Part shown: one piece after another, positions 1 through 41,508 of the stretch | Numbering within the stretch: the stretch's first letter is position 1 | Layout: every line of letters begins with the position of its first letter | Source: Marine Group III euryarchaeote CG-Bathy1 | Lineage (GTDB): Archaea > Thermoplasmatota > Poseidoniia > MGIII > CG-Epi1 | Assembly (NCBI GenBank): GCA_001875425.1 | Contig: MIYU01000021.1 | Span: 1 to 41,508 of the forward strand | Length of the DNA: 41,508 nucleotides | Direction: 5' to 3' | The notes under the pieces: generated by a model | Seen by the model: the letters and a program-made list of their open reading frames with translations, nothing else | What the model was told of the DNA's origin: nothing | The model's database searches: none | Program-made: the position numbers and the translations under genes

Positions 1-1051
1 CCGGAGAGGGGATAAACCCATTTGATGGATCTTCTGCGTAAATTCGACATTGGATGGATGAACCTCTGAGGGCAATATCTGATTGTGTAAATGGTAATTT
101 TTCACCTGCAGCAGTTTTCAATTGAAGTTTGACTAAATCGATACCAGTTACCATCTCTGTAACGCCATGTTCGACCTGGAGTCGAGTGTTCATTTCTAAG
201 AAATAAAATTTTCCAGATTGATAAAGAAACTCGACTGTTCCTGCATTTCGATAATTAGCAACTTTGGCTGCATCAACGGCAGCTTTGCCCATTTTTTTTC
301 GCATTTTATCATCGATAGCTGGAGAGGGAGACTCTTCGATAATTTTCTGATGCCTTCTCTGAATAGAACATTCTCTTTCGAATAGATGAATATTATTGCC
401 ATAATTATCTGAAAAGATTTGAACCTCAATATGCTTGGGATTTTTCAAATACTTTTCTAAGATTAAACGATCATCGCCAAATGAGTTCTGTGCCTCATTA
501 CGAGCAGCCGAGATGGCTGTTTCTAATTCTGAACTATCATGAACTACACGCATTCCCTTTCCACCCCCGCCTGCAACCGCCTTCACTAAAACTGGATAAC
601 CAATATCGGCCGCTATATCTTCAGCCACATCACCAATTAGACCGGAAAATCCTGGGATTGTAGGAACGCCTGCTTTTTGCATGGCCGCCTTAGCTGCCGC
701 TTTGTCACCCATTGAGCGAATAGTATCGGATGTAGGTCCGATGAAGATTAATCCCTCATCTTCAACTGCCTGAGCGAAATCGGCATTTTCGGAAAGGAAA
801 CCATAACCTGGATGGATAGCTGAAGCTTTACTCTTCTTAGCTGCTGCGATAATTTTTCCAATATTGAGATAGGATTCAGAAGGAGTAGGTGGACCTAGAA
901 CTATGTGTTCATCAGCGAGTTTTACGTGGGGTGAATCTAGATCGGCATCGGAACAGACGGCTACGGTTGGTATCTCTAATTCTTGACAACCCCGAATAAC
1001 TCTACAGGCAATTTCGCCTCTATTGGCAATAAGAACTTTCTTCAGCGTCAT
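1..1051 (-). CDS. Biotin carboxylase subunit of an acyl-CoA carboxylase (partial, cut by left edge)
   Basis: The frame stays open from an ATG at 1051 to the window edge, about 350 residues, so the C-terminus is missing. It encodes the ATP-grasp enzyme that carboxylates biotin using ATP and bicarbonate. Visible landmarks are the N-terminal biotin-carboxylase fold (KKVLIANRGEIACRVIR), the glycine-rich ATP loop (AVAGGGGKGMR), the ERECSIQRRHQKIIEE segment and the catalytic EMNTRLQVEH block. That block continues GVTEM, where most relatives have PVTEM. Its start overlaps the stop of the upstream hydratase (ATGA). The LiuC-like partner suggests 3-methylcrotonyl-CoA carboxylase (LiuD type) in leucine breakdown. 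Acetyl- or propionyl-CoA carboxylase cannot be excluded, because the C-terminal biotin-carrier region and a carboxyltransferase gene are not in view. Confidence 0.9.
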   Translation of the reverse strand, partial: MTLKKVLIANRGEIACRVIRGCQELEIPTVAVCSDADLDSPHVKLADEHIVLGPPTPSESYLNIGKIIAAAKKSKASAIHPGYGFLSENADFAQAVEDEGLIFIGPTSDTIRSMGDKAAAKAAMQKAGVPTIPGFSGLIGDVAEDIAADIGYPVLVKAVAGGGGKGMRVVHDSSELETAISAARNEAQNSFGDDRLILEKYLKNPKHIEVQIFSDNYGNNIHLFERECSIQRRHQKIIEESPSPAIDDKMRKKMGKAAVDAAKVANYRNAGTVEFLYQSGKFYFLEMNTRLQVEHGVTEMVTGIDLVKLQLKTAAGEKLPFTQSDIALRGSSIQCRIYAEDPSNGFIPSP

Positions 1052-1809
1052 TCATCCCATGAGGGTTTGCGTTTCTCAAGAAATGCAGAGATCCCCTCTT
1101 GACCCTCCTCGCCTTTTCGTAACTCAGTTATTAATTTAGAGAGTTTTTCGTTGTAGCTATCAGAATTCCATTCCGGTAACTGTTGTAGAAGTTCTTTGAT
1201 AGTGGACTGAGCCTTCGGTCCGCCAGATTTTAATTCCGAAACTAGAGCTAAAGCTGAACTGTTTAAATCATCACAAATTTCTCGAACGAGACAGATAGAT
1301 TTCGCCTTATCGGGACCGAATTTAGAACCTGTAAGAAACAACTCTCTAGTATTTGGAATACCTATTCGGGAAATGACATAAGGAGAAATTAAAGCTGGAA
1401 CTAACCCCATTTTTACCTCAGTAAAACCGAAGGTTGAATCCTTGCTTGCAAGTACGAAATCGCAGGCTGCTGCTAGCCCCATGCCGCCACCTAAACAGGC
1501 ACCACGTACTGTAGCAATTGTAGGTACGGGACAATTAGAAACACTAAAGAACATCTCCGAAAGAGATAATGATTGCGATTCTGTAGGCTCATCGCCCATC
1601 CAAGACAGATCGGCACCTGTACAGAAATGTTTTCCAGAACCGGCTAAAATAACTGCCCTTGAATCTAAAAAATTATCATGATTTTGAAAGAAATCTGTTA
1701 AAGCAGAAATCATATTATCTTCTATTGAATTGCCTTTTTCTGGACGGTTAAGAGTGAGATAAAGGACCTCTCCTTTAGCCTCTGTAATCACTACACCCTC
1801 TTGAGACAT
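1048..1809 (-). CDS. Enoyl-CoA hydratase/isomerase family, LiuC-like (methylglutaconyl-CoA hydratase candidate)
   Basis: This 253-residue crotonase-fold protein has the first oxyanion-hole segment HFCTGADLSWM and the second GACLGGGMGLAAACD, followed by FGFTEVKMGLVPALISPYV. The TEVKMGLVPALISPYV pattern, with Gly where classical enoyl-CoA hydratases have their first catalytic Glu (GGGMGL rather than GGGCEL), is what I associate with LiuC-type methylglutaconyl-CoA hydratases. The downstream biotin carboxylase starts inside its stop codon, as in liuC-liuD operons. The start is taken at ATG 1809. A TTG three bases further out is possible, but the TATA-like TTTAAA at 1832-1837 lies about 25 bases before the ATG, as expected for a leaderless archaeal message. 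The exact substrate is inferred. Confidence 0.85.
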   Translation of the reverse strand: MSQEGVVITEAKGEVLYLTLNRPEKGNSIEDNMISALTDFFQNHDNFLDSRAVILAGSGKHFCTGADLSWMGDEPTESQSLSLSEMFFSVSNCPVPTIATVRGACLGGGMGLAAACDFVLASKDSTFGFTEVKMGLVPALISPYVISRIGIPNTRELFLTGSKFGPDKAKSICLVREICDDLNSSALALVSELKSGGPKAQSTIKELLQQLPEWNSDSYNEKLSKLITELRKGEEGQEGISAFLEKRKPSWDE

Positions 1810-1810
1810 C

Positions 1811-1845
1811 AATTAGGCAATTATAATGTGGTTTAAAGCCTAATT
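1811..1845. promoter_or_regulatory. Perfect 8-bp inverted repeat flanking a TATA-like box
   Basis: AATTAGGC at 1811-1818 is matched by GCCTAATT at 1838-1845, with 19 bases between. On the minus strand the TATA-like TTTAAA (1832-1837) lies just inside the upstream arm, and the other arm ends next to the ATG at 1809. A regulator bound to both arms would cover the transcription start and the TFB recognition region of the hydratase/carboxylase unit. An operator is inferred; a terminator hairpin for the preceding GPN gene is less likely, as the loop is long and no T-run follows. Confidence 0.45.
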
Positions 1846-1859
1846 TTATCTATTAAAAA

Positions 1860-2639
1860 CTATGAAGGATCTCTATGAGCCTCTATATCTTCTCCACCAG
1901 CAAAGGAAGCTTGAACTAGGCTGTAAAGGTCTTCCATACCTTGTCCCTCCTTAGAAGATGATGGAATAAGGTGTGATTCGAGTGTTAATGTTCTGAGTAC
2001 TTTTAACATTTCAGAAGAGAGGACACCTTCCATTCCTGCACTCATATCTAAAGACATTTCTAAGATATCTAAATTAGATGCCCATTCAACTACAGAATCT
2101 ACTTTTTCCTGTTCTATGAGATCGCACTTAGAGAGAACTGGAAAAAGAGGAACTGGGAAACGTAAATGAGCAGCTGAAGCGAGAAGTAACTGTGTTACAA
2201 ACCCGGAAGGAGTACTAGAAAGTAGAGGATCAAAAAGCATCACCAATCCAGTTGAAGGAGAAAGGCCTCTGATGAATATATTGGAAGCCTCGCGATAGAG
2301 GAATAGTTCTGTTTGACCTGGTGCATCGACTAAAATATAATCACAATCGATATCTTTTATCTGATTTCCCAACCAGTCAATCTCTAAAGCCAATAAATCT
2401 GAACAGACTACCTGCGCACCGTTAGGTCCTAAACTGTATTCATCCATAACTTCTGCTAAAGTGAATCTTTCTCTGACATCTATACCGACTTCATAAGGTA
2501 CAGATTCAGCACCCGGATCTAAATTAACTGTAACAGCCTCATAACCATTAGCAGTCATCCAATCTTGAAACGATGCAACGAGTGTTGACTTACCCGCGCC
2601 TGCCGGTCCTACAAAGTAGAGAAGTGCAGTATGTGCCAT
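1860..2639 (-). CDS. GPN-loop GTPase
   Basis: A 259-residue P-loop GTPase of the GPN family (Pyrococcus PAB0955, eukaryotic Gpn1-3). These act as homodimers, and the eukaryotic members assist RNA polymerase II assembly; the archaeal role is unsettled. Motifs: P-loop GPAGAGKST (residues 11-19), the diagnostic Gly-Pro-Asn insertion at 71-73, the G3 motif DAPGQTE starting at D105, and the G4 motif SKCD (K171, D173). Length is normal for archaeal members. The gene starts four bases after the stop of the large CARDB protein, so it is probably co-transcribed with it. Its 47-base gap to the hydratase gene contains a separate promoter-like element. Confidence 0.93.
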   Translation of the reverse strand: MAHTALLYFVGPAGAGKSTLVASFQDWMTANGYEAVTVNLDPGAESVPYEVGIDVRERFTLAEVMDEYSLGPNGAQVVCSDLLALEIDWLGNQIKDIDCDYILVDAPGQTELFLYREASNIFIRGLSPSTGLVMLFDPLLSSTPSGFVTQLLLASAAHLRFPVPLFPVLSKCDLIEQEKVDSVVEWASNLDILEMSLDMSAGMEGVLSSEMLKVLRTLTLESHLIPSSSKEGQGMEDLYSLVQASFAGGEDIEAHRDPS

Positions 2640-2643
2640 TTAT

Positions 2644-5600
2644 TCAAACTCTTCTTCTAACTAATGAAACTATTAACAGTAGAAGTACAACAGAAATCAA
2701 AGGTGGTGCAGGGATAAGGCCTGCTTCTTCTTCGGAGCCGTCATTAGTACTGGTACTAGTTTTTACTAATCCTGAAACTAAACGATTATTGTATTCATTG
2801 TATTCATTGATTAAATTTGTAGGGTCGATATCTGCGACTATTACGTATGAACCTGAAGGGGCAGTCCATTCAAATTCTAAAATCTTGGATTCTCCAACAT
2901 TCATACCTCCAATCACCATTACAAGTCCTAGATGTTCAACAAAGGTCTCACTTTCAGACAGAGCCCCTAAGGCGAAATCACTAACATAAATAGAAACATT
3001 CACGAAAACGTTATCTAAATTTGAAAGTTCACCTGCAGGATAATCTATCTCGACATAGACTATATTGATACCTACTTCACCGGGTTCGGCATAAACATCA
3101 ATAATTCTAAGATCGGTAGTGAACGTATTGACGAAAATAGAACCACCTGCACAATCACCACCATCATCCCTGTAAAGTGTTGGATTATTTGCAAAACAGA
3201 CTATATCATTTGAAAGATTGGCATTGAGACCGGAGAGCCAAGAAGTGTCTAATTCGATATACACGTCATACTCGCCAGCAGAAATTCCAACAGGCTCCCA
3301 CAATATAGTAATGTCAACAAAAACAGATTCGTTGCCATCTCCAGTTAAACTGACATAAGGAATACCGGTACTGTCTACTCCAGTTGTACAATCACAAAGG
3401 AGAGTTGTCTGATAATTACCTCCATCGACTATCAATTTGTAACCTGTAAGTGCAGAATTGGCATAAGCTCCAAAGTATACATTATGTTGAGCACCATCAG
3501 CTAAGAAATCCATACCAACCCGGAAATCAAGATGATGATCGTTGCCGAGAAGTGCCTCTTCTTCTGCAAGTGATAAATTGCTAATCCAAGTATCTATAAC
3601 CGTAACGGCGTAGACTTCGAATCTCTGACAATTATCTTCTTGACCTTGAAGTTGCCAATCACAAACACCTTCAAAAATTTCAGTAATTTCATCATCAGCA
3701 TCCACTGAAAGATGGAATTCGTATCGCTTTTCCTGTTCGAAAGTATAAGAATATTGAACCAAAATTGATTCGCCCATAGCTATAGGGCCGCTAAGAGAGA
3801 TTTCATCTATTTCTGCCTGATATTTGTCTTGTATTTTTAAAACAAAAGATTCATTGGAAAAAACATCCCTGTAGCCTTCATTTTTGATAGTGAAATTAAT
3901 AATACTATCAACACCTACCATCGCGAAACCGTTAGTTGTGGTTGGAGAAACATCCATAACTGGAATGAAATTTGAAATTTCTGGATAGATTACTAAATCT
4001 GGAATAATCGGCATGACTTCGAAAGGACCTAATGTAAACATATTATTCTCATTAGGAGGTTCGTCGTCGTCATCCCACTCAACTATGTGCGTATATGTAT
4101 CATTAGTAGCTGGATTGACTGTAGCAGTGATATTGTACAATCCTTCTTCTTCTGGAACCCACTCATAAGCGAATAATAGCGGTTGATCTTCAAAGCCTAT
4201 GTTTTTGAGTAATGGGTTGCCATCTGGGCCTGGAATTACTATATGACCGCTTGTGGCATCAGTAGGTCCATCTATATCTAGAGTAACACATACGTTTTCA
4301 GCATCTAGAGTGCCTAAATCGGTTTGATCCACCCAAACTTCTAACGTTGTTGTATAATTTTGAACTGCAACCTCTGAAGCAGTATTAAATGAAGAAATTT
4401 GTAAATCAGCTTTTCTTTCAACTAACTGAAGGAAATGATCGTTTGTCTTGAAGAATGAAAATTCATTGTTGAACTCGTCCTCTTCATCCAATACATCTGT
4501 AGAATCTAAAATTAATTGTAAATCCCAGTAGCCTGGAGTATTGGGTGCATCCCATTCAACTACAAAGAAATTGTCGACTGGTTGATCTCTTTGAGGACCT
4601 GCCACCTCTAGTTCATCTGTAAATGGTTGAAATTCACCTGCAGAACCCCACTCATTACAATTAGCTTCCGATGGATCTTCTTCGGAATCTACTTCACCGC
4701 AGAAACGGGTTGAAAGTTCTACGCTAGCATCTGCAAGATTGTGGGTTGTATAACTGCCATCATTTCTAACTTTGAATAGAATGTAAGTAGTAGTTCCAGA
4801 GATACATGGCTTGCCGTCATGACCGCATTCCATATCTCCTGGATATTCAACGCCGTCATCCCCTTCAGGACTGGTAGCTGCAGTAAATGGCTTAGGATTA
4901 CTGTGAATAGGACCTGTTAAATCAGATAGTTCACAGAAATTAGAATTTCTATTGAATAAACATATCTCGATAGAGTGTTCATTATTGCTTTCGTCAGATT
5001 CAGAAACGTCATCGTTTGCATCTATAATAAAGGTGAATGTGTAGAAACCGTCATCCATACCAGATACAGGGATGCCCCATGTTACTTGTGTAAGAGCCGG
5101 TTTATCAGGATCAGTTGGAGCTACATAGTAATAATCGACTCCATCTTGATCGATAGAAGAAGATGGATATTCTGGATTTATATTTCCATCAAAATTGCTT
5201 TCATTAAATTGGTCACCTTCATTTGGAGATAAATCCCCATCATGGAAAAAGAGACTGAATTTCATAGGAGTTATGTAAGCTGAAGCGCTACTGACATCAC
5301 CGTTATTCCCGTATTCGATATCCAAACGTAAAGTATCTCCAGCCTCGAACTTTGAAGAAGAATCGTATTCTCCGTTGTCATCATTAAGAACAGATGTGGC
5401 CAGATTGTGTACATATAAATCAGAATTACCGCTAGCAGGTTCAACTGAAAAGCTGGAAGATAAATGGTTGTTATTATTTTCTCTAACTTCTTCGACTTCG
5501 TTGTCCGGATCTAAATAAGCTCGAACTGAAATTGGTCCTTCTTCTGATATTGCTATTGTGAACTCGATGTTAGTGAATGCACTGTTGTCGCTATCGTAAT

Positions 5601-5922
5601 TGTCATCACTTCCATCGCCATCTAAATCTCTAGTTACTTCATTCCAATTAGCATCTTCGTTACATTGTTCTGAACATGTTTCGATGGCAATTTGGAATGT
5701 GCCTGGCTCGCCGCTATTTATCTTATACCTTAACTGATATTCTCTATCTTCATCAACTTTTGGAGGAGGATTATGGCCCTCTTCTTCATTGAGTTTGATA
5801 TGAATGAGCTTAAGGTCGATTGTCACGTCAGACTGTGCAGATGGTGCAATTGCCAAAGTAGATGTCACTAGAATGGCCATCACAATATACGCGAAGCGTT
5901 TTTGTAAAACAACTGAATCCAT
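2644..5922 (-). CDS. Secreted CARDB-repeat surface protein with C-terminal sorting-like tail
   Basis: A 1092-residue extracellular protein. A signal peptide (VLQKRFAYIVMAILVTSTLA, ending near SAQS) is followed by about seven beta-sandwich modules of CARDB type. Their ends repeat an acidic D-x4-I/V-x-E-x2-E-x-NN pattern, for example LDPDNEVEEVRENNNN, IDANDDVSESDESNNE and IDPTNLINEYNEYNN. Paired cysteines suggest disulphides. The last 25 residues (2647-2721) are an IPAPP motif, a hydrophobic stretch and a terminal RRRV, like archaeosortase/exosortase-type tails. The reading frame is open further, to 6009. I place the start at 5922 because the TATA box at 5951-5963 then leaves a leader of about nine bases, and the signal peptide is then normally placed. 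Likely cell-surface adhesion or structure; no enzymatic domain seen. Confidence 0.8.
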   Translation of the reverse strand: MDSVVLQKRFAYIVMAILVTSTLAIAPSAQSDVTIDLKLIHIKLNEEEGHNPPPKVDEDREYQLRYKINSGEPGTFQIAIETCSEQCNEDANWNEVTRDLDGDGSDDNYDSDNSAFTNIEFTIAISEEGPISVRAYLDPDNEVEEVRENNNNHLSSSFSVEPASGNSDLYVHNLATSVLNDDNGEYDSSSKFEAGDTLRLDIEYGNNGDVSSASAYITPMKFSLFFHDGDLSPNEGDQFNESNFDGNINPEYPSSSIDQDGVDYYYVAPTDPDKPALTQVTWGIPVSGMDDGFYTFTFIIDANDDVSESDESNNEHSIEICLFNRNSNFCELSDLTGPIHSNPKPFTAATSPEGDDGVEYPGDMECGHDGKPCISGTTTYILFKVRNDGSYTTHNLADASVELSTRFCGEVDSEEDPSEANCNEWGSAGEFQPFTDELEVAGPQRDQPVDNFFVVEWDAPNTPGYWDLQLILDSTDVLDEEDEFNNEFSFFKTNDHFLQLVERKADLQISSFNTASEVAVQNYTTTLEVWVDQTDLGTLDAENVCVTLDIDGPTDATSGHIVIPGPDGNPLLKNIGFEDQPLLFAYEWVPEEEGLYNITATVNPATNDTYTHIVEWDDDDEPPNENNMFTLGPFEVMPIIPDLVIYPEISNFIPVMDVSPTTTNGFAMVGVDSIINFTIKNEGYRDVFSNESFVLKIQDKYQAEIDEISLSGPIAMGESILVQYSYTFEQEKRYEFHLSVDADDEITEIFEGVCDWQLQGQEDNCQRFEVYAVTVIDTWISNLSLAEEEALLGNDHHLDFRVGMDFLADGAQHNVYFGAYANSALTGYKLIVDGGNYQTTLLCDCTTGVDSTGIPYVSLTGDGNESVFVDITILWEPVGISAGEYDVYIELDTSWLSGLNANLSNDIVCFANNPTLYRDDGGDCAGGSIFVNTFTTDLRIIDVYAEPGEVGINIVYVEIDYPAGELSNLDNVFVNVSIYVSDFALGALSESETFVEHLGLVMVIGGMNVGESKILEFEWTAPSGSYVIVADIDPTNLINEYNEYNNRLVSGLVKTSTSTNDGSEEEAGLIPAPPLISVVLLLLIVSLVRRRV

Positions 5923-5950
5923 ACTTATCAACATGTTACGAGGGGGGGTG

Positions 5951-5963
5951 TTATTATATAAAT
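5951..5963 (-). promoter_or_regulatory. TATA box of the CARDB surface protein
   Basis: The minus strand reads ATTTATATAATAA, a strong archaeal TATA box centred about 35 bases before ATG 5922. Transcription should start near 5931. A run of seven C (minus strand, 5942-5948) lies between the box and the predicted start site. The opposite strand carries the AIM24 cluster, whose own box is weak (CATAAAAC near 6031-6038). Confidence 0.65.
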
Positions 5964-6060
5964 TCTCTTCAAAACAGCTTTTCGGTTTATCTATACGAAT
6001 CTGACGCAAATATTGAATCTACGGGCTAAAGCATAAAACTACATCTCTAACTATAAGAGA

Positions 6061-6720
6061 ATGCAATATGATATACAGGGGAATCCTGATTTTGGAGAAG
6101 TTACTGTAAGATTAGAACCTGGAGAAAACATCTATTCTGAATCGGGTGCAATGACGAGGATGTCGGCAAATACTGAAGTTGAACGAAAAGTTATTGGAGG
6201 GATGCTTAAGGGATTATTCAGAAAAGCTACTACTGGTGAATCGTTGTATGTTGGTAATTTTAGTAATCAGCAGGGTGGTGAAGTATCGTTTGCACCAAGT
6301 ATGCCCGGTACGGTGATGCATAGAAAAATGACTGGTGACGAATTTTACCTAACGGCCGGTTCATTTTTGGCGTGTACACCCGATGTAAATTTAAGTACGC
6401 AATTTGGAGGAATGAAAGCGATGTTTTCTAAAGAAGGTGTATTCTTGATAAAGGCGAGTGGAAATGGTGATTTATTCTTCAACTCGTATGGCGGAATTAT
6501 AGAGAGAGATCTTAACGGACCATTCACAGTTGACAATGCTCACGTTGTTGCATGGGAACCGACTCTCGATTACAAAATAACAGGAATGGGAAATCTAAAA
6601 TCAACTTTTTTGTCAGGAGAGGGACTTGTAATGAAATTTAATGGACATGGAAAAATATACCTACAGACAAGAACTGTACCTGCATTAGTTGACAGACTTT
6701 CACCATTATTGAGGCCATAA
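6061..6720 (+). CDS. AIM24 family protein, copy 1
   Basis: A 219-residue member of the AIM24 (TIGR00266/DUF124) family, named after a yeast mitochondrial inner-membrane protein; the fold is a beta-barrel related to TRAP. Typical features are an SESGAMTRMS segment near residue 28, FRKATTGESLYVGNF, a central GDEFYLTAGSFLAC, FSKEGVFLIKASGNGDLFF and the C-terminal VDNAHVVAWEPTLDY followed by a GEGL loop. There is no signal peptide or membrane helix. It is the first of three adjacent paralogues and is followed by a one-base gap to the next start. The biochemical role of AIM24 proteins in prokaryotes is not established. Confidence 0.88.
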   Translation: MQYDIQGNPDFGEVTVRLEPGENIYSESGAMTRMSANTEVERKVIGGMLKGLFRKATTGESLYVGNFSNQQGGEVSFAPSMPGTVMHRKMTGDEFYLTAGSFLACTPDVNLSTQFGGMKAMFSKEGVFLIKASGNGDLFFNSYGGIIERDLNGPFTVDNAHVVAWEPTLDYKITGMGNLKSTFLSGEGLVMKFNGHGKIYLQTRTVPALVDRLSPLLRP

Positions 6721-6721
6721 A

Positions 6722-7423
6722 ATGGAAGTAGAGATAAAAAATAGAGGAGCATATGGTTCGGCTTTGGTCAAGATTAGTGGTGATGAGGAATTCTTCTCTG
6801 AAGCTGGTAAAATGTACCGAGCTAGTGACAATGTCAAATTTGAAACTACGACTAGAAGTGAAGAAGGGACTGGATTTTTCGGAAAATTGAAGAAGGGAAT
6901 GAAATCTGTATTGGCTGGTGAGAGTTTCTTCATGTCGAGTTATACATCTGTTGATGGCAAAGAAGCTGAAGTTGGAATAGCACCTACAATGCCTGGAGAA
7001 GTACATCGTGTCGATGTCGGTGCAACAAATTGGATATGTGCTGGTGGATCATTTTTGGCAGCTGGTGGTGGAGTCAAAGTTGATACTAAATATCAAGGAA
7101 TAATAAAAGGAATGTTCTCAAAAGAAGGGTTGTTCTATTTGAAAACTTCAGGAGATGGGCCATTGATAGTTAGCGCTTATGGAAGAATAACAGAGATTGA
7201 AGCTAAAGATGGAGTGTCTATTGATAATGGACATATAGTAGCATTTACCGAAGGATTAGAATATACCGTGAGTAAAGCAGCGAAAGGATGGATGAACTCT
7301 ATGTTATCTGGAGAAGGATTGGTTTTGACTTTTAAAGGAAGTGGAAAAATACTAGTTCAATCACACGATATGGAGAGATTTGGTAGGGCAGTTGGGCCGA
7401 AACTACCACCGAAGGAGGCCTAA
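6722..7423 (+). CDS. AIM24 family protein, copy 2
   Basis: A 233-residue AIM24-family protein, clearly paralogous to both neighbours: SEAGKMYRAS, VLAGESFFMSSY, GGSFLAAGGGVKV, FSKEGLFYLKTSGDGPL, IDNGHIVAFTEGLEYTV and LSGEGLVLTFKGSGKILVQS. It is the most divergent of the three: it has Lys in place of Ala in the GAM motif, a longer loop around residues 45-60, and AFTE where the others have AWEP. A GAGG at 6711-6714 lies seven bases before the ATG. The spacing indicates one transcript with copies 1 and 3. The divergence suggests the copies form a hetero-oligomer or have specialised; this is inference. Confidence 0.87.
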   Translation: MEVEIKNRGAYGSALVKISGDEEFFSEAGKMYRASDNVKFETTTRSEEGTGFFGKLKKGMKSVLAGESFFMSSYTSVDGKEAEVGIAPTMPGEVHRVDVGATNWICAGGSFLAAGGGVKVDTKYQGIIKGMFSKEGLFYLKTSGDGPLIVSAYGRITEIEAKDGVSIDNGHIVAFTEGLEYTVSKAAKGWMNSMLSGEGLVLTFKGSGKILVQSHDMERFGRAVGPKLPPKEA

Positions 7424-8094
7424 TGAAATACGAAATATTAACTGGACCGAGTTACGCGCTTGCTGAAGTTGAATTGAGTGAAGGCGAGAAAATAGTAACG
7501 GAACCTGGTGCGATGGCTTGGATGGATGATAACATAGAAGTAGAGACTAAAATGAAAGGTGGACTTTGGGCAGGAATTAAAAGAAAGGTAGCTGGAGAAT
7601 CATTCTTTCAGAATACCTATGTCTGTAATTCAGGAAGAGGTAAGATTGGTTTGGCCCCTGGAATTGCTGGAGATGTTGTAGCAATAGATATTGATGGAGA
7701 AATTTTAACCGAAAGAGGTGCTTACATGGCATCGGCAGGAAATATAGAAGTCAGCGCAAGTTGGGAAGGGTTTCAAGGAATGTTCTCAGAAGGATTAGTT
7801 GCTCTTAAAGCCAGAGGAAATGGAACGTTGTTTTTCAATGCCTATGGAGACATACAAGAGATTGATGTTAAGGGCGGATATGCAGTCGATAACGGTTATG
7901 TTGTTGCTTGGGAACCGACTTTGAATTATTCAGTTAGTACTGCTGGAAGAGGGTTGAAAAATTTCCTATTTGGAGATCAATTGATAACTCGTTTTGCAGG
8001 ACATGGAAAACTTTGGGTACAGTCAAGAAGCACGCATAATTTAGTTAGTTTTTTGCACCCATTTAGACGAGTAAAACCTAGAAATAATGGATGA
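7423..8094 (+). CDS. AIM24 family protein, copy 3
   Basis: A 223-residue AIM24 protein, closest in motif content to copy 1: TEPGAMAWMDDNIEVETKMK, VAGESFFQNTY, FSEGLVALKARGNGTLFFNA and VDNGYVVAWEPTLNYSV. It ends in a basic tail (FRRVKPRNNG). Its ATG shares a base with the TAA of copy 2 (TAATG) and is preceded by a good GGAGG ribosome-binding site at 7414-7418, indicating translational coupling. The downstream glycosylase gene starts eight bases inside its 3' end. Function is unknown beyond family membership. Confidence 0.88.
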   Translation: MKYEILTGPSYALAEVELSEGEKIVTEPGAMAWMDDNIEVETKMKGGLWAGIKRKVAGESFFQNTYVCNSGRGKIGLAPGIAGDVVAIDIDGEILTERGAYMASAGNIEVSASWEGFQGMFSEGLVALKARGNGTLFFNAYGDIQEIDVKGGYAVDNGYVVAWEPTLNYSVSTAGRGLKNFLFGDQLITRFAGHGKLWVQSRSTHNLVSFLHPFRRVKPRNNG

Positions 8095-8740
8095 ATTTGA
8101 TTTAGAAGTAATATCTTGTAAGAGTTGTAAGAGATTGATTGAATATGCTGATGATGTTAAAGAGAATGGCAGAAAGGCAGGATATGAGAAAGAAGAATAC
8201 TGGTGTAAACCTGTACCTTCGTTTGGCCCAATAAATGCTGAATTGTTAATTGTTGGACTCGCTCCAGGAACGCATGGAGCAGGAAGAACTGGAAGACCGT
8301 TTACAGGAGACTATGCGGGTGAATTACTATATCAAACTCTTTATGATTTCGATATGAGTAATAAATCTGAATCATTGAATAATGGGGATAATCTTGAATT
8401 GAAAAATGCTAGAATATCTAATGCCGTAAGATGTGCCCCTCCGAACAATAAGCCAACAACAGAAGAAGTTAATAATTGTAGTAATTTCTTAATAGAAGAG
8501 ATCTGTATGATGAAAAATTTGAAATCTATTTTAGCATTGGGAGGTTTAGCGCATCGAGCAGTGTTGAGAACGATGTCTTTGAAACAGAGTGAATACCCGT
8601 TTAGCCATGGTGCTGAGCATGAGCTTGATGGAATAGAATGGAAGCTTATTGATTCATACCATCCAAGTAGATATAACTTGAACACGGGACGCTTGAATGC
8701 AGAAATGTTCAAAGACGTGTTTGAAGTTTTGAAAAGATAG
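8087..8740 (+). CDS. Uracil-DNA glycosylase, family 5 (UDGb-like)
   Basis: A 217-residue DNA-repair glycosylase that removes uracil, and in family 5 also hypoxanthine and other deaminated bases, from DNA. Motif 1 is GLAPGTHGAGRTGRPFTGD (residues 57-75), with no Asp/Asn water-activating residue, as known for family 5. Motif 2 is HPSRYNLNTGR (192-202). Four cysteines (C11, C14, C116, C131) fit the Fe-S cluster of families 4 and 5, and VRCAPPNNKPTTEE is a family-typical block. The reading frame overlaps AIM24 copy 3 by eight bases, so it is co-translated with a cluster that has no obvious link to repair. The assignment is strong. Confidence 0.92.
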   Translation: MDEFDLEVISCKSCKRLIEYADDVKENGRKAGYEKEEYWCKPVPSFGPINAELLIVGLAPGTHGAGRTGRPFTGDYAGELLYQTLYDFDMSNKSESLNNGDNLELKNARISNAVRCAPPNNKPTTEEVNNCSNFLIEEICMMKNLKSILALGGLAHRAVLRTMSLKQSEYPFSHGAEHELDGIEWKLIDSYHPSRYNLNTGRLNAEMFKDVFEVLKR

Positions 8741-8780
8741 GTATAGCTTTTGTACCCGTGTTGAATACAGTACAGTAAAT

Positions 8781-9371
8781 ATGGAAAAAAGAAATTTAGA
8801 AATTGGAAAGATTGTCATATTCTTACTTATGATTGGAGCAGGGGGTCGAATCGTACTGAATAGTTACCCAAACATAGAGACGGTCATGGTATCTGTTTTT
8901 CTAGCTGCAATACTCTTACCTAGACATCTTTCAATAATAACTTCTTTAGCTATAATCGTACTGAGTGATTGGTATTTGGGATACCTTCCAGACTCGGGAA
9001 ATATTCTAGCATCGATAATTGTGTTTACTTATTCTGGATTTCTATTAGTTAATATTTTTGGAACAAAGATTCAAAACTGGATATCTGGAAAATTCGGAAG
9101 CGGTACCGTTCTAAAATTTAGTGGTGCAGGGATTTCTTTTGCGTTGATATATGACATATGGACTAATTTTGGTGTATGGTTTTTGAATTATGAACATACA
9201 TTGGAAAACATGATTACAGTGTACATGTTAGGAATTCCATTTATGCTCTATCATATGATGTCTAGTGTAGCTACATTTACAATGATAGGCATTCCTGTCT
9301 ACTATGGACTCTCACAAACTGTTGGTGAAGAGATTGTTGTAGAACGAAAAGAGATTTCGAAAAGAGTTTAA
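8781..9371 (+). CDS. Multi-pass membrane protein (DUF6580 / ECF S-component-like)
   Basis: A 196-residue integral membrane protein with about five or six hydrophobic segments and a short charged C-terminus. The blocks LSDWYLG (near residue 62), IWTNFGVWFLNY (about 128-139) and LGIPFMLYHMMSS resemble small membrane proteins of the DUF6580 type, related to substrate-binding subunits of ECF transporters; I am not certain of this. It follows the glycosylase gene after 40 bases and probably shares its transcript, though GTATAG near 8741 could be a weak separate promoter. No energising ATPase lies nearby. A vitamin or metal uptake role would be inference only. Confidence 0.6.
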   Translation: MEKRNLEIGKIVIFLLMIGAGGRIVLNSYPNIETVMVSVFLAAILLPRHLSIITSLAIIVLSDWYLGYLPDSGNILASIIVFTYSGFLLVNIFGTKIQNWISGKFGSGTVLKFSGAGISFALIYDIWTNFGVWFLNYEHTLENMITVYMLGIPFMLYHMMSSVATFTMIGIPVYYGLSQTVGEEIVVERKEISKRV

Positions 9372-9424
9372 ATTTAGCCCACTATAGGAGAAGGCGGGAG
9401 AATGTACGTGATTGAGGTTTTATT

Positions 9425-12400
9425 GTGAGGAAAGAAATCTTTGTTGGTTTGATTATGTTATTGAGTTTGGTTCCTGCCAGCTCACAAGCTTACCCTCAAT
9501 TTGAACCTTCTTATTTCGATAAAGATGGCGATGGAATAGATGATAGATTATATCCATTAATAGATAAGGAAGAAGATTTGAATATTTTTTTAGTATTCAA
9601 TCAAAAGCCTGATGAAACACAGTTAGAAGAATTGAGAGTACTTGGATTAGAACCTGATTTTGTTTCGAAATATATACCAACTATGATATTCTATGATCTG
9701 CCTTATTATTATATCCCAGATTTGCTCCATATTACTGATTTAAAACTGATAGAATGGCAGAGTATCTATTATCCACTACTAGATACCTCGGTACCGGGAA
9801 TATTGGCAAGAGGTTCTGAAGAATATGGAGACGGTGCAGCAGAACTTGGGCTGACCGGTGAAGGAATTAACGTAGCAATCATAGATACTGGTGTAGATAA
9901 TTCTGGTTTTGGACAGGCACATGAATCGCTTGATGATATGGATGATGACCCACTAACTGATGATCCGAAATTTATTGCCGGTTGGCAACCGTATGCATAT
10001 TGTGTTCAAGAAGGAGATTTTAATTGTCCAGAAGATGGATCAAAGGACCCAGATGACAGAGCAGGACATGGCACACATACAGCATCAACCGCCATAGGTA
10101 CTGCGGGAGAAACGAACTACTGTGATGATAATTGTTCTGGAGTTGCACCGGGTGCAAGATTGATAGATGTGAAAGTTTTATCTGATCTTGGAGCAGGTGG
10201 ATACCTCATAGAAGGATTGGAATGGATAATTGATAACAAAGATACTGATTGGGAAGATGATGGTCCAGAAAATGATGGAGTGGATGTAATATCTATGTCA
10301 TTAGGTTCAGGAGGTACAGATGGTTCTGACCAAGCTTCACAGATGACTAATGCTGTTGTCGCAAATGGAATTGTGGCTGTTGCAGCAACGGGTAATGATG
10401 GTGATCAAGATATAGGATCACCGGCAGCAGCAGACTACGCCATAGCTGTTGGTGCAATGGATAATAGAAATACCATCTTACGAGATGACGATGAATATGA
10501 TAGTTATAGCAATTACGGACCAAGACAGGATGATGGAGATGAAGATGAATGGGACGAAATGAAACCGGATGTAATGGCCCCTGGAACTGGGATAACTGCA
10601 GCTCAAGAAGGTTCGACTTCGGGAGAAAGTACGCAAACCGGAACATCGATGGCATGTCCGCATGTTGCTGGTGTTGCAGCACTTATGTTGGAATTTGATG
10701 AAAGTCTAAGACCGACAGGAAATGGAGGAAATAGTAGTGATAACTATGAAGTTTATGATAATCCTGTTCAATTTGCAATGAGAGATTTTGCAGATCGTGG
10801 TTTTGATCCAGATAATGCGAATAATACCCATTACGCAAACAAAACAGGATGGGGATACATTAACGCATATGATTTGTTTGGATCACAAGAACCTGATTTA
10901 GAAATTAGAAGTGTAAATGTAGATCCGGACGAACCTAGATGGGGAGATGAACTGACCATAAATGTAACTGTAAGAAATAGAGGATTAGAAGACATATCAA
11001 GTTTCTCAATTAGAATGCGTGTTGATGGAATGATTTATCAGACAGATTCTCATGGTTCAGTGGAAGCAAGACAGGCAGAAACATTAACTTACAATTGGGA
11101 ACCGCCGGAAGGAAATTTTACATTAAAGTTTGAATTATATGGTATAAATCCAGAAGATGCAAATTCTGACAATAATGAAAAAGAGATAGAGGTTGGAATT
11201 GGACCAGCAAGAGAAGATTTGAAACTGAAAAATTTGAATTTAGACCCTTCGAATCCTGAAGAGGGGGAAACTGTTACTTTAACTGCTGAAGTGGAAAATA
11301 TTGGAACTGATAATGTTACAGAATATAGTATTACATTCTACGATGGTAATGAAGAGATAGAAGAGTTTGAGAATGAAGAAACGCTAGGCTCTGGAAACAG
11401 TACTACGTACGAAACGGAATGGGTGGCTACAGATGGAGAACATGACCTAAGGGCTGTTGCACGAAACGATAATGATCCCAACAATGATAACAATGAATAT
11501 ACTCGTGAAGTTAACGTAGGAAGTGGTGGAAATAATAATGGAGGCAATCAAGGAGAGGCCAATTTCTATCTGAAAGATTTAGATTATCAAACACCAGTAG
11601 TGAATGAAGATACTTCAGTTAGAGTAACTGTAAAGAATATAGGAGATGCATCTGGAACTGCGAATGTAAAATTGAGAGTGGATGGTCAAGACATAACTCA
11701 ACGAAATCAGGATTTAGATGAAGGGGAAGAAAAAATGGTAGAATTTATCTGGAGACCGGATAATTCAGGAGATACGACAATAGAGATAACGGCAGGAGAC
11801 TATTCAATAAACGAAGACGTCTATGTAGAAGATTCAAAGATAGCAGAAATAGAGATGTCACCTTCACAATACGAAGTTGATACAAGTGGAACGAACGTAT
11901 TTCAAGTAACTGTAAAGAATCTCAGATCGTCATCTCTAGACTTAGATTTGAGGATAGATATTTCGAATCAAATTCTTACGGCGTGGATAGGTACAGTTCC
12001 ACAGACTATAGACGGTAATAGTGAATGGAATGGTGAATTAATGATTACAGCGAAAGATAATATTGACGTCGGAAATTATCCACTAGAAGTATCGATATAC
12101 CGAGATGGAAAATGGATTGATTCTGCAATTTCAGATGGAATTCTAATTGTTAAATCAGATACAATAGAAATTAATTTGACCCCGGGAAGTTACTTTGAAC
12201 TATCGATGGATATTTTCAATCCTATGAGTTCTGGAACAACGATAACAGTTACTGCAGAAACCCCTAGTGGAATATCTGTTCTTTACAATAATATGCCGAC
12301 CTATTCAGAATACGTTGAAGGCGAAGGGATTAGGACTGTGACTGTTAAGATTACAGTTGATAATGTAGGTGCGCCGGCCGGAAATAATGAGATTGAAATT

Positions 12401-12613
12401 AAAGCGAATGGAGGTTCGTTTGCTGGAATGGCCACTGTGAATGTAATACTACCTGGTGGGGAAGAAGAAGGGGACGAAGAATCTATGATGATGACTATAG
12501 CAATAGCAGTTGGAGTTATTTTGATAATAGGTTTAGCAGCTTATTTCTATAGAAGAGATGATGATGAATATGAGTATTATGATGATGACGAAGAATATGA
12601 AGAAGAATGGTGA
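9425..12613 (+). CDS. Membrane-anchored subtilisin-like serine protease (S8) with CARDB repeats
   Basis: A 1062-residue exported protease with GTG start (GAGG seven bases upstream). A signal peptide (residues 1-22) precedes a Ca-binding-like DKDGDGIDD segment and a propeptide-like region. The S8 catalytic domain, about 145-480, has Asp154 (IIDTG), His215 (GHGTH), Asn324 (ATGND) and Ser408 (GTSMACPH), so the triad is complete. Three or more CARDB modules follow from about residue 488 (EPDLEIRSVNVDPDEP, REDLKLKNLNLDPSNPEEG, EANFYLKDLDYQTP). A helix at about 1022-1043 and a strongly acidic, Tyr-rich cytoplasmic tail (YRRDDDEYEYYDDDEEYEEE) end the protein. It probably degrades extracellular protein while bound to the cell. 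It ends next to convergent pyrD. Confidence 0.93.
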   Translation: MRKEIFVGLIMLLSLVPASSQAYPQFEPSYFDKDGDGIDDRLYPLIDKEEDLNIFLVFNQKPDETQLEELRVLGLEPDFVSKYIPTMIFYDLPYYYIPDLLHITDLKLIEWQSIYYPLLDTSVPGILARGSEEYGDGAAELGLTGEGINVAIIDTGVDNSGFGQAHESLDDMDDDPLTDDPKFIAGWQPYAYCVQEGDFNCPEDGSKDPDDRAGHGTHTASTAIGTAGETNYCDDNCSGVAPGARLIDVKVLSDLGAGGYLIEGLEWIIDNKDTDWEDDGPENDGVDVISMSLGSGGTDGSDQASQMTNAVVANGIVAVAATGNDGDQDIGSPAAADYAIAVGAMDNRNTILRDDDEYDSYSNYGPRQDDGDEDEWDEMKPDVMAPGTGITAAQEGSTSGESTQTGTSMACPHVAGVAALMLEFDESLRPTGNGGNSSDNYEVYDNPVQFAMRDFADRGFDPDNANNTHYANKTGWGYINAYDLFGSQEPDLEIRSVNVDPDEPRWGDELTINVTVRNRGLEDISSFSIRMRVDGMIYQTDSHGSVEARQAETLTYNWEPPEGNFTLKFELYGINPEDANSDNNEKEIEVGIGPAREDLKLKNLNLDPSNPEEGETVTLTAEVENIGTDNVTEYSITFYDGNEEIEEFENEETLGSGNSTTYETEWVATDGEHDLRAVARNDNDPNNDNNEYTREVNVGSGGNNNGGNQGEANFYLKDLDYQTPVVNEDTSVRVTVKNIGDASGTANVKLRVDGQDITQRNQDLDEGEEKMVEFIWRPDNSGDTTIEITAGDYSINEDVYVEDSKIAEIEMSPSQYEVDTSGTNVFQVTVKNLRSSSLDLDLRIDISNQILTAWIGTVPQTIDGNSEWNGELMITAKDNIDVGNYPLEVSIYRDGKWIDSAISDGILIVKSDTIEINLTPGSYFELSMDIFNPMSSGTTITVTAETPSGISVLYNNMPTYSEYVEGEGIRTVTVKITVDNVGAPAGNNEIEIKANGGSFAGMATVNVILPGGEEEGDEESMMMTIAIAVGVILIIGLAAYFYRRDDDEYEYYDDDEEYEEEW

Positions 12614-13726
12614 TTAAGCCTCTGAACCGATTGCTTCTGAAATATTTGTAAACCCTTTCTCTTTAATTTTATTACGAAGGCCACTGACGATTTCATTAGT
12701 AATGCTTGGACCTTCAAAAACTAATCCAGTATAGATTTGAAGTAAAGAAGCACCTGCAGTTATTTTATTCCAAGCATCATCAGAATTCATAATTCCACCA
12801 ACACCGATAATTGGTAATTTGCCATCGGTTTTATTGAAAATATGCCTAATTAATTCTGTACTTTTATCATTAAGAGGTGCGCCGCTTAAACCTCCGACTT
12901 CTGAAAATATTTGTTCAGTTTGAGGTGTTGAGGTTGGGCGTGTAGTAGTAGTGTTAGTTGCTACTATTCCATCTATTTTAGCAGTAGAAGAGGATAGGAT
13001 ATTGTCTAAAGCTTCGGAGGATAAATCTGGAGAAATTTTGATAAGAATTGGTTTTGGATTTAGAGAATTTTCCTCCCCTTTTCGTTTGTTGATTTCTGAA
13101 CAATCATCGATTATCTGATTTAATGCTGAATTTGATTCTTGTATATCTCTTAATCCTGGAGTATTGGGTGAACTTACATTAATTACAAAAAAATCTCCAG
13201 CATTCCAGAGTAGATCTATTGATTTTGAATAATCTGTAGCGGCATCTTCTAGGGGAGTAACCATTGATTTAGCGAGATTAATGCCTACTGGATTTTTAGG
13301 CCAAAGACCTCGCGCCTTCCATTCATCTAAAGTGTTTGACATACCTTCAGCACCGGGATTATTGAACCCCATACGGTTGATTAATGCCCGTTCTGAATTT
13401 ACTCGAAACATTCTAGGCTTTTTATTGCCGTTCTGAGCATGAAAAGTTACACCTCCTAATTCTGTGAAACCGAAACCTAAGGAAGGCCAAGCTGGTACGG
13501 CTGATCCGAATTTATCGAAACCGGCAGCCAAACCTAAAGGATTGGGAAATGTAAGACCGAAAACAGTTGAAGATAAATCTTTAGTTGAATATAATTGACG
13601 AAGGATGGCAGTTCTTCTCTTTGATTGACTAAAGAATTTTAGAAGATTGATAATTCTATCATGAGCCTTCTCAGAATCCTGAAGAAAAGTTACTGGGCGA
13701 ATCAGATTTCGGTATAAGCTACCCAT
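12614..13726 (-). CDS. pyrD: Dihydroorotate dehydrogenase, class 2 (quinone-dependent)
   Basis: A 370-residue FMN enzyme oxidising dihydroorotate to orotate in pyrimidine synthesis and passing electrons to quinone. Class 2 signs are the N-terminal amphipathic region (MGSLYRNLIRPVTFLQDSEKAH), LGLAAGFDKFG, INRMGFNNPG and NVSSPNTPGLRDIQ with the class-2 catalytic serine. FMN/phosphate segments are ATNTTTTRP, GGLSGAPL, GVGGIMNSDDAW and LLQIYTGLVFEGP. The frame is open back to 13795, but ATG 13726 matches family N-termini and avoids overlap with the ABC permease gene. Class 2 implies peripheral membrane attachment and a link to the respiratory chain. Confidence 0.95.
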   Translation of the reverse strand: MGSLYRNLIRPVTFLQDSEKAHDRIINLLKFFSQSKRRTAILRQLYSTKDLSSTVFGLTFPNPLGLAAGFDKFGSAVPAWPSLGFGFTELGGVTFHAQNGNKKPRMFRVNSERALINRMGFNNPGAEGMSNTLDEWKARGLWPKNPVGINLAKSMVTPLEDAATDYSKSIDLLWNAGDFFVINVSSPNTPGLRDIQESNSALNQIIDDCSEINKRKGEENSLNPKPILIKISPDLSSEALDNILSSSTAKIDGIVATNTTTTRPTSTPQTEQIFSEVGGLSGAPLNDKSTELIRHIFNKTDGKLPIIGVGGIMNSDDAWNKITAGASLLQIYTGLVFEGPSITNEIVSGLRNKIKEKGFTNISEAIGSEA

Positions 13727-13767
13727 TCTAAAAATGATACTTAAGAGGCTAAGATTTAAGGATAACC

Positions 13768-14544
13768 CTAAAGTTTCATTGTTTTGAAAAACCAAGTACC
13801 GATGAAGATGAGAACTAAACAGAGGGAAGACAGTACAATGAAATCTTCAAATAAACCGAATTCCTCAAAAATCTCGTTAGGAATTAAAGTAAACCTAATT
13901 GCATCTACAGCGTAACTGACTGGATTTGCCACTGCAGCATAATATAGAGTATCAGGAAGATTTTTCTTTAAGAATAAAGCACCACTTAGAAAATACATTG
14001 GAAAAACGACTAAGCTAGTAACTAAACTGAAACCTTCAGTAGATTCCATTCTAGACCCTATGATTAATCCTATGGAAGTCATTGCCACAGCCAAGAGAAA
14101 TAAGAAAAGGTATGTTAAAAGTAAAGATTTTGGCGTATAAACTAAATCTGGAAAGATAAAATATCCTAAGAAAAGGATTATCGATACTTGTATCATTGAA
14201 TCAGTAACGCCGCCCAATACCTTACCGATGAAAATGGAAGAACGATTCAATGGCGAGGCGAGAACTTCCTTTAGAAAATCAATTTTACGATCCCAAACGA
14301 TGTAAAGGCCGTAAAAAACTGATTGGAATAATACAGTCATGCATAAAATTCCAGGGAAAATGAAGGAAGGATAATCGACCCCTCCAAAACTTTCGCTGTT
14401 ATCTATAGAAGCCCCTATTCCTTTTCCAACTATTAACAGCCACAAGAGAGGAGTAAGAACGGACCCTATAATTCTAGAATACTCCCTGAAATAGACTTTC
14501 AACTCCCGTAACCATATTGCATAGATACCTACCAAATCGTTCAT
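13768..14544 (-). CDS. ABC-2 type exporter permease
   Basis: A 258-residue, six-helix permease of the ABC-2 family. It has the family-typical early segment LRELKVYFREYSRIIGSVLTPLLWLLIVG, here cited as residues 13-41, then SVFYGLYIVWDRKIDFLKEVLASP and the conserved FPMYFLSGALFLKKNLP and ANPVSYAVDAIR blocks. The protein resembles DrrB/NodJ-type subunits that export hydrophobic compounds or cell-envelope lipids. It overlaps the upstream ATPase gene by four bases (ATGA), so the two form one exporter. The substrate is unknown. Confidence 0.9.
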   Translation of the reverse strand: MNDLVGIYAIWLRELKVYFREYSRIIGSVLTPLLWLLIVGKGIGASIDNSESFGGVDYPSFIFPGILCMTVLFQSVFYGLYIVWDRKIDFLKEVLASPLNRSSIFIGKVLGGVTDSMIQVSIILFLGYFIFPDLVYTPKSLLLTYLFLFLLAVAMTSIGLIIGSRMESTEGFSLVTSLVVFPMYFLSGALFLKKNLPDTLYYAAVANPVSYAVDAIRFTLIPNEIFEEFGLFEDFIVLSSLCLVLIFIGTWFFKTMKL

Positions 14545-15518
14545 TTGTTCACATTCCTAACTCTTAACATATGAGCTGATGGTTTTTCGGCGCTTTCTTC
14601 CCTTATGTCGTGACCAGTGTAATGAAGAAAGACGTCGTTTAGTGTTGTGTTACGGACGTCGAATGATTTTATTTCTCCAACTGCAGAAAAAAGTGTAGGA
14701 AGATTATGAGCGACATCTTTGACTGCAACATCGAGCCTGTTATTGCGAGATTCGCATCTACTTACAAAGTCCAAAGAATTTATCTTATCTACTAAACTGT
14801 CAGAATCTGAAACTTCTAATTGAACGGTATCTCCGCCGACACCGTCTTTAAGATTTTTAGGAGTATCCATTGTGATGATTTTTCCATAATCGATAATAGC
14901 TAACCTATCGCAGAGACGGTCGGCCTCTTCCATATAATGTGTAGTGATGATAATGGTAACTTTGTTATCCTTGACTATAGATTCGATATGTTCCCATATC
15001 TTTTGTCGAGCTTGAGGATCTAAACCTAAAGTAGGTTCATCCAAAAATAGAACATCTGGATGATGCATCAGACCTCGTGCTATTTCGAGACGTCTACGCA
15101 TTCCTCCTGAATATGTTCTAACTAAATCATCAGCACGATCTTGAAGACCGACTAAATCCAAAGATTCAGTTATACGAGATTTGATATCACTACTAGGAAC
15201 GCCATACATTAGACCATGAAGATAGAGATTCTCTCTTCCAGTTAAAATATCATCACTAGAAGGATCTTGAAAAACGATACCGATTTTATTACGAACTTTA
15301 GCAGGCGATTGAATAACATCGAAACCAGCTACTGAGGCTTTTCCTGAAGTGGGTGAGAGTAATGTTGAAAGAATAGATATGATTGTAGTCTTACCTGCGC
15401 CATTAGGACCTAAAAGACCGAAGATTTCGCCTTCTTTGATATTGAAATCTACACCGTCAACGGCCTTAATCTTATCGAAGTGTTTTGTTAAGTTCTCAAC
15501 AGATACTGCAATAGACAT
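14541..15518 (-). CDS. ABC transporter ATP-binding protein, DrrA-like
   Basis: A 325-residue ATPase energising the ABC-2 permease. Walker A is GPNGAGKTT, the signature YSGGMRRRLEIARGL, and Walker B VLFLDEPTLGLDPQAR with the D-loop, then a TTHYMEEADRL switch region. The C-terminal ~100 residues are the extra domain of DrrA-type ATPases and include LNDVFLHYTGHDIRE. The start is set at ATG 15518, which has AGGAG four bases upstream (15523-15527). The frame extends 28 codons further but has no homology there and would cover that ribosome-binding site. It is second in a unit with the 55-codon membrane ORF, 37 bases upstream. Confidence 0.93.
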   Translation of the reverse strand: MSIAVSVENLTKHFDKIKAVDGVDFNIKEGEIFGLLGPNGAGKTTIISILSTLLSPTSGKASVAGFDVIQSPAKVRNKIGIVFQDPSSDDILTGRENLYLHGLMYGVPSSDIKSRITESLDLVGLQDRADDLVRTYSGGMRRRLEIARGLMHHPDVLFLDEPTLGLDPQARQKIWEHIESIVKDNKVTIIITTHYMEEADRLCDRLAIIDYGKIITMDTPKNLKDGVGGDTVQLEVSDSDSLVDKINSLDFVSRCESRNNRLDVAVKDVAHNLPTLFSAVGEIKSFDVRNTTLNDVFLHYTGHDIREESAEKPSAHMLRVRNVNK

Positions 15519-15522
15519 AGTA

Positions 15523-15527
15523 CTCCT
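15523..15527 (-). promoter_or_regulatory. Shine-Dalgarno site fixing the ABC ATPase start
   Basis: AGGAG on the minus strand lies four bases before ATG 15518. It supports the shorter reading of the ATPase and internal-cistron translation downstream of the small ORF. Confidence 0.65.
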
Positions 15528-15555
15528 GAAATAAGACCGATAATAAGAATGTGTG

Positions 15556-15723
15556 TTACTCACCGTCTTCAAAAGAAGAGCTGAAGGCGAGATAGATACC
15601 AACGCCTGTTAAAGGAATACTAAAAATTAGAGAGAGAAAAGAAGCGTCTGGCAAATGAAACCAAGAGAGTAATAATGTTAAACCTGAAACTAAAAATATC
15701 GCAGAAAGTGAACGCCTCAACAT
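15556..15723 (-). CDS. Small two-helix membrane protein (55 residues)
   Basis: An unreported-size ORF from ATG 15723 to TAA 15556 on the minus strand. The product begins MLRRS, has two hydrophobic stretches (LSAIFLVSGLTLLLSWF and FLSLIFSIPLTGVGIYLAF) with a short linker holding Pro and Asp, and ends in an acidic tail (SFEDGE). The N-terminal positive charges suit an inside-facing N-terminus. It occupies the space between a TATA-like box at 15752-15760 and the ABC ATPase gene, and would be the first cistron of that operon. I do not recognise a family. It may be an accessory subunit of the exporter or simply a small membrane protein. Confidence 0.5.
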   Translation of the reverse strand: MLRRSLSAIFLVSGLTLLLSWFHLPDASFLSLIFSIPLTGVGIYLAFSSSFEDGE

Positions 15724-15751
15724 AATTGATTAGCCGCAGTAGTGAATGGTA

Positions 15752-15760
15752 GCTTAAATT
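15752..15760. promoter_or_regulatory. TATA-like element possibly serving both strands
   Basis: GCTTAAATT is centred 25 bases before the glycosyltransferase ATG (15781), fitting a leaderless plus-strand transcript. Read on the other strand (AATTTAAGC) it is about 33 bases before ATG 15723 of the small membrane ORF. Core TTTAA/TTAAA is near-symmetric, so one element could support both directions. Confidence 0.4.
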
Positions 15761-15780
15761 CTATTGTCTATAACTGAACT

Positions 15781-16452
15781 ATGCCAAAAGAGGTTACGGT
15801 CATAATACCGACACTGAACGAAGGTGAATCCATAGGAGCTACAATCGAATCGATACCATCAAATGTCCCTGGAATGAATATAGGGGTTTTGGTAATTGAT
15901 GGGAATTCTACAGATAATACTGTAGAAGAAGCAGAGAAGAGAGGAGCAAGAGTTATTACGGAAAAACGAAAAGGTTATGGACGCGCATACAAAACTGGAT
16001 TCAAAGAAGCGAAAACAGAATTTATTGCAACAATGGATGGTGATACGACATATCCTGGAGATGAGATACCGAGAATGGTAGAGATGTTGGAAACTGAGAA
16101 TTTGGATTTTATATCTTGCAATAGGTTACAAAAAATGGATAAAGGCGCAATGTCTTTTAGCCATAGAGTTGGGAACTGGGGGCTTACCTTTTTCACGAAC
16201 TTATTGCATAGAATAAAAATTGGCGATTCACAAACTGGGATGTGGATTTTCAGAAGAGAGATATTGGATAAAATAAATTTAACAAGTGATGGGATGCCTC
16301 TATCTGAAGAGATTAAAATTGAAGCTTGGAAAAATAAGGATATAAAATGTTTAGAAGTTCCTGTAAGGTATCGCATACGAGTTGGAGAAGTGAAACTTAA
16401 TACTTGGAATGATGGAGTGAAAAATCTCTGGTTTTTGTTTACCAAGAGATAA
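15781..16452 (+). CDS. Family 2 glycosyltransferase (dolichol-phosphate sugar synthase-like)
   Basis: A 223-residue GT-A fold enzyme. It has the nucleotide-sugar start VTVIIPTLNEGESIGATIES, a second acidic motif VIDGNSTDNT, the KRKGYGRAYKTGFKEA block and the metal-binding MDGDTTYP (the DxD equivalent). DSQTGMWIFRR and a later SEEIKIEAWKN segment resemble the polyprenyl-phosphate mannose/glucose synthase (DPM1) branch. No membrane helices are present. It probably makes a lipid-linked sugar for surface glycans, which would suit the many Asn-rich secreted proteins here, but that link is inference. An MFS gene follows ten bases after its stop. Confidence 0.85.
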   Translation: MPKEVTVIIPTLNEGESIGATIESIPSNVPGMNIGVLVIDGNSTDNTVEEAEKRGARVITEKRKGYGRAYKTGFKEAKTEFIATMDGDTTYPGDEIPRMVEMLETENLDFISCNRLQKMDKGAMSFSHRVGNWGLTFFTNLLHRIKIGDSQTGMWIFRREILDKINLTSDGMPLSEEIKIEAWKNKDIKCLEVPVRYRIRVGEVKLNTWNDGVKNLWFLFTKR

Positions 16453-16461
16453 TGAAATCTA

Positions 16462-17598
16462 ATGAATAGACTAGACTATTACTTAGCTATAAATCACGGA
16501 TATACACATGCAGTAATACTTGGAATACCTATATTGATACTAGGATTAGCAAATGATACTGATGAAACTATACGCTTGATAAGTTGGTTTTCACTTGGAG
16601 GAATAATGTATGGATTCGGTGCCATTCCATCTGGATGGTTAGCAACTAGAAATGCATATGCTACTTTGAATGGAGGGTTATTTCTCATAATAATTGGATT
16701 ACTCTTAGCAGGTATACTAGAGGAAAAATACATTGGACCTGCATTTGTAATCATAGGAACAGGATTATCTGCATACCATCCAACGGGAATGGCAATATTG
16801 GCTGAGATCTATCCTGAAAATACTGGAAAGGCACTGGCACGAAATGGTATTGGAGGGAATATAGGACAGGCAGCCGGTCCTGTAATCGCAGGAGCTTGGA
16901 TATTCTTGGGACCTGAAAATATATTTCTAATTTTTGCAATTCTAGGAGTATTTACCATGGCTTCAGGAATAGGTACTGTGCCTTCGCTAACGAAATCGAA
17001 AGCCGGTGATTTGAAATCGATACTGACTCTGTTTACGACTGCGATAATATTACTTCAAATAACGAATGTTCTGAGTGGATTGGCATTTCGAGGTGTAGTA
17101 GTAATGAGTCCTGATGAGATAGATTTTTTCCTACAAAAAACTCCAGAAGAAGCGGCTAAAATATCAGCCATAATGATAAGTTTAGCAACGATAGCAGGCA
17201 TATTTGGAAACATAGCAGTTAGTAATGTAATAGATAAACGTGGACCGCCGTATGTGATGTTCATAACCAGCCTATTCGTCCTTGTCGGAGTACTAATTTT
17301 TTCTATGGCACTTACTGAAAAAATACCGGGTGGACTGAGTCTAGTAGCACTCGGTATGATTATTTTTGGAATGGCAACATATGGTTTTCAACCGGCATCA
17401 AATACATATCTTGCTCAGCAGACAGAAGTTGGTGGTAGAGCCACCCTATATGGGGTGACTTTTGCACTTAGGTTTGGATTATCCTTTGGTGCGCCATTAA
17501 TGATTGTCCTTCTAAAAGATATAGAAGGAACGATGATAATGATTGGATTCTCAATTCTAGCTTTAATCTCAGCTATTGCAATATTCAAGATAAAATAA
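16462..17598 (+). CDS. Major facilitator superfamily transporter (Fsr-like)
   Basis: A 378-residue transporter with about 11-12 predicted helices. The early NHGYTHAVILGIP, then SGWLATR and GTGLSAYHPTGMAILAE ... GGNIGQAAGPVIAGAW resemble the fosmidomycin-resistance (Fsr) branch of MFS efflux carriers; this subfamily call is from memory of motifs. The loop between the halves (about 172-180) carries the basic TKSKAG stretch. It probably shares a transcript with the glycosyltransferase. Its stop lies one base from the convergent unknown gene. Substrate and direction are not readable from the sequence. Confidence 0.82.
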   Translation: MNRLDYYLAINHGYTHAVILGIPILILGLANDTDETIRLISWFSLGGIMYGFGAIPSGWLATRNAYATLNGGLFLIIIGLLLAGILEEKYIGPAFVIIGTGLSAYHPTGMAILAEIYPENTGKALARNGIGGNIGQAAGPVIAGAWIFLGPENIFLIFAILGVFTMASGIGTVPSLTKSKAGDLKSILTLFTTAIILLQITNVLSGLAFRGVVVMSPDEIDFFLQKTPEEAAKISAIMISLATIAGIFGNIAVSNVIDKRGPPYVMFITSLFVLVGVLIFSMALTEKIPGGLSLVALGMIIFGMATYGFQPASNTYLAQQTEVGGRATLYGVTFALRFGLSFGAPLMIVLLKDIEGTMIMIGFSILALISAIAIFKIK

Positions 17599-17599
17599 A

Positions 17600-18682
17600 T
17601 TAGTCGCGCTCTAGAAAGAACCAATCCCAATAAGAACGACCGTCATACTCATTGTTATCCAATTCTGAAGCACAGTTTGTATTAGATAATGATGAGCAGG
17701 AATCGTTTGCAAAAGTGTTTGTGAAGTGAATCTTTATACTAAAATCAGAGTCTTGATTCTGACGTATGTCATCGGCCACTAAATCTATCGTATAATCTTC
17801 TCCAACACCGTTGTATACTTGGCTATCACCATCTACACTCCATGAGTATGAATCCCTAGATATGTTGAAATAGATGCGCTGCGCAAGATATTGTTCATTG
17901 TCCCAATTCGATGGACGGTCTTCTGTAGGACTGCATTGTGGATTATCATCATTCCAATAACAGGAATCCCATTTGTGTTCATCATAATTATCATCACTAT
18001 TATGATCGGTGTAGAAGATATCCATATAGCCGAAACCGAGTGGACTGACTCTTGGAGCTAAAGAATTTGAAGCATCAGAAGTGAAACGTAGAGTTACTTG
18101 CGGAACATCATTGTTGGTCATTTGATATTCTGGATCCCCATAACTACCGCCATGATAATTCATGACACCTTCTACGAATTGTCCGTTTCTAGCTACGAAA
18201 ACTTCAGCAGAATCTGAATTACCGCCGACAGATACTTTTACTTTATAATTACCATTATTAACGAAAAAATCATCTATTTCGACTTTTGCCTTTGAACCCT
18301 CTCCTGAACGTGCTTCTTCGTAAGCGAAACTGCCAGTAGTTCTAACTTTTCCATCATATGATATCTCATAATCGACTTGATCGACAGAGCGCCAGCCTAG
18401 TGTTGGTGCTGTGATGTATACTTTGAGAACTAATTCATCATCTAAAGTTCCAAAATCATCTGGATTACTGGAACCTAATGGAAGGATTTCGAGATTAATC
18501 TGACCGATTCCTGGATAAAAACCGACACTACTAGAAATTAGTGAAATAACTAAAAAGAGAACGAAAAATAGAGAACCTCCTACTTTAACATTCTTGGCAG
18601 GATATCCTAATATTGAATCCGTACCCACTTCCTCATCTGTATCTGTAAATTCAGCATCTTCCACAAAATCGTCATCATTCAT
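17600..18682 (-). CDS. Unknown single-pass membrane protein with acidic N-terminus
   Basis: A 360-residue protein I do not recognise. A cytoplasmic acidic N-terminus (MNDDDFVEDAEFTDTDEEVG) is followed by one helix at about residues 37-57 (FFVLFLVISLISSSVGFY). The remaining ~300 residues look extracytoplasmic, beta-rich, Asp/Asn/Tyr-rich and without enzyme motifs. There are four cysteines: two in CYWNDDNPQC and two near the end (CSSLSNTNC), which could form disulphides. The TATA-like GGTATAATAACC (minus strand, 18704-18715) is about 28 bases before the ATG, suiting a leaderless message. Signal-anchor topology, with no cleavage site, is the likeliest. Confidence 0.75.
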   Translation of the reverse strand: MNDDDFVEDAEFTDTDEEVGTDSILGYPAKNVKVGGSLFFVLFLVISLISSSVGFYPGIGQINLEILPLGSSNPDDFGTLDDELVLKVYITAPTLGWRSVDQVDYEISYDGKVRTTGSFAYEEARSGEGSKAKVEIDDFFVNNGNYKVKVSVGGNSDSAEVFVARNGQFVEGVMNYHGGSYGDPEYQMTNNDVPQVTLRFTSDASNSLAPRVSPLGFGYMDIFYTDHNSDDNYDEHKWDSCYWNDDNPQCSPTEDRPSNWDNEQYLAQRIYFNISRDSYSWSVDGDSQVYNGVGEDYTIDLVADDIRQNQDSDFSIKIHFTNTFANDSCSSLSNTNCASELDNNEYDGRSYWDWFFLERD

Positions 18683-18703
18683 TATCTATTTTGATGAGGA
18701 TGT

Positions 18704-18715
18704 GGTTATTATACC
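18704..18715 (-). promoter_or_regulatory. TATA box of the unknown membrane protein
   Basis: The minus strand reads GGTATAATAACC. Its centre is about 28 bases before ATG 18682, the spacing of a leaderless archaeal gene. Confidence 0.5.
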
Positions 18716-18735
18716 TTGCGGAAAAGAAATAGTGT

Positions 18736-18927
18736 CTAAAGTTGTTCTCTCTTACGATATCGAGTTGCATAACCTGTAATTCTGTTGCGCATTACGATAC
18801 TAGAGACATCAGTGAGCTCACTTACAATGGTTTTGTTATGTTCGAAATCATCGGTAAAACGATCTGGATATTTCTCAACAAGCTCTATTGCGACTCGTTT
18901 GATGTAGGTCGGTCTGACGTTACCCAT
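18736..18927 (-). CDS. rps17e: 30S ribosomal protein S17e (eS17)
   Basis: A 63-residue small-subunit protein found in archaea and eukaryotes and absent from bacteria. The whole sequence fits the family: [20 protein letters not shown], then [19 protein letters not shown], and the [15 protein letters not shown] end. The frame is open 28 codons further upstream, but ATG 18927 is the family start and has a TATA box (18951-18960) about 28 bases ahead. It is the clearest archaeal marker in the window. Confidence 0.96.
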
Positions 18928-18950
18928 AATATGGCTCGAAAAAGAAGATG

Positions 18951-18960
18951 TATATATAAT
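18951..18960 (-). promoter_or_regulatory. TATA box of rps17e
   Basis: The minus strand reads ATTATATATA, centred about 28 bases before the S17e ATG. This indicates a leaderless or near-leaderless transcript. Confidence 0.65.
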
Positions 18961-18975
18961 CAACGCAGCAAAATG

Positions 18976-18983
18976 CATATAAT
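18976..18983 (+). promoter_or_regulatory. TATA box of the PRC-barrel gene
   Basis: CATATAAT is centred about 24 bases before ATG 19003. It supports that ATG over the TTG four codons earlier. It sits back to back with the rps17e box. Confidence 0.6.
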
Positions 18984-19002
18984 CTGAACTTTGTGCACAA
19001 AT

Positions 19003-19275
19003 ATGCTTCATGAAGCCTCAAGAATCCGGAAATTAGCGGTTTTCACTAGAGAGGGGACTCGTTTAGGAATGGTGCATGATGTGCTATTCGATACAGCTAC
19101 ACGCAGAGTCTCTGCACTTTACATTACTGGAACGAATAAGAGAAAGGTTCCGAATGGAACCAATATAATCATACCTTATAGATGGGTTCAAGACATCAAT
19201 GATGTAGTCATCTTGAAATATTTTCCAGATGATTTGGAAGAAGAAGAACCTGATGATGAGATAGAGTTCGAGTAG
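19003..19275 (+). CDS. PRC-barrel domain protein (CdpB-like)
   Basis: A 90-residue single-domain PRC-barrel protein. It has [20 protein letters not shown] at the N-terminus, [15 protein letters not shown], then [20 protein letters not shown] and a very acidic tail ([12 protein letters not shown]). Small stand-alone PRC-barrel proteins are common in archaea. Some, the CdpB proteins of haloarchaea, are part of the FtsZ-dependent division machinery; others may assist RNA processing, where bacterial PRC-barrels occur in RimM. The ribosomal neighbour does not decide between these. The start is chosen from the TATA spacing; a TTG at 18991 would add four residues. Confidence 0.82.
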
Positions 19276-19302
19276 GTATCTAATTAGAATAACAAAATCT
19301 AT

Positions 19303-19378
19303 GGGCCTGTGGGGTAGTTTGGCATCCTTGTGGCTTTGGGAGCCATAGACTCCGGTTCAAATCCGGGCAGGCCCACCA
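19303..19378 (+). tRNA. tRNA-Pro (anticodon TGG)
   Basis: A full cloverleaf is visible. The acceptor GGGCCTG (19303-19309) pairs with CAGGCCC (19368-19374), followed by discriminator A and an encoded CCA (19376-19378). The D-arm is GGGT/ATCC. The anticodon stem GTGGC/GCCAT encloses TTTGGGA with anticodon TGG. The T-arm has the TTCAAAT loop between TCCGG and CCGGG. The sequence layout matches archaeal proline tRNAs. I see no intron. Confidence 0.95.
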
Positions 19379-19383
19379 TTGAT

Positions 19384-20517
19384 TTAACCCCAAAAGAGAA
19401 AAATGTAGGAGATTATTAGAGCCGGGATGGCGCTGTATAATGTAGCTATAATCGCCATTCGAGGAGTTAGAGCGATAGCTGGAAAGAGAGCGTCACCATC
19501 GTTAGAGATGGCATTTCCGATTAAAGCAGCGAATGGAATGATTCCATTAAGATAGAGTGTTGTAACTAAAATCTGAGGACCGCAACCTGGAACGAATCCT
19601 ACTAGAATAGCCAAGAGAGGAACAACAATCCAAGCTGCATCTGCGAGACCGGCTAGATCTAAATCGAAAAAGGCGAAAGCGTACTCATATGCTAGATAGG
19701 CTACGATAACCCAAGCAGTTACGAATGAGGTTTCCTCAGTAGCGCGAGTGAATGGGTGATCTTTGTGAACTGTCACAGCACTGACCGGTGAGATGGCCCA
19801 GACACCTACAGAGAGTGCAGCACCACCTAGACCGATTGCTAGAACGATAGTACCTAATGAATGTAAATCGTATTGTAGGAGTTGCATGGAACCCAAAATA
19901 AGGCCTGGAAAAGCGATGAGCATGTAGAGTTTATCTCGATTACGTAATCTTCCGATTACTCTATGTCCTAAGAATTTAACATCGGAACTGTAAAGGTCAC
20001 CGCGATGAAACCTATCTACCAACCAACCACAGATAACTGCTGCAGTGATTGAGATGGCCATCACTTTCACATAAGTTGTAGGCTCTTTTGCAAGAAGAAG
20101 GAAAGCAGCATCACCCATAGTTCCAATCAAAGCAGCGACCATCGCACCGAGAGTGATGTTTCCACGAGCGAAAGCGGTGATGACGACTACTGCACCCCCA
20201 CAACCGGGAAGAGCACCTAGACAACTAGCAGTTGGGACTTGCCATACGCCACCTTTCTCCATAACCTTACCGACATCGATGTTGAAAAAGCGTTCCAAAC
20301 CGAAAAAGAAGAGAAGAGTAGCAGCGACGAAAACAGAAACTTGAGTATATGCATCGAAAATTGAAAGGCGAGTAACTTCGCCCAGTTCACCGGGATAGAC
20401 AGCTGCAATGAAGAGTAAACCTGCAGCGATTATACGGCGATAACGTTCCTTGAATAAATTCTCTGTGTCACCTATATCTAAATCTAATGAGGTTTTTTTC
20501 GAGGTTATTGGATTCAC
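19384..20517 (-). CDS. Putative heavy-metal (manganese) exporter, 10-TM ArsP_2-like family
   Basis: A 377-residue polytopic membrane protein with two similar halves. Each half has a conserved turn, ALPGCGGAVVV (about residue 102) and GFVPGCGPQILV (about 315). The matching downstream blocks are LIGTMGDAAFLLLA and NAISNDGDALFPAIA. These repeated PGCG and GDA motifs are typical of the family catalogued as a putative 10-TM heavy-metal exporter or manganese transporter. The start is GTG, overlapping the regulator's stop (GTGA), with GGAGG at 20525-20529. Co-transcription with a DtxR/MntR-type regulator supports divalent metal transport. The metal, Mn(II) rather than Fe(II), is inferred. Confidence 0.8.
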   Translation of the reverse strand: MNPITSKKTSLDLDIGDTENLFKERYRRIIAAGLLFIAAVYPGELGEVTRLSIFDAYTQVSVFVAATLLFFFGLERFFNIDVGKVMEKGGVWQVPTASCLGALPGCGGAVVVITAFARGNITLGAMVAALIGTMGDAAFLLLAKEPTTYVKVMAISITAAVICGWLVDRFHRGDLYSSDVKFLGHRVIGRLRNRDKLYMLIAFPGLILGSMQLLQYDLHSLGTIVLAIGLGGAALSVGVWAISPVSAVTVHKDHPFTRATEETSFVTAWVIVAYLAYEYAFAFFDLDLAGLADAAWIVVPLLAILVGFVPGCGPQILVTTLYLNGIIPFAALIGNAISNDGDALFPAIALTPRMAIIATLYSAIPALIISYIFLFWG

Positions 20518-21170
20518 GAATCATCCTCCAAAGAGACGTAAACTTCGTTCGCCACTGATGATGCAATCTGTACTGTTTTGCCATTCAGATTGGCCGTTAA
20601 TCCGCCATCGAAAGAATCCCTTGAAATCAGTTCTAATTGAGTGTCAGGAAAAATTTTATTTCGCTCTAACCAGGCCAACATTTCCGAATTTCGGTCCGGT
20701 ACCTGTCGGATGATTAAACGCTGATTCAATGGAGAGTCGCTGAGTAGTAAATCGGTATCTGCAGGTAACTGACCATCTGGACCTGGAATTGGATGACCGT
20801 GTGGATCTCTTGTTGGGTTTCCAAGATAGGTTGCGATTGCATCCTCTAAATCGGCAGAGAGAGCGTGTTCGAGTCGTTCGGCTTCATCATGAAGTTGCTC
20901 ACGACCCAGATCGAGTGTCTGAGCTAGAAAGGTCTCCAGAAGACGATGGCGACGGACAACAGAGAGCGCTTTGCGTTGACCTTCAGGAGTCAAAGAAGCA
21001 CCCTTGTAAGGAATATGACTAACCAGCCCTCGTGCAGTGAGGCGTTGTAACATCTTGGTCGCTGAAGCCGGTGCAACGTTCAGATGTTGAGCCAAATCCT
21101 GAGTCGCTACATCGTTGGGACCGAGCTCCCAAATTGACTTGAGATAGTTCTCAACTGCAACTGAATCCAT
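20514..21170 (-). CDS. DtxR/MntR-family metal-dependent transcriptional regulator
   Basis: A 218-residue repressor. Order of domains: winged helix (residues 1-65, with VATQDLAQHLNVAPASATKM as recognition region), dimerisation and metal-binding domain (about 66-140, RRHRLLETFLAQTL and LHDEAERLEHALS), family-typical NPTRDPHGHPIPG, then a C-terminal FeoA/SH3-like domain (about 148-214). Where DtxR has its metal-binding Cys102, this protein has Glu (AERLEH), as MntR-type proteins do, although the N-terminal ligand pair is altered (VENYLKSI). It is co-transcribed with the exporter and preceded by a perfect palindrome, so autoregulation is likely. Confidence 0.92.
   Translation of the reverse strand: MDSVAVENYLKSIWELGPNDVATQDLAQHLNVAPASATKMLQRLTARGLVSHIPYKGASLTPEGQRKALSVVRRHRLLETFLAQTLDLGREQLHDEAERLEHALSADLEDAIATYLGNPTRDPHGHPIPGPDGQLPADTDLLLSDSPLNQRLIIRQVPDRNSEMLAWLERNKIFPDTQLELISRDSFDGGLTANLNGKTVQIASSVANEVYVSLEDDS
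20525..20529 (-). promoter_or_regulatory. Shine-Dalgarno site for the GTG-started metal exporter
   Basis: GGAGG on the minus strand lies seven bases before GTG 20517, inside the end of the regulator gene. It supports the GTG start and translational coupling. Confidence 0.65.
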
Positions 21171-21200
21171 AAGGATGGTTTAGAATAGGCTAATAAAAAG

Positions 21201-21216
21201 TTTAGCCTTGGCTAAA
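21201..21216. promoter_or_regulatory. DtxR-family-like operator palindrome
   Basis: TTTAGCC-TT-GGCTAAA is a perfect inverted repeat with 7-base arms and a 2-base spacer. On the minus strand it lies directly upstream of a TATA-like TTTTTATTAG (about 21191-21200), itself about 26 bases before ATG 21170. Its position over the TFB recognition element would block pre-initiation complex assembly. The TTTAG/CTAAA ends resemble published DtxR-type boxes. A related half-site pair occurs at 21182-21194 (TAGAATAGGCTAA). Confidence 0.7.
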
Positions 21217-21225
21217 AATAGATAA

Positions 21226-23793
21226 TTAATTCTCAGCGTGAGCGACCCATGCCTCTTCAGCTTGAAGAGCTTTAACTTTCTGCGGCTGTATCTTTCTATA
21301 TACTTCATTGAAGGGTCTCTGAATACCGTCAACCTCTAGAAGCTTTTCAAGTGGTATGCCGAATTCAATCTCATTTTGACGTAGAAGAGGCTCCATTTCA
21401 GCCCAATCTGCATCAGTTAATTCTGCAAATTCGCCGCCATTGAGTTGATCTTCTGTTACCAATTCCTGAGAATCACGAACATAAATCGCACCACCTGAAG
21501 CCAAAGAGAATAGATTTCCTCCCGGGTATGGAGTTGGTAAATCTTGAAGAACGCCTTTTTCATCGAATTCGATACCGTTCAAAATAATGAAACCACCATC
21601 ATGTAGCGGATCGCCGGCCATAAATGATTCTGCAAGATAATCTAAACTTGTACCGTTTATCACCACTCGTGGTTTACCTACTGAATTAATCAAAGGCCTA
21701 CCTGCCGCATTACCGAGAATGAAACAATTACCCCCTTTTGCACCATACATGAAAGTTTGACCTACATCTCCATGAACTACTAATGTTCCCGATTTCAAAA
21801 TTTGACCTAACTGATCTTGACCATTGCCGTGTACAACTAAACGTGCACCATCTAAACCGGATGCTAAATAATCGCCAGAAGAGCCGTAAACATCTATAGA
21901 AACTTCCTCAGTCTCTGGACCGAAACCGTTAGCTATGAAGCGATGCCCTTTACAATTATAAATTACAAAATTATGCCAACCTTCAGAAGTCAATCTAACG
22001 AGTTCTAGTGCTAAAGAAGAAGGCCCTTCTATTTCATAATCATCAGCATTTATAGTGACTGTTCTCGTATCTGGACTGCTGTCGTCTAATGCTTTGTTAG
22101 ATACATAAGAATCACATGGATTGGTACTAATTGAAGAAAAGATTTCATCTAGACGTGAATCACAAAGAGATAGTAAACTACTTCTTCTGATATTACCAGT
22201 AGGATACACCCTATCTATCATTTTACTTAAGAGTAGAATAGCATCTCCTCTATTCTCACTTGACCAATCTCCTATCTCTTTGATGAACCCTTTAAGGTGA
22301 TTATAATTCCAATCTAATATAGAGAGCGTGAAAATATCAAATATCTCGTGATGAGAATTGTAATCAGATAAAGAGATACCAGAATAAGTGGAATCATGAA
22401 TCTGTGAAGTGTGTGAAAGCGGCAAATCTTTCGTAGAAATTTGTTCTCCAAATTTATTATTACAAATTAATTCTTTTCCATCTTCCCCGTCTACAATTGA
22501 GAAAATGAATGCACCCCCATCAGTATGACTTCCTCCTCTAGCGTTCCAATATTTATCAGCTCTAGGCCAGAAGCGTTGATCCTCTTCAGATAGACTGGAA
22601 AGAGCAGCATCAATAACCTGTTTTTCAGAAGCAGAGAAGACGATACTTTCCTCACCCTCTTGAATAGCGAAAACTTGTGGTCGTAACATACTGGTGTCTG
22701 TTATACCTATTAATCTTGAAGCCTCTGGAAGAGATTGTGCTATGATAAAGAACCAAGGTCCGTCCGGTGAACCGTGTATATGTGTTGTTTGAATTTGATG
22801 ATAAACCTCTTGCTTCTCTTTAGGTAGTAAAATGAAATCTCTTTCAGTAGTTGGAGCCAAAGATTCGATAACTAACTCCAGAGGATAGCCGTACAATCTG
22901 TGGTGTAAATCGAAAACTTGAGCTGAAACTTCCGTATCTGTTTGAAAAAGTGGGAATAAATTTCTCTGTTCTAAATAATCGCAAACAGCTTCGTAATTTG
23001 CAAAATCACCATTGTGAACTAATGCTTCATTGAGACCGATAAATGGATGAGCACCGCCTGGGTGCCACACCTTACCTTTTGTTGGATACCTATGATGTCC
23101 AATCCATATATGGGCTTTTAGATCTTCCAATTTATAATATCGTATTACATCATCAGCATAGCCAACCATTTTGAGTACGAGTAGATTTCGACCATGGCTG
23201 AGTACGAAAGCTAAGGTACCTCGCTCTCCGGCATAAAACTCCGTATTGATTTTGAAAGAAACTTGGAATACGAATTCATCTTCCATCTCTCGTTCAGTAG
23301 GAGGTACGCCATGCGGTGGTAGGAAACTCTTACTCAGTTCAGCCAACATTGTTTCACGAGGCCTAACGAAATAAACCACAGCATCAGGAGGTCTGACATC
23401 TAAACCCTCTATTGATTTGTAATCATCTATAATCCCTATTTCATGAATATGATCAATAAAATAATTCTCTTCTAGAATAGATTCTATCTCGTTTCTAACA
23501 GAGATATCGAGATAAGCTATTGCCAATAAGTAATTGTTTTCCAAGATATCTTTAGTTACACCAAACTGCGATGGATCTAAATCAACAGCTGCGATTCCCC
23601 CACCTTTTCCGTTACCACGATTTCGCATTTGAGATAATGATTCTAATAGATGTTTTCCGGCAACTTGAACCGTGGAAGCGAAACCTATGACACCGCAACC
23701 CCCTTCGGCTGCCCTTTCAGTAGGACAATCAGAAGAACTCTTCATATGTGAACGACCGTTCGTAACTGAATCAATCCATTCTGTACGATTCAA
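21226..23793 (-). CDS. Glutamate synthase subunit: class II glutamine amidotransferase fused to GXGXG domain
   Basis: An 855-residue fusion. The amidotransferase (about 33-440) would expose Cys33 (GGCGVIG) after removal of a 32-residue propeptide. It has IGHHRYPTKG, HPGGAHPF, LVHNGDFANY and FQTDTE. The GXGXG beta-helix is at about 580-745 (VYGSSGDYLASGLDG, VVHGDVGQTFMYGAKGG, NCFILGNAAGRPLINSVG). Ammonia from glutamine would be channelled to the FMN subunit next door. The start is TTG, overlapping the upstream stop (TTGA) with AGAGG nine bases ahead; ATG 23745 is the alternative. In many archaea these domains are separate genes. N-methylglutamate synthase MgsA/MgsB-like use is another possibility. 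Confidence 0.88.
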   Translation of the reverse strand: MNRTEWIDSVTNGRSHMKSSSDCPTERAAEGGCGVIGFASTVQVAGKHLLESLSQMRNRGNGKGGGIAAVDLDPSQFGVTKDILENNYLLAIAYLDISVRNEIESILEENYFIDHIHEIGIIDDYKSIEGLDVRPPDAVVYFVRPRETMLAELSKSFLPPHGVPPTEREMEDEFVFQVSFKINTEFYAGERGTLAFVLSHGRNLLVLKMVGYADDVIRYYKLEDLKAHIWIGHHRYPTKGKVWHPGGAHPFIGLNEALVHNGDFANYEAVCDYLEQRNLFPLFQTDTEVSAQVFDLHHRLYGYPLELVIESLAPTTERDFILLPKEKQEVYHQIQTTHIHGSPDGPWFFIIAQSLPEASRLIGITDTSMLRPQVFAIQEGEESIVFSASEKQVIDAALSSLSEEDQRFWPRADKYWNARGGSHTDGGAFIFSIVDGEDGKELICNNKFGEQISTKDLPLSHTSQIHDSTYSGISLSDYNSHHEIFDIFTLSILDWNYNHLKGFIKEIGDWSSENRGDAILLLSKMIDRVYPTGNIRRSSLLSLCDSRLDEIFSSISTNPCDSYVSNKALDDSSPDTRTVTINADDYEIEGPSSLALELVRLTSEGWHNFVIYNCKGHRFIANGFGPETEEVSIDVYGSSGDYLASGLDGARLVVHGNGQDQLGQILKSGTLVVHGDVGQTFMYGAKGGNCFILGNAAGRPLINSVGKPRVVINGTSLDYLAESFMAGDPLHDGGFIILNGIEFDEKGVLQDLPTPYPGGNLFSLASGGAIYVRDSQELVTEDQLNGGEFAELTDADWAEMEPLLRQNEIEFGIPLEKLLEVDGIQRPFNEVYRKIQPQKVKALQAEEAWVAHAEN

Positions 23794-25103
23794 ACTTCAA
23801 AACCTCTTGGCAGATAACGTAGAAGATCGACCCTTCCTCTCAAATCTGAAACGTTGTCTAATCCTAGTTTTCTAAGAATTTCTCTAAGTTGCCATTGGAC
23901 TGATGAATAAAAATTGACGATTCGTTGAGAACCCCAATCCGGATGAATCCATTCTTTTAACTCTGGATCTGTAGTTGTTAAACCAAATGGACAACCCCGG
24001 CCTCTTTCGCAATTAGAACAGCGGGTGCAGCCCATTGATACTAATTCTGAAGTGCCTAAAACACAGCCATCAGCACCTAATGCAATTGCCTTAGCTATGT
24101 CATGAGCTGTTCGAATTCCCCCACTAGCTATTAGCGTGACTTCATCTCGGATACCTTCAGAGACTAGATGTTTGTGAACTTTGGGAACTGCTAATTCAAT
24201 AGGCATGGCTATGTTTTTCTTTGCTATTTCAGGAGCTGCACCAGTACCGCCATATGAACCATCAAGATGTATAACGTGCGCACCTGCATAGTATGAACCA
24301 ACTGCGACCATGTCGACATCTGTTGGTGTTGAAACTTTTACTGAAATTAAAGCATCAGGATTGATAATCATAGCCCAATCTAAGTGTTTTTTATGATCTT
24401 CAACAGAATAAACTGAATGAAATGGAAATGGAGAAAATAAGGAAACCCAAGGAACTGATTCCCGCATGTTAGCAACAGCTGTAGTAGACTTATCGCCGAG
24501 TAAATGCCCTCCTAAACCTGGCTTTGCACCTTGAGCATATTTGAATTCTACCATTGGTGAATTCTTTATTGTTTCTTCACGAACGCCGAAAAGACCGGTG
24601 GCAATCTGAGTTATGACATTATCTTTGTATGGTAATAAGCCATCAGGATAACCTCCTTCACCTGTGCAAGTAAGTGTACCGAATTCAGAAGCTGCACGAG
24701 CACGAGAAACCATGACTTCTTCTGATACTGAACCATAAGACATACCTCCTCCATAAACAGGAATAGAAAGTTTCAATTTCCTTCTAGTTGGATCACGACG
24801 ATTTAGAATCATTGAAGTAGAGATAGAGTCATCATTACTGAGCCAATCATTTTCTGGTAAAAACTTGAAATCGAGCTTATCGAAACCTCCTCCGGAATGA
24901 CCGACTTGATGTTCTAAATCATTTGGTGGAAGACCTGTTTCAGCAGCATACCATGTTGAAAGAATAAGTTCAGGCGTCCAGCGAGCATCTCCCAATGCTG
25001 GAGGAATTTCTTCAACGCCGTGAGAACGGTCATGAAAACCGTTATGCAGGTAATGTGTTACCTTCTCTACCACTGCGGGACTGGGACTTTTACTCGTAGC
25101 CAT
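23790..25103 (-). CDS. Glutamate synthase FMN-binding central domain subunit
   Basis: A 437-residue TIM-barrel flavoprotein, the catalytic core that turns 2-oxoglutarate plus ammonia into glutamate. Motifs: GGGMSYGSVSEEV (118-130), EFKYAQGAKPGLGGHLLG (186-203), ISVKVST (253-259), LDGSYGGTGAAP (280-291) and the FMN-phosphate loop IASGGIRTAHDIAKAIALGA (325-344). The Fe-S ligands are C359, C362, C365 and C371 (CTRCSNCERGRGCP), a fuller set than the three of bacterial GltB. It begins 14 bases inside the end of the upstream paralogue. An electron donor subunit (NADPH or ferredoxin) is not present nearby, so ferredoxin dependence is plausible. Confidence 0.9.
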   Translation of the reverse strand: MATSKSPSPAVVEKVTHYLHNGFHDRSHGVEEIPPALGDARWTPELILSTWYAAETGLPPNDLEHQVGHSGGGFDKLDFKFLPENDWLSNDDSISTSMILNRRDPTRRKLKLSIPVYGGGMSYGSVSEEVMVSRARAASEFGTLTCTGEGGYPDGLLPYKDNVITQIATGLFGVREETIKNSPMVEFKYAQGAKPGLGGHLLGDKSTTAVANMRESVPWVSLFSPFPFHSVYSVEDHKKHLDWAMIINPDALISVKVSTPTDVDMVAVGSYYAGAHVIHLDGSYGGTGAAPEIAKKNIAMPIELAVPKVHKHLVSEGIRDEVTLIASGGIRTAHDIAKAIALGADGCVLGTSELVSMGCTRCSNCERGRGCPFGLTTTDPELKEWIHPDWGSQRIVNFYSSVQWQLREILRKLGLDNVSDLRGRVDLLRYLPRGFEV

Positions 25104-26544
25104 CTATATCTCCAAATGCTTCCTTTTCCAAATCTTTTTGGAACATTGCCCTTCCGAGTTCACCCCTCATACGTCGTACCTCTCTTATTCCCATGGCACC
25201 CATTATTTCGAGAAGTTGATCACGCCAAGCAGCGCAGAGATTCTTTACTCTCTGAACGCCCCAACTAACTGTAAATGATTTTGGTAAAACAAAATTAGAA
25301 AATTCGGAAGAGATGCATTCGCCTTTAGGTTGTGCCTGTATAGCAGCTAAGAGTGGAGTATCTAATGCAACTGCATCGAAACCACAAATGATTGCTTTAG
25401 GCACATGTTCAGCAGCTGCGATTCCCCCACTTCCAATCAAAGTTACCTGATCTCTAATTCCTTTCTTTACAAAATCTTTATGAGTTTTAATTATTAAATC
25501 TCGAATAAAATTACCATCACCACGTCCGTGATAATCTGCTACCATATGAAAAACTCTAACCCCTATGTCGAATGCTTTATGCATTAACTCTTCCCATCCT
25601 TCATCAAAATCAATTCTGAAACAGGTTTTGATATTTTGATTAGAAAGACTCTTCACTGCACTAATATCTAAAGCTTCGATTAACCTAGGAGAAAAATTCA
25701 ATTTTTGAATCAACTCTATTTCTGAAGAATTCACCTGAGGGACTAAATGTTTTCCAGAAAGTTTACAACCAAGAATTCCATTTATTGGCATAAAAGCGAG
25801 AGAATCGATTTCTTGAGCTGATTTACTCAAAACGTTCAACAGCTTAGCACTTTTGATAGTCTGCGGAGGTGAATCGAAAAGAATTGGTAATTGAGTAGAA
25901 AGAGTAGCTGGTTCAGTACCGATAATCTCTCCTTTCGAATTGAAAGAAAGATGCATTGGTTTACTGCCTATATCTGTTACAGTCGATATGAATTCACGAC
26001 CGTGAATACCATCGCGAGTTGGTCGAACGATTTCAGACATATCAGTCCAAATGCGATCCCAACCAGGACCTCCAAAGCGACCTCTGTATCCTTGCCCCTT
26101 AACTGGTACTGCTCCAGTAGATGCTTCTGTTAAAATTGTATCTACTAACTTAGGAGAAAGGTAAGTATCTCCCCAAGATTTCCATTCTGGATTGTGTTTG
26201 ATAGTAACTACATCCGGATGTTGTATCGTACACCTTAAACAACCAACACAATGATTTGGACGAGGTGCAAAACCACCTATTGGACCTGAAAAAACACCAT
26301 AAACGCAAGGACGATTCAAAATAACATCTAATTTACCGAAATAATCTCTACTTTCTTTAATAATTAATTTTAGTAAATTAATTCGACTGACTTCAACTAA
26401 AAAACGATTAGGCAAATTTGACATATCTGCAGTCATTGCTGTTTCTATGTGATAACGATGATACACAGGGTCCGTATCTATCGTAGAATTAGATATTTTA
26501 GAAATATCTGTTTCGACACTAGAGTTACCTTTAGCCATAGCCAT
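25090..26544 (-). CDS. Divergent glutamate-synthase-like FMN-barrel paralogue with ferredoxin-like CxxCxxCxxxHP motif
   Basis: A 484-residue first gene of the glutamate-synthase operon. Its C-terminal half aligns by eye with the next protein: VRVFHMVADYHGRG versus VIHLDGSYGGTG, LIGSGGIAAAEHVPKAIICG versus LIASGGIRTAHDIAKAIALG, and a shared end rich in WGVQRVKN / WGSQRIVN. It lacks that protein's C-terminal Cys cluster and the KPGLGGHLLG block. Instead it carries CVGCLRCTIQHP at residues 99-110, a ferredoxin-like motif whose fourth cysteine is His109. PVKGQGYRGRFGGPGWD and EIVRPTRDGIHGREFIST are further conserved-looking blocks. It may transfer electrons to the catalytic subunit or be an accessory enzyme. 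Function is not known to me. Confidence 0.75.
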   Translation of the reverse strand: MAMAKGNSSVETDISKISNSTIDTDPVYHRYHIETAMTADMSNLPNRFLVEVSRINLLKLIIKESRDYFGKLDVILNRPCVYGVFSGPIGGFAPRPNHCVGCLRCTIQHPDVVTIKHNPEWKSWGDTYLSPKLVDTILTEASTGAVPVKGQGYRGRFGGPGWDRIWTDMSEIVRPTRDGIHGREFISTVTDIGSKPMHLSFNSKGEIIGTEPATLSTQLPILFDSPPQTIKSAKLLNVLSKSAQEIDSLAFMPINGILGCKLSGKHLVPQVNSSEIELIQKLNFSPRLIEALDISAVKSLSNQNIKTCFRIDFDEGWEELMHKAFDIGVRVFHMVADYHGRGDGNFIRDLIIKTHKDFVKKGIRDQVTLIGSGGIAAAEHVPKAIICGFDAVALDTPLLAAIQAQPKGECISSEFSNFVLPKSFTVSWGVQRVKNLCAAWRDQLLEIMGAMGIREVRRMRGELGRAMFQKDLEKEAFGDIDGYE

Positions 26545-26570
26545 AATACAACGGACACTAATAGAGAAGA

Positions 26571-26584
26571 TAGTATATATTAGG
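26571..26584 (-). promoter_or_regulatory. TATA box of the glutamate synthase operon
   Basis: The minus strand reads CCTAATATATACTA, centred about 33 bases before ATG 26544. This predicts a leader of roughly six bases. A single promoter probably serves the three overlapping genes down to 21226. Confidence 0.6.
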
Positions 26585-26615
26585 AACTTAAAATTGATTG
26601 AAAAAGACAGTAAAA

Positions 26616-26625
26616 CTTATATAAG
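26616..26625 (+). promoter_or_regulatory. TATA box of the Lrp/AsnC gene facing glutamate synthase
   Basis: CTTATATAAG is centred about 25 bases before ATG 26646, giving a leaderless transcript. It is followed at once by an operator-like palindrome. Confidence 0.65.
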
Positions 26626-26626
26626 C

Positions 26627-26640
26627 TGAACAAACGTTCA
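26627..26640. promoter_or_regulatory. Palindrome between TATA box and start of the Lrp gene
   Basis: TGAAC-AAAC-GTTCA has perfect 5-base arms and a 4-base spacer. It fills the space between the TATA box and the predicted transcription start at 26646. Binding there would stop initiation, as in known Lrp autorepression in archaea. It also lies in the shared region upstream of the glutamate synthase operon. Confidence 0.55.
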
Positions 26641-26645
26641 AAAAC

Positions 26646-27089
26646 ATGTTAAATAAGACCGATTCTGCACTAATAGCAGCTCTAAATGATGATGGTAGGG
26701 CTTCTCAAAGAGAACTAGCATCCTCTACAAAAGTAGCTTTAGGAACAGTTAGTAATCACCTCAAAAAACTTGAATCAGAAAAAATAATTAGAGGTTATCT
26801 GCCAGATATTGATCCTGAAAAAGTTGGATTTACATTAACGGCAGTGATGCATGTTAGGATAATGAAAGGACATATTATGGAAGTTCAATCGTCTATTGCA
26901 GAACATCCGAGAGTGTTTGGTGTTTATGATGTGACAGGCGAATGGGATTCTATGGTGCTTGCACGTTTTACAAATAGAGAAGAGATGGATTCGTTCATCA
27001 AAACGGCCCTTTCTCAGAAAAATATTGAACGAACGAACACCTCATTAGTCCTCAATACTGTGAAAGAAGAGTCTAGAGTTATATTATAA
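26646..27089 (+). CDS. Lrp/AsnC family transcriptional regulator (glutamate-synthase neighbour)
   Basis: A 147-residue regulator with an N-terminal helix-turn-helix (about 5-60, SQRELASSTKVALGTVSNHL with LESEKIIRGY wing) and a C-terminal RAM ligand-binding domain (about 66-140, YDVTGEWDSMVLARF). Lrp/AsnC proteins sense amino acids or related small molecules and act as dimers or octamers. Divergent placement opposite glutamate synthase suggests control of nitrogen assimilation, possibly with glutamine or glutamate as effector; that is inference. A palindrome over its own start points to autoregulation. Confidence 0.93.
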   Translation: MLNKTDSALIAALNDDGRASQRELASSTKVALGTVSNHLKKLESEKIIRGYLPDIDPEKVGFTLTAVMHVRIMKGHIMEVQSSIAEHPRVFGVYDVTGEWDSMVLARFTNREEMDSFIKTALSQKNIERTNTSLVLNTVKEESRVIL

Positions 27090-27131
27090 GCCAAAATTCT
27101 AAATTAACGTAGGTATTCTGTATTTTGAAAC

Positions 27132-28547
27132 ATGTACGCGAAACATTTGATTTGTACTGTTGTGATTGGGTTTATTGGAATCTTTTTGATTACCATAGGA
27201 GCTTCTGGAGCAGAACCTGAACAAATCCATTTGGCTGTGACGGAAACTCAAAATGAAATGGTTGTACAGTGGGGGACAGAAGAAGATACTCAAGTATCTT
27301 GTAATTCACCAACAGAAATAGAATATGGTACTGAATCAGATTCCCTTGATATGAGTCAAAGTGGAACAAACGAGATGTATGATTGGACAACTTGTATTCA
27401 TACCGTTATTCTTCCAGAGTTAGAAGGTGATACTACCTATTATTATCGTGTTGGAGGAACTGGAGAATGGAGTGATGTATATTCATTCACAACACATAGC
27501 ACTTTACTTATTGCAGATAATGACATAAGAATTGGAGCAATAGCAGATCATGGTACTTCGAGTAATGCGGAAGAAACAACAGAGAATATGTTGAATGCAG
27601 ATCTTGATTTAGTTATACATGCAGGAGACATATCTTACGCAGATGATATCGGATCTGGTAATGGAGTTGGGGATCAACGAGTTTGGGATGAATATCAGAA
27701 TCAGATTGAAGTATTAGCTTCTCAAATTCCACATATGTATGCCCCGGGCAATCATGAAGAAGAAGGTGAGCCGCATGGTTTTGAACCTTATGAAACTAGA
27801 TTCTATTCTCCTGGAAGTAGTAGTTTTTGGTATAGTTTTAATTTTGAAGGTGTGCATATTATTTCACTCTCTACCGAACATAATTATGATGTAGGAAGTA
27901 CACAGTACAGTTGGTTAGAGAATGATTTAGAAGCAGCACAAGATAATCGTGAAGAAGTGCCTTGGATAGTTGTGTTTGCACATAAACCGATGTATAGTTC
28001 AAATAACCACGGGAGTGAAACAGAATTTCGCGATGCAATGGAAGAATTGTTATACAGATACCAAGTAGATTTAGCAATATGGGGTCATGATCATGGATAT
28101 GAACGATCATATCCTGTTTATCAAGAAGAGATATATTCAGACATGACTGGAACTGAAGAAGAACCGTATTATCAACCGGGAGCCACCATCCACATTGTTG
28201 TAGGAATGGCAGGGAGGTCTCTGTATGATTTTGAAGACCCACAACCTGAATGGTCTTACTACCGTGAAGCTAGTGACTATGGATACACATACTTCACCGT
28301 TACAAATGATGGATTGTTGCATTATGAGTATCTTCGTAATGATGGAACTGTTGGAGACGATTTTTGGATAACTAAGAATGAGCCTGAAGAAGAACCTGAA
28401 GTAGTGATTGATGAAGAAGAAAATAATAATGAAAATTTAACTGATGAATCTAATAACGTAAGTAAGGAAAATGAGATACCACCTATAGGAATGTTGACTA
28501 CGATAATTACTATACTAATAGTATCGAGCGCTAGAAAAAGGAGTTAA
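27132..28547 (+). CDS. Secreted purple-acid-phosphatase-like metallophosphoesterase
   Basis: A 471-residue exported enzyme. A signal peptide (1-26) leads into a fibronectin-like N-domain (PEQIHLAVTETQNEMVVQWG) and the metallophosphoesterase domain at about 130-400. Metal-ligand motifs are ADHG, GDISYAD, GNHEEE, VVFAHKPMYS and GHDHGYERSYPVY, matching the five blocks of purple acid phosphatases, with ADHG in place of the usual GDxG. The Tyr in GDISYA corresponds to the residue giving the purple Fe charge-transfer colour. An acidic linker (about 415-445) precedes a 25-residue tail (NEIPPIGMLTTIITI... ending RKRS) like that of the CARDB protein. Its role is probably phosphate release from organic phosphorus outside the cell. 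Confidence 0.9.
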   Translation: MYAKHLICTVVIGFIGIFLITIGASGAEPEQIHLAVTETQNEMVVQWGTEEDTQVSCNSPTEIEYGTESDSLDMSQSGTNEMYDWTTCIHTVILPELEGDTTYYYRVGGTGEWSDVYSFTTHSTLLIADNDIRIGAIADHGTSSNAEETTENMLNADLDLVIHAGDISYADDIGSGNGVGDQRVWDEYQNQIEVLASQIPHMYAPGNHEEEGEPHGFEPYETRFYSPGSSSFWYSFNFEGVHIISLSTEHNYDVGSTQYSWLENDLEAAQDNREEVPWIVVFAHKPMYSSNNHGSETEFRDAMEELLYRYQVDLAIWGHDHGYERSYPVYQEEIYSDMTGTEEEPYYQPGATIHIVVGMAGRSLYDFEDPQPEWSYYREASDYGYTYFTVTNDGLLHYEYLRNDGTVGDDFWITKNEPEEEPEVVIDEEENNNENLTDESNNVSKENEIPPIGMLTTIITILIVSSARKRS

Positions 28548-29215
28548 TTTCTTTTTCCGAAAATAGCTGTGCCGATACGAATATGTGTTGCCCCTTCGGA
28601 AATAGCATCATCAAAATCGGCAGACATACCCATTGAAAGAAACGGTAATGGAATATCTAATGTTTTGAAGATTTCATTACGTAAATGACGTAAATCTGCA
28701 AAATAAGGTTTAGCAGGTTGATCGAAAGGTGGGATAGACATCAAACCTAATAATCGAATAGATGAAAGAGTGTTCATCTCTTTGGCTAAGGATAAAACGT
28801 CATCTGGATTAGCTCCTGATTTAGAAGATTCCAAACCTTGATTGACTTGTATTAAAACGGCTTGAATAATATTTTTTTCCTCTGCGACTAAATTTATCTT
28901 ATTAGCTAACTCGATACTAGTTACTGTATGAATTAGATTCGCTTTGCCAACTACTTTTCGTGCTTTTTTACGTGGTAAACGCCCTATGAAATGATATGCT
29001 AAATCCTCTGGGTGAAAGGTGGATTCTTTTTCTACGAATTCTTCAACGAAGTTTTCACCGAATTGTCTGAGCCCTGCGTCATATGCTTGAGTTACATCAT
29101 CTAATGGTTTAGTTTTAGAAACTCCGATTAAACTAATCTCTGTTGGACTACGGTCATATCTTTTACATGAGTCGCTAATTTGTATACTTAATTCCTTAAG
29201 ATTTTTGAGAAACAA
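28544..29215 (-). CDS. yggS: YggS/PLPBP family pyridoxal-phosphate-binding protein
   Basis: A 223-residue PLP homeostasis protein without known catalysis. It shows the PLP lysine K34 in GVSKTKP, FGENFVEEF, HFIGRLPRKKARKV, SSIRLLGLMSIPP and LSMGMSADFDDAISEGATHI with the final RIGTAIFGKR. The start is TTG 29215, which matches family N-termini and overlaps the upstream YchF gene by 20 bases; no ATG lies close by. The 3' end overlaps the convergent phosphatase gene by a few bases. Confidence 0.9.
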   Translation of the reverse strand: MFLKNLKELSIQISDSCKRYDRSPTEISLIGVSKTKPLDDVTQAYDAGLRQFGENFVEEFVEKESTFHPEDLAYHFIGRLPRKKARKVVGKANLIHTVTSIELANKINLVAEEKNIIQAVLIQVNQGLESSKSGANPDDVLSLAKEMNTLSSIRLLGLMSIPPFDQPAKPYFADLRHLRNEIFKTLDIPLPFLSMGMSADFDDAISEGATHIRIGTAIFGKRN

Positions 29216-30359
29216 TTTTTACCACATCCCCATCCTTTAGTTCACTATCTTTTCCGATTACCATTTTCGTTTTACAATCTATAGCCCGTATGAAACCATC
29301 ACCTATGTCTGTATGAACTTTGTAAGCCAAATCTAAAGCTGTAGAATTCCTAGGTAATAGATAACAATCTGGAAGAACTGTACCTTGGCCATCGGCATAG
29401 TGAGTCTCATCTTCAACTGGGTATGCAGTAATCAAATCCAATTTGTTGAACACTGCATCTTCTATACAAATTTGGACACCGGTAGAATTGAATTTGGTTA
29501 AATAATCTGAAATTTTACCAAGAGCAGCAATCTGTTGTTGGTTTAATTTATCAGGAAACAGTACCTCAAATTTAGAAGAGCCGAGACCGTATTTGATGAC
29601 GCCTGAATTGTGTGCATTCCGAAGAGCTAGTTCTAAATCAGAAGCTGTAGGTATTCCTCCTAATGATTTGAGAGTCTCCAAATTACTGTCGCTAGAAATA
29701 TCGGCTTTGTTAGCAGCTATGATTATCGGTTTTCCAATTTTTTGAATGTTTTTAGCTAAAGAAAGAGCATGTTCATCTGTCCAAGAATGAACGGAAGCGG
29801 GGAGATCGGTCTGTCTCAGAGCAGTAGTTATTTGCGCTAAAGTGATCTGTAAACCGGCCAAACGATCTGAAAGAAAGTCTTCTAGTTTTTCACCAGCCTC
29901 TACGGAACGGGAAGTGCGAGCCCAATTTCTCATCAATATTGATGAAATCCAATGATGTATCTCATTTTCTAAAAATTCAACCTCTTTTTCTGGTGGAGAA
30001 TTTGAAGATATATTGCCTTCTAAATCGGTCGTACCTGAAGTGTCTACAATTTGTATCAAAACGCTAGCTTGTCTAAGATCATCCAAGAATTGATTTCCCA
30101 TTCCTTTTCCTTCATGAGCCCCTGGAACTAAGCCTGCAACATCAATTAATTCAATTGGAATTAATCTTGTACCATCGTCACAATTACTGCAATCAGCATT
30201 CAAACTTTTACAGGCACATGGACTAGTAACGTGTGAAATTCCTTTGTTAGCATTAATAGTAGTGAAGGGGTAATCTCCTATCTGAGCGGGTGCTTGAGTT
30301 GCAGCTGAAAAAAAAGTAGACTTACCTGCATTCGGCTTTCCTACTAAACCTACCTTCAT
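29196..30359 (-). CDS. ychF: OBG/YchF-like GTPase (OLA1-type, TGS domain)
   Basis: A 387-residue translation-associated P-loop NTPase. It has G1 GKPNAGKS (7-14), G2 region DYPFTTINANKG, G3 DVAGLVPGAHEGKGMGNQFL and a G4-like AANKAD. A C-terminal TGS domain spans about 315-385 (NSTALDLAYKVHTDIGDGF). A cysteine-bearing insertion (CACKSLNADCSNCDDG) follows G2, as in archaeal members. Its ATG shares a base with the stop of the giant surface protein (TAATG), an unexpected coupling of a housekeeping GTPase to an exported protein. Confidence 0.93.
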   Translation of the reverse strand: MKVGLVGKPNAGKSTFFSAATQAPAQIGDYPFTTINANKGISHVTSPCACKSLNADCSNCDDGTRLIPIELIDVAGLVPGAHEGKGMGNQFLDDLRQASVLIQIVDTSGTTDLEGNISSNSPPEKEVEFLENEIHHWISSILMRNWARTSRSVEAGEKLEDFLSDRLAGLQITLAQITTALRQTDLPASVHSWTDEHALSLAKNIQKIGKPIIIAANKADISSDSNLETLKSLGGIPTASDLELALRNAHNSGVIKYGLGSSKFEVLFPDKLNQQQIAALGKISDYLTKFNSTGVQICIEDAVFNKLDLITAYPVEDETHYADGQGTVLPDCYLLPRNSTALDLAYKVHTDIGDGFIRAIDCKTKMVIGKDSELKDGDVVKIVSQKS

Positions 30360-33300
30360 TACAATCCACCTATACTTGGGCCGAAGTTATCGATTTTTGG
30401 TGGTTTTTTCTTTTTCTTTTCTACTGGAGTAGTATCGGATGATGGTTGTTCTTCTGTTTGCGGCACTTCAGGAGATGGGGTCTTAGAAATTGGAGCTGGT
30501 TTAGATGGAGCTGGAACATCCGCAGCAGGACCTAGAAGATCTTCCATCTTCTTTGATTTTGTCGAAGTAGAACCGCCACCTACTGAAACTGTTTTAGGTT
30601 GAGAAATAGGTGGAGAAGAGGGCGTACTAATCTCTAATTGACTCGAGTCTGTATCAGAAGTTTTAGGCTCTGGAGTTTTCGGTTTTTTTTCGCGTTTAGA
30701 TACCTCTCCAGTTTCATTGACCTGAGAAACAGATTTACAATTTGGACAGCGAAAAGCACCTGATCTTGTAACTCTAACTTTAGAAGAGCAATCTTGACAA
30801 CTAACGACTAAAGGAAATAGATTAAGATTTGTAGTTTCGATAGTAGGAGATGGCATGTACTCTCCAGGATGTTTAGACTTGGAACGGTAATACATGAAAC
30901 TGCCAATCGCTAAAGTGGCGCCGAAAACCAAGAGAAATGGCATGAAACCGTTGCCTTCATTTACTACCGTGAATGAATTTAATATTGCATTATTGGATTC
31001 TCCATCAGTCCCTTCATTGATTTCATTTTCGGGATCAATTTCGATTTGTAGATTGTATAAACCATCATCTTCAACTTTGAAATTTACATCTACAAGTGCA
31101 AAATAACCATCACCTAAACCGTTGACGTATTCGATACCAATTTGTTCACCATTCAAACGGAAGATAACGGTAATAGTTTGATCGACATCGTCAAAATCAG
31201 CCGTGATACGAATCTTGGCTGTGACTATATCATCTACTTTTGGATTAGATGGAGTAAAAGTTATCTCTTCGTCATAAAAACGTAAATCTGGAGTTTTGAC
31301 TAGTGATAATGTTACTGTTTCCTGATAGGTAGTTGAAGAAGAAGTGAAAAGTAAATGAATTGCCCAATCTGAAACTACAGCCCCCTCACTGACTATTGTA
31401 ATGCCAACATAATCAGAAATTAAGCCTCCAGGTTCTATTTCATCTGAACTCCATGCATGATAGATATTCAACCCTACACCAGAATCAGAAGGTGTAACTG
31501 ATAGAGAGACTGACTCCTTGATATTTCCTAAATTACGAATTATAAAATCGAATTTATTATTCACTCCAGCTGCGGCTGAAAGTGAATTCTGATTAATGGT
31601 AAATTCTAAGTTATAGAATGGTAAAACTGTTAAACTAAGGGGCGTGGAAATTGGTGAATTGCCGTGTTCAATTATTAAAGAAAAATTATATGTGGCAGCC
31701 AAAGCATCTTCTGTTGGCGTAACTAAAATAGATAGTAAATGAGATTCATCGGGTTGTAATGTTTTTGATTCTGGATTCAATACAAAGGACCAATCATCTG
31801 GAAGATTGGCTAAAGAATAATTCAAAATATTATCGCCATTACCATCGTTAATGATTTCAATAGAATAACTAGCTGTATCTCCAACTTCTACTTCAAGGGT
31901 TGAATTATCTACATTAATAGATGTATCATAAAGTTGAAGAACTGATATGAGAATATCTACAGATGAGGCTGTACCATCATTTTCGTCATAAGAACTGATA
32001 GTTAGAGAATAAACCCCAGATAGTGTGTCTTCTGGTACGACGATAACTAATGAAACGTTATTCTGTTCACCTACTGTTGCAGGAATTGTAAACCCAGACT
32101 CAGTTTGTTCTGCATCAGCTATAATTGCCCAATCAGCAATATCACCAGAAAATTCGAATGTTATGTTAGTATCAGGTGAACTATTGATTGTGAATGTGTC
32201 AGTTACCGAATAACCATTATTATTAGATGAATCACAACTGCTGTGATCATGGCTATGGAATGTGTCAGAACAATCTGGGAAGTCTAAAAATAATAGAACG
32301 TTATTATTTGAAGAGTCGTAAACTGTAACGCTTCCAACCTTACTACCATCATCCCAAGCATCACCATAATCATCTTCAAGTATTAAGGTATAAACACCAT
32401 CATCAAAAGTGAGATTCTCTGTATTTACACAATCTGACGTTACATCGTGTGATTGATAAACAGATTCATCTTCACTATTTGTAATTCTATAGAAACCCTC
32501 ATAATAGAAAGCGTCACCGCAAACTTCTAAATAAATAATAGAACTAGAGCTGTGATTAGGATCTAAAGCCACCGCTTGAAGAGGAAAGGTGACGCTCTCA
32601 TCTGGATAGAGAGAAGCGTTTTCACTTTCAGTTGTTAAACCTGTTGCAGTTATTTCGATATCTCGTAATATTTCCACTATTTCTCCTGCATTTTCTGAGC
32701 GTTCAGAAATGATGTGTAAAGTTGCAAAGCTAGAAGATCCTGCGCCAACGATACCTGAATTTATTACAAACACAAAATCTTGAGAACTGTTGGCTGCGAA
32801 ATCCACGTCATCGGAAAAATCATCTAACCAATCGCCAGAAAAAGATATATCGAATGTATCGTTTCCATTACCTGTATTGGAAATAGTGATGAGGACCGAA
32901 TGATTGACATTACCGAGTATTTCTAATTCAAGAGGGGATGAAAGATTCAAGCCGAATAATTGATCTGTACTTATTTCAGTTATCAAACTAACGGGATCGA
33001 GATTAGAATTATCAATTGAAGATACTGTTAAATTTAGAGATGTAGAAAATCCTGATTCTAAATCGGAAGGTGCGACCACATGTACTTCAACGAAAGTATT
33101 GCTATTGGCAGCAAGGGATTTTTGCCAATCATCATCTCCATCATTATAGTATACATCCCAATCACTGGGCAAAGAAGAAGCGTCTAATCTTACTTCAGAA
33201 TCCTCGTCATTATAATTGTAAACTTTGAATCCGATTGGTAAATCTTCTCCGGGATTGATATAGATTGGACCTGTAGTTTCATCAGTTCTTTTAATCCATA

Positions 33301-36300
33301 ATCCAGATAAACCACGCACTTCAAGATTTAGATATACTGTATCTTGATGTCCGGAGATGTATGAATCTAAGGCTATTGTTAATTCAGTTCCCCAGACAGA
33401 TTCGTCATCAGGTATGGTGATATTCAACCAAGCATTCCCCACATCACCAGAATAAATATAGTAATTATCAACACAGGGATCTCCATCATATTCTAGAGTG
33501 TATTCCCACCCCGGCCAATTAGAATCTGACTCATTCATGCAAAGACGATAACTATGTGCTGTGCTATCTTCTGCCAAGTCAGTATATTGTAAATCGAAGC
33601 TTGCAACACTTCCTGCAAACTCTGTTAGGTCTAATGTAAGAGCCATGAGTTGGCCTACTGTTGTTGTAACGTCTTTAGTTGCACTTACAGATGAATCGCC
33701 ATCTGAAAAAGTGTGTATTCCGAATACTTTGAAATCGCCACGAGATGCATCTTCGGGACTCTGTATAATGAAATCCAAATCAATATGTTCATCACTATCC
33801 AAAGTTACTTCTGAAATTTGTGAACCGTCTGAATGAATTTCGGGATCATCCCACTGCGAATCTCCATTGTCTGAAGATAATGAAAAGGTATCTTCATAAT
33901 TTCCAGAATTGCGGAGTCGTACAGTATAACTTACTGTTGTATCGGGAAATACTGTTCTTTCATCAGAACCCAAAATTTCGAGAGTGACGCCATGTGTTTG
34001 GTTGATTGAGACGGTTAGATTTAGAGAGTCTGACTGACTATTGTTTCCTTCAGAAGTGATTGTAAAATTAAAACTATAATTTCCAATAGAAGTAGTGCTT
34101 TCTGAAGTGATACTCAAAATTATCTGTACTGTTTCATTTTCATCGAGATTGTTTAGAGCAGATTCATCGTTTAGAGACCAAGACCAATTAGATGGTTCAA
34201 GAGATGCAGTAAACGAATCTTGATTAATTCCTATATTTCTAACATCTATTGTGAAATTAGCAGATTCGCCCGAGTTAGTATTCTGTACATTATTTTCATT
34301 AGTAAGTTCAACGCCGTGTTCCGGTCTGATGTCTATAGGTTTACTGGCATTATTATTATCATATCTTACTTCTTCGTTGTTATTTGGAACTACAACGCAC
34401 CAAATATCGTGAGAACCTGTGATAGATGGAGACCAAGTAATATCTTCTAAAGTTATGAATGAGCCAGCGTTGATATCTACAGAAATAGAATCTGTAACCA
34501 AATCCCCTTCGTTTGGATCGTCGATTCTGAGCTCTATATCCACATTTTCAGCTTTGCTATTACCTGTGTTGTAAACGGTTATGCTAAAACTCAGATTTTG
34601 ATGTTGTAGAGCGCTTGAGACTTCTTCTCCATTCTCATCTAAAATAGTAAAATCCTCAGGATTTATTTCTAGCTCAACTAAATCTGCAGACAGAATGGCA
34701 GCGTCTATGACTAAATCTAAAATACCATCATTATCCAAATCGCTTGCAGATGGAGAATTAAAAATACGATTATCGCTGAATCTATTAGGTAAAGTTACGT
34801 TCCAAATTTCGAAAGAATTGCTAGCTTCGCCTGCATATTCGCCCATGCCATCAATTGCATAGCAAGTTGGTGTAACACAGAAAAAGACATCATCATTTGA
34901 ATCCTCAAGAGAATCTGCAGTATTTATTACAGCTACAATGGGTGAAGAAATTGAATGTTCGTCATCATCATTTCCCTCTTCAGAATTAGAATCGAAGGCT
35001 TCAGACCATCTTAATTGTTTATTTGGAGTCAGCGCCCAAACAAATGATTTTTCACTAGTAAAGGCACCCTCATCGACCCAGCTAACCACTACTATGTCCA
35101 AATCCCCATCACCATCTAAATCTCCAATTGCGGGTGTTGCATCTATATCATTGTCACCATTACCGCCATCTAAAACAAATGGAGAAGACCAACCAGTAGA
35201 AGTGGAATTATCTAAATCTAACAAATGGAGTCGTGCATTTTTTTCATCGTCTTCGTCCTCTTCAAAATCACCTGCAAAAGGTTGTGCTACAATCAATTCC
35301 ATCTCACTATCAGAATCCATATTAGCTAAAACGACACTCGGAATCATAGGATGGTAACTAGTATCATCATCAGGTGAATATGCATATCCAACAGTATGAG
35401 GAGCCCAATCATTTAGAACTGAAATTCCATTACTTGTTTCTTGAATTCCGTAAACAGATAATTGATTATTCTGTATAACAGAATTGAAAATAGTGGGATT
35501 AGAATTTCCTTCATTTTCCAAAACAACGGGAGATGATACTTCCGTTACATCACATGGATTGTCCGGATCTGGACAAATAGGTTTGAAATCCCAAATTAGA
35601 GAATGTGAGGTTCCATCTATTGCCATTATATGCAATTCATCGTCATCAATACCAGATACAACTATGTCAGGTTTTGAATCAGAATCTATATCAAAAATAG
35701 CAGGATTACTACGAAATATCTCTAAATTAGTATTATAGGATTGATTAGAAGACCAAACAGATGGTTCAGATGAGTATGTTTGATTATTAGAATTATAATG
35801 GATTTTTGGTTCGAAGAATTTTACAACGCCGTCAGGAGTAGGGATGGCGACTTCTAAGTATCCATTTTGATCGAAATCGGCTAGAGAAGGTGTACCGTAT
35901 GCAATTTCAAAATCTTCGAAGCCGTCTAGATATTGAGTTATATTTCCTAAAGAACCGCGCCACATTAAATTGCCAGAATCACCGCGATCACCTACTGGAG
36001 AACCTTCACGTATGATTAGGAAACCTGTGAGATTATTTCCATCATATTCTACTGTTGCATAAACAATATGTGAAACATTTTTATCATAATTTCCAACTAC
36101 ATTTGAAGAAAAGTCACCTATGGTAGTACTCCAGGAAAATACCTCTTCACAATGAAAAGTATCAGAAATTGGAACAGAATCTGGATTACAAACATCATCT
36201 TCTTCAGATGCTTGATTGACATCCCCATAGTCCCACATGAGTACAGGACCTTTGGAACCTATGGATCTCTCGTAGTAATCTGAATGGCCTGTGTGATTAG

Positions 36301-36385
36301 AATCATGAGCGAACATAGGCCAACCTCCAACCGACGATGGAAGAAGAAAAGCGAGAGTTAGTAGTACTGTCGCAAGACGACGCAT
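30359..36385 (-). CDS. Giant surface protein: beta-propeller, CARDB/NEW3-like repeats, membrane helix and cytoplasmic zinc ribbon
   Basis: A 2008-residue exported protein. A signal peptide (RRLATVLLTLAFLLPSSVGG) is followed by WPMFAHDSNHTG, the usual entry to PQQ/FG-GAP-like propellers. Repeats with Ca-binding loops (ADFDQNGYLEV, FDIDSDSKPDIV, GDLDGDGDLDIVV, SDLDNDGILDLV) run to about residue 565. Some ten CARDB or NEW3-like sandwiches follow to about 1790. A helix at about 1812-1832 (FMPFLLVFGATLAIGSFMYY) leads to a predicted cytoplasmic tail with a CxxC-x15-CxxC zinc ribbon (SCQDCSS... RCPNCKS, about 30736-30806) and a Pro/Lys-rich end. Start ATG 36385 is chosen because it begins the signal peptide; the frame is open to 36448 and would otherwise overlap metK. 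Role unknown; adhesion or surface sensing are possible. Confidence 0.82.
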   Translation of the reverse strand: MRRLATVLLTLAFLLPSSVGGWPMFAHDSNHTGHSDYYERSIGSKGPVLMWDYGDVNQASEEDDVCNPDSVPISDTFHCEEVFSWSTTIGDFSSNVVGNYDKNVSHIVYATVEYDGNNLTGFLIIREGSPVGDRGDSGNLMWRGSLGNITQYLDGFEDFEIAYGTPSLADFDQNGYLEVAIPTPDGVVKFFEPKIHYNSNNQTYSSEPSVWSSNQSYNTNLEIFRSNPAIFDIDSDSKPDIVVSGIDDDELHIMAIDGTSHSLIWDFKPICPDPDNPCDVTEVSSPVVLENEGNSNPTIFNSVIQNNQLSVYGIQETSNGISVLNDWAPHTVGYAYSPDDDTSYHPMIPSVVLANMDSDSEMELIVAQPFAGDFEEDEDDEKNARLHLLDLDNSTSTGWSSPFVLDGGNGDNDIDATPAIGDLDGDGDLDIVVVSWVDEGAFTSEKSFVWALTPNKQLRWSEAFDSNSEEGNDDDEHSISSPIVAVINTADSLEDSNDDVFFCVTPTCYAIDGMGEYAGEASNSFEIWNVTLPNRFSDNRIFNSPSASDLDNDGILDLVIDAAILSADLVELEINPEDFTILDENGEEVSSALQHQNLSFSITVYNTGNSKAENVDIELRIDDPNEGDLVTDSISVDINAGSFITLEDITWSPSITGSHDIWCVVVPNNNEEVRYDNNNASKPIDIRPEHGVELTNENNVQNTNSGESANFTIDVRNIGINQDSFTASLEPSNWSWSLNDESALNNLDENETVQIILSITSESTTSIGNYSFNFTITSEGNNSQSDSLNLTVSINQTHGVTLEILGSDERTVFPDTTVSYTVRLRNSGNYEDTFSLSSDNGDSQWDDPEIHSDGSQISEVTLDSDEHIDLDFIIQSPEDASRGDFKVFGIHTFSDGDSSVSATKDVTTTVGQLMALTLDLTEFAGSVASFDLQYTDLAEDSTAHSYRLCMNESDSNWPGWEYTLEYDGDPCVDNYYIYSGDVGNAWLNITIPDDESVWGTELTIALDSYISGHQDTVYLNLEVRGLSGLWIKRTDETTGPIYINPGEDLPIGFKVYNYNDEDSEVRLDASSLPSDWDVYYNDGDDDWQKSLAANSNTFVEVHVVAPSDLESGFSTSLNLTVSSIDNSNLDPVSLITEISTDQLFGLNLSSPLELEILGNVNHSVLITISNTGNGNDTFDISFSGDWLDDFSDDVDFAANSSQDFVFVINSGIVGAGSSSFATLHIISERSENAGEIVEILRDIEITATGLTTESENASLYPDESVTFPLQAVALDPNHSSSSIIYLEVCGDAFYYEGFYRITNSEDESVYQSHDVTSDCVNTENLTFDDGVYTLILEDDYGDAWDDGSKVGSVTVYDSSNNNVLLFLDFPDCSDTFHSHDHSSCDSSNNNGYSVTDTFTINSSPDTNITFEFSGDIADWAIIADAEQTESGFTIPATVGEQNNVSLVIVVPEDTLSGVYSLTISSYDENDGTASSVDILISVLQLYDTSINVDNSTLEVEVGDTASYSIEIINDGNGDNILNYSLANLPDDWSFVLNPESKTLQPDESHLLSILVTPTEDALAATYNFSLIIEHGNSPISTPLSLTVLPFYNLEFTINQNSLSAAAGVNNKFDFIIRNLGNIKESVSLSVTPSDSGVGLNIYHAWSSDEIEPGGLISDYVGITIVSEGAVVSDWAIHLLFTSSSTTYQETVTLSLVKTPDLRFYDEEITFTPSNPKVDDIVTAKIRITADFDDVDQTITVIFRLNGEQIGIEYVNGLGDGYFALVDVNFKVEDDGLYNLQIEIDPENEINEGTDGESNNAILNSFTVVNEGNGFMPFLLVFGATLAIGSFMYYRSKSKHPGEYMPSPTIETTNLNLFPLVVSCQDCSSKVRVTRSGAFRCPNCKSVSQVNETGEVSKREKKPKTPEPKTSDTDSSQLEISTPSSPPISQPKTVSVGGGSTSTKSKKMEDLLGPAADVPAPSKPAPISKTPSPEVPQTEEQPSSDTTPVEKKKKKPPKIDNFGPSIGGL

Positions 36386-36423
36386 AGAATACTGATAATT
36401 AGTCCGTACTTTAACCTTGACGT

Positions 36424-37566
36424 CTATAGAAGGTCGACCTTTTCCCATGTAAAGTCTGGGTGTTCTCTGCCGAAATGACCGTATGCAGAAGTATTCGAAT
36501 AGATGGGGCGCTTCAAATCAAAATTGTCGATTATACCGCTAGGAGTTAAGTCAAATTCAGAGTTTATTTTTCCTAGAATTGAATCTTCAGATTCAGTATT
36601 AGTACCGAATGTATTCACATCTAATGAAACCGGTTTGTCAACTCCTATACTATACGCTAAACTGAATTCACACCTACTAGCTAACCCAGCACTTACCACA
36701 TTCTTGGCGACACACCTAGCTGCATAAGCTGCTGAACGGTCTACTTTTGAAGGATCTTTACCCGAAAAAGCACCTCCTCCGTGTCTTGCGTAACCACCAT
36801 AAGTATCTACTATTATTTTACGACCTGTTAAACCACAGTCACCGTGTGGCCCTCCTGTAACAAATCGGCCTGTTGCATTGATATGAAGTGTTGGCATAGG
36901 GTCGAGAAGATTGCTGGGTATCACTTTCTTGATAACGTGTTCTATTATGTCTTCTTGGATTTTATCATGTTCAACACCATCTGCATGCTGTTGTGCTATT
37001 ACTATTGCATCTATGTTAGAAGGGTTGTTGTTCTCATCGTAAGAAAGAGAAACCTGTGATTTACCATCGGGATAAAAATAATCGACCACTCCTTGCTTTC
37101 TAACATGAGATAATTGTTCCGTTAATTTATGAGCATAATAGATAGGAGCAGGCATCAAAGTTGGAGTTTCTGAGCAAGCGAAACCGAACATCATACCCTG
37201 ATCACCGGCACCCTGTTGACTGTGTAATCCTTCTCCTTGGGTAACGCCTTGTGATATGTCTGTAGATTGAGAATGGATATGTGGCTGAACGGAGAAATTT
37301 TGCCAGTTGAATCCCATTTCTGATGAAGTATAACCTATATCTTTTACGGCATTTCTAGCAACTTTTTCCATGTCAATATACCCTGTAGTAGTTATCTCTC
37401 CTGCAATAACGGCTAAATCAGTAGTTAGTAATGTTTCACAAGCGACTCGAGAGTTTTTATCCTGTGAAAGAGCTTCATCTAAGACCGCATCGGAAATGCG
37501 ATCAGCCATCTTATCGGGATGTCCTTCAGTTACAGATTCGGATGTGAAAGATTTTCTAAATAACAC
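36424..37566 (-). CDS. metK: S-adenosylmethionine synthetase, bacterial/eukaryotic type
   Basis: A 380-residue enzyme making S-adenosylmethionine from methionine and ATP. It has the bacterial-type N-terminus [20 protein letters not shown] (His16, Asp18, Lys19), the loop [12 protein letters not shown] (119-130), [20 protein letters not shown], then [19 protein letters not shown]. Most archaea instead use a divergent archaeal MAT, so this type is notable. The start is GTG 37566, needed to keep the family N-terminus. It lies 14 bases after sahH, so both are on one transcript. TTGTATAC (37569-37576) sits just before the GTG. Confidence 0.95.
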
Positions 37567-37580
37567 AAGTATACAATACG

Positions 37581-39008
37581 CTAGTATCTATAAGTCTCGT
37601 GCTTAAAGGGGCCGGATGAGGGAATGCCGAGATAATTTGCTTGTTCATCAGATAAAGTAGTTAATTTTGCATCTAACTTGTCTAAATGCAATCGAGCAAC
37701 ATGTTCATCTATTGATTTAGATAGAGTATACAATTCCTTAGAATATATTCCTGTGTTCTTATTTTTCCAAAGATCTAGTTGAGCTAAAACTTGATTAGTA
37801 AAACTTGCCGACATAACAAAACTAGGATGTCCTGTAGCATTTCCAAGATTCATCAATCTACCTTCTGAAAGAATTATCACCCCGTGTCCGTCAGGAAAGA
37901 CCCATCTGTCAACTTCGGGTTTGATGTTTTGACGAACAACGCCAGGATAATCTCCTAGATTTTCTACGTCTATTTCATTGTCGAAGTGGCCAATGTTTGC
38001 AACTATGGCATTATTTTTCATCTGAGAAATATGATCAGCAGTAATGACTGATTTGTTTCCTGTTGCAGTGATAAAAATATCGATATCACTTACTACGTCG
38101 TTTAACCTTACTACAGAAAGCCCCTCCATGCACGCTTGTAGTGCACAAATTGGATCTATTTCAGATATAGAAACTCGTGCACCAGCAGATTTCATAGCCT
38201 GAGAACAGCCCTTACCGACATCTCCGTAACCACAAATTAAAACTGATTTACCAGCTAGCATGACATCTGTAGCCCTCATTAAACCATCAGGTAATGAATG
38301 TCTACATCCGTAGATATTGTCAAATTTTGATTTAGTTACTGAGTCATTTACGTTTATTGCAGAAAAGAGAAGATTGCCACTTTCTGACATCTGTCTAAGA
38401 CGGTTTACGCCTGTAGTAGTCTCCTCACTGACGCCGATTACATTTTTAGAAATCTTGTGCCATCTTTGAGGATCAGATGCTAAACTTTCTTTAAGTAAAT
38501 CTAAAACTATAGAAAATTCCTCATTTTCAGCAGAAGAAGGATCTGGCAATTCTCCTGTTTCTGCATATATTTTTTCTACTTTTACACCTTCGTGAATCAA
38601 TAAAGTTGCATCCCCACCATCATCAACTAGCATATCTGGACCTTCGGAATTCGGCCATGACAAAGCGCGGAAGGTACAATCCCAATAATCTTTGAGAGAC
38701 ATTCTCTTCCATGCAAATACGGCGGCGCTTTCGGATTCCGCAATAGCAGCTGCTGCGTGATCCTGTGTACTGAAAATATTACATGAAGCCCATCTCAAAT
38801 CTGCTCCTAAATCTTTTAGTGTTTCAATCAAAACAGCAGTTTGTACTGTCATGTGTAAAGAGCCTGAAATTTTAGCACCTTTCAACGGCTTTTCTTTTCC
38901 GTATTGAGCTCTACAGGCCATTAAACCTGGCATTTCAACTTCGGCGAGTTCGATTTCACGTCTACCGAAATCGGCAAGTGATAAATCAGCAACTTTGGAT
39001 TCAGTCAT
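37581..39008 (-). CDS. ahcY: S-adenosylhomocysteine hydrolase
   Basis: A 475-residue NAD-dependent enzyme splitting S-adenosylhomocysteine into adenosine and homocysteine, completing the methylation cycle with MetK. Visible are [42 protein letters not shown], the NAD fold [16 protein letters not shown] (about 257-272), [10 protein letters not shown] and the C-terminal FKHETYRY, where family members usually have KPDHYRY. It carries the roughly 40-residue insertion (about 150-190) seen in bacterial and eukaryotic enzymes and usually missing in archaeal ones. A TATA box at 39029-39038 predicts a leaderless transcript. Confidence 0.95.
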
Positions 39009-39038
39009 AACTATAATTTATACAGTTAGGATATAAAG
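39009..39038 (-). promoter_or_regulatory. sahH promoter with imperfect palindrome
   Basis: The minus strand has CTTTATATCC (39029-39038) about 26 bases before ATG 39008. Between it and the start lies AACTGTATAAATTATAGTT (39009-39027), with 7-base arms and one mismatch, which contains CTGTATAA. A regulator bound here would cover the transcription start. Confidence 0.55.
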
Positions 39039-39094
39039 TTAATTTGATAAAAATACAATAAAATTGAATAAAAAACAAAAAAGGAATGAAAATG

Positions 39095-39109
39095 TTGTAA
39101 AATATACAA
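39095..39109. promoter_or_regulatory. Inverted repeat TTGTA-N5-TACAA upstream of the second Lrp gene
   Basis: TTGTA-AAATA-TACAA has perfect 5-base arms. It lies directly upstream of the Lrp gene's TATA box, in the region shared with sahH. A further TTGTATAA occurs at 39133-39140, just before the GTG start. It is a candidate Lrp-binding site. Confidence 0.5.
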
Positions 39110-39112
39110 ATA

Positions 39113-39124
39113 TTTTTATAATAG
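39113..39124 (+). promoter_or_regulatory. TATA box of the second Lrp gene
   Basis: TTTTTATAATAG is centred 24 bases before GTG 39142. It supports a leaderless message and the shorter reading of the regulator. Confidence 0.55.
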
Positions 39125-39141
39125 ACTTTAAATTGTATAAT

Positions 39142-39567
39142 GTGAAAATTGACCAAAAAGACCAAATTATTTTGACTTTACTGGAGCAAAATTCAAGAGC
39201 TTCGATACAATTGTTATCTAAAGCAACGGGTATGCCTGCCAGTACTGTTCACCATAGAGTAAAGAAATTGGAGAAAGAGGGTGTAATCAAAAAATATACG
39301 ATTGAATTGGATGAAGATAAAGTTGGAAGAGGATTTACAGTCTACATGATGGTTACCGGAAGAAGTGATAATTATCTCGGTGAAGATTTTTTTAGAAAGA
39401 GTGAAGTAGCGGAAGTTTCAGCGATTACAGGTAATTTTGATTTACTGATAAAATTACAATTTTCAGATATGGAACATTTTGATAAATTCTTAATGAAATT
39501 TAGAGAAAGATACGGTAGTAACATAGATCGGACAGTATCTATGGTTAGAATTGCTAAACTTAAATGA
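39142..39567 (+). CDS. Lrp/AsnC family transcriptional regulator (methionine-cycle neighbour)
   Basis: A 141-residue regulator: helix-turn-helix at about 5-55 (KIDQKDQIILTLLEQNSRAS, LSKATGMPASTVHHRVKKLE, KEGVIKKYT) and a RAM domain at about 65-135 (SAITGNFDLLIKLQF). The frame is open back to TTG 39064. The extra 26 residues are Lys/Asn/Ile-rich with no family match, and the TATA box lies inside them, so GTG 39142 is preferred. It sits between sahH/metK and the cystathionine enzyme and probably controls them in response to methionine or another sulphur amino acid; this is inference. Confidence 0.88.
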   Translation: MKIDQKDQIILTLLEQNSRASIQLLSKATGMPASTVHHRVKKLEKEGVIKKYTIELDEDKVGRGFTVYMMVTGRSDNYLGEDFFRKSEVAEVSAITGNFDLLIKLQFSDMEHFDKFLMKFRERYGSNIDRTVSMVRIAKLK

Positions 39568-39580
39568 AAACGCCATCGTC

Positions 39581-39606
39581 GTTTTAAACTTGTACTGACA
39601 TGTATA
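39581..39606 (+). promoter_or_regulatory. Promoter and TTGTA-type elements of the cystathionine enzyme gene
   Basis: GTTTTAAACT (39581-39590) is centred about 25 bases before ATG 39611. It is followed by TTGTACTGACATGTATA (39590-39606), in which two TGTA half-sites are 10 bases apart, similar to the elements near the Lrp and sahH starts. Confidence 0.45.
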
Positions 39607-39610
39607 GATA

Positions 39611-40804
39611 ATGTCTAAGTCTGATAAAACCAAAAATATGTCAAAAGAAACTAAGGCAGTGCATGCAGGAACTAATCCTTCGAAAAATGCAGTTAACACA
39701 CCAGTCTATCTATCTAGTACGTTTTATTTAGATGAGAAGGGGTATCAAGATTGGGCAAATATGGACCCAGATATGATGGTTTATACACGATTAAATAACC
39801 CATCACAGGAAGCTGCAGCTAGTAAGATAGCAGCTTTAGAAGGGGCAGAAAAGGGGCTTGTTTTTTCTTCTGGTTTAGCCGCAATACATGCTACAATTAC
39901 TGCTTTAATGAAAAAAGGAGACAAGATGGTTACAACTGCAGACATATACGGTGGAACTTATGCAATGTTTAAGGAAGATTTTACAGAACTTGGAATTGAA
40001 AGTATATTTGTTGATTTGACCGATTTAGAAAATGCAAAAAGAGTATTCGAAGAAGAAGAAATTAAACCTAAAATAATCTATCTGGAACCGATATCCAATC
40101 CAACTCTTAAAATATTCGATATAGAAGGTGCTGCAAAAATGGCACATGAGTATGGTGCCTTGTTGATTGTTGATAATACATTCGCAACGCCGATGTCATT
40201 GAATCCGATAAAATTGGGAGCTGACATAGTTATTCATTCAGTTACAAAATATTTGAACGGACATTCGGACATGGTCGGTGGTGCAGTAGTCGGTTCTAAT
40301 GAATTAATGAATGAAGTATGGAAAAAGTTAGTTCACTTTGGGGGATGTTTAGATCCGCATGCATGTTATCTTCTTGAACGAGGTATGAGAACATTACATG
40401 TGAGGATGGAAAGAACAACCGAAAATGCTCTGAAAATAGCAAAATGGTTAGAAGCACATCCGAAAATAAGTAAAGTTTACTATCCCGGTTTAGAGAGTCA
40501 TCCACAGTATGAATTATCTAAAAAGATGTTGAAAATGGGTGGTGGAATGATTTCATTTGTTGTTGGTAATAGTGACGAAGAAGGAATGAACATGGTTAGA
40601 AAATGCAAAATACCACTTGAAGCAACATCATTAGGGGGAGTAGAAAGTTTAATTGAAATGCCAGGAAATACTTCCCATATGAATATACCAGAAGAAGAGA
40701 GAAAGGAGATTGGTATCGTTCCGGGTTTTGTAAGATTATCAGTTGGAATAGAAAATGTAGATGATTTGATTGCTGATTTTAGTAACGCTTTAGATTCTAA
40801 TTAA
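39611..40804 (+). CDS. Cystathionine gamma-synthase/gamma-lyase family PLP enzyme
   Basis: A 397-residue Cys/Met-metabolism transsulphuration enzyme. It has TPVYLSSTFYLDEKG, YTRLNNPSQEAA, FSSGLAAIHATITAL, LEPISNPTLKIFDI, IVDNTFATP and the PLP lysine K213 in HSVTKYLNGHSDMVGG. The end shows EATSLGGVESLIEMP and GFVRLSVGIENVDDLI. Synthase (O-acyl-homoserine plus cysteine), gamma-lyase and methionine gamma-lyase cannot be separated by eye. Next to SahH and MetK it could link homocysteine to cysteine or methionine supply. It ends overlapping convergent purP. Confidence 0.93.
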   Translation: MSKSDKTKNMSKETKAVHAGTNPSKNAVNTPVYLSSTFYLDEKGYQDWANMDPDMMVYTRLNNPSQEAAASKIAALEGAEKGLVFSSGLAAIHATITALMKKGDKMVTTADIYGGTYAMFKEDFTELGIESIFVDLTDLENAKRVFEEEEIKPKIIYLEPISNPTLKIFDIEGAAKMAHEYGALLIVDNTFATPMSLNPIKLGADIVIHSVTKYLNGHSDMVGGAVVGSNELMNEVWKKLVHFGGCLDPHACYLLERGMRTLHVRMERTTENALKIAKWLEAHPKISKVYYPGLESHPQYELSKKMLKMGGGMISFVVGNSDEEGMNMVRKCKIPLEATSLGGVESLIEMPGNTSHMNIPEEERKEIGIVPGFVRLSVGIENVDDLIADFSNALDSN

Positions 40805-41508
40805 GTTACTATTTCGTTCAAACGATTTGATTCAACAGCGCGTTTCAGTTCTAAACCTATTCTCTGACCGAAACTCATTGAAGAGCCGTGTAGATATGAA
40901 GAATATGGAGTAAAAGGGGTGCCTGGAGAACCGGGAATTCTCATACTGACATCGAAGATTACGAAATCTTCATGACCTTTTCCAGCATCGACTGCACCTT
41001 GAAGAGCAAATGCTCCAATAATACCTTCTGGATGCATTTCTTTACTAGTTTTAACAAAATTTTCACCTAGTTCGAATGCCTTTTCAAGTAAAGATTCTTT
41101 CATAGTCACTGCAACGTGTCCTGTTTCGATAAGTTTTGGTTGTTGTAATTTTAAAATTTCAGATTGTGCGTCTGCAGGTAGACGTAGAAAACCGTCTAGA
41201 GAGGTTTGACGTCTCATATCTGTGCCCATCAATTCGAGTTGATCTGAAAGCGGAGAATAAAAGAAATTCAAATTTACTTGTGCACCTAAAATAAATTCCT
41301 CGATGACTGCAATTTTGAGAGAAGCTTCTGTAATAGTACCATTCTGCAATAATTCATCCACCCTTAGTTGATATTGTTCTGGACTGGAAGCGAAGAAAAA
41401 GGCCCTTTCATACCCTCTAATCGATTCATTAGCTTTGACTATCACTAAAGAATCAATTTCTGACGGATTGTTGAATATCTTTGGAATTCTTATGCCGGCC
41501 TGTTTTAG
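40801..41508 (-). CDS. purP: PurP, formate-dependent AICAR formyl ligase (partial, cut by right edge)
   Basis: The frame is open from 40801 to the window edge (235 codons), so the N-terminal third is missing. PurP converts AICAR, formate and ATP to FAICAR in archaeal purine synthesis, replacing bacterial PurH formyl transfer. The visible part is the ATP-grasp end: KQAGIRIPKIF, LVIVKANESIRGYERAFFFA (the ATP-binding strand), AVIEEFILGAQVNLNFFYSP, the GTDMRRQTSLDGFLRLPA substrate region and IFDVSMRIPGSPGTPFTPYS with MSFGQRIGLELKRA. A GTG at 41445 is not the start, because the upstream residues match the family. The 3' end overlaps the cystathionine gene by three bases. Confidence 0.92.
   Translation of the reverse strand, partial: LKQAGIRIPKIFNNPSEIDSLVIVKANESIRGYERAFFFASSPEQYQLRVDELLQNGTITEASLKIAVIEEFILGAQVNLNFFYSPLSDQLELMGTDMRRQTSLDGFLRLPADAQSEILKLQQPKLIETGHVAVTMKESLLEKAFELGENFVKTSKEMHPEGIIGAFALQGAVDAGKGHEDFVIFDVSMRIPGSPGTPFTPYSSYLHGSSMSFGQRIGLELKRAVESNRLNEIVT

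Follow-up and report, generated by a model that had tools for sequence, protein, structure and literature searches.

The stretch of DNA analysed here, referred to throughout as the window, comprises 41,508 nucleotides. It corresponds to contig 21 in an archaeal metagenome-assembled genome of 1.04 Mb and 79% completeness; the nearest named matches are metagenome-assembled genomes of Euryarchaeota. The host class is probably Poseidoniia (marine groups II/III), judging from genome size, neighbouring genes and the type II glutamine synthetase known to lie near a D-amino-acid oxidase in marine group II (PMC6741140). The window contains three genes that overlap head to tail on the minus strand. P1 (25090..26544, 484 aa), the first gene of the run, encodes a pseudo-barrel subunit with one predicted [4Fe-4S] cluster; P2 (23790..25103, minus strand) encodes a catalytic FMN/synthase barrel followed by a C-terminal Cys cluster (CTRCSNCERGRGC); and P3 (21226..23793, minus strand, 855 aa) encodes a class II glutamine amidotransferase fused to a GXGXG beta-helix. 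The P1/P2 overlap spans 14 nt and the P2/P3 overlap 4 nt. An Lrp/AsnC-type regulator (26646..27089, plus strand) precedes P1 and is divergent from the operon; in sister genomes, this regulator is divergent from glutamine synthetase (GS) (synteny of the window and L072 versus L100-L102). The order P1-P2-P3 is adjacent in every carrier with readable flanking DNA, and two unrelated genomes, G115 (L075, 840 aa) and G396 (L123, a 953-residue frame), encode P1 and P2 as one fused protein, which supports a physical partnership of the two. No P1-P2-P3 homologues were found in the plasmid and viral collections searched, and the papers on the host's archaeal group retrieved by a literature search do not discuss the operon.

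The rest of the window holds several other genes of interest. Directly downstream of the operon, a gene for an ArsP_2-type heavy-metal exporter overlaps one for a MntR/DtxR-type regulator with a FeoA domain (19384-21170); this pair is not beside the operon in the sister genomes listed. A 2029-aa exported repeat protein (30359-36448) has an N-terminal signal, a TM segment, a C-terminal CxxC zinc-ribbon-like end and, judged by eye, FG-GAP-like and CARDB-like repeats. Also by eye only, a gene resembling bacterial-type S-adenosylmethionine synthetase (MetK) adjoins an adenosylhomocysteinase-like gene at 36424-39008 of this archaeal contig.

P1-P2-P3 is a split glutamate-synthase-type enzyme that lacks GltD. 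P2 matches PF01645 at 3.3e-91 and the glutamate synthases in the PDB (2vdc, 1ea0, 7mfm, 1llw) with E-values down to 7.5e-57. It retains the GAKPG loop, and its GCTRCSNCERGRGCP cysteines align with the three [3Fe-4S] ligands of GltS; a further conserved Cys lies between these ligand positions (CTRCSNCERGRGCPFG), and judging from this pattern the P2 site could hold a [4Fe-4S] cluster. In place of the SP-PHHDIYSIEDL loop of glutamate synthases and archaeal GltB, SPFPFHSVYSVEDH or SPFPFHSTYSVEDH is found throughout the P2 family. Since this loop is unlike that of known GltS, 2-oxoglutarate as the substrate, and the identity of the product, are not certain. P3 matches PF01493 (GXGXG) at 2.2e-12 and PF13522 at 1.1e-5, and its class II motifs, including that of the N-terminal Cys nucleophile, are intact (EGGCGV, GHHRYPTKG, VHNGD, TDTE). 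The preliminary description was right that no NADPH subunit is encoded nearby: we found no GltD-like gene near the operon or, using PF14691, anywhere in the host genome, and the same profile found no GltD in 78 of the 79 genomes searched. The one relative among the 79 with a GltD-type Fer4_20 protein (G052:C49, L082) encodes glutamine synthetase as well, along with a 1505-residue frame that gives a GltB-type match to PF01645. Further P2-like PF01645 frames occur in family f2 (G073:C49 2457-3443; G040:C119 16453-17430); the G073 frame has no P1 or P3 beside it, and the same genome encodes glutamine synthetase.

As first described, P1 is a divergent copy of the adjacent FMN barrel P2, and the paralogy extends over its full length. 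By BLASTP, the two share 31% identity over 156 aa (E 7e-17), and a profile-profile alignment (hhalign; E 8.5e-20, 99% probability) extends from the N-terminal arm through to the C-terminal helix and covers almost the whole barrel. Divergence is nonetheless extensive: P1 scores 25.9 bits against PF01645, in its last quarter only, versus 307 bits for P2. Against PF04898, the GltS central domain, P1 reaches 15 bits and the P1 half of a fused relative 36 bits, a profile that true FMN barrels match too. In agreement with the initial account, P1 has neither the KPGLGGHLLG block nor the C-terminal Cys cluster found in P2, and the barrel catalytic blocks are missing as well. At the aligned FMN-phosphate position, where P2 has the Gly that ends the eighth strand (VLGT; Gly in 31 of 32 P2), an automated script assigned Asp or Glu to 35 of 37 P1 proteins; of the two it did not parse, L064 has Glu by eye and L123 is an exception with neither. 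An acidic residue in place of this Gly suggests loss of the usual FMN binding, and the P1 barrel is probably free of FMN.

The Fe-S domain of P1 was compared across 37 distinct proteins from the host class, other Thermoplasmatota families, Planctomycetota and Patescibacteria; one of them (L063) has lost the domain, and all ligand counts refer to the remaining 36. The Patescibacteria record (L036, 3-5210) holds a complete three-gene set and no glutamine synthetase, and may reflect horizontal transfer or misbinning. The motif CVGCLRCTIQHP occupies residues 99-110 of P1. Its three cysteines, C99-x2-C102-x2-C105 (26230..26250, minus strand), are invariant in 36/36, as is C80 (26305..26307, minus strand), the proposed fourth ligand. 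Nine distant P1 proteins carry two full CxxCxxCxxxC motifs, one of them with a slightly longer last gap, and these two-cluster relatives match Pfam Fer4 families; in the other 27, which we call the reduced form, C80 always stands 19 residues ahead of CxxCxxC. In 2[4Fe-4S] ferredoxins, each cluster is held by three Cys of one motif and a fourth from the other, as in 2pda, where the ligands are C689/C692/C695+C755 and C745/C748/C751+C699 (PMC1459171). When PC80VYG...C99VGC102LRC105TIQH109P of P1 is aligned with CxxCxxCxxxC-VYG...CKNCFRCVVECP of the two-cluster relatives and mapped on this ligand set (PMC1459171), C80 is equivalent to 2pda C699, a ligand of the second cluster, and C80, C99, C102 and C105 together are the ligand set of "cluster II". 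The ligands of cluster I, i.e., the first three Cys in motif I plus the fourth Cys in motif II at position 109 (H109 in the window; 26218..26220, minus strand), are all present in the nine and all absent from the 27, and the two states are never mixed. Thus, the window P1 is left with the ligands of just one ferredoxin cluster. Invariant cluster-II ligands together with all-or-none cluster-I ligands point to one ordinary cluster, and P1 most likely holds a single all-Cys [4Fe-4S] cluster bound by C80, C99, C102 and C105. The simplest reading of the alignment is that cluster I was lost and cluster II kept, which would make H109 a scar rather than a ligand. The ligand geometry is taken from homology because the AlphaFold model of P1, built from five sequences, had a mean pLDDT of 49 and was not used. 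Conservation holds for C99, C102 and C105, so that the motif is not a chance occurrence, and fails for position 109, with 25 His, 2 Tyr and 9 Cys. P1 is a clean example of how one of two clusters can be lost through the coordinated loss of four ligands from two motifs, and a caution that a CxxCxxCxxxH motif need not mean a His-ligated cluster.

We therefore consider it probable, on balance, that P1 is a non-catalytic electron-transfer paralogue with one all-Cys cluster, acting in a split glutamate-synthase-type complex with P2 and P3. The Fe-S domain of P1 would be what is left of a two-cluster ferredoxin domain after the loss of cluster I, and P1 would serve as a one-electron wire. P3 would handle glutamine and glutamate and exchange ammonia with P2, and the 2-oxoglutarate/glutamate redox step would take place on the FMN of P2. 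We infer an electron path that links this FMN through the clusters of P2 and P1 to an external carrier, either ferredoxin or a flavoprotein, and along which electrons move singly; this arrangement would replace GltD. In the reduced form, P2 has no ferredoxin domain of its own; in the two-cluster form, such a domain is present on P1 and on P2 alike. The absence of GltD, combined with the FAD/Fe-S or ETF neighbours found in relatives (discussed below), makes it most likely that P1 takes the place of GltD as the entry or exit wire. The earlier suggestion that one barrel may be used for electron input is retained in part: the P1 barrel is a probable Fe-S electron-transfer subunit, and the His-ligated or 3Fe cluster is not supported. 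Ferredoxin-type glutamate-synthase chemistry would be the basic ability of this enzyme, with the forward reaction, Gln + 2-oxoglutarate + 2 electrons -> 2 Glu, as the safe default. Forward chemistry alone, however, leaves hosts that lack GS unexplained.

Nearly all free-living microbes have glutamine synthetase. Among 79 relatives of the host, 17 carry the operon (one of them, G040, is included on the strength of P2 and P3 at the end of a contig), and GS (PF00120) is found in none of the 17 and in 56 of the 62 others. Eight further carriers recovered by a phylum search all lack GS. Over the genomes of the host class compared here, GS is present in 0/25 carriers versus 56/62 non-carriers (Fisher p 1.7e-16, a value that overstates the evidence since the genomes, mostly metagenome-assembled, are not phylogenetically independent). 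Only six of the 79 relatives have neither operon nor GS, compared with about 11 of 79 in which a universal gene should be missing owing to incompleteness alone; nearly every genome, then, has exactly one of the two. The GS concerned is GlnII, with a full-length match to NCBIfam NF041605 (6e-107, below the curated cut-off) and a match to PDB 4bax (1.8e-92). In the host class, the operon and GlnII are alternatives. Carriers encode as many class I glutamine amidotransferases as other genomes (5.35 versus 5.15 per genome), and glutamate dehydrogenase (GDH), which is near-universal, is kept in carriers; the retention of both indicates that carriers need glutamine and raises the question of its source in cells without GS.

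The pattern differs outside the host class. Carriers of the reduced form lack GS in G354 (8.7 Mb) and G355, and have it in G396 and G438. Genomes with two-cluster or fused forms have GS in eight cases (G130, G145, G218, G281, G312, G115, G455 and G631) and lack it in two (G266 and G617). In Planctomycetota that do not carry the operon, GS is found in 44 of 50 genomes. The proposition that the operon always excludes GS was rejected outside the host class, as some Planctomycetota and other Thermoplasmatota hold both.

In two families, f3 and f1, the operon and the GlnII gene occupy the same locus. The order in f3 is peptide-transporter genes, a short gene, an MFS transporter, the operon or GS, a DAO-type oxidase, PrsW-like and DUF92; in f1, it is a phosphatase, Lrp, and the operon or GS. 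The GS state of the f3 locus matches a published observation in marine group II, where a type II glutamine synthetase lies near a D-amino-acid oxidase (PMC6741140). The operon tree follows the genera and the GS tree does not, from which it appears that GS entered the operon site more than once. We looked for remnants of GS at loci that hold the operon, and for remnants of the operon at loci that hold GS, and found none. In g15, g22 and G040, the operon is located elsewhere and GS is still missing, so that position alone does not explain the exclusion; the idea that the two are simply alleles of one locus is weakened by these three cases.

Two readings of the direction of the reaction bear on this pattern. 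The first, which we regard as possible yet short of likely, is a plain forward glutamate synthase in scavengers: GS would have been lost because glutamine is obtained from peptides, and the operon would turn the surplus into glutamate. To our knowledge, all known glutamate synthases run forward, which favours this reading. A dipeptide/oligopeptide transporter cluster, recognised by eye, flanks the f3 locus in both of its states, and the host's archaeal group is thought to metabolise lipids and peptides (PMC9723583). Scavenging does not account, however, for the confinement of the operon to GS-less genomes in the host class, which would be odd for a role that only consumes glutamine. Moreover, genomes with neither operon nor GS are no commoner than incompleteness predicts, glutamate is already made by GDH, and the Planctomycetota carrier G354, with a genome of 8.7 Mb, also lacks GS.

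The second reading, which we hold to be doubtful, is that P1-P2-P3 replaces GlnII and supplies glutamine in hosts without GS, as an oxidative, ATP-free glutamine synthase from which electrons leave via P1. The reaction would be 2 Glu -> Gln + 2-oxoglutarate + 2 electrons, and the P1 cluster would hand the electrons on to a higher-potential carrier such as the quinone pool or ETF. In this group of abundant marine archaea, the absence of GS exactly where the operon is present, and the repeated replacement at the same locus, suggest a second way to serve the glutamine node. In favour of glutamine supply are the distribution in the host class (GS in 0/25 carriers versus 56/62 non-carriers), the six genomes with neither where about 11 were expected, and the interchange at one locus in two families, together with the lack of GS in g15, g22 and G040 despite an operon placed elsewhere. 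Along the same lines, the trees have GS seemingly entering the operon site more than once, and carriers keep both GDH and their class I glutamine amidotransferases (5.35 versus 5.15). By our own estimate from textbook potentials, the couple lies near -50 mV under standard conditions and at about -150 mV at cell-like concentrations, values at which the reverse reaction could be driven by a quinone, but not by NADP or ferredoxin. On the other hand, we know of no glutamate synthase that runs in reverse as a source of glutamine; GS is present in two reduced-form Planctomycetota (G396 and G438) and in most carriers of the two-cluster form; peptides could provide glutamine; and a [4Fe-4S] ferredoxin domain points to low-potential partners. 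If true, the reverse reading would account for the mutual exclusion of the operon and GlnII and for their interchange at one locus.

The remaining alternatives concern P1 itself. P1 might be a second active site with its own flavin or substrate, in a complex whose product is not glutamate; the WTDMSEIVRPTRDGIHGREFIST motif and the C-terminal helix rank among the best-conserved regions of P1, and the substrate loop of P2 is unlike that of known GltS, but the missing barrel catalytic blocks and the Asp/Glu at the aligned phosphate position make this improbable. Finally, the proposal of the preliminary description, which had missed both C80 and the two full CxxCxxCxxxC motifs of distant relatives, that His109 stands in as the fourth ligand of a CxxCxxCxxxH-bound [4Fe-4S] cluster, or that the site holds a [3Fe-4S] cluster, can scarcely be maintained: His occupies position 109 in 25 of 27 reduced-form proteins, yet Tyr replaces it in L036 and L122, the other cluster's ligands are lost all-or-none, and C80, the invariant fourth Cys, sits at the cross-ligating position of cluster II in 2[4Fe-4S] ferredoxins, so that ligand conservation in the 36 homologues speaks against His109.

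The reading of P1 as a non-catalytic electron-transfer paralogue can be placed beside three known or related systems. The first is the bacterial and plant glutamate synthase, GltB/Fd-GOGAT (2vdc, 1ea0, 7mfm, 1llw), to which P2 aligns with an E-value of 7.5e-57. These enzymes also contain a second barrel, the 'central domain', which is a truncated alpha/beta barrel that may have arisen by duplication of the FMN barrel (PMC8097209). A two-barrel plan as such is close to the textbook enzyme (PMC8097209) and less exotic than had been held at first; what does set P1 apart is that the second barrel is encoded by a separate gene and bears an Fe-S domain. In contrast, GltB is one long chain whose central domain has no Fe-S domain, and GltB/Fd-GOGAT receives electrons from GltD or from ferredoxin directly. 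The second is the archaeal split glutamate synthase, represented in the same phylum by L081 and L079, which consists of three genes for the amidotransferase, an FMN barrel with a 2[4Fe-4S] domain, and GXGXG. Like P1-P2-P3, it distributes the three domain types over separate genes, has the C-terminal Cys cluster on the FMN barrel, and shows no GltD among the neighbours listed. P1-P2-P3 differs in that amidotransferase and GXGXG form one protein, there is an extra paralogous barrel, the Fe-S domain resides on that extra barrel, and the SP-PHHDIYSIEDL loop is altered.

The third comparison is with the four-gene relatives of other Thermoplasmatota (L067-L069, L073, L074), which have homologous P1, P2 and P3 in the same order. 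Here, P1 and P2 each have a two-cluster ferredoxin domain, a C-terminal Cys cluster is retained on P1, the gene ahead of P1 encodes a FAD_binding_4 protein, and glutamine synthetase is present in most hosts. This additional protein (FAD_binding_4/FAD-oxidase_C/Fer4; L067 12529-14646, likewise in L068, L069, L073 and L074) is encoded directly upstream of the two-cluster P1; being of the GlcD or D-2-hydroxyacid dehydrogenase type, it is a possible electron donor. In G115 (L075, 1128-10097), a P1-P2 fusion without a ferredoxin domain is followed by P3, EtfB, an EtfA that contains a ferredoxin domain, and a CCG-domain/Fer4 protein; this set is possibly an ETF-linked form of the same enzyme.
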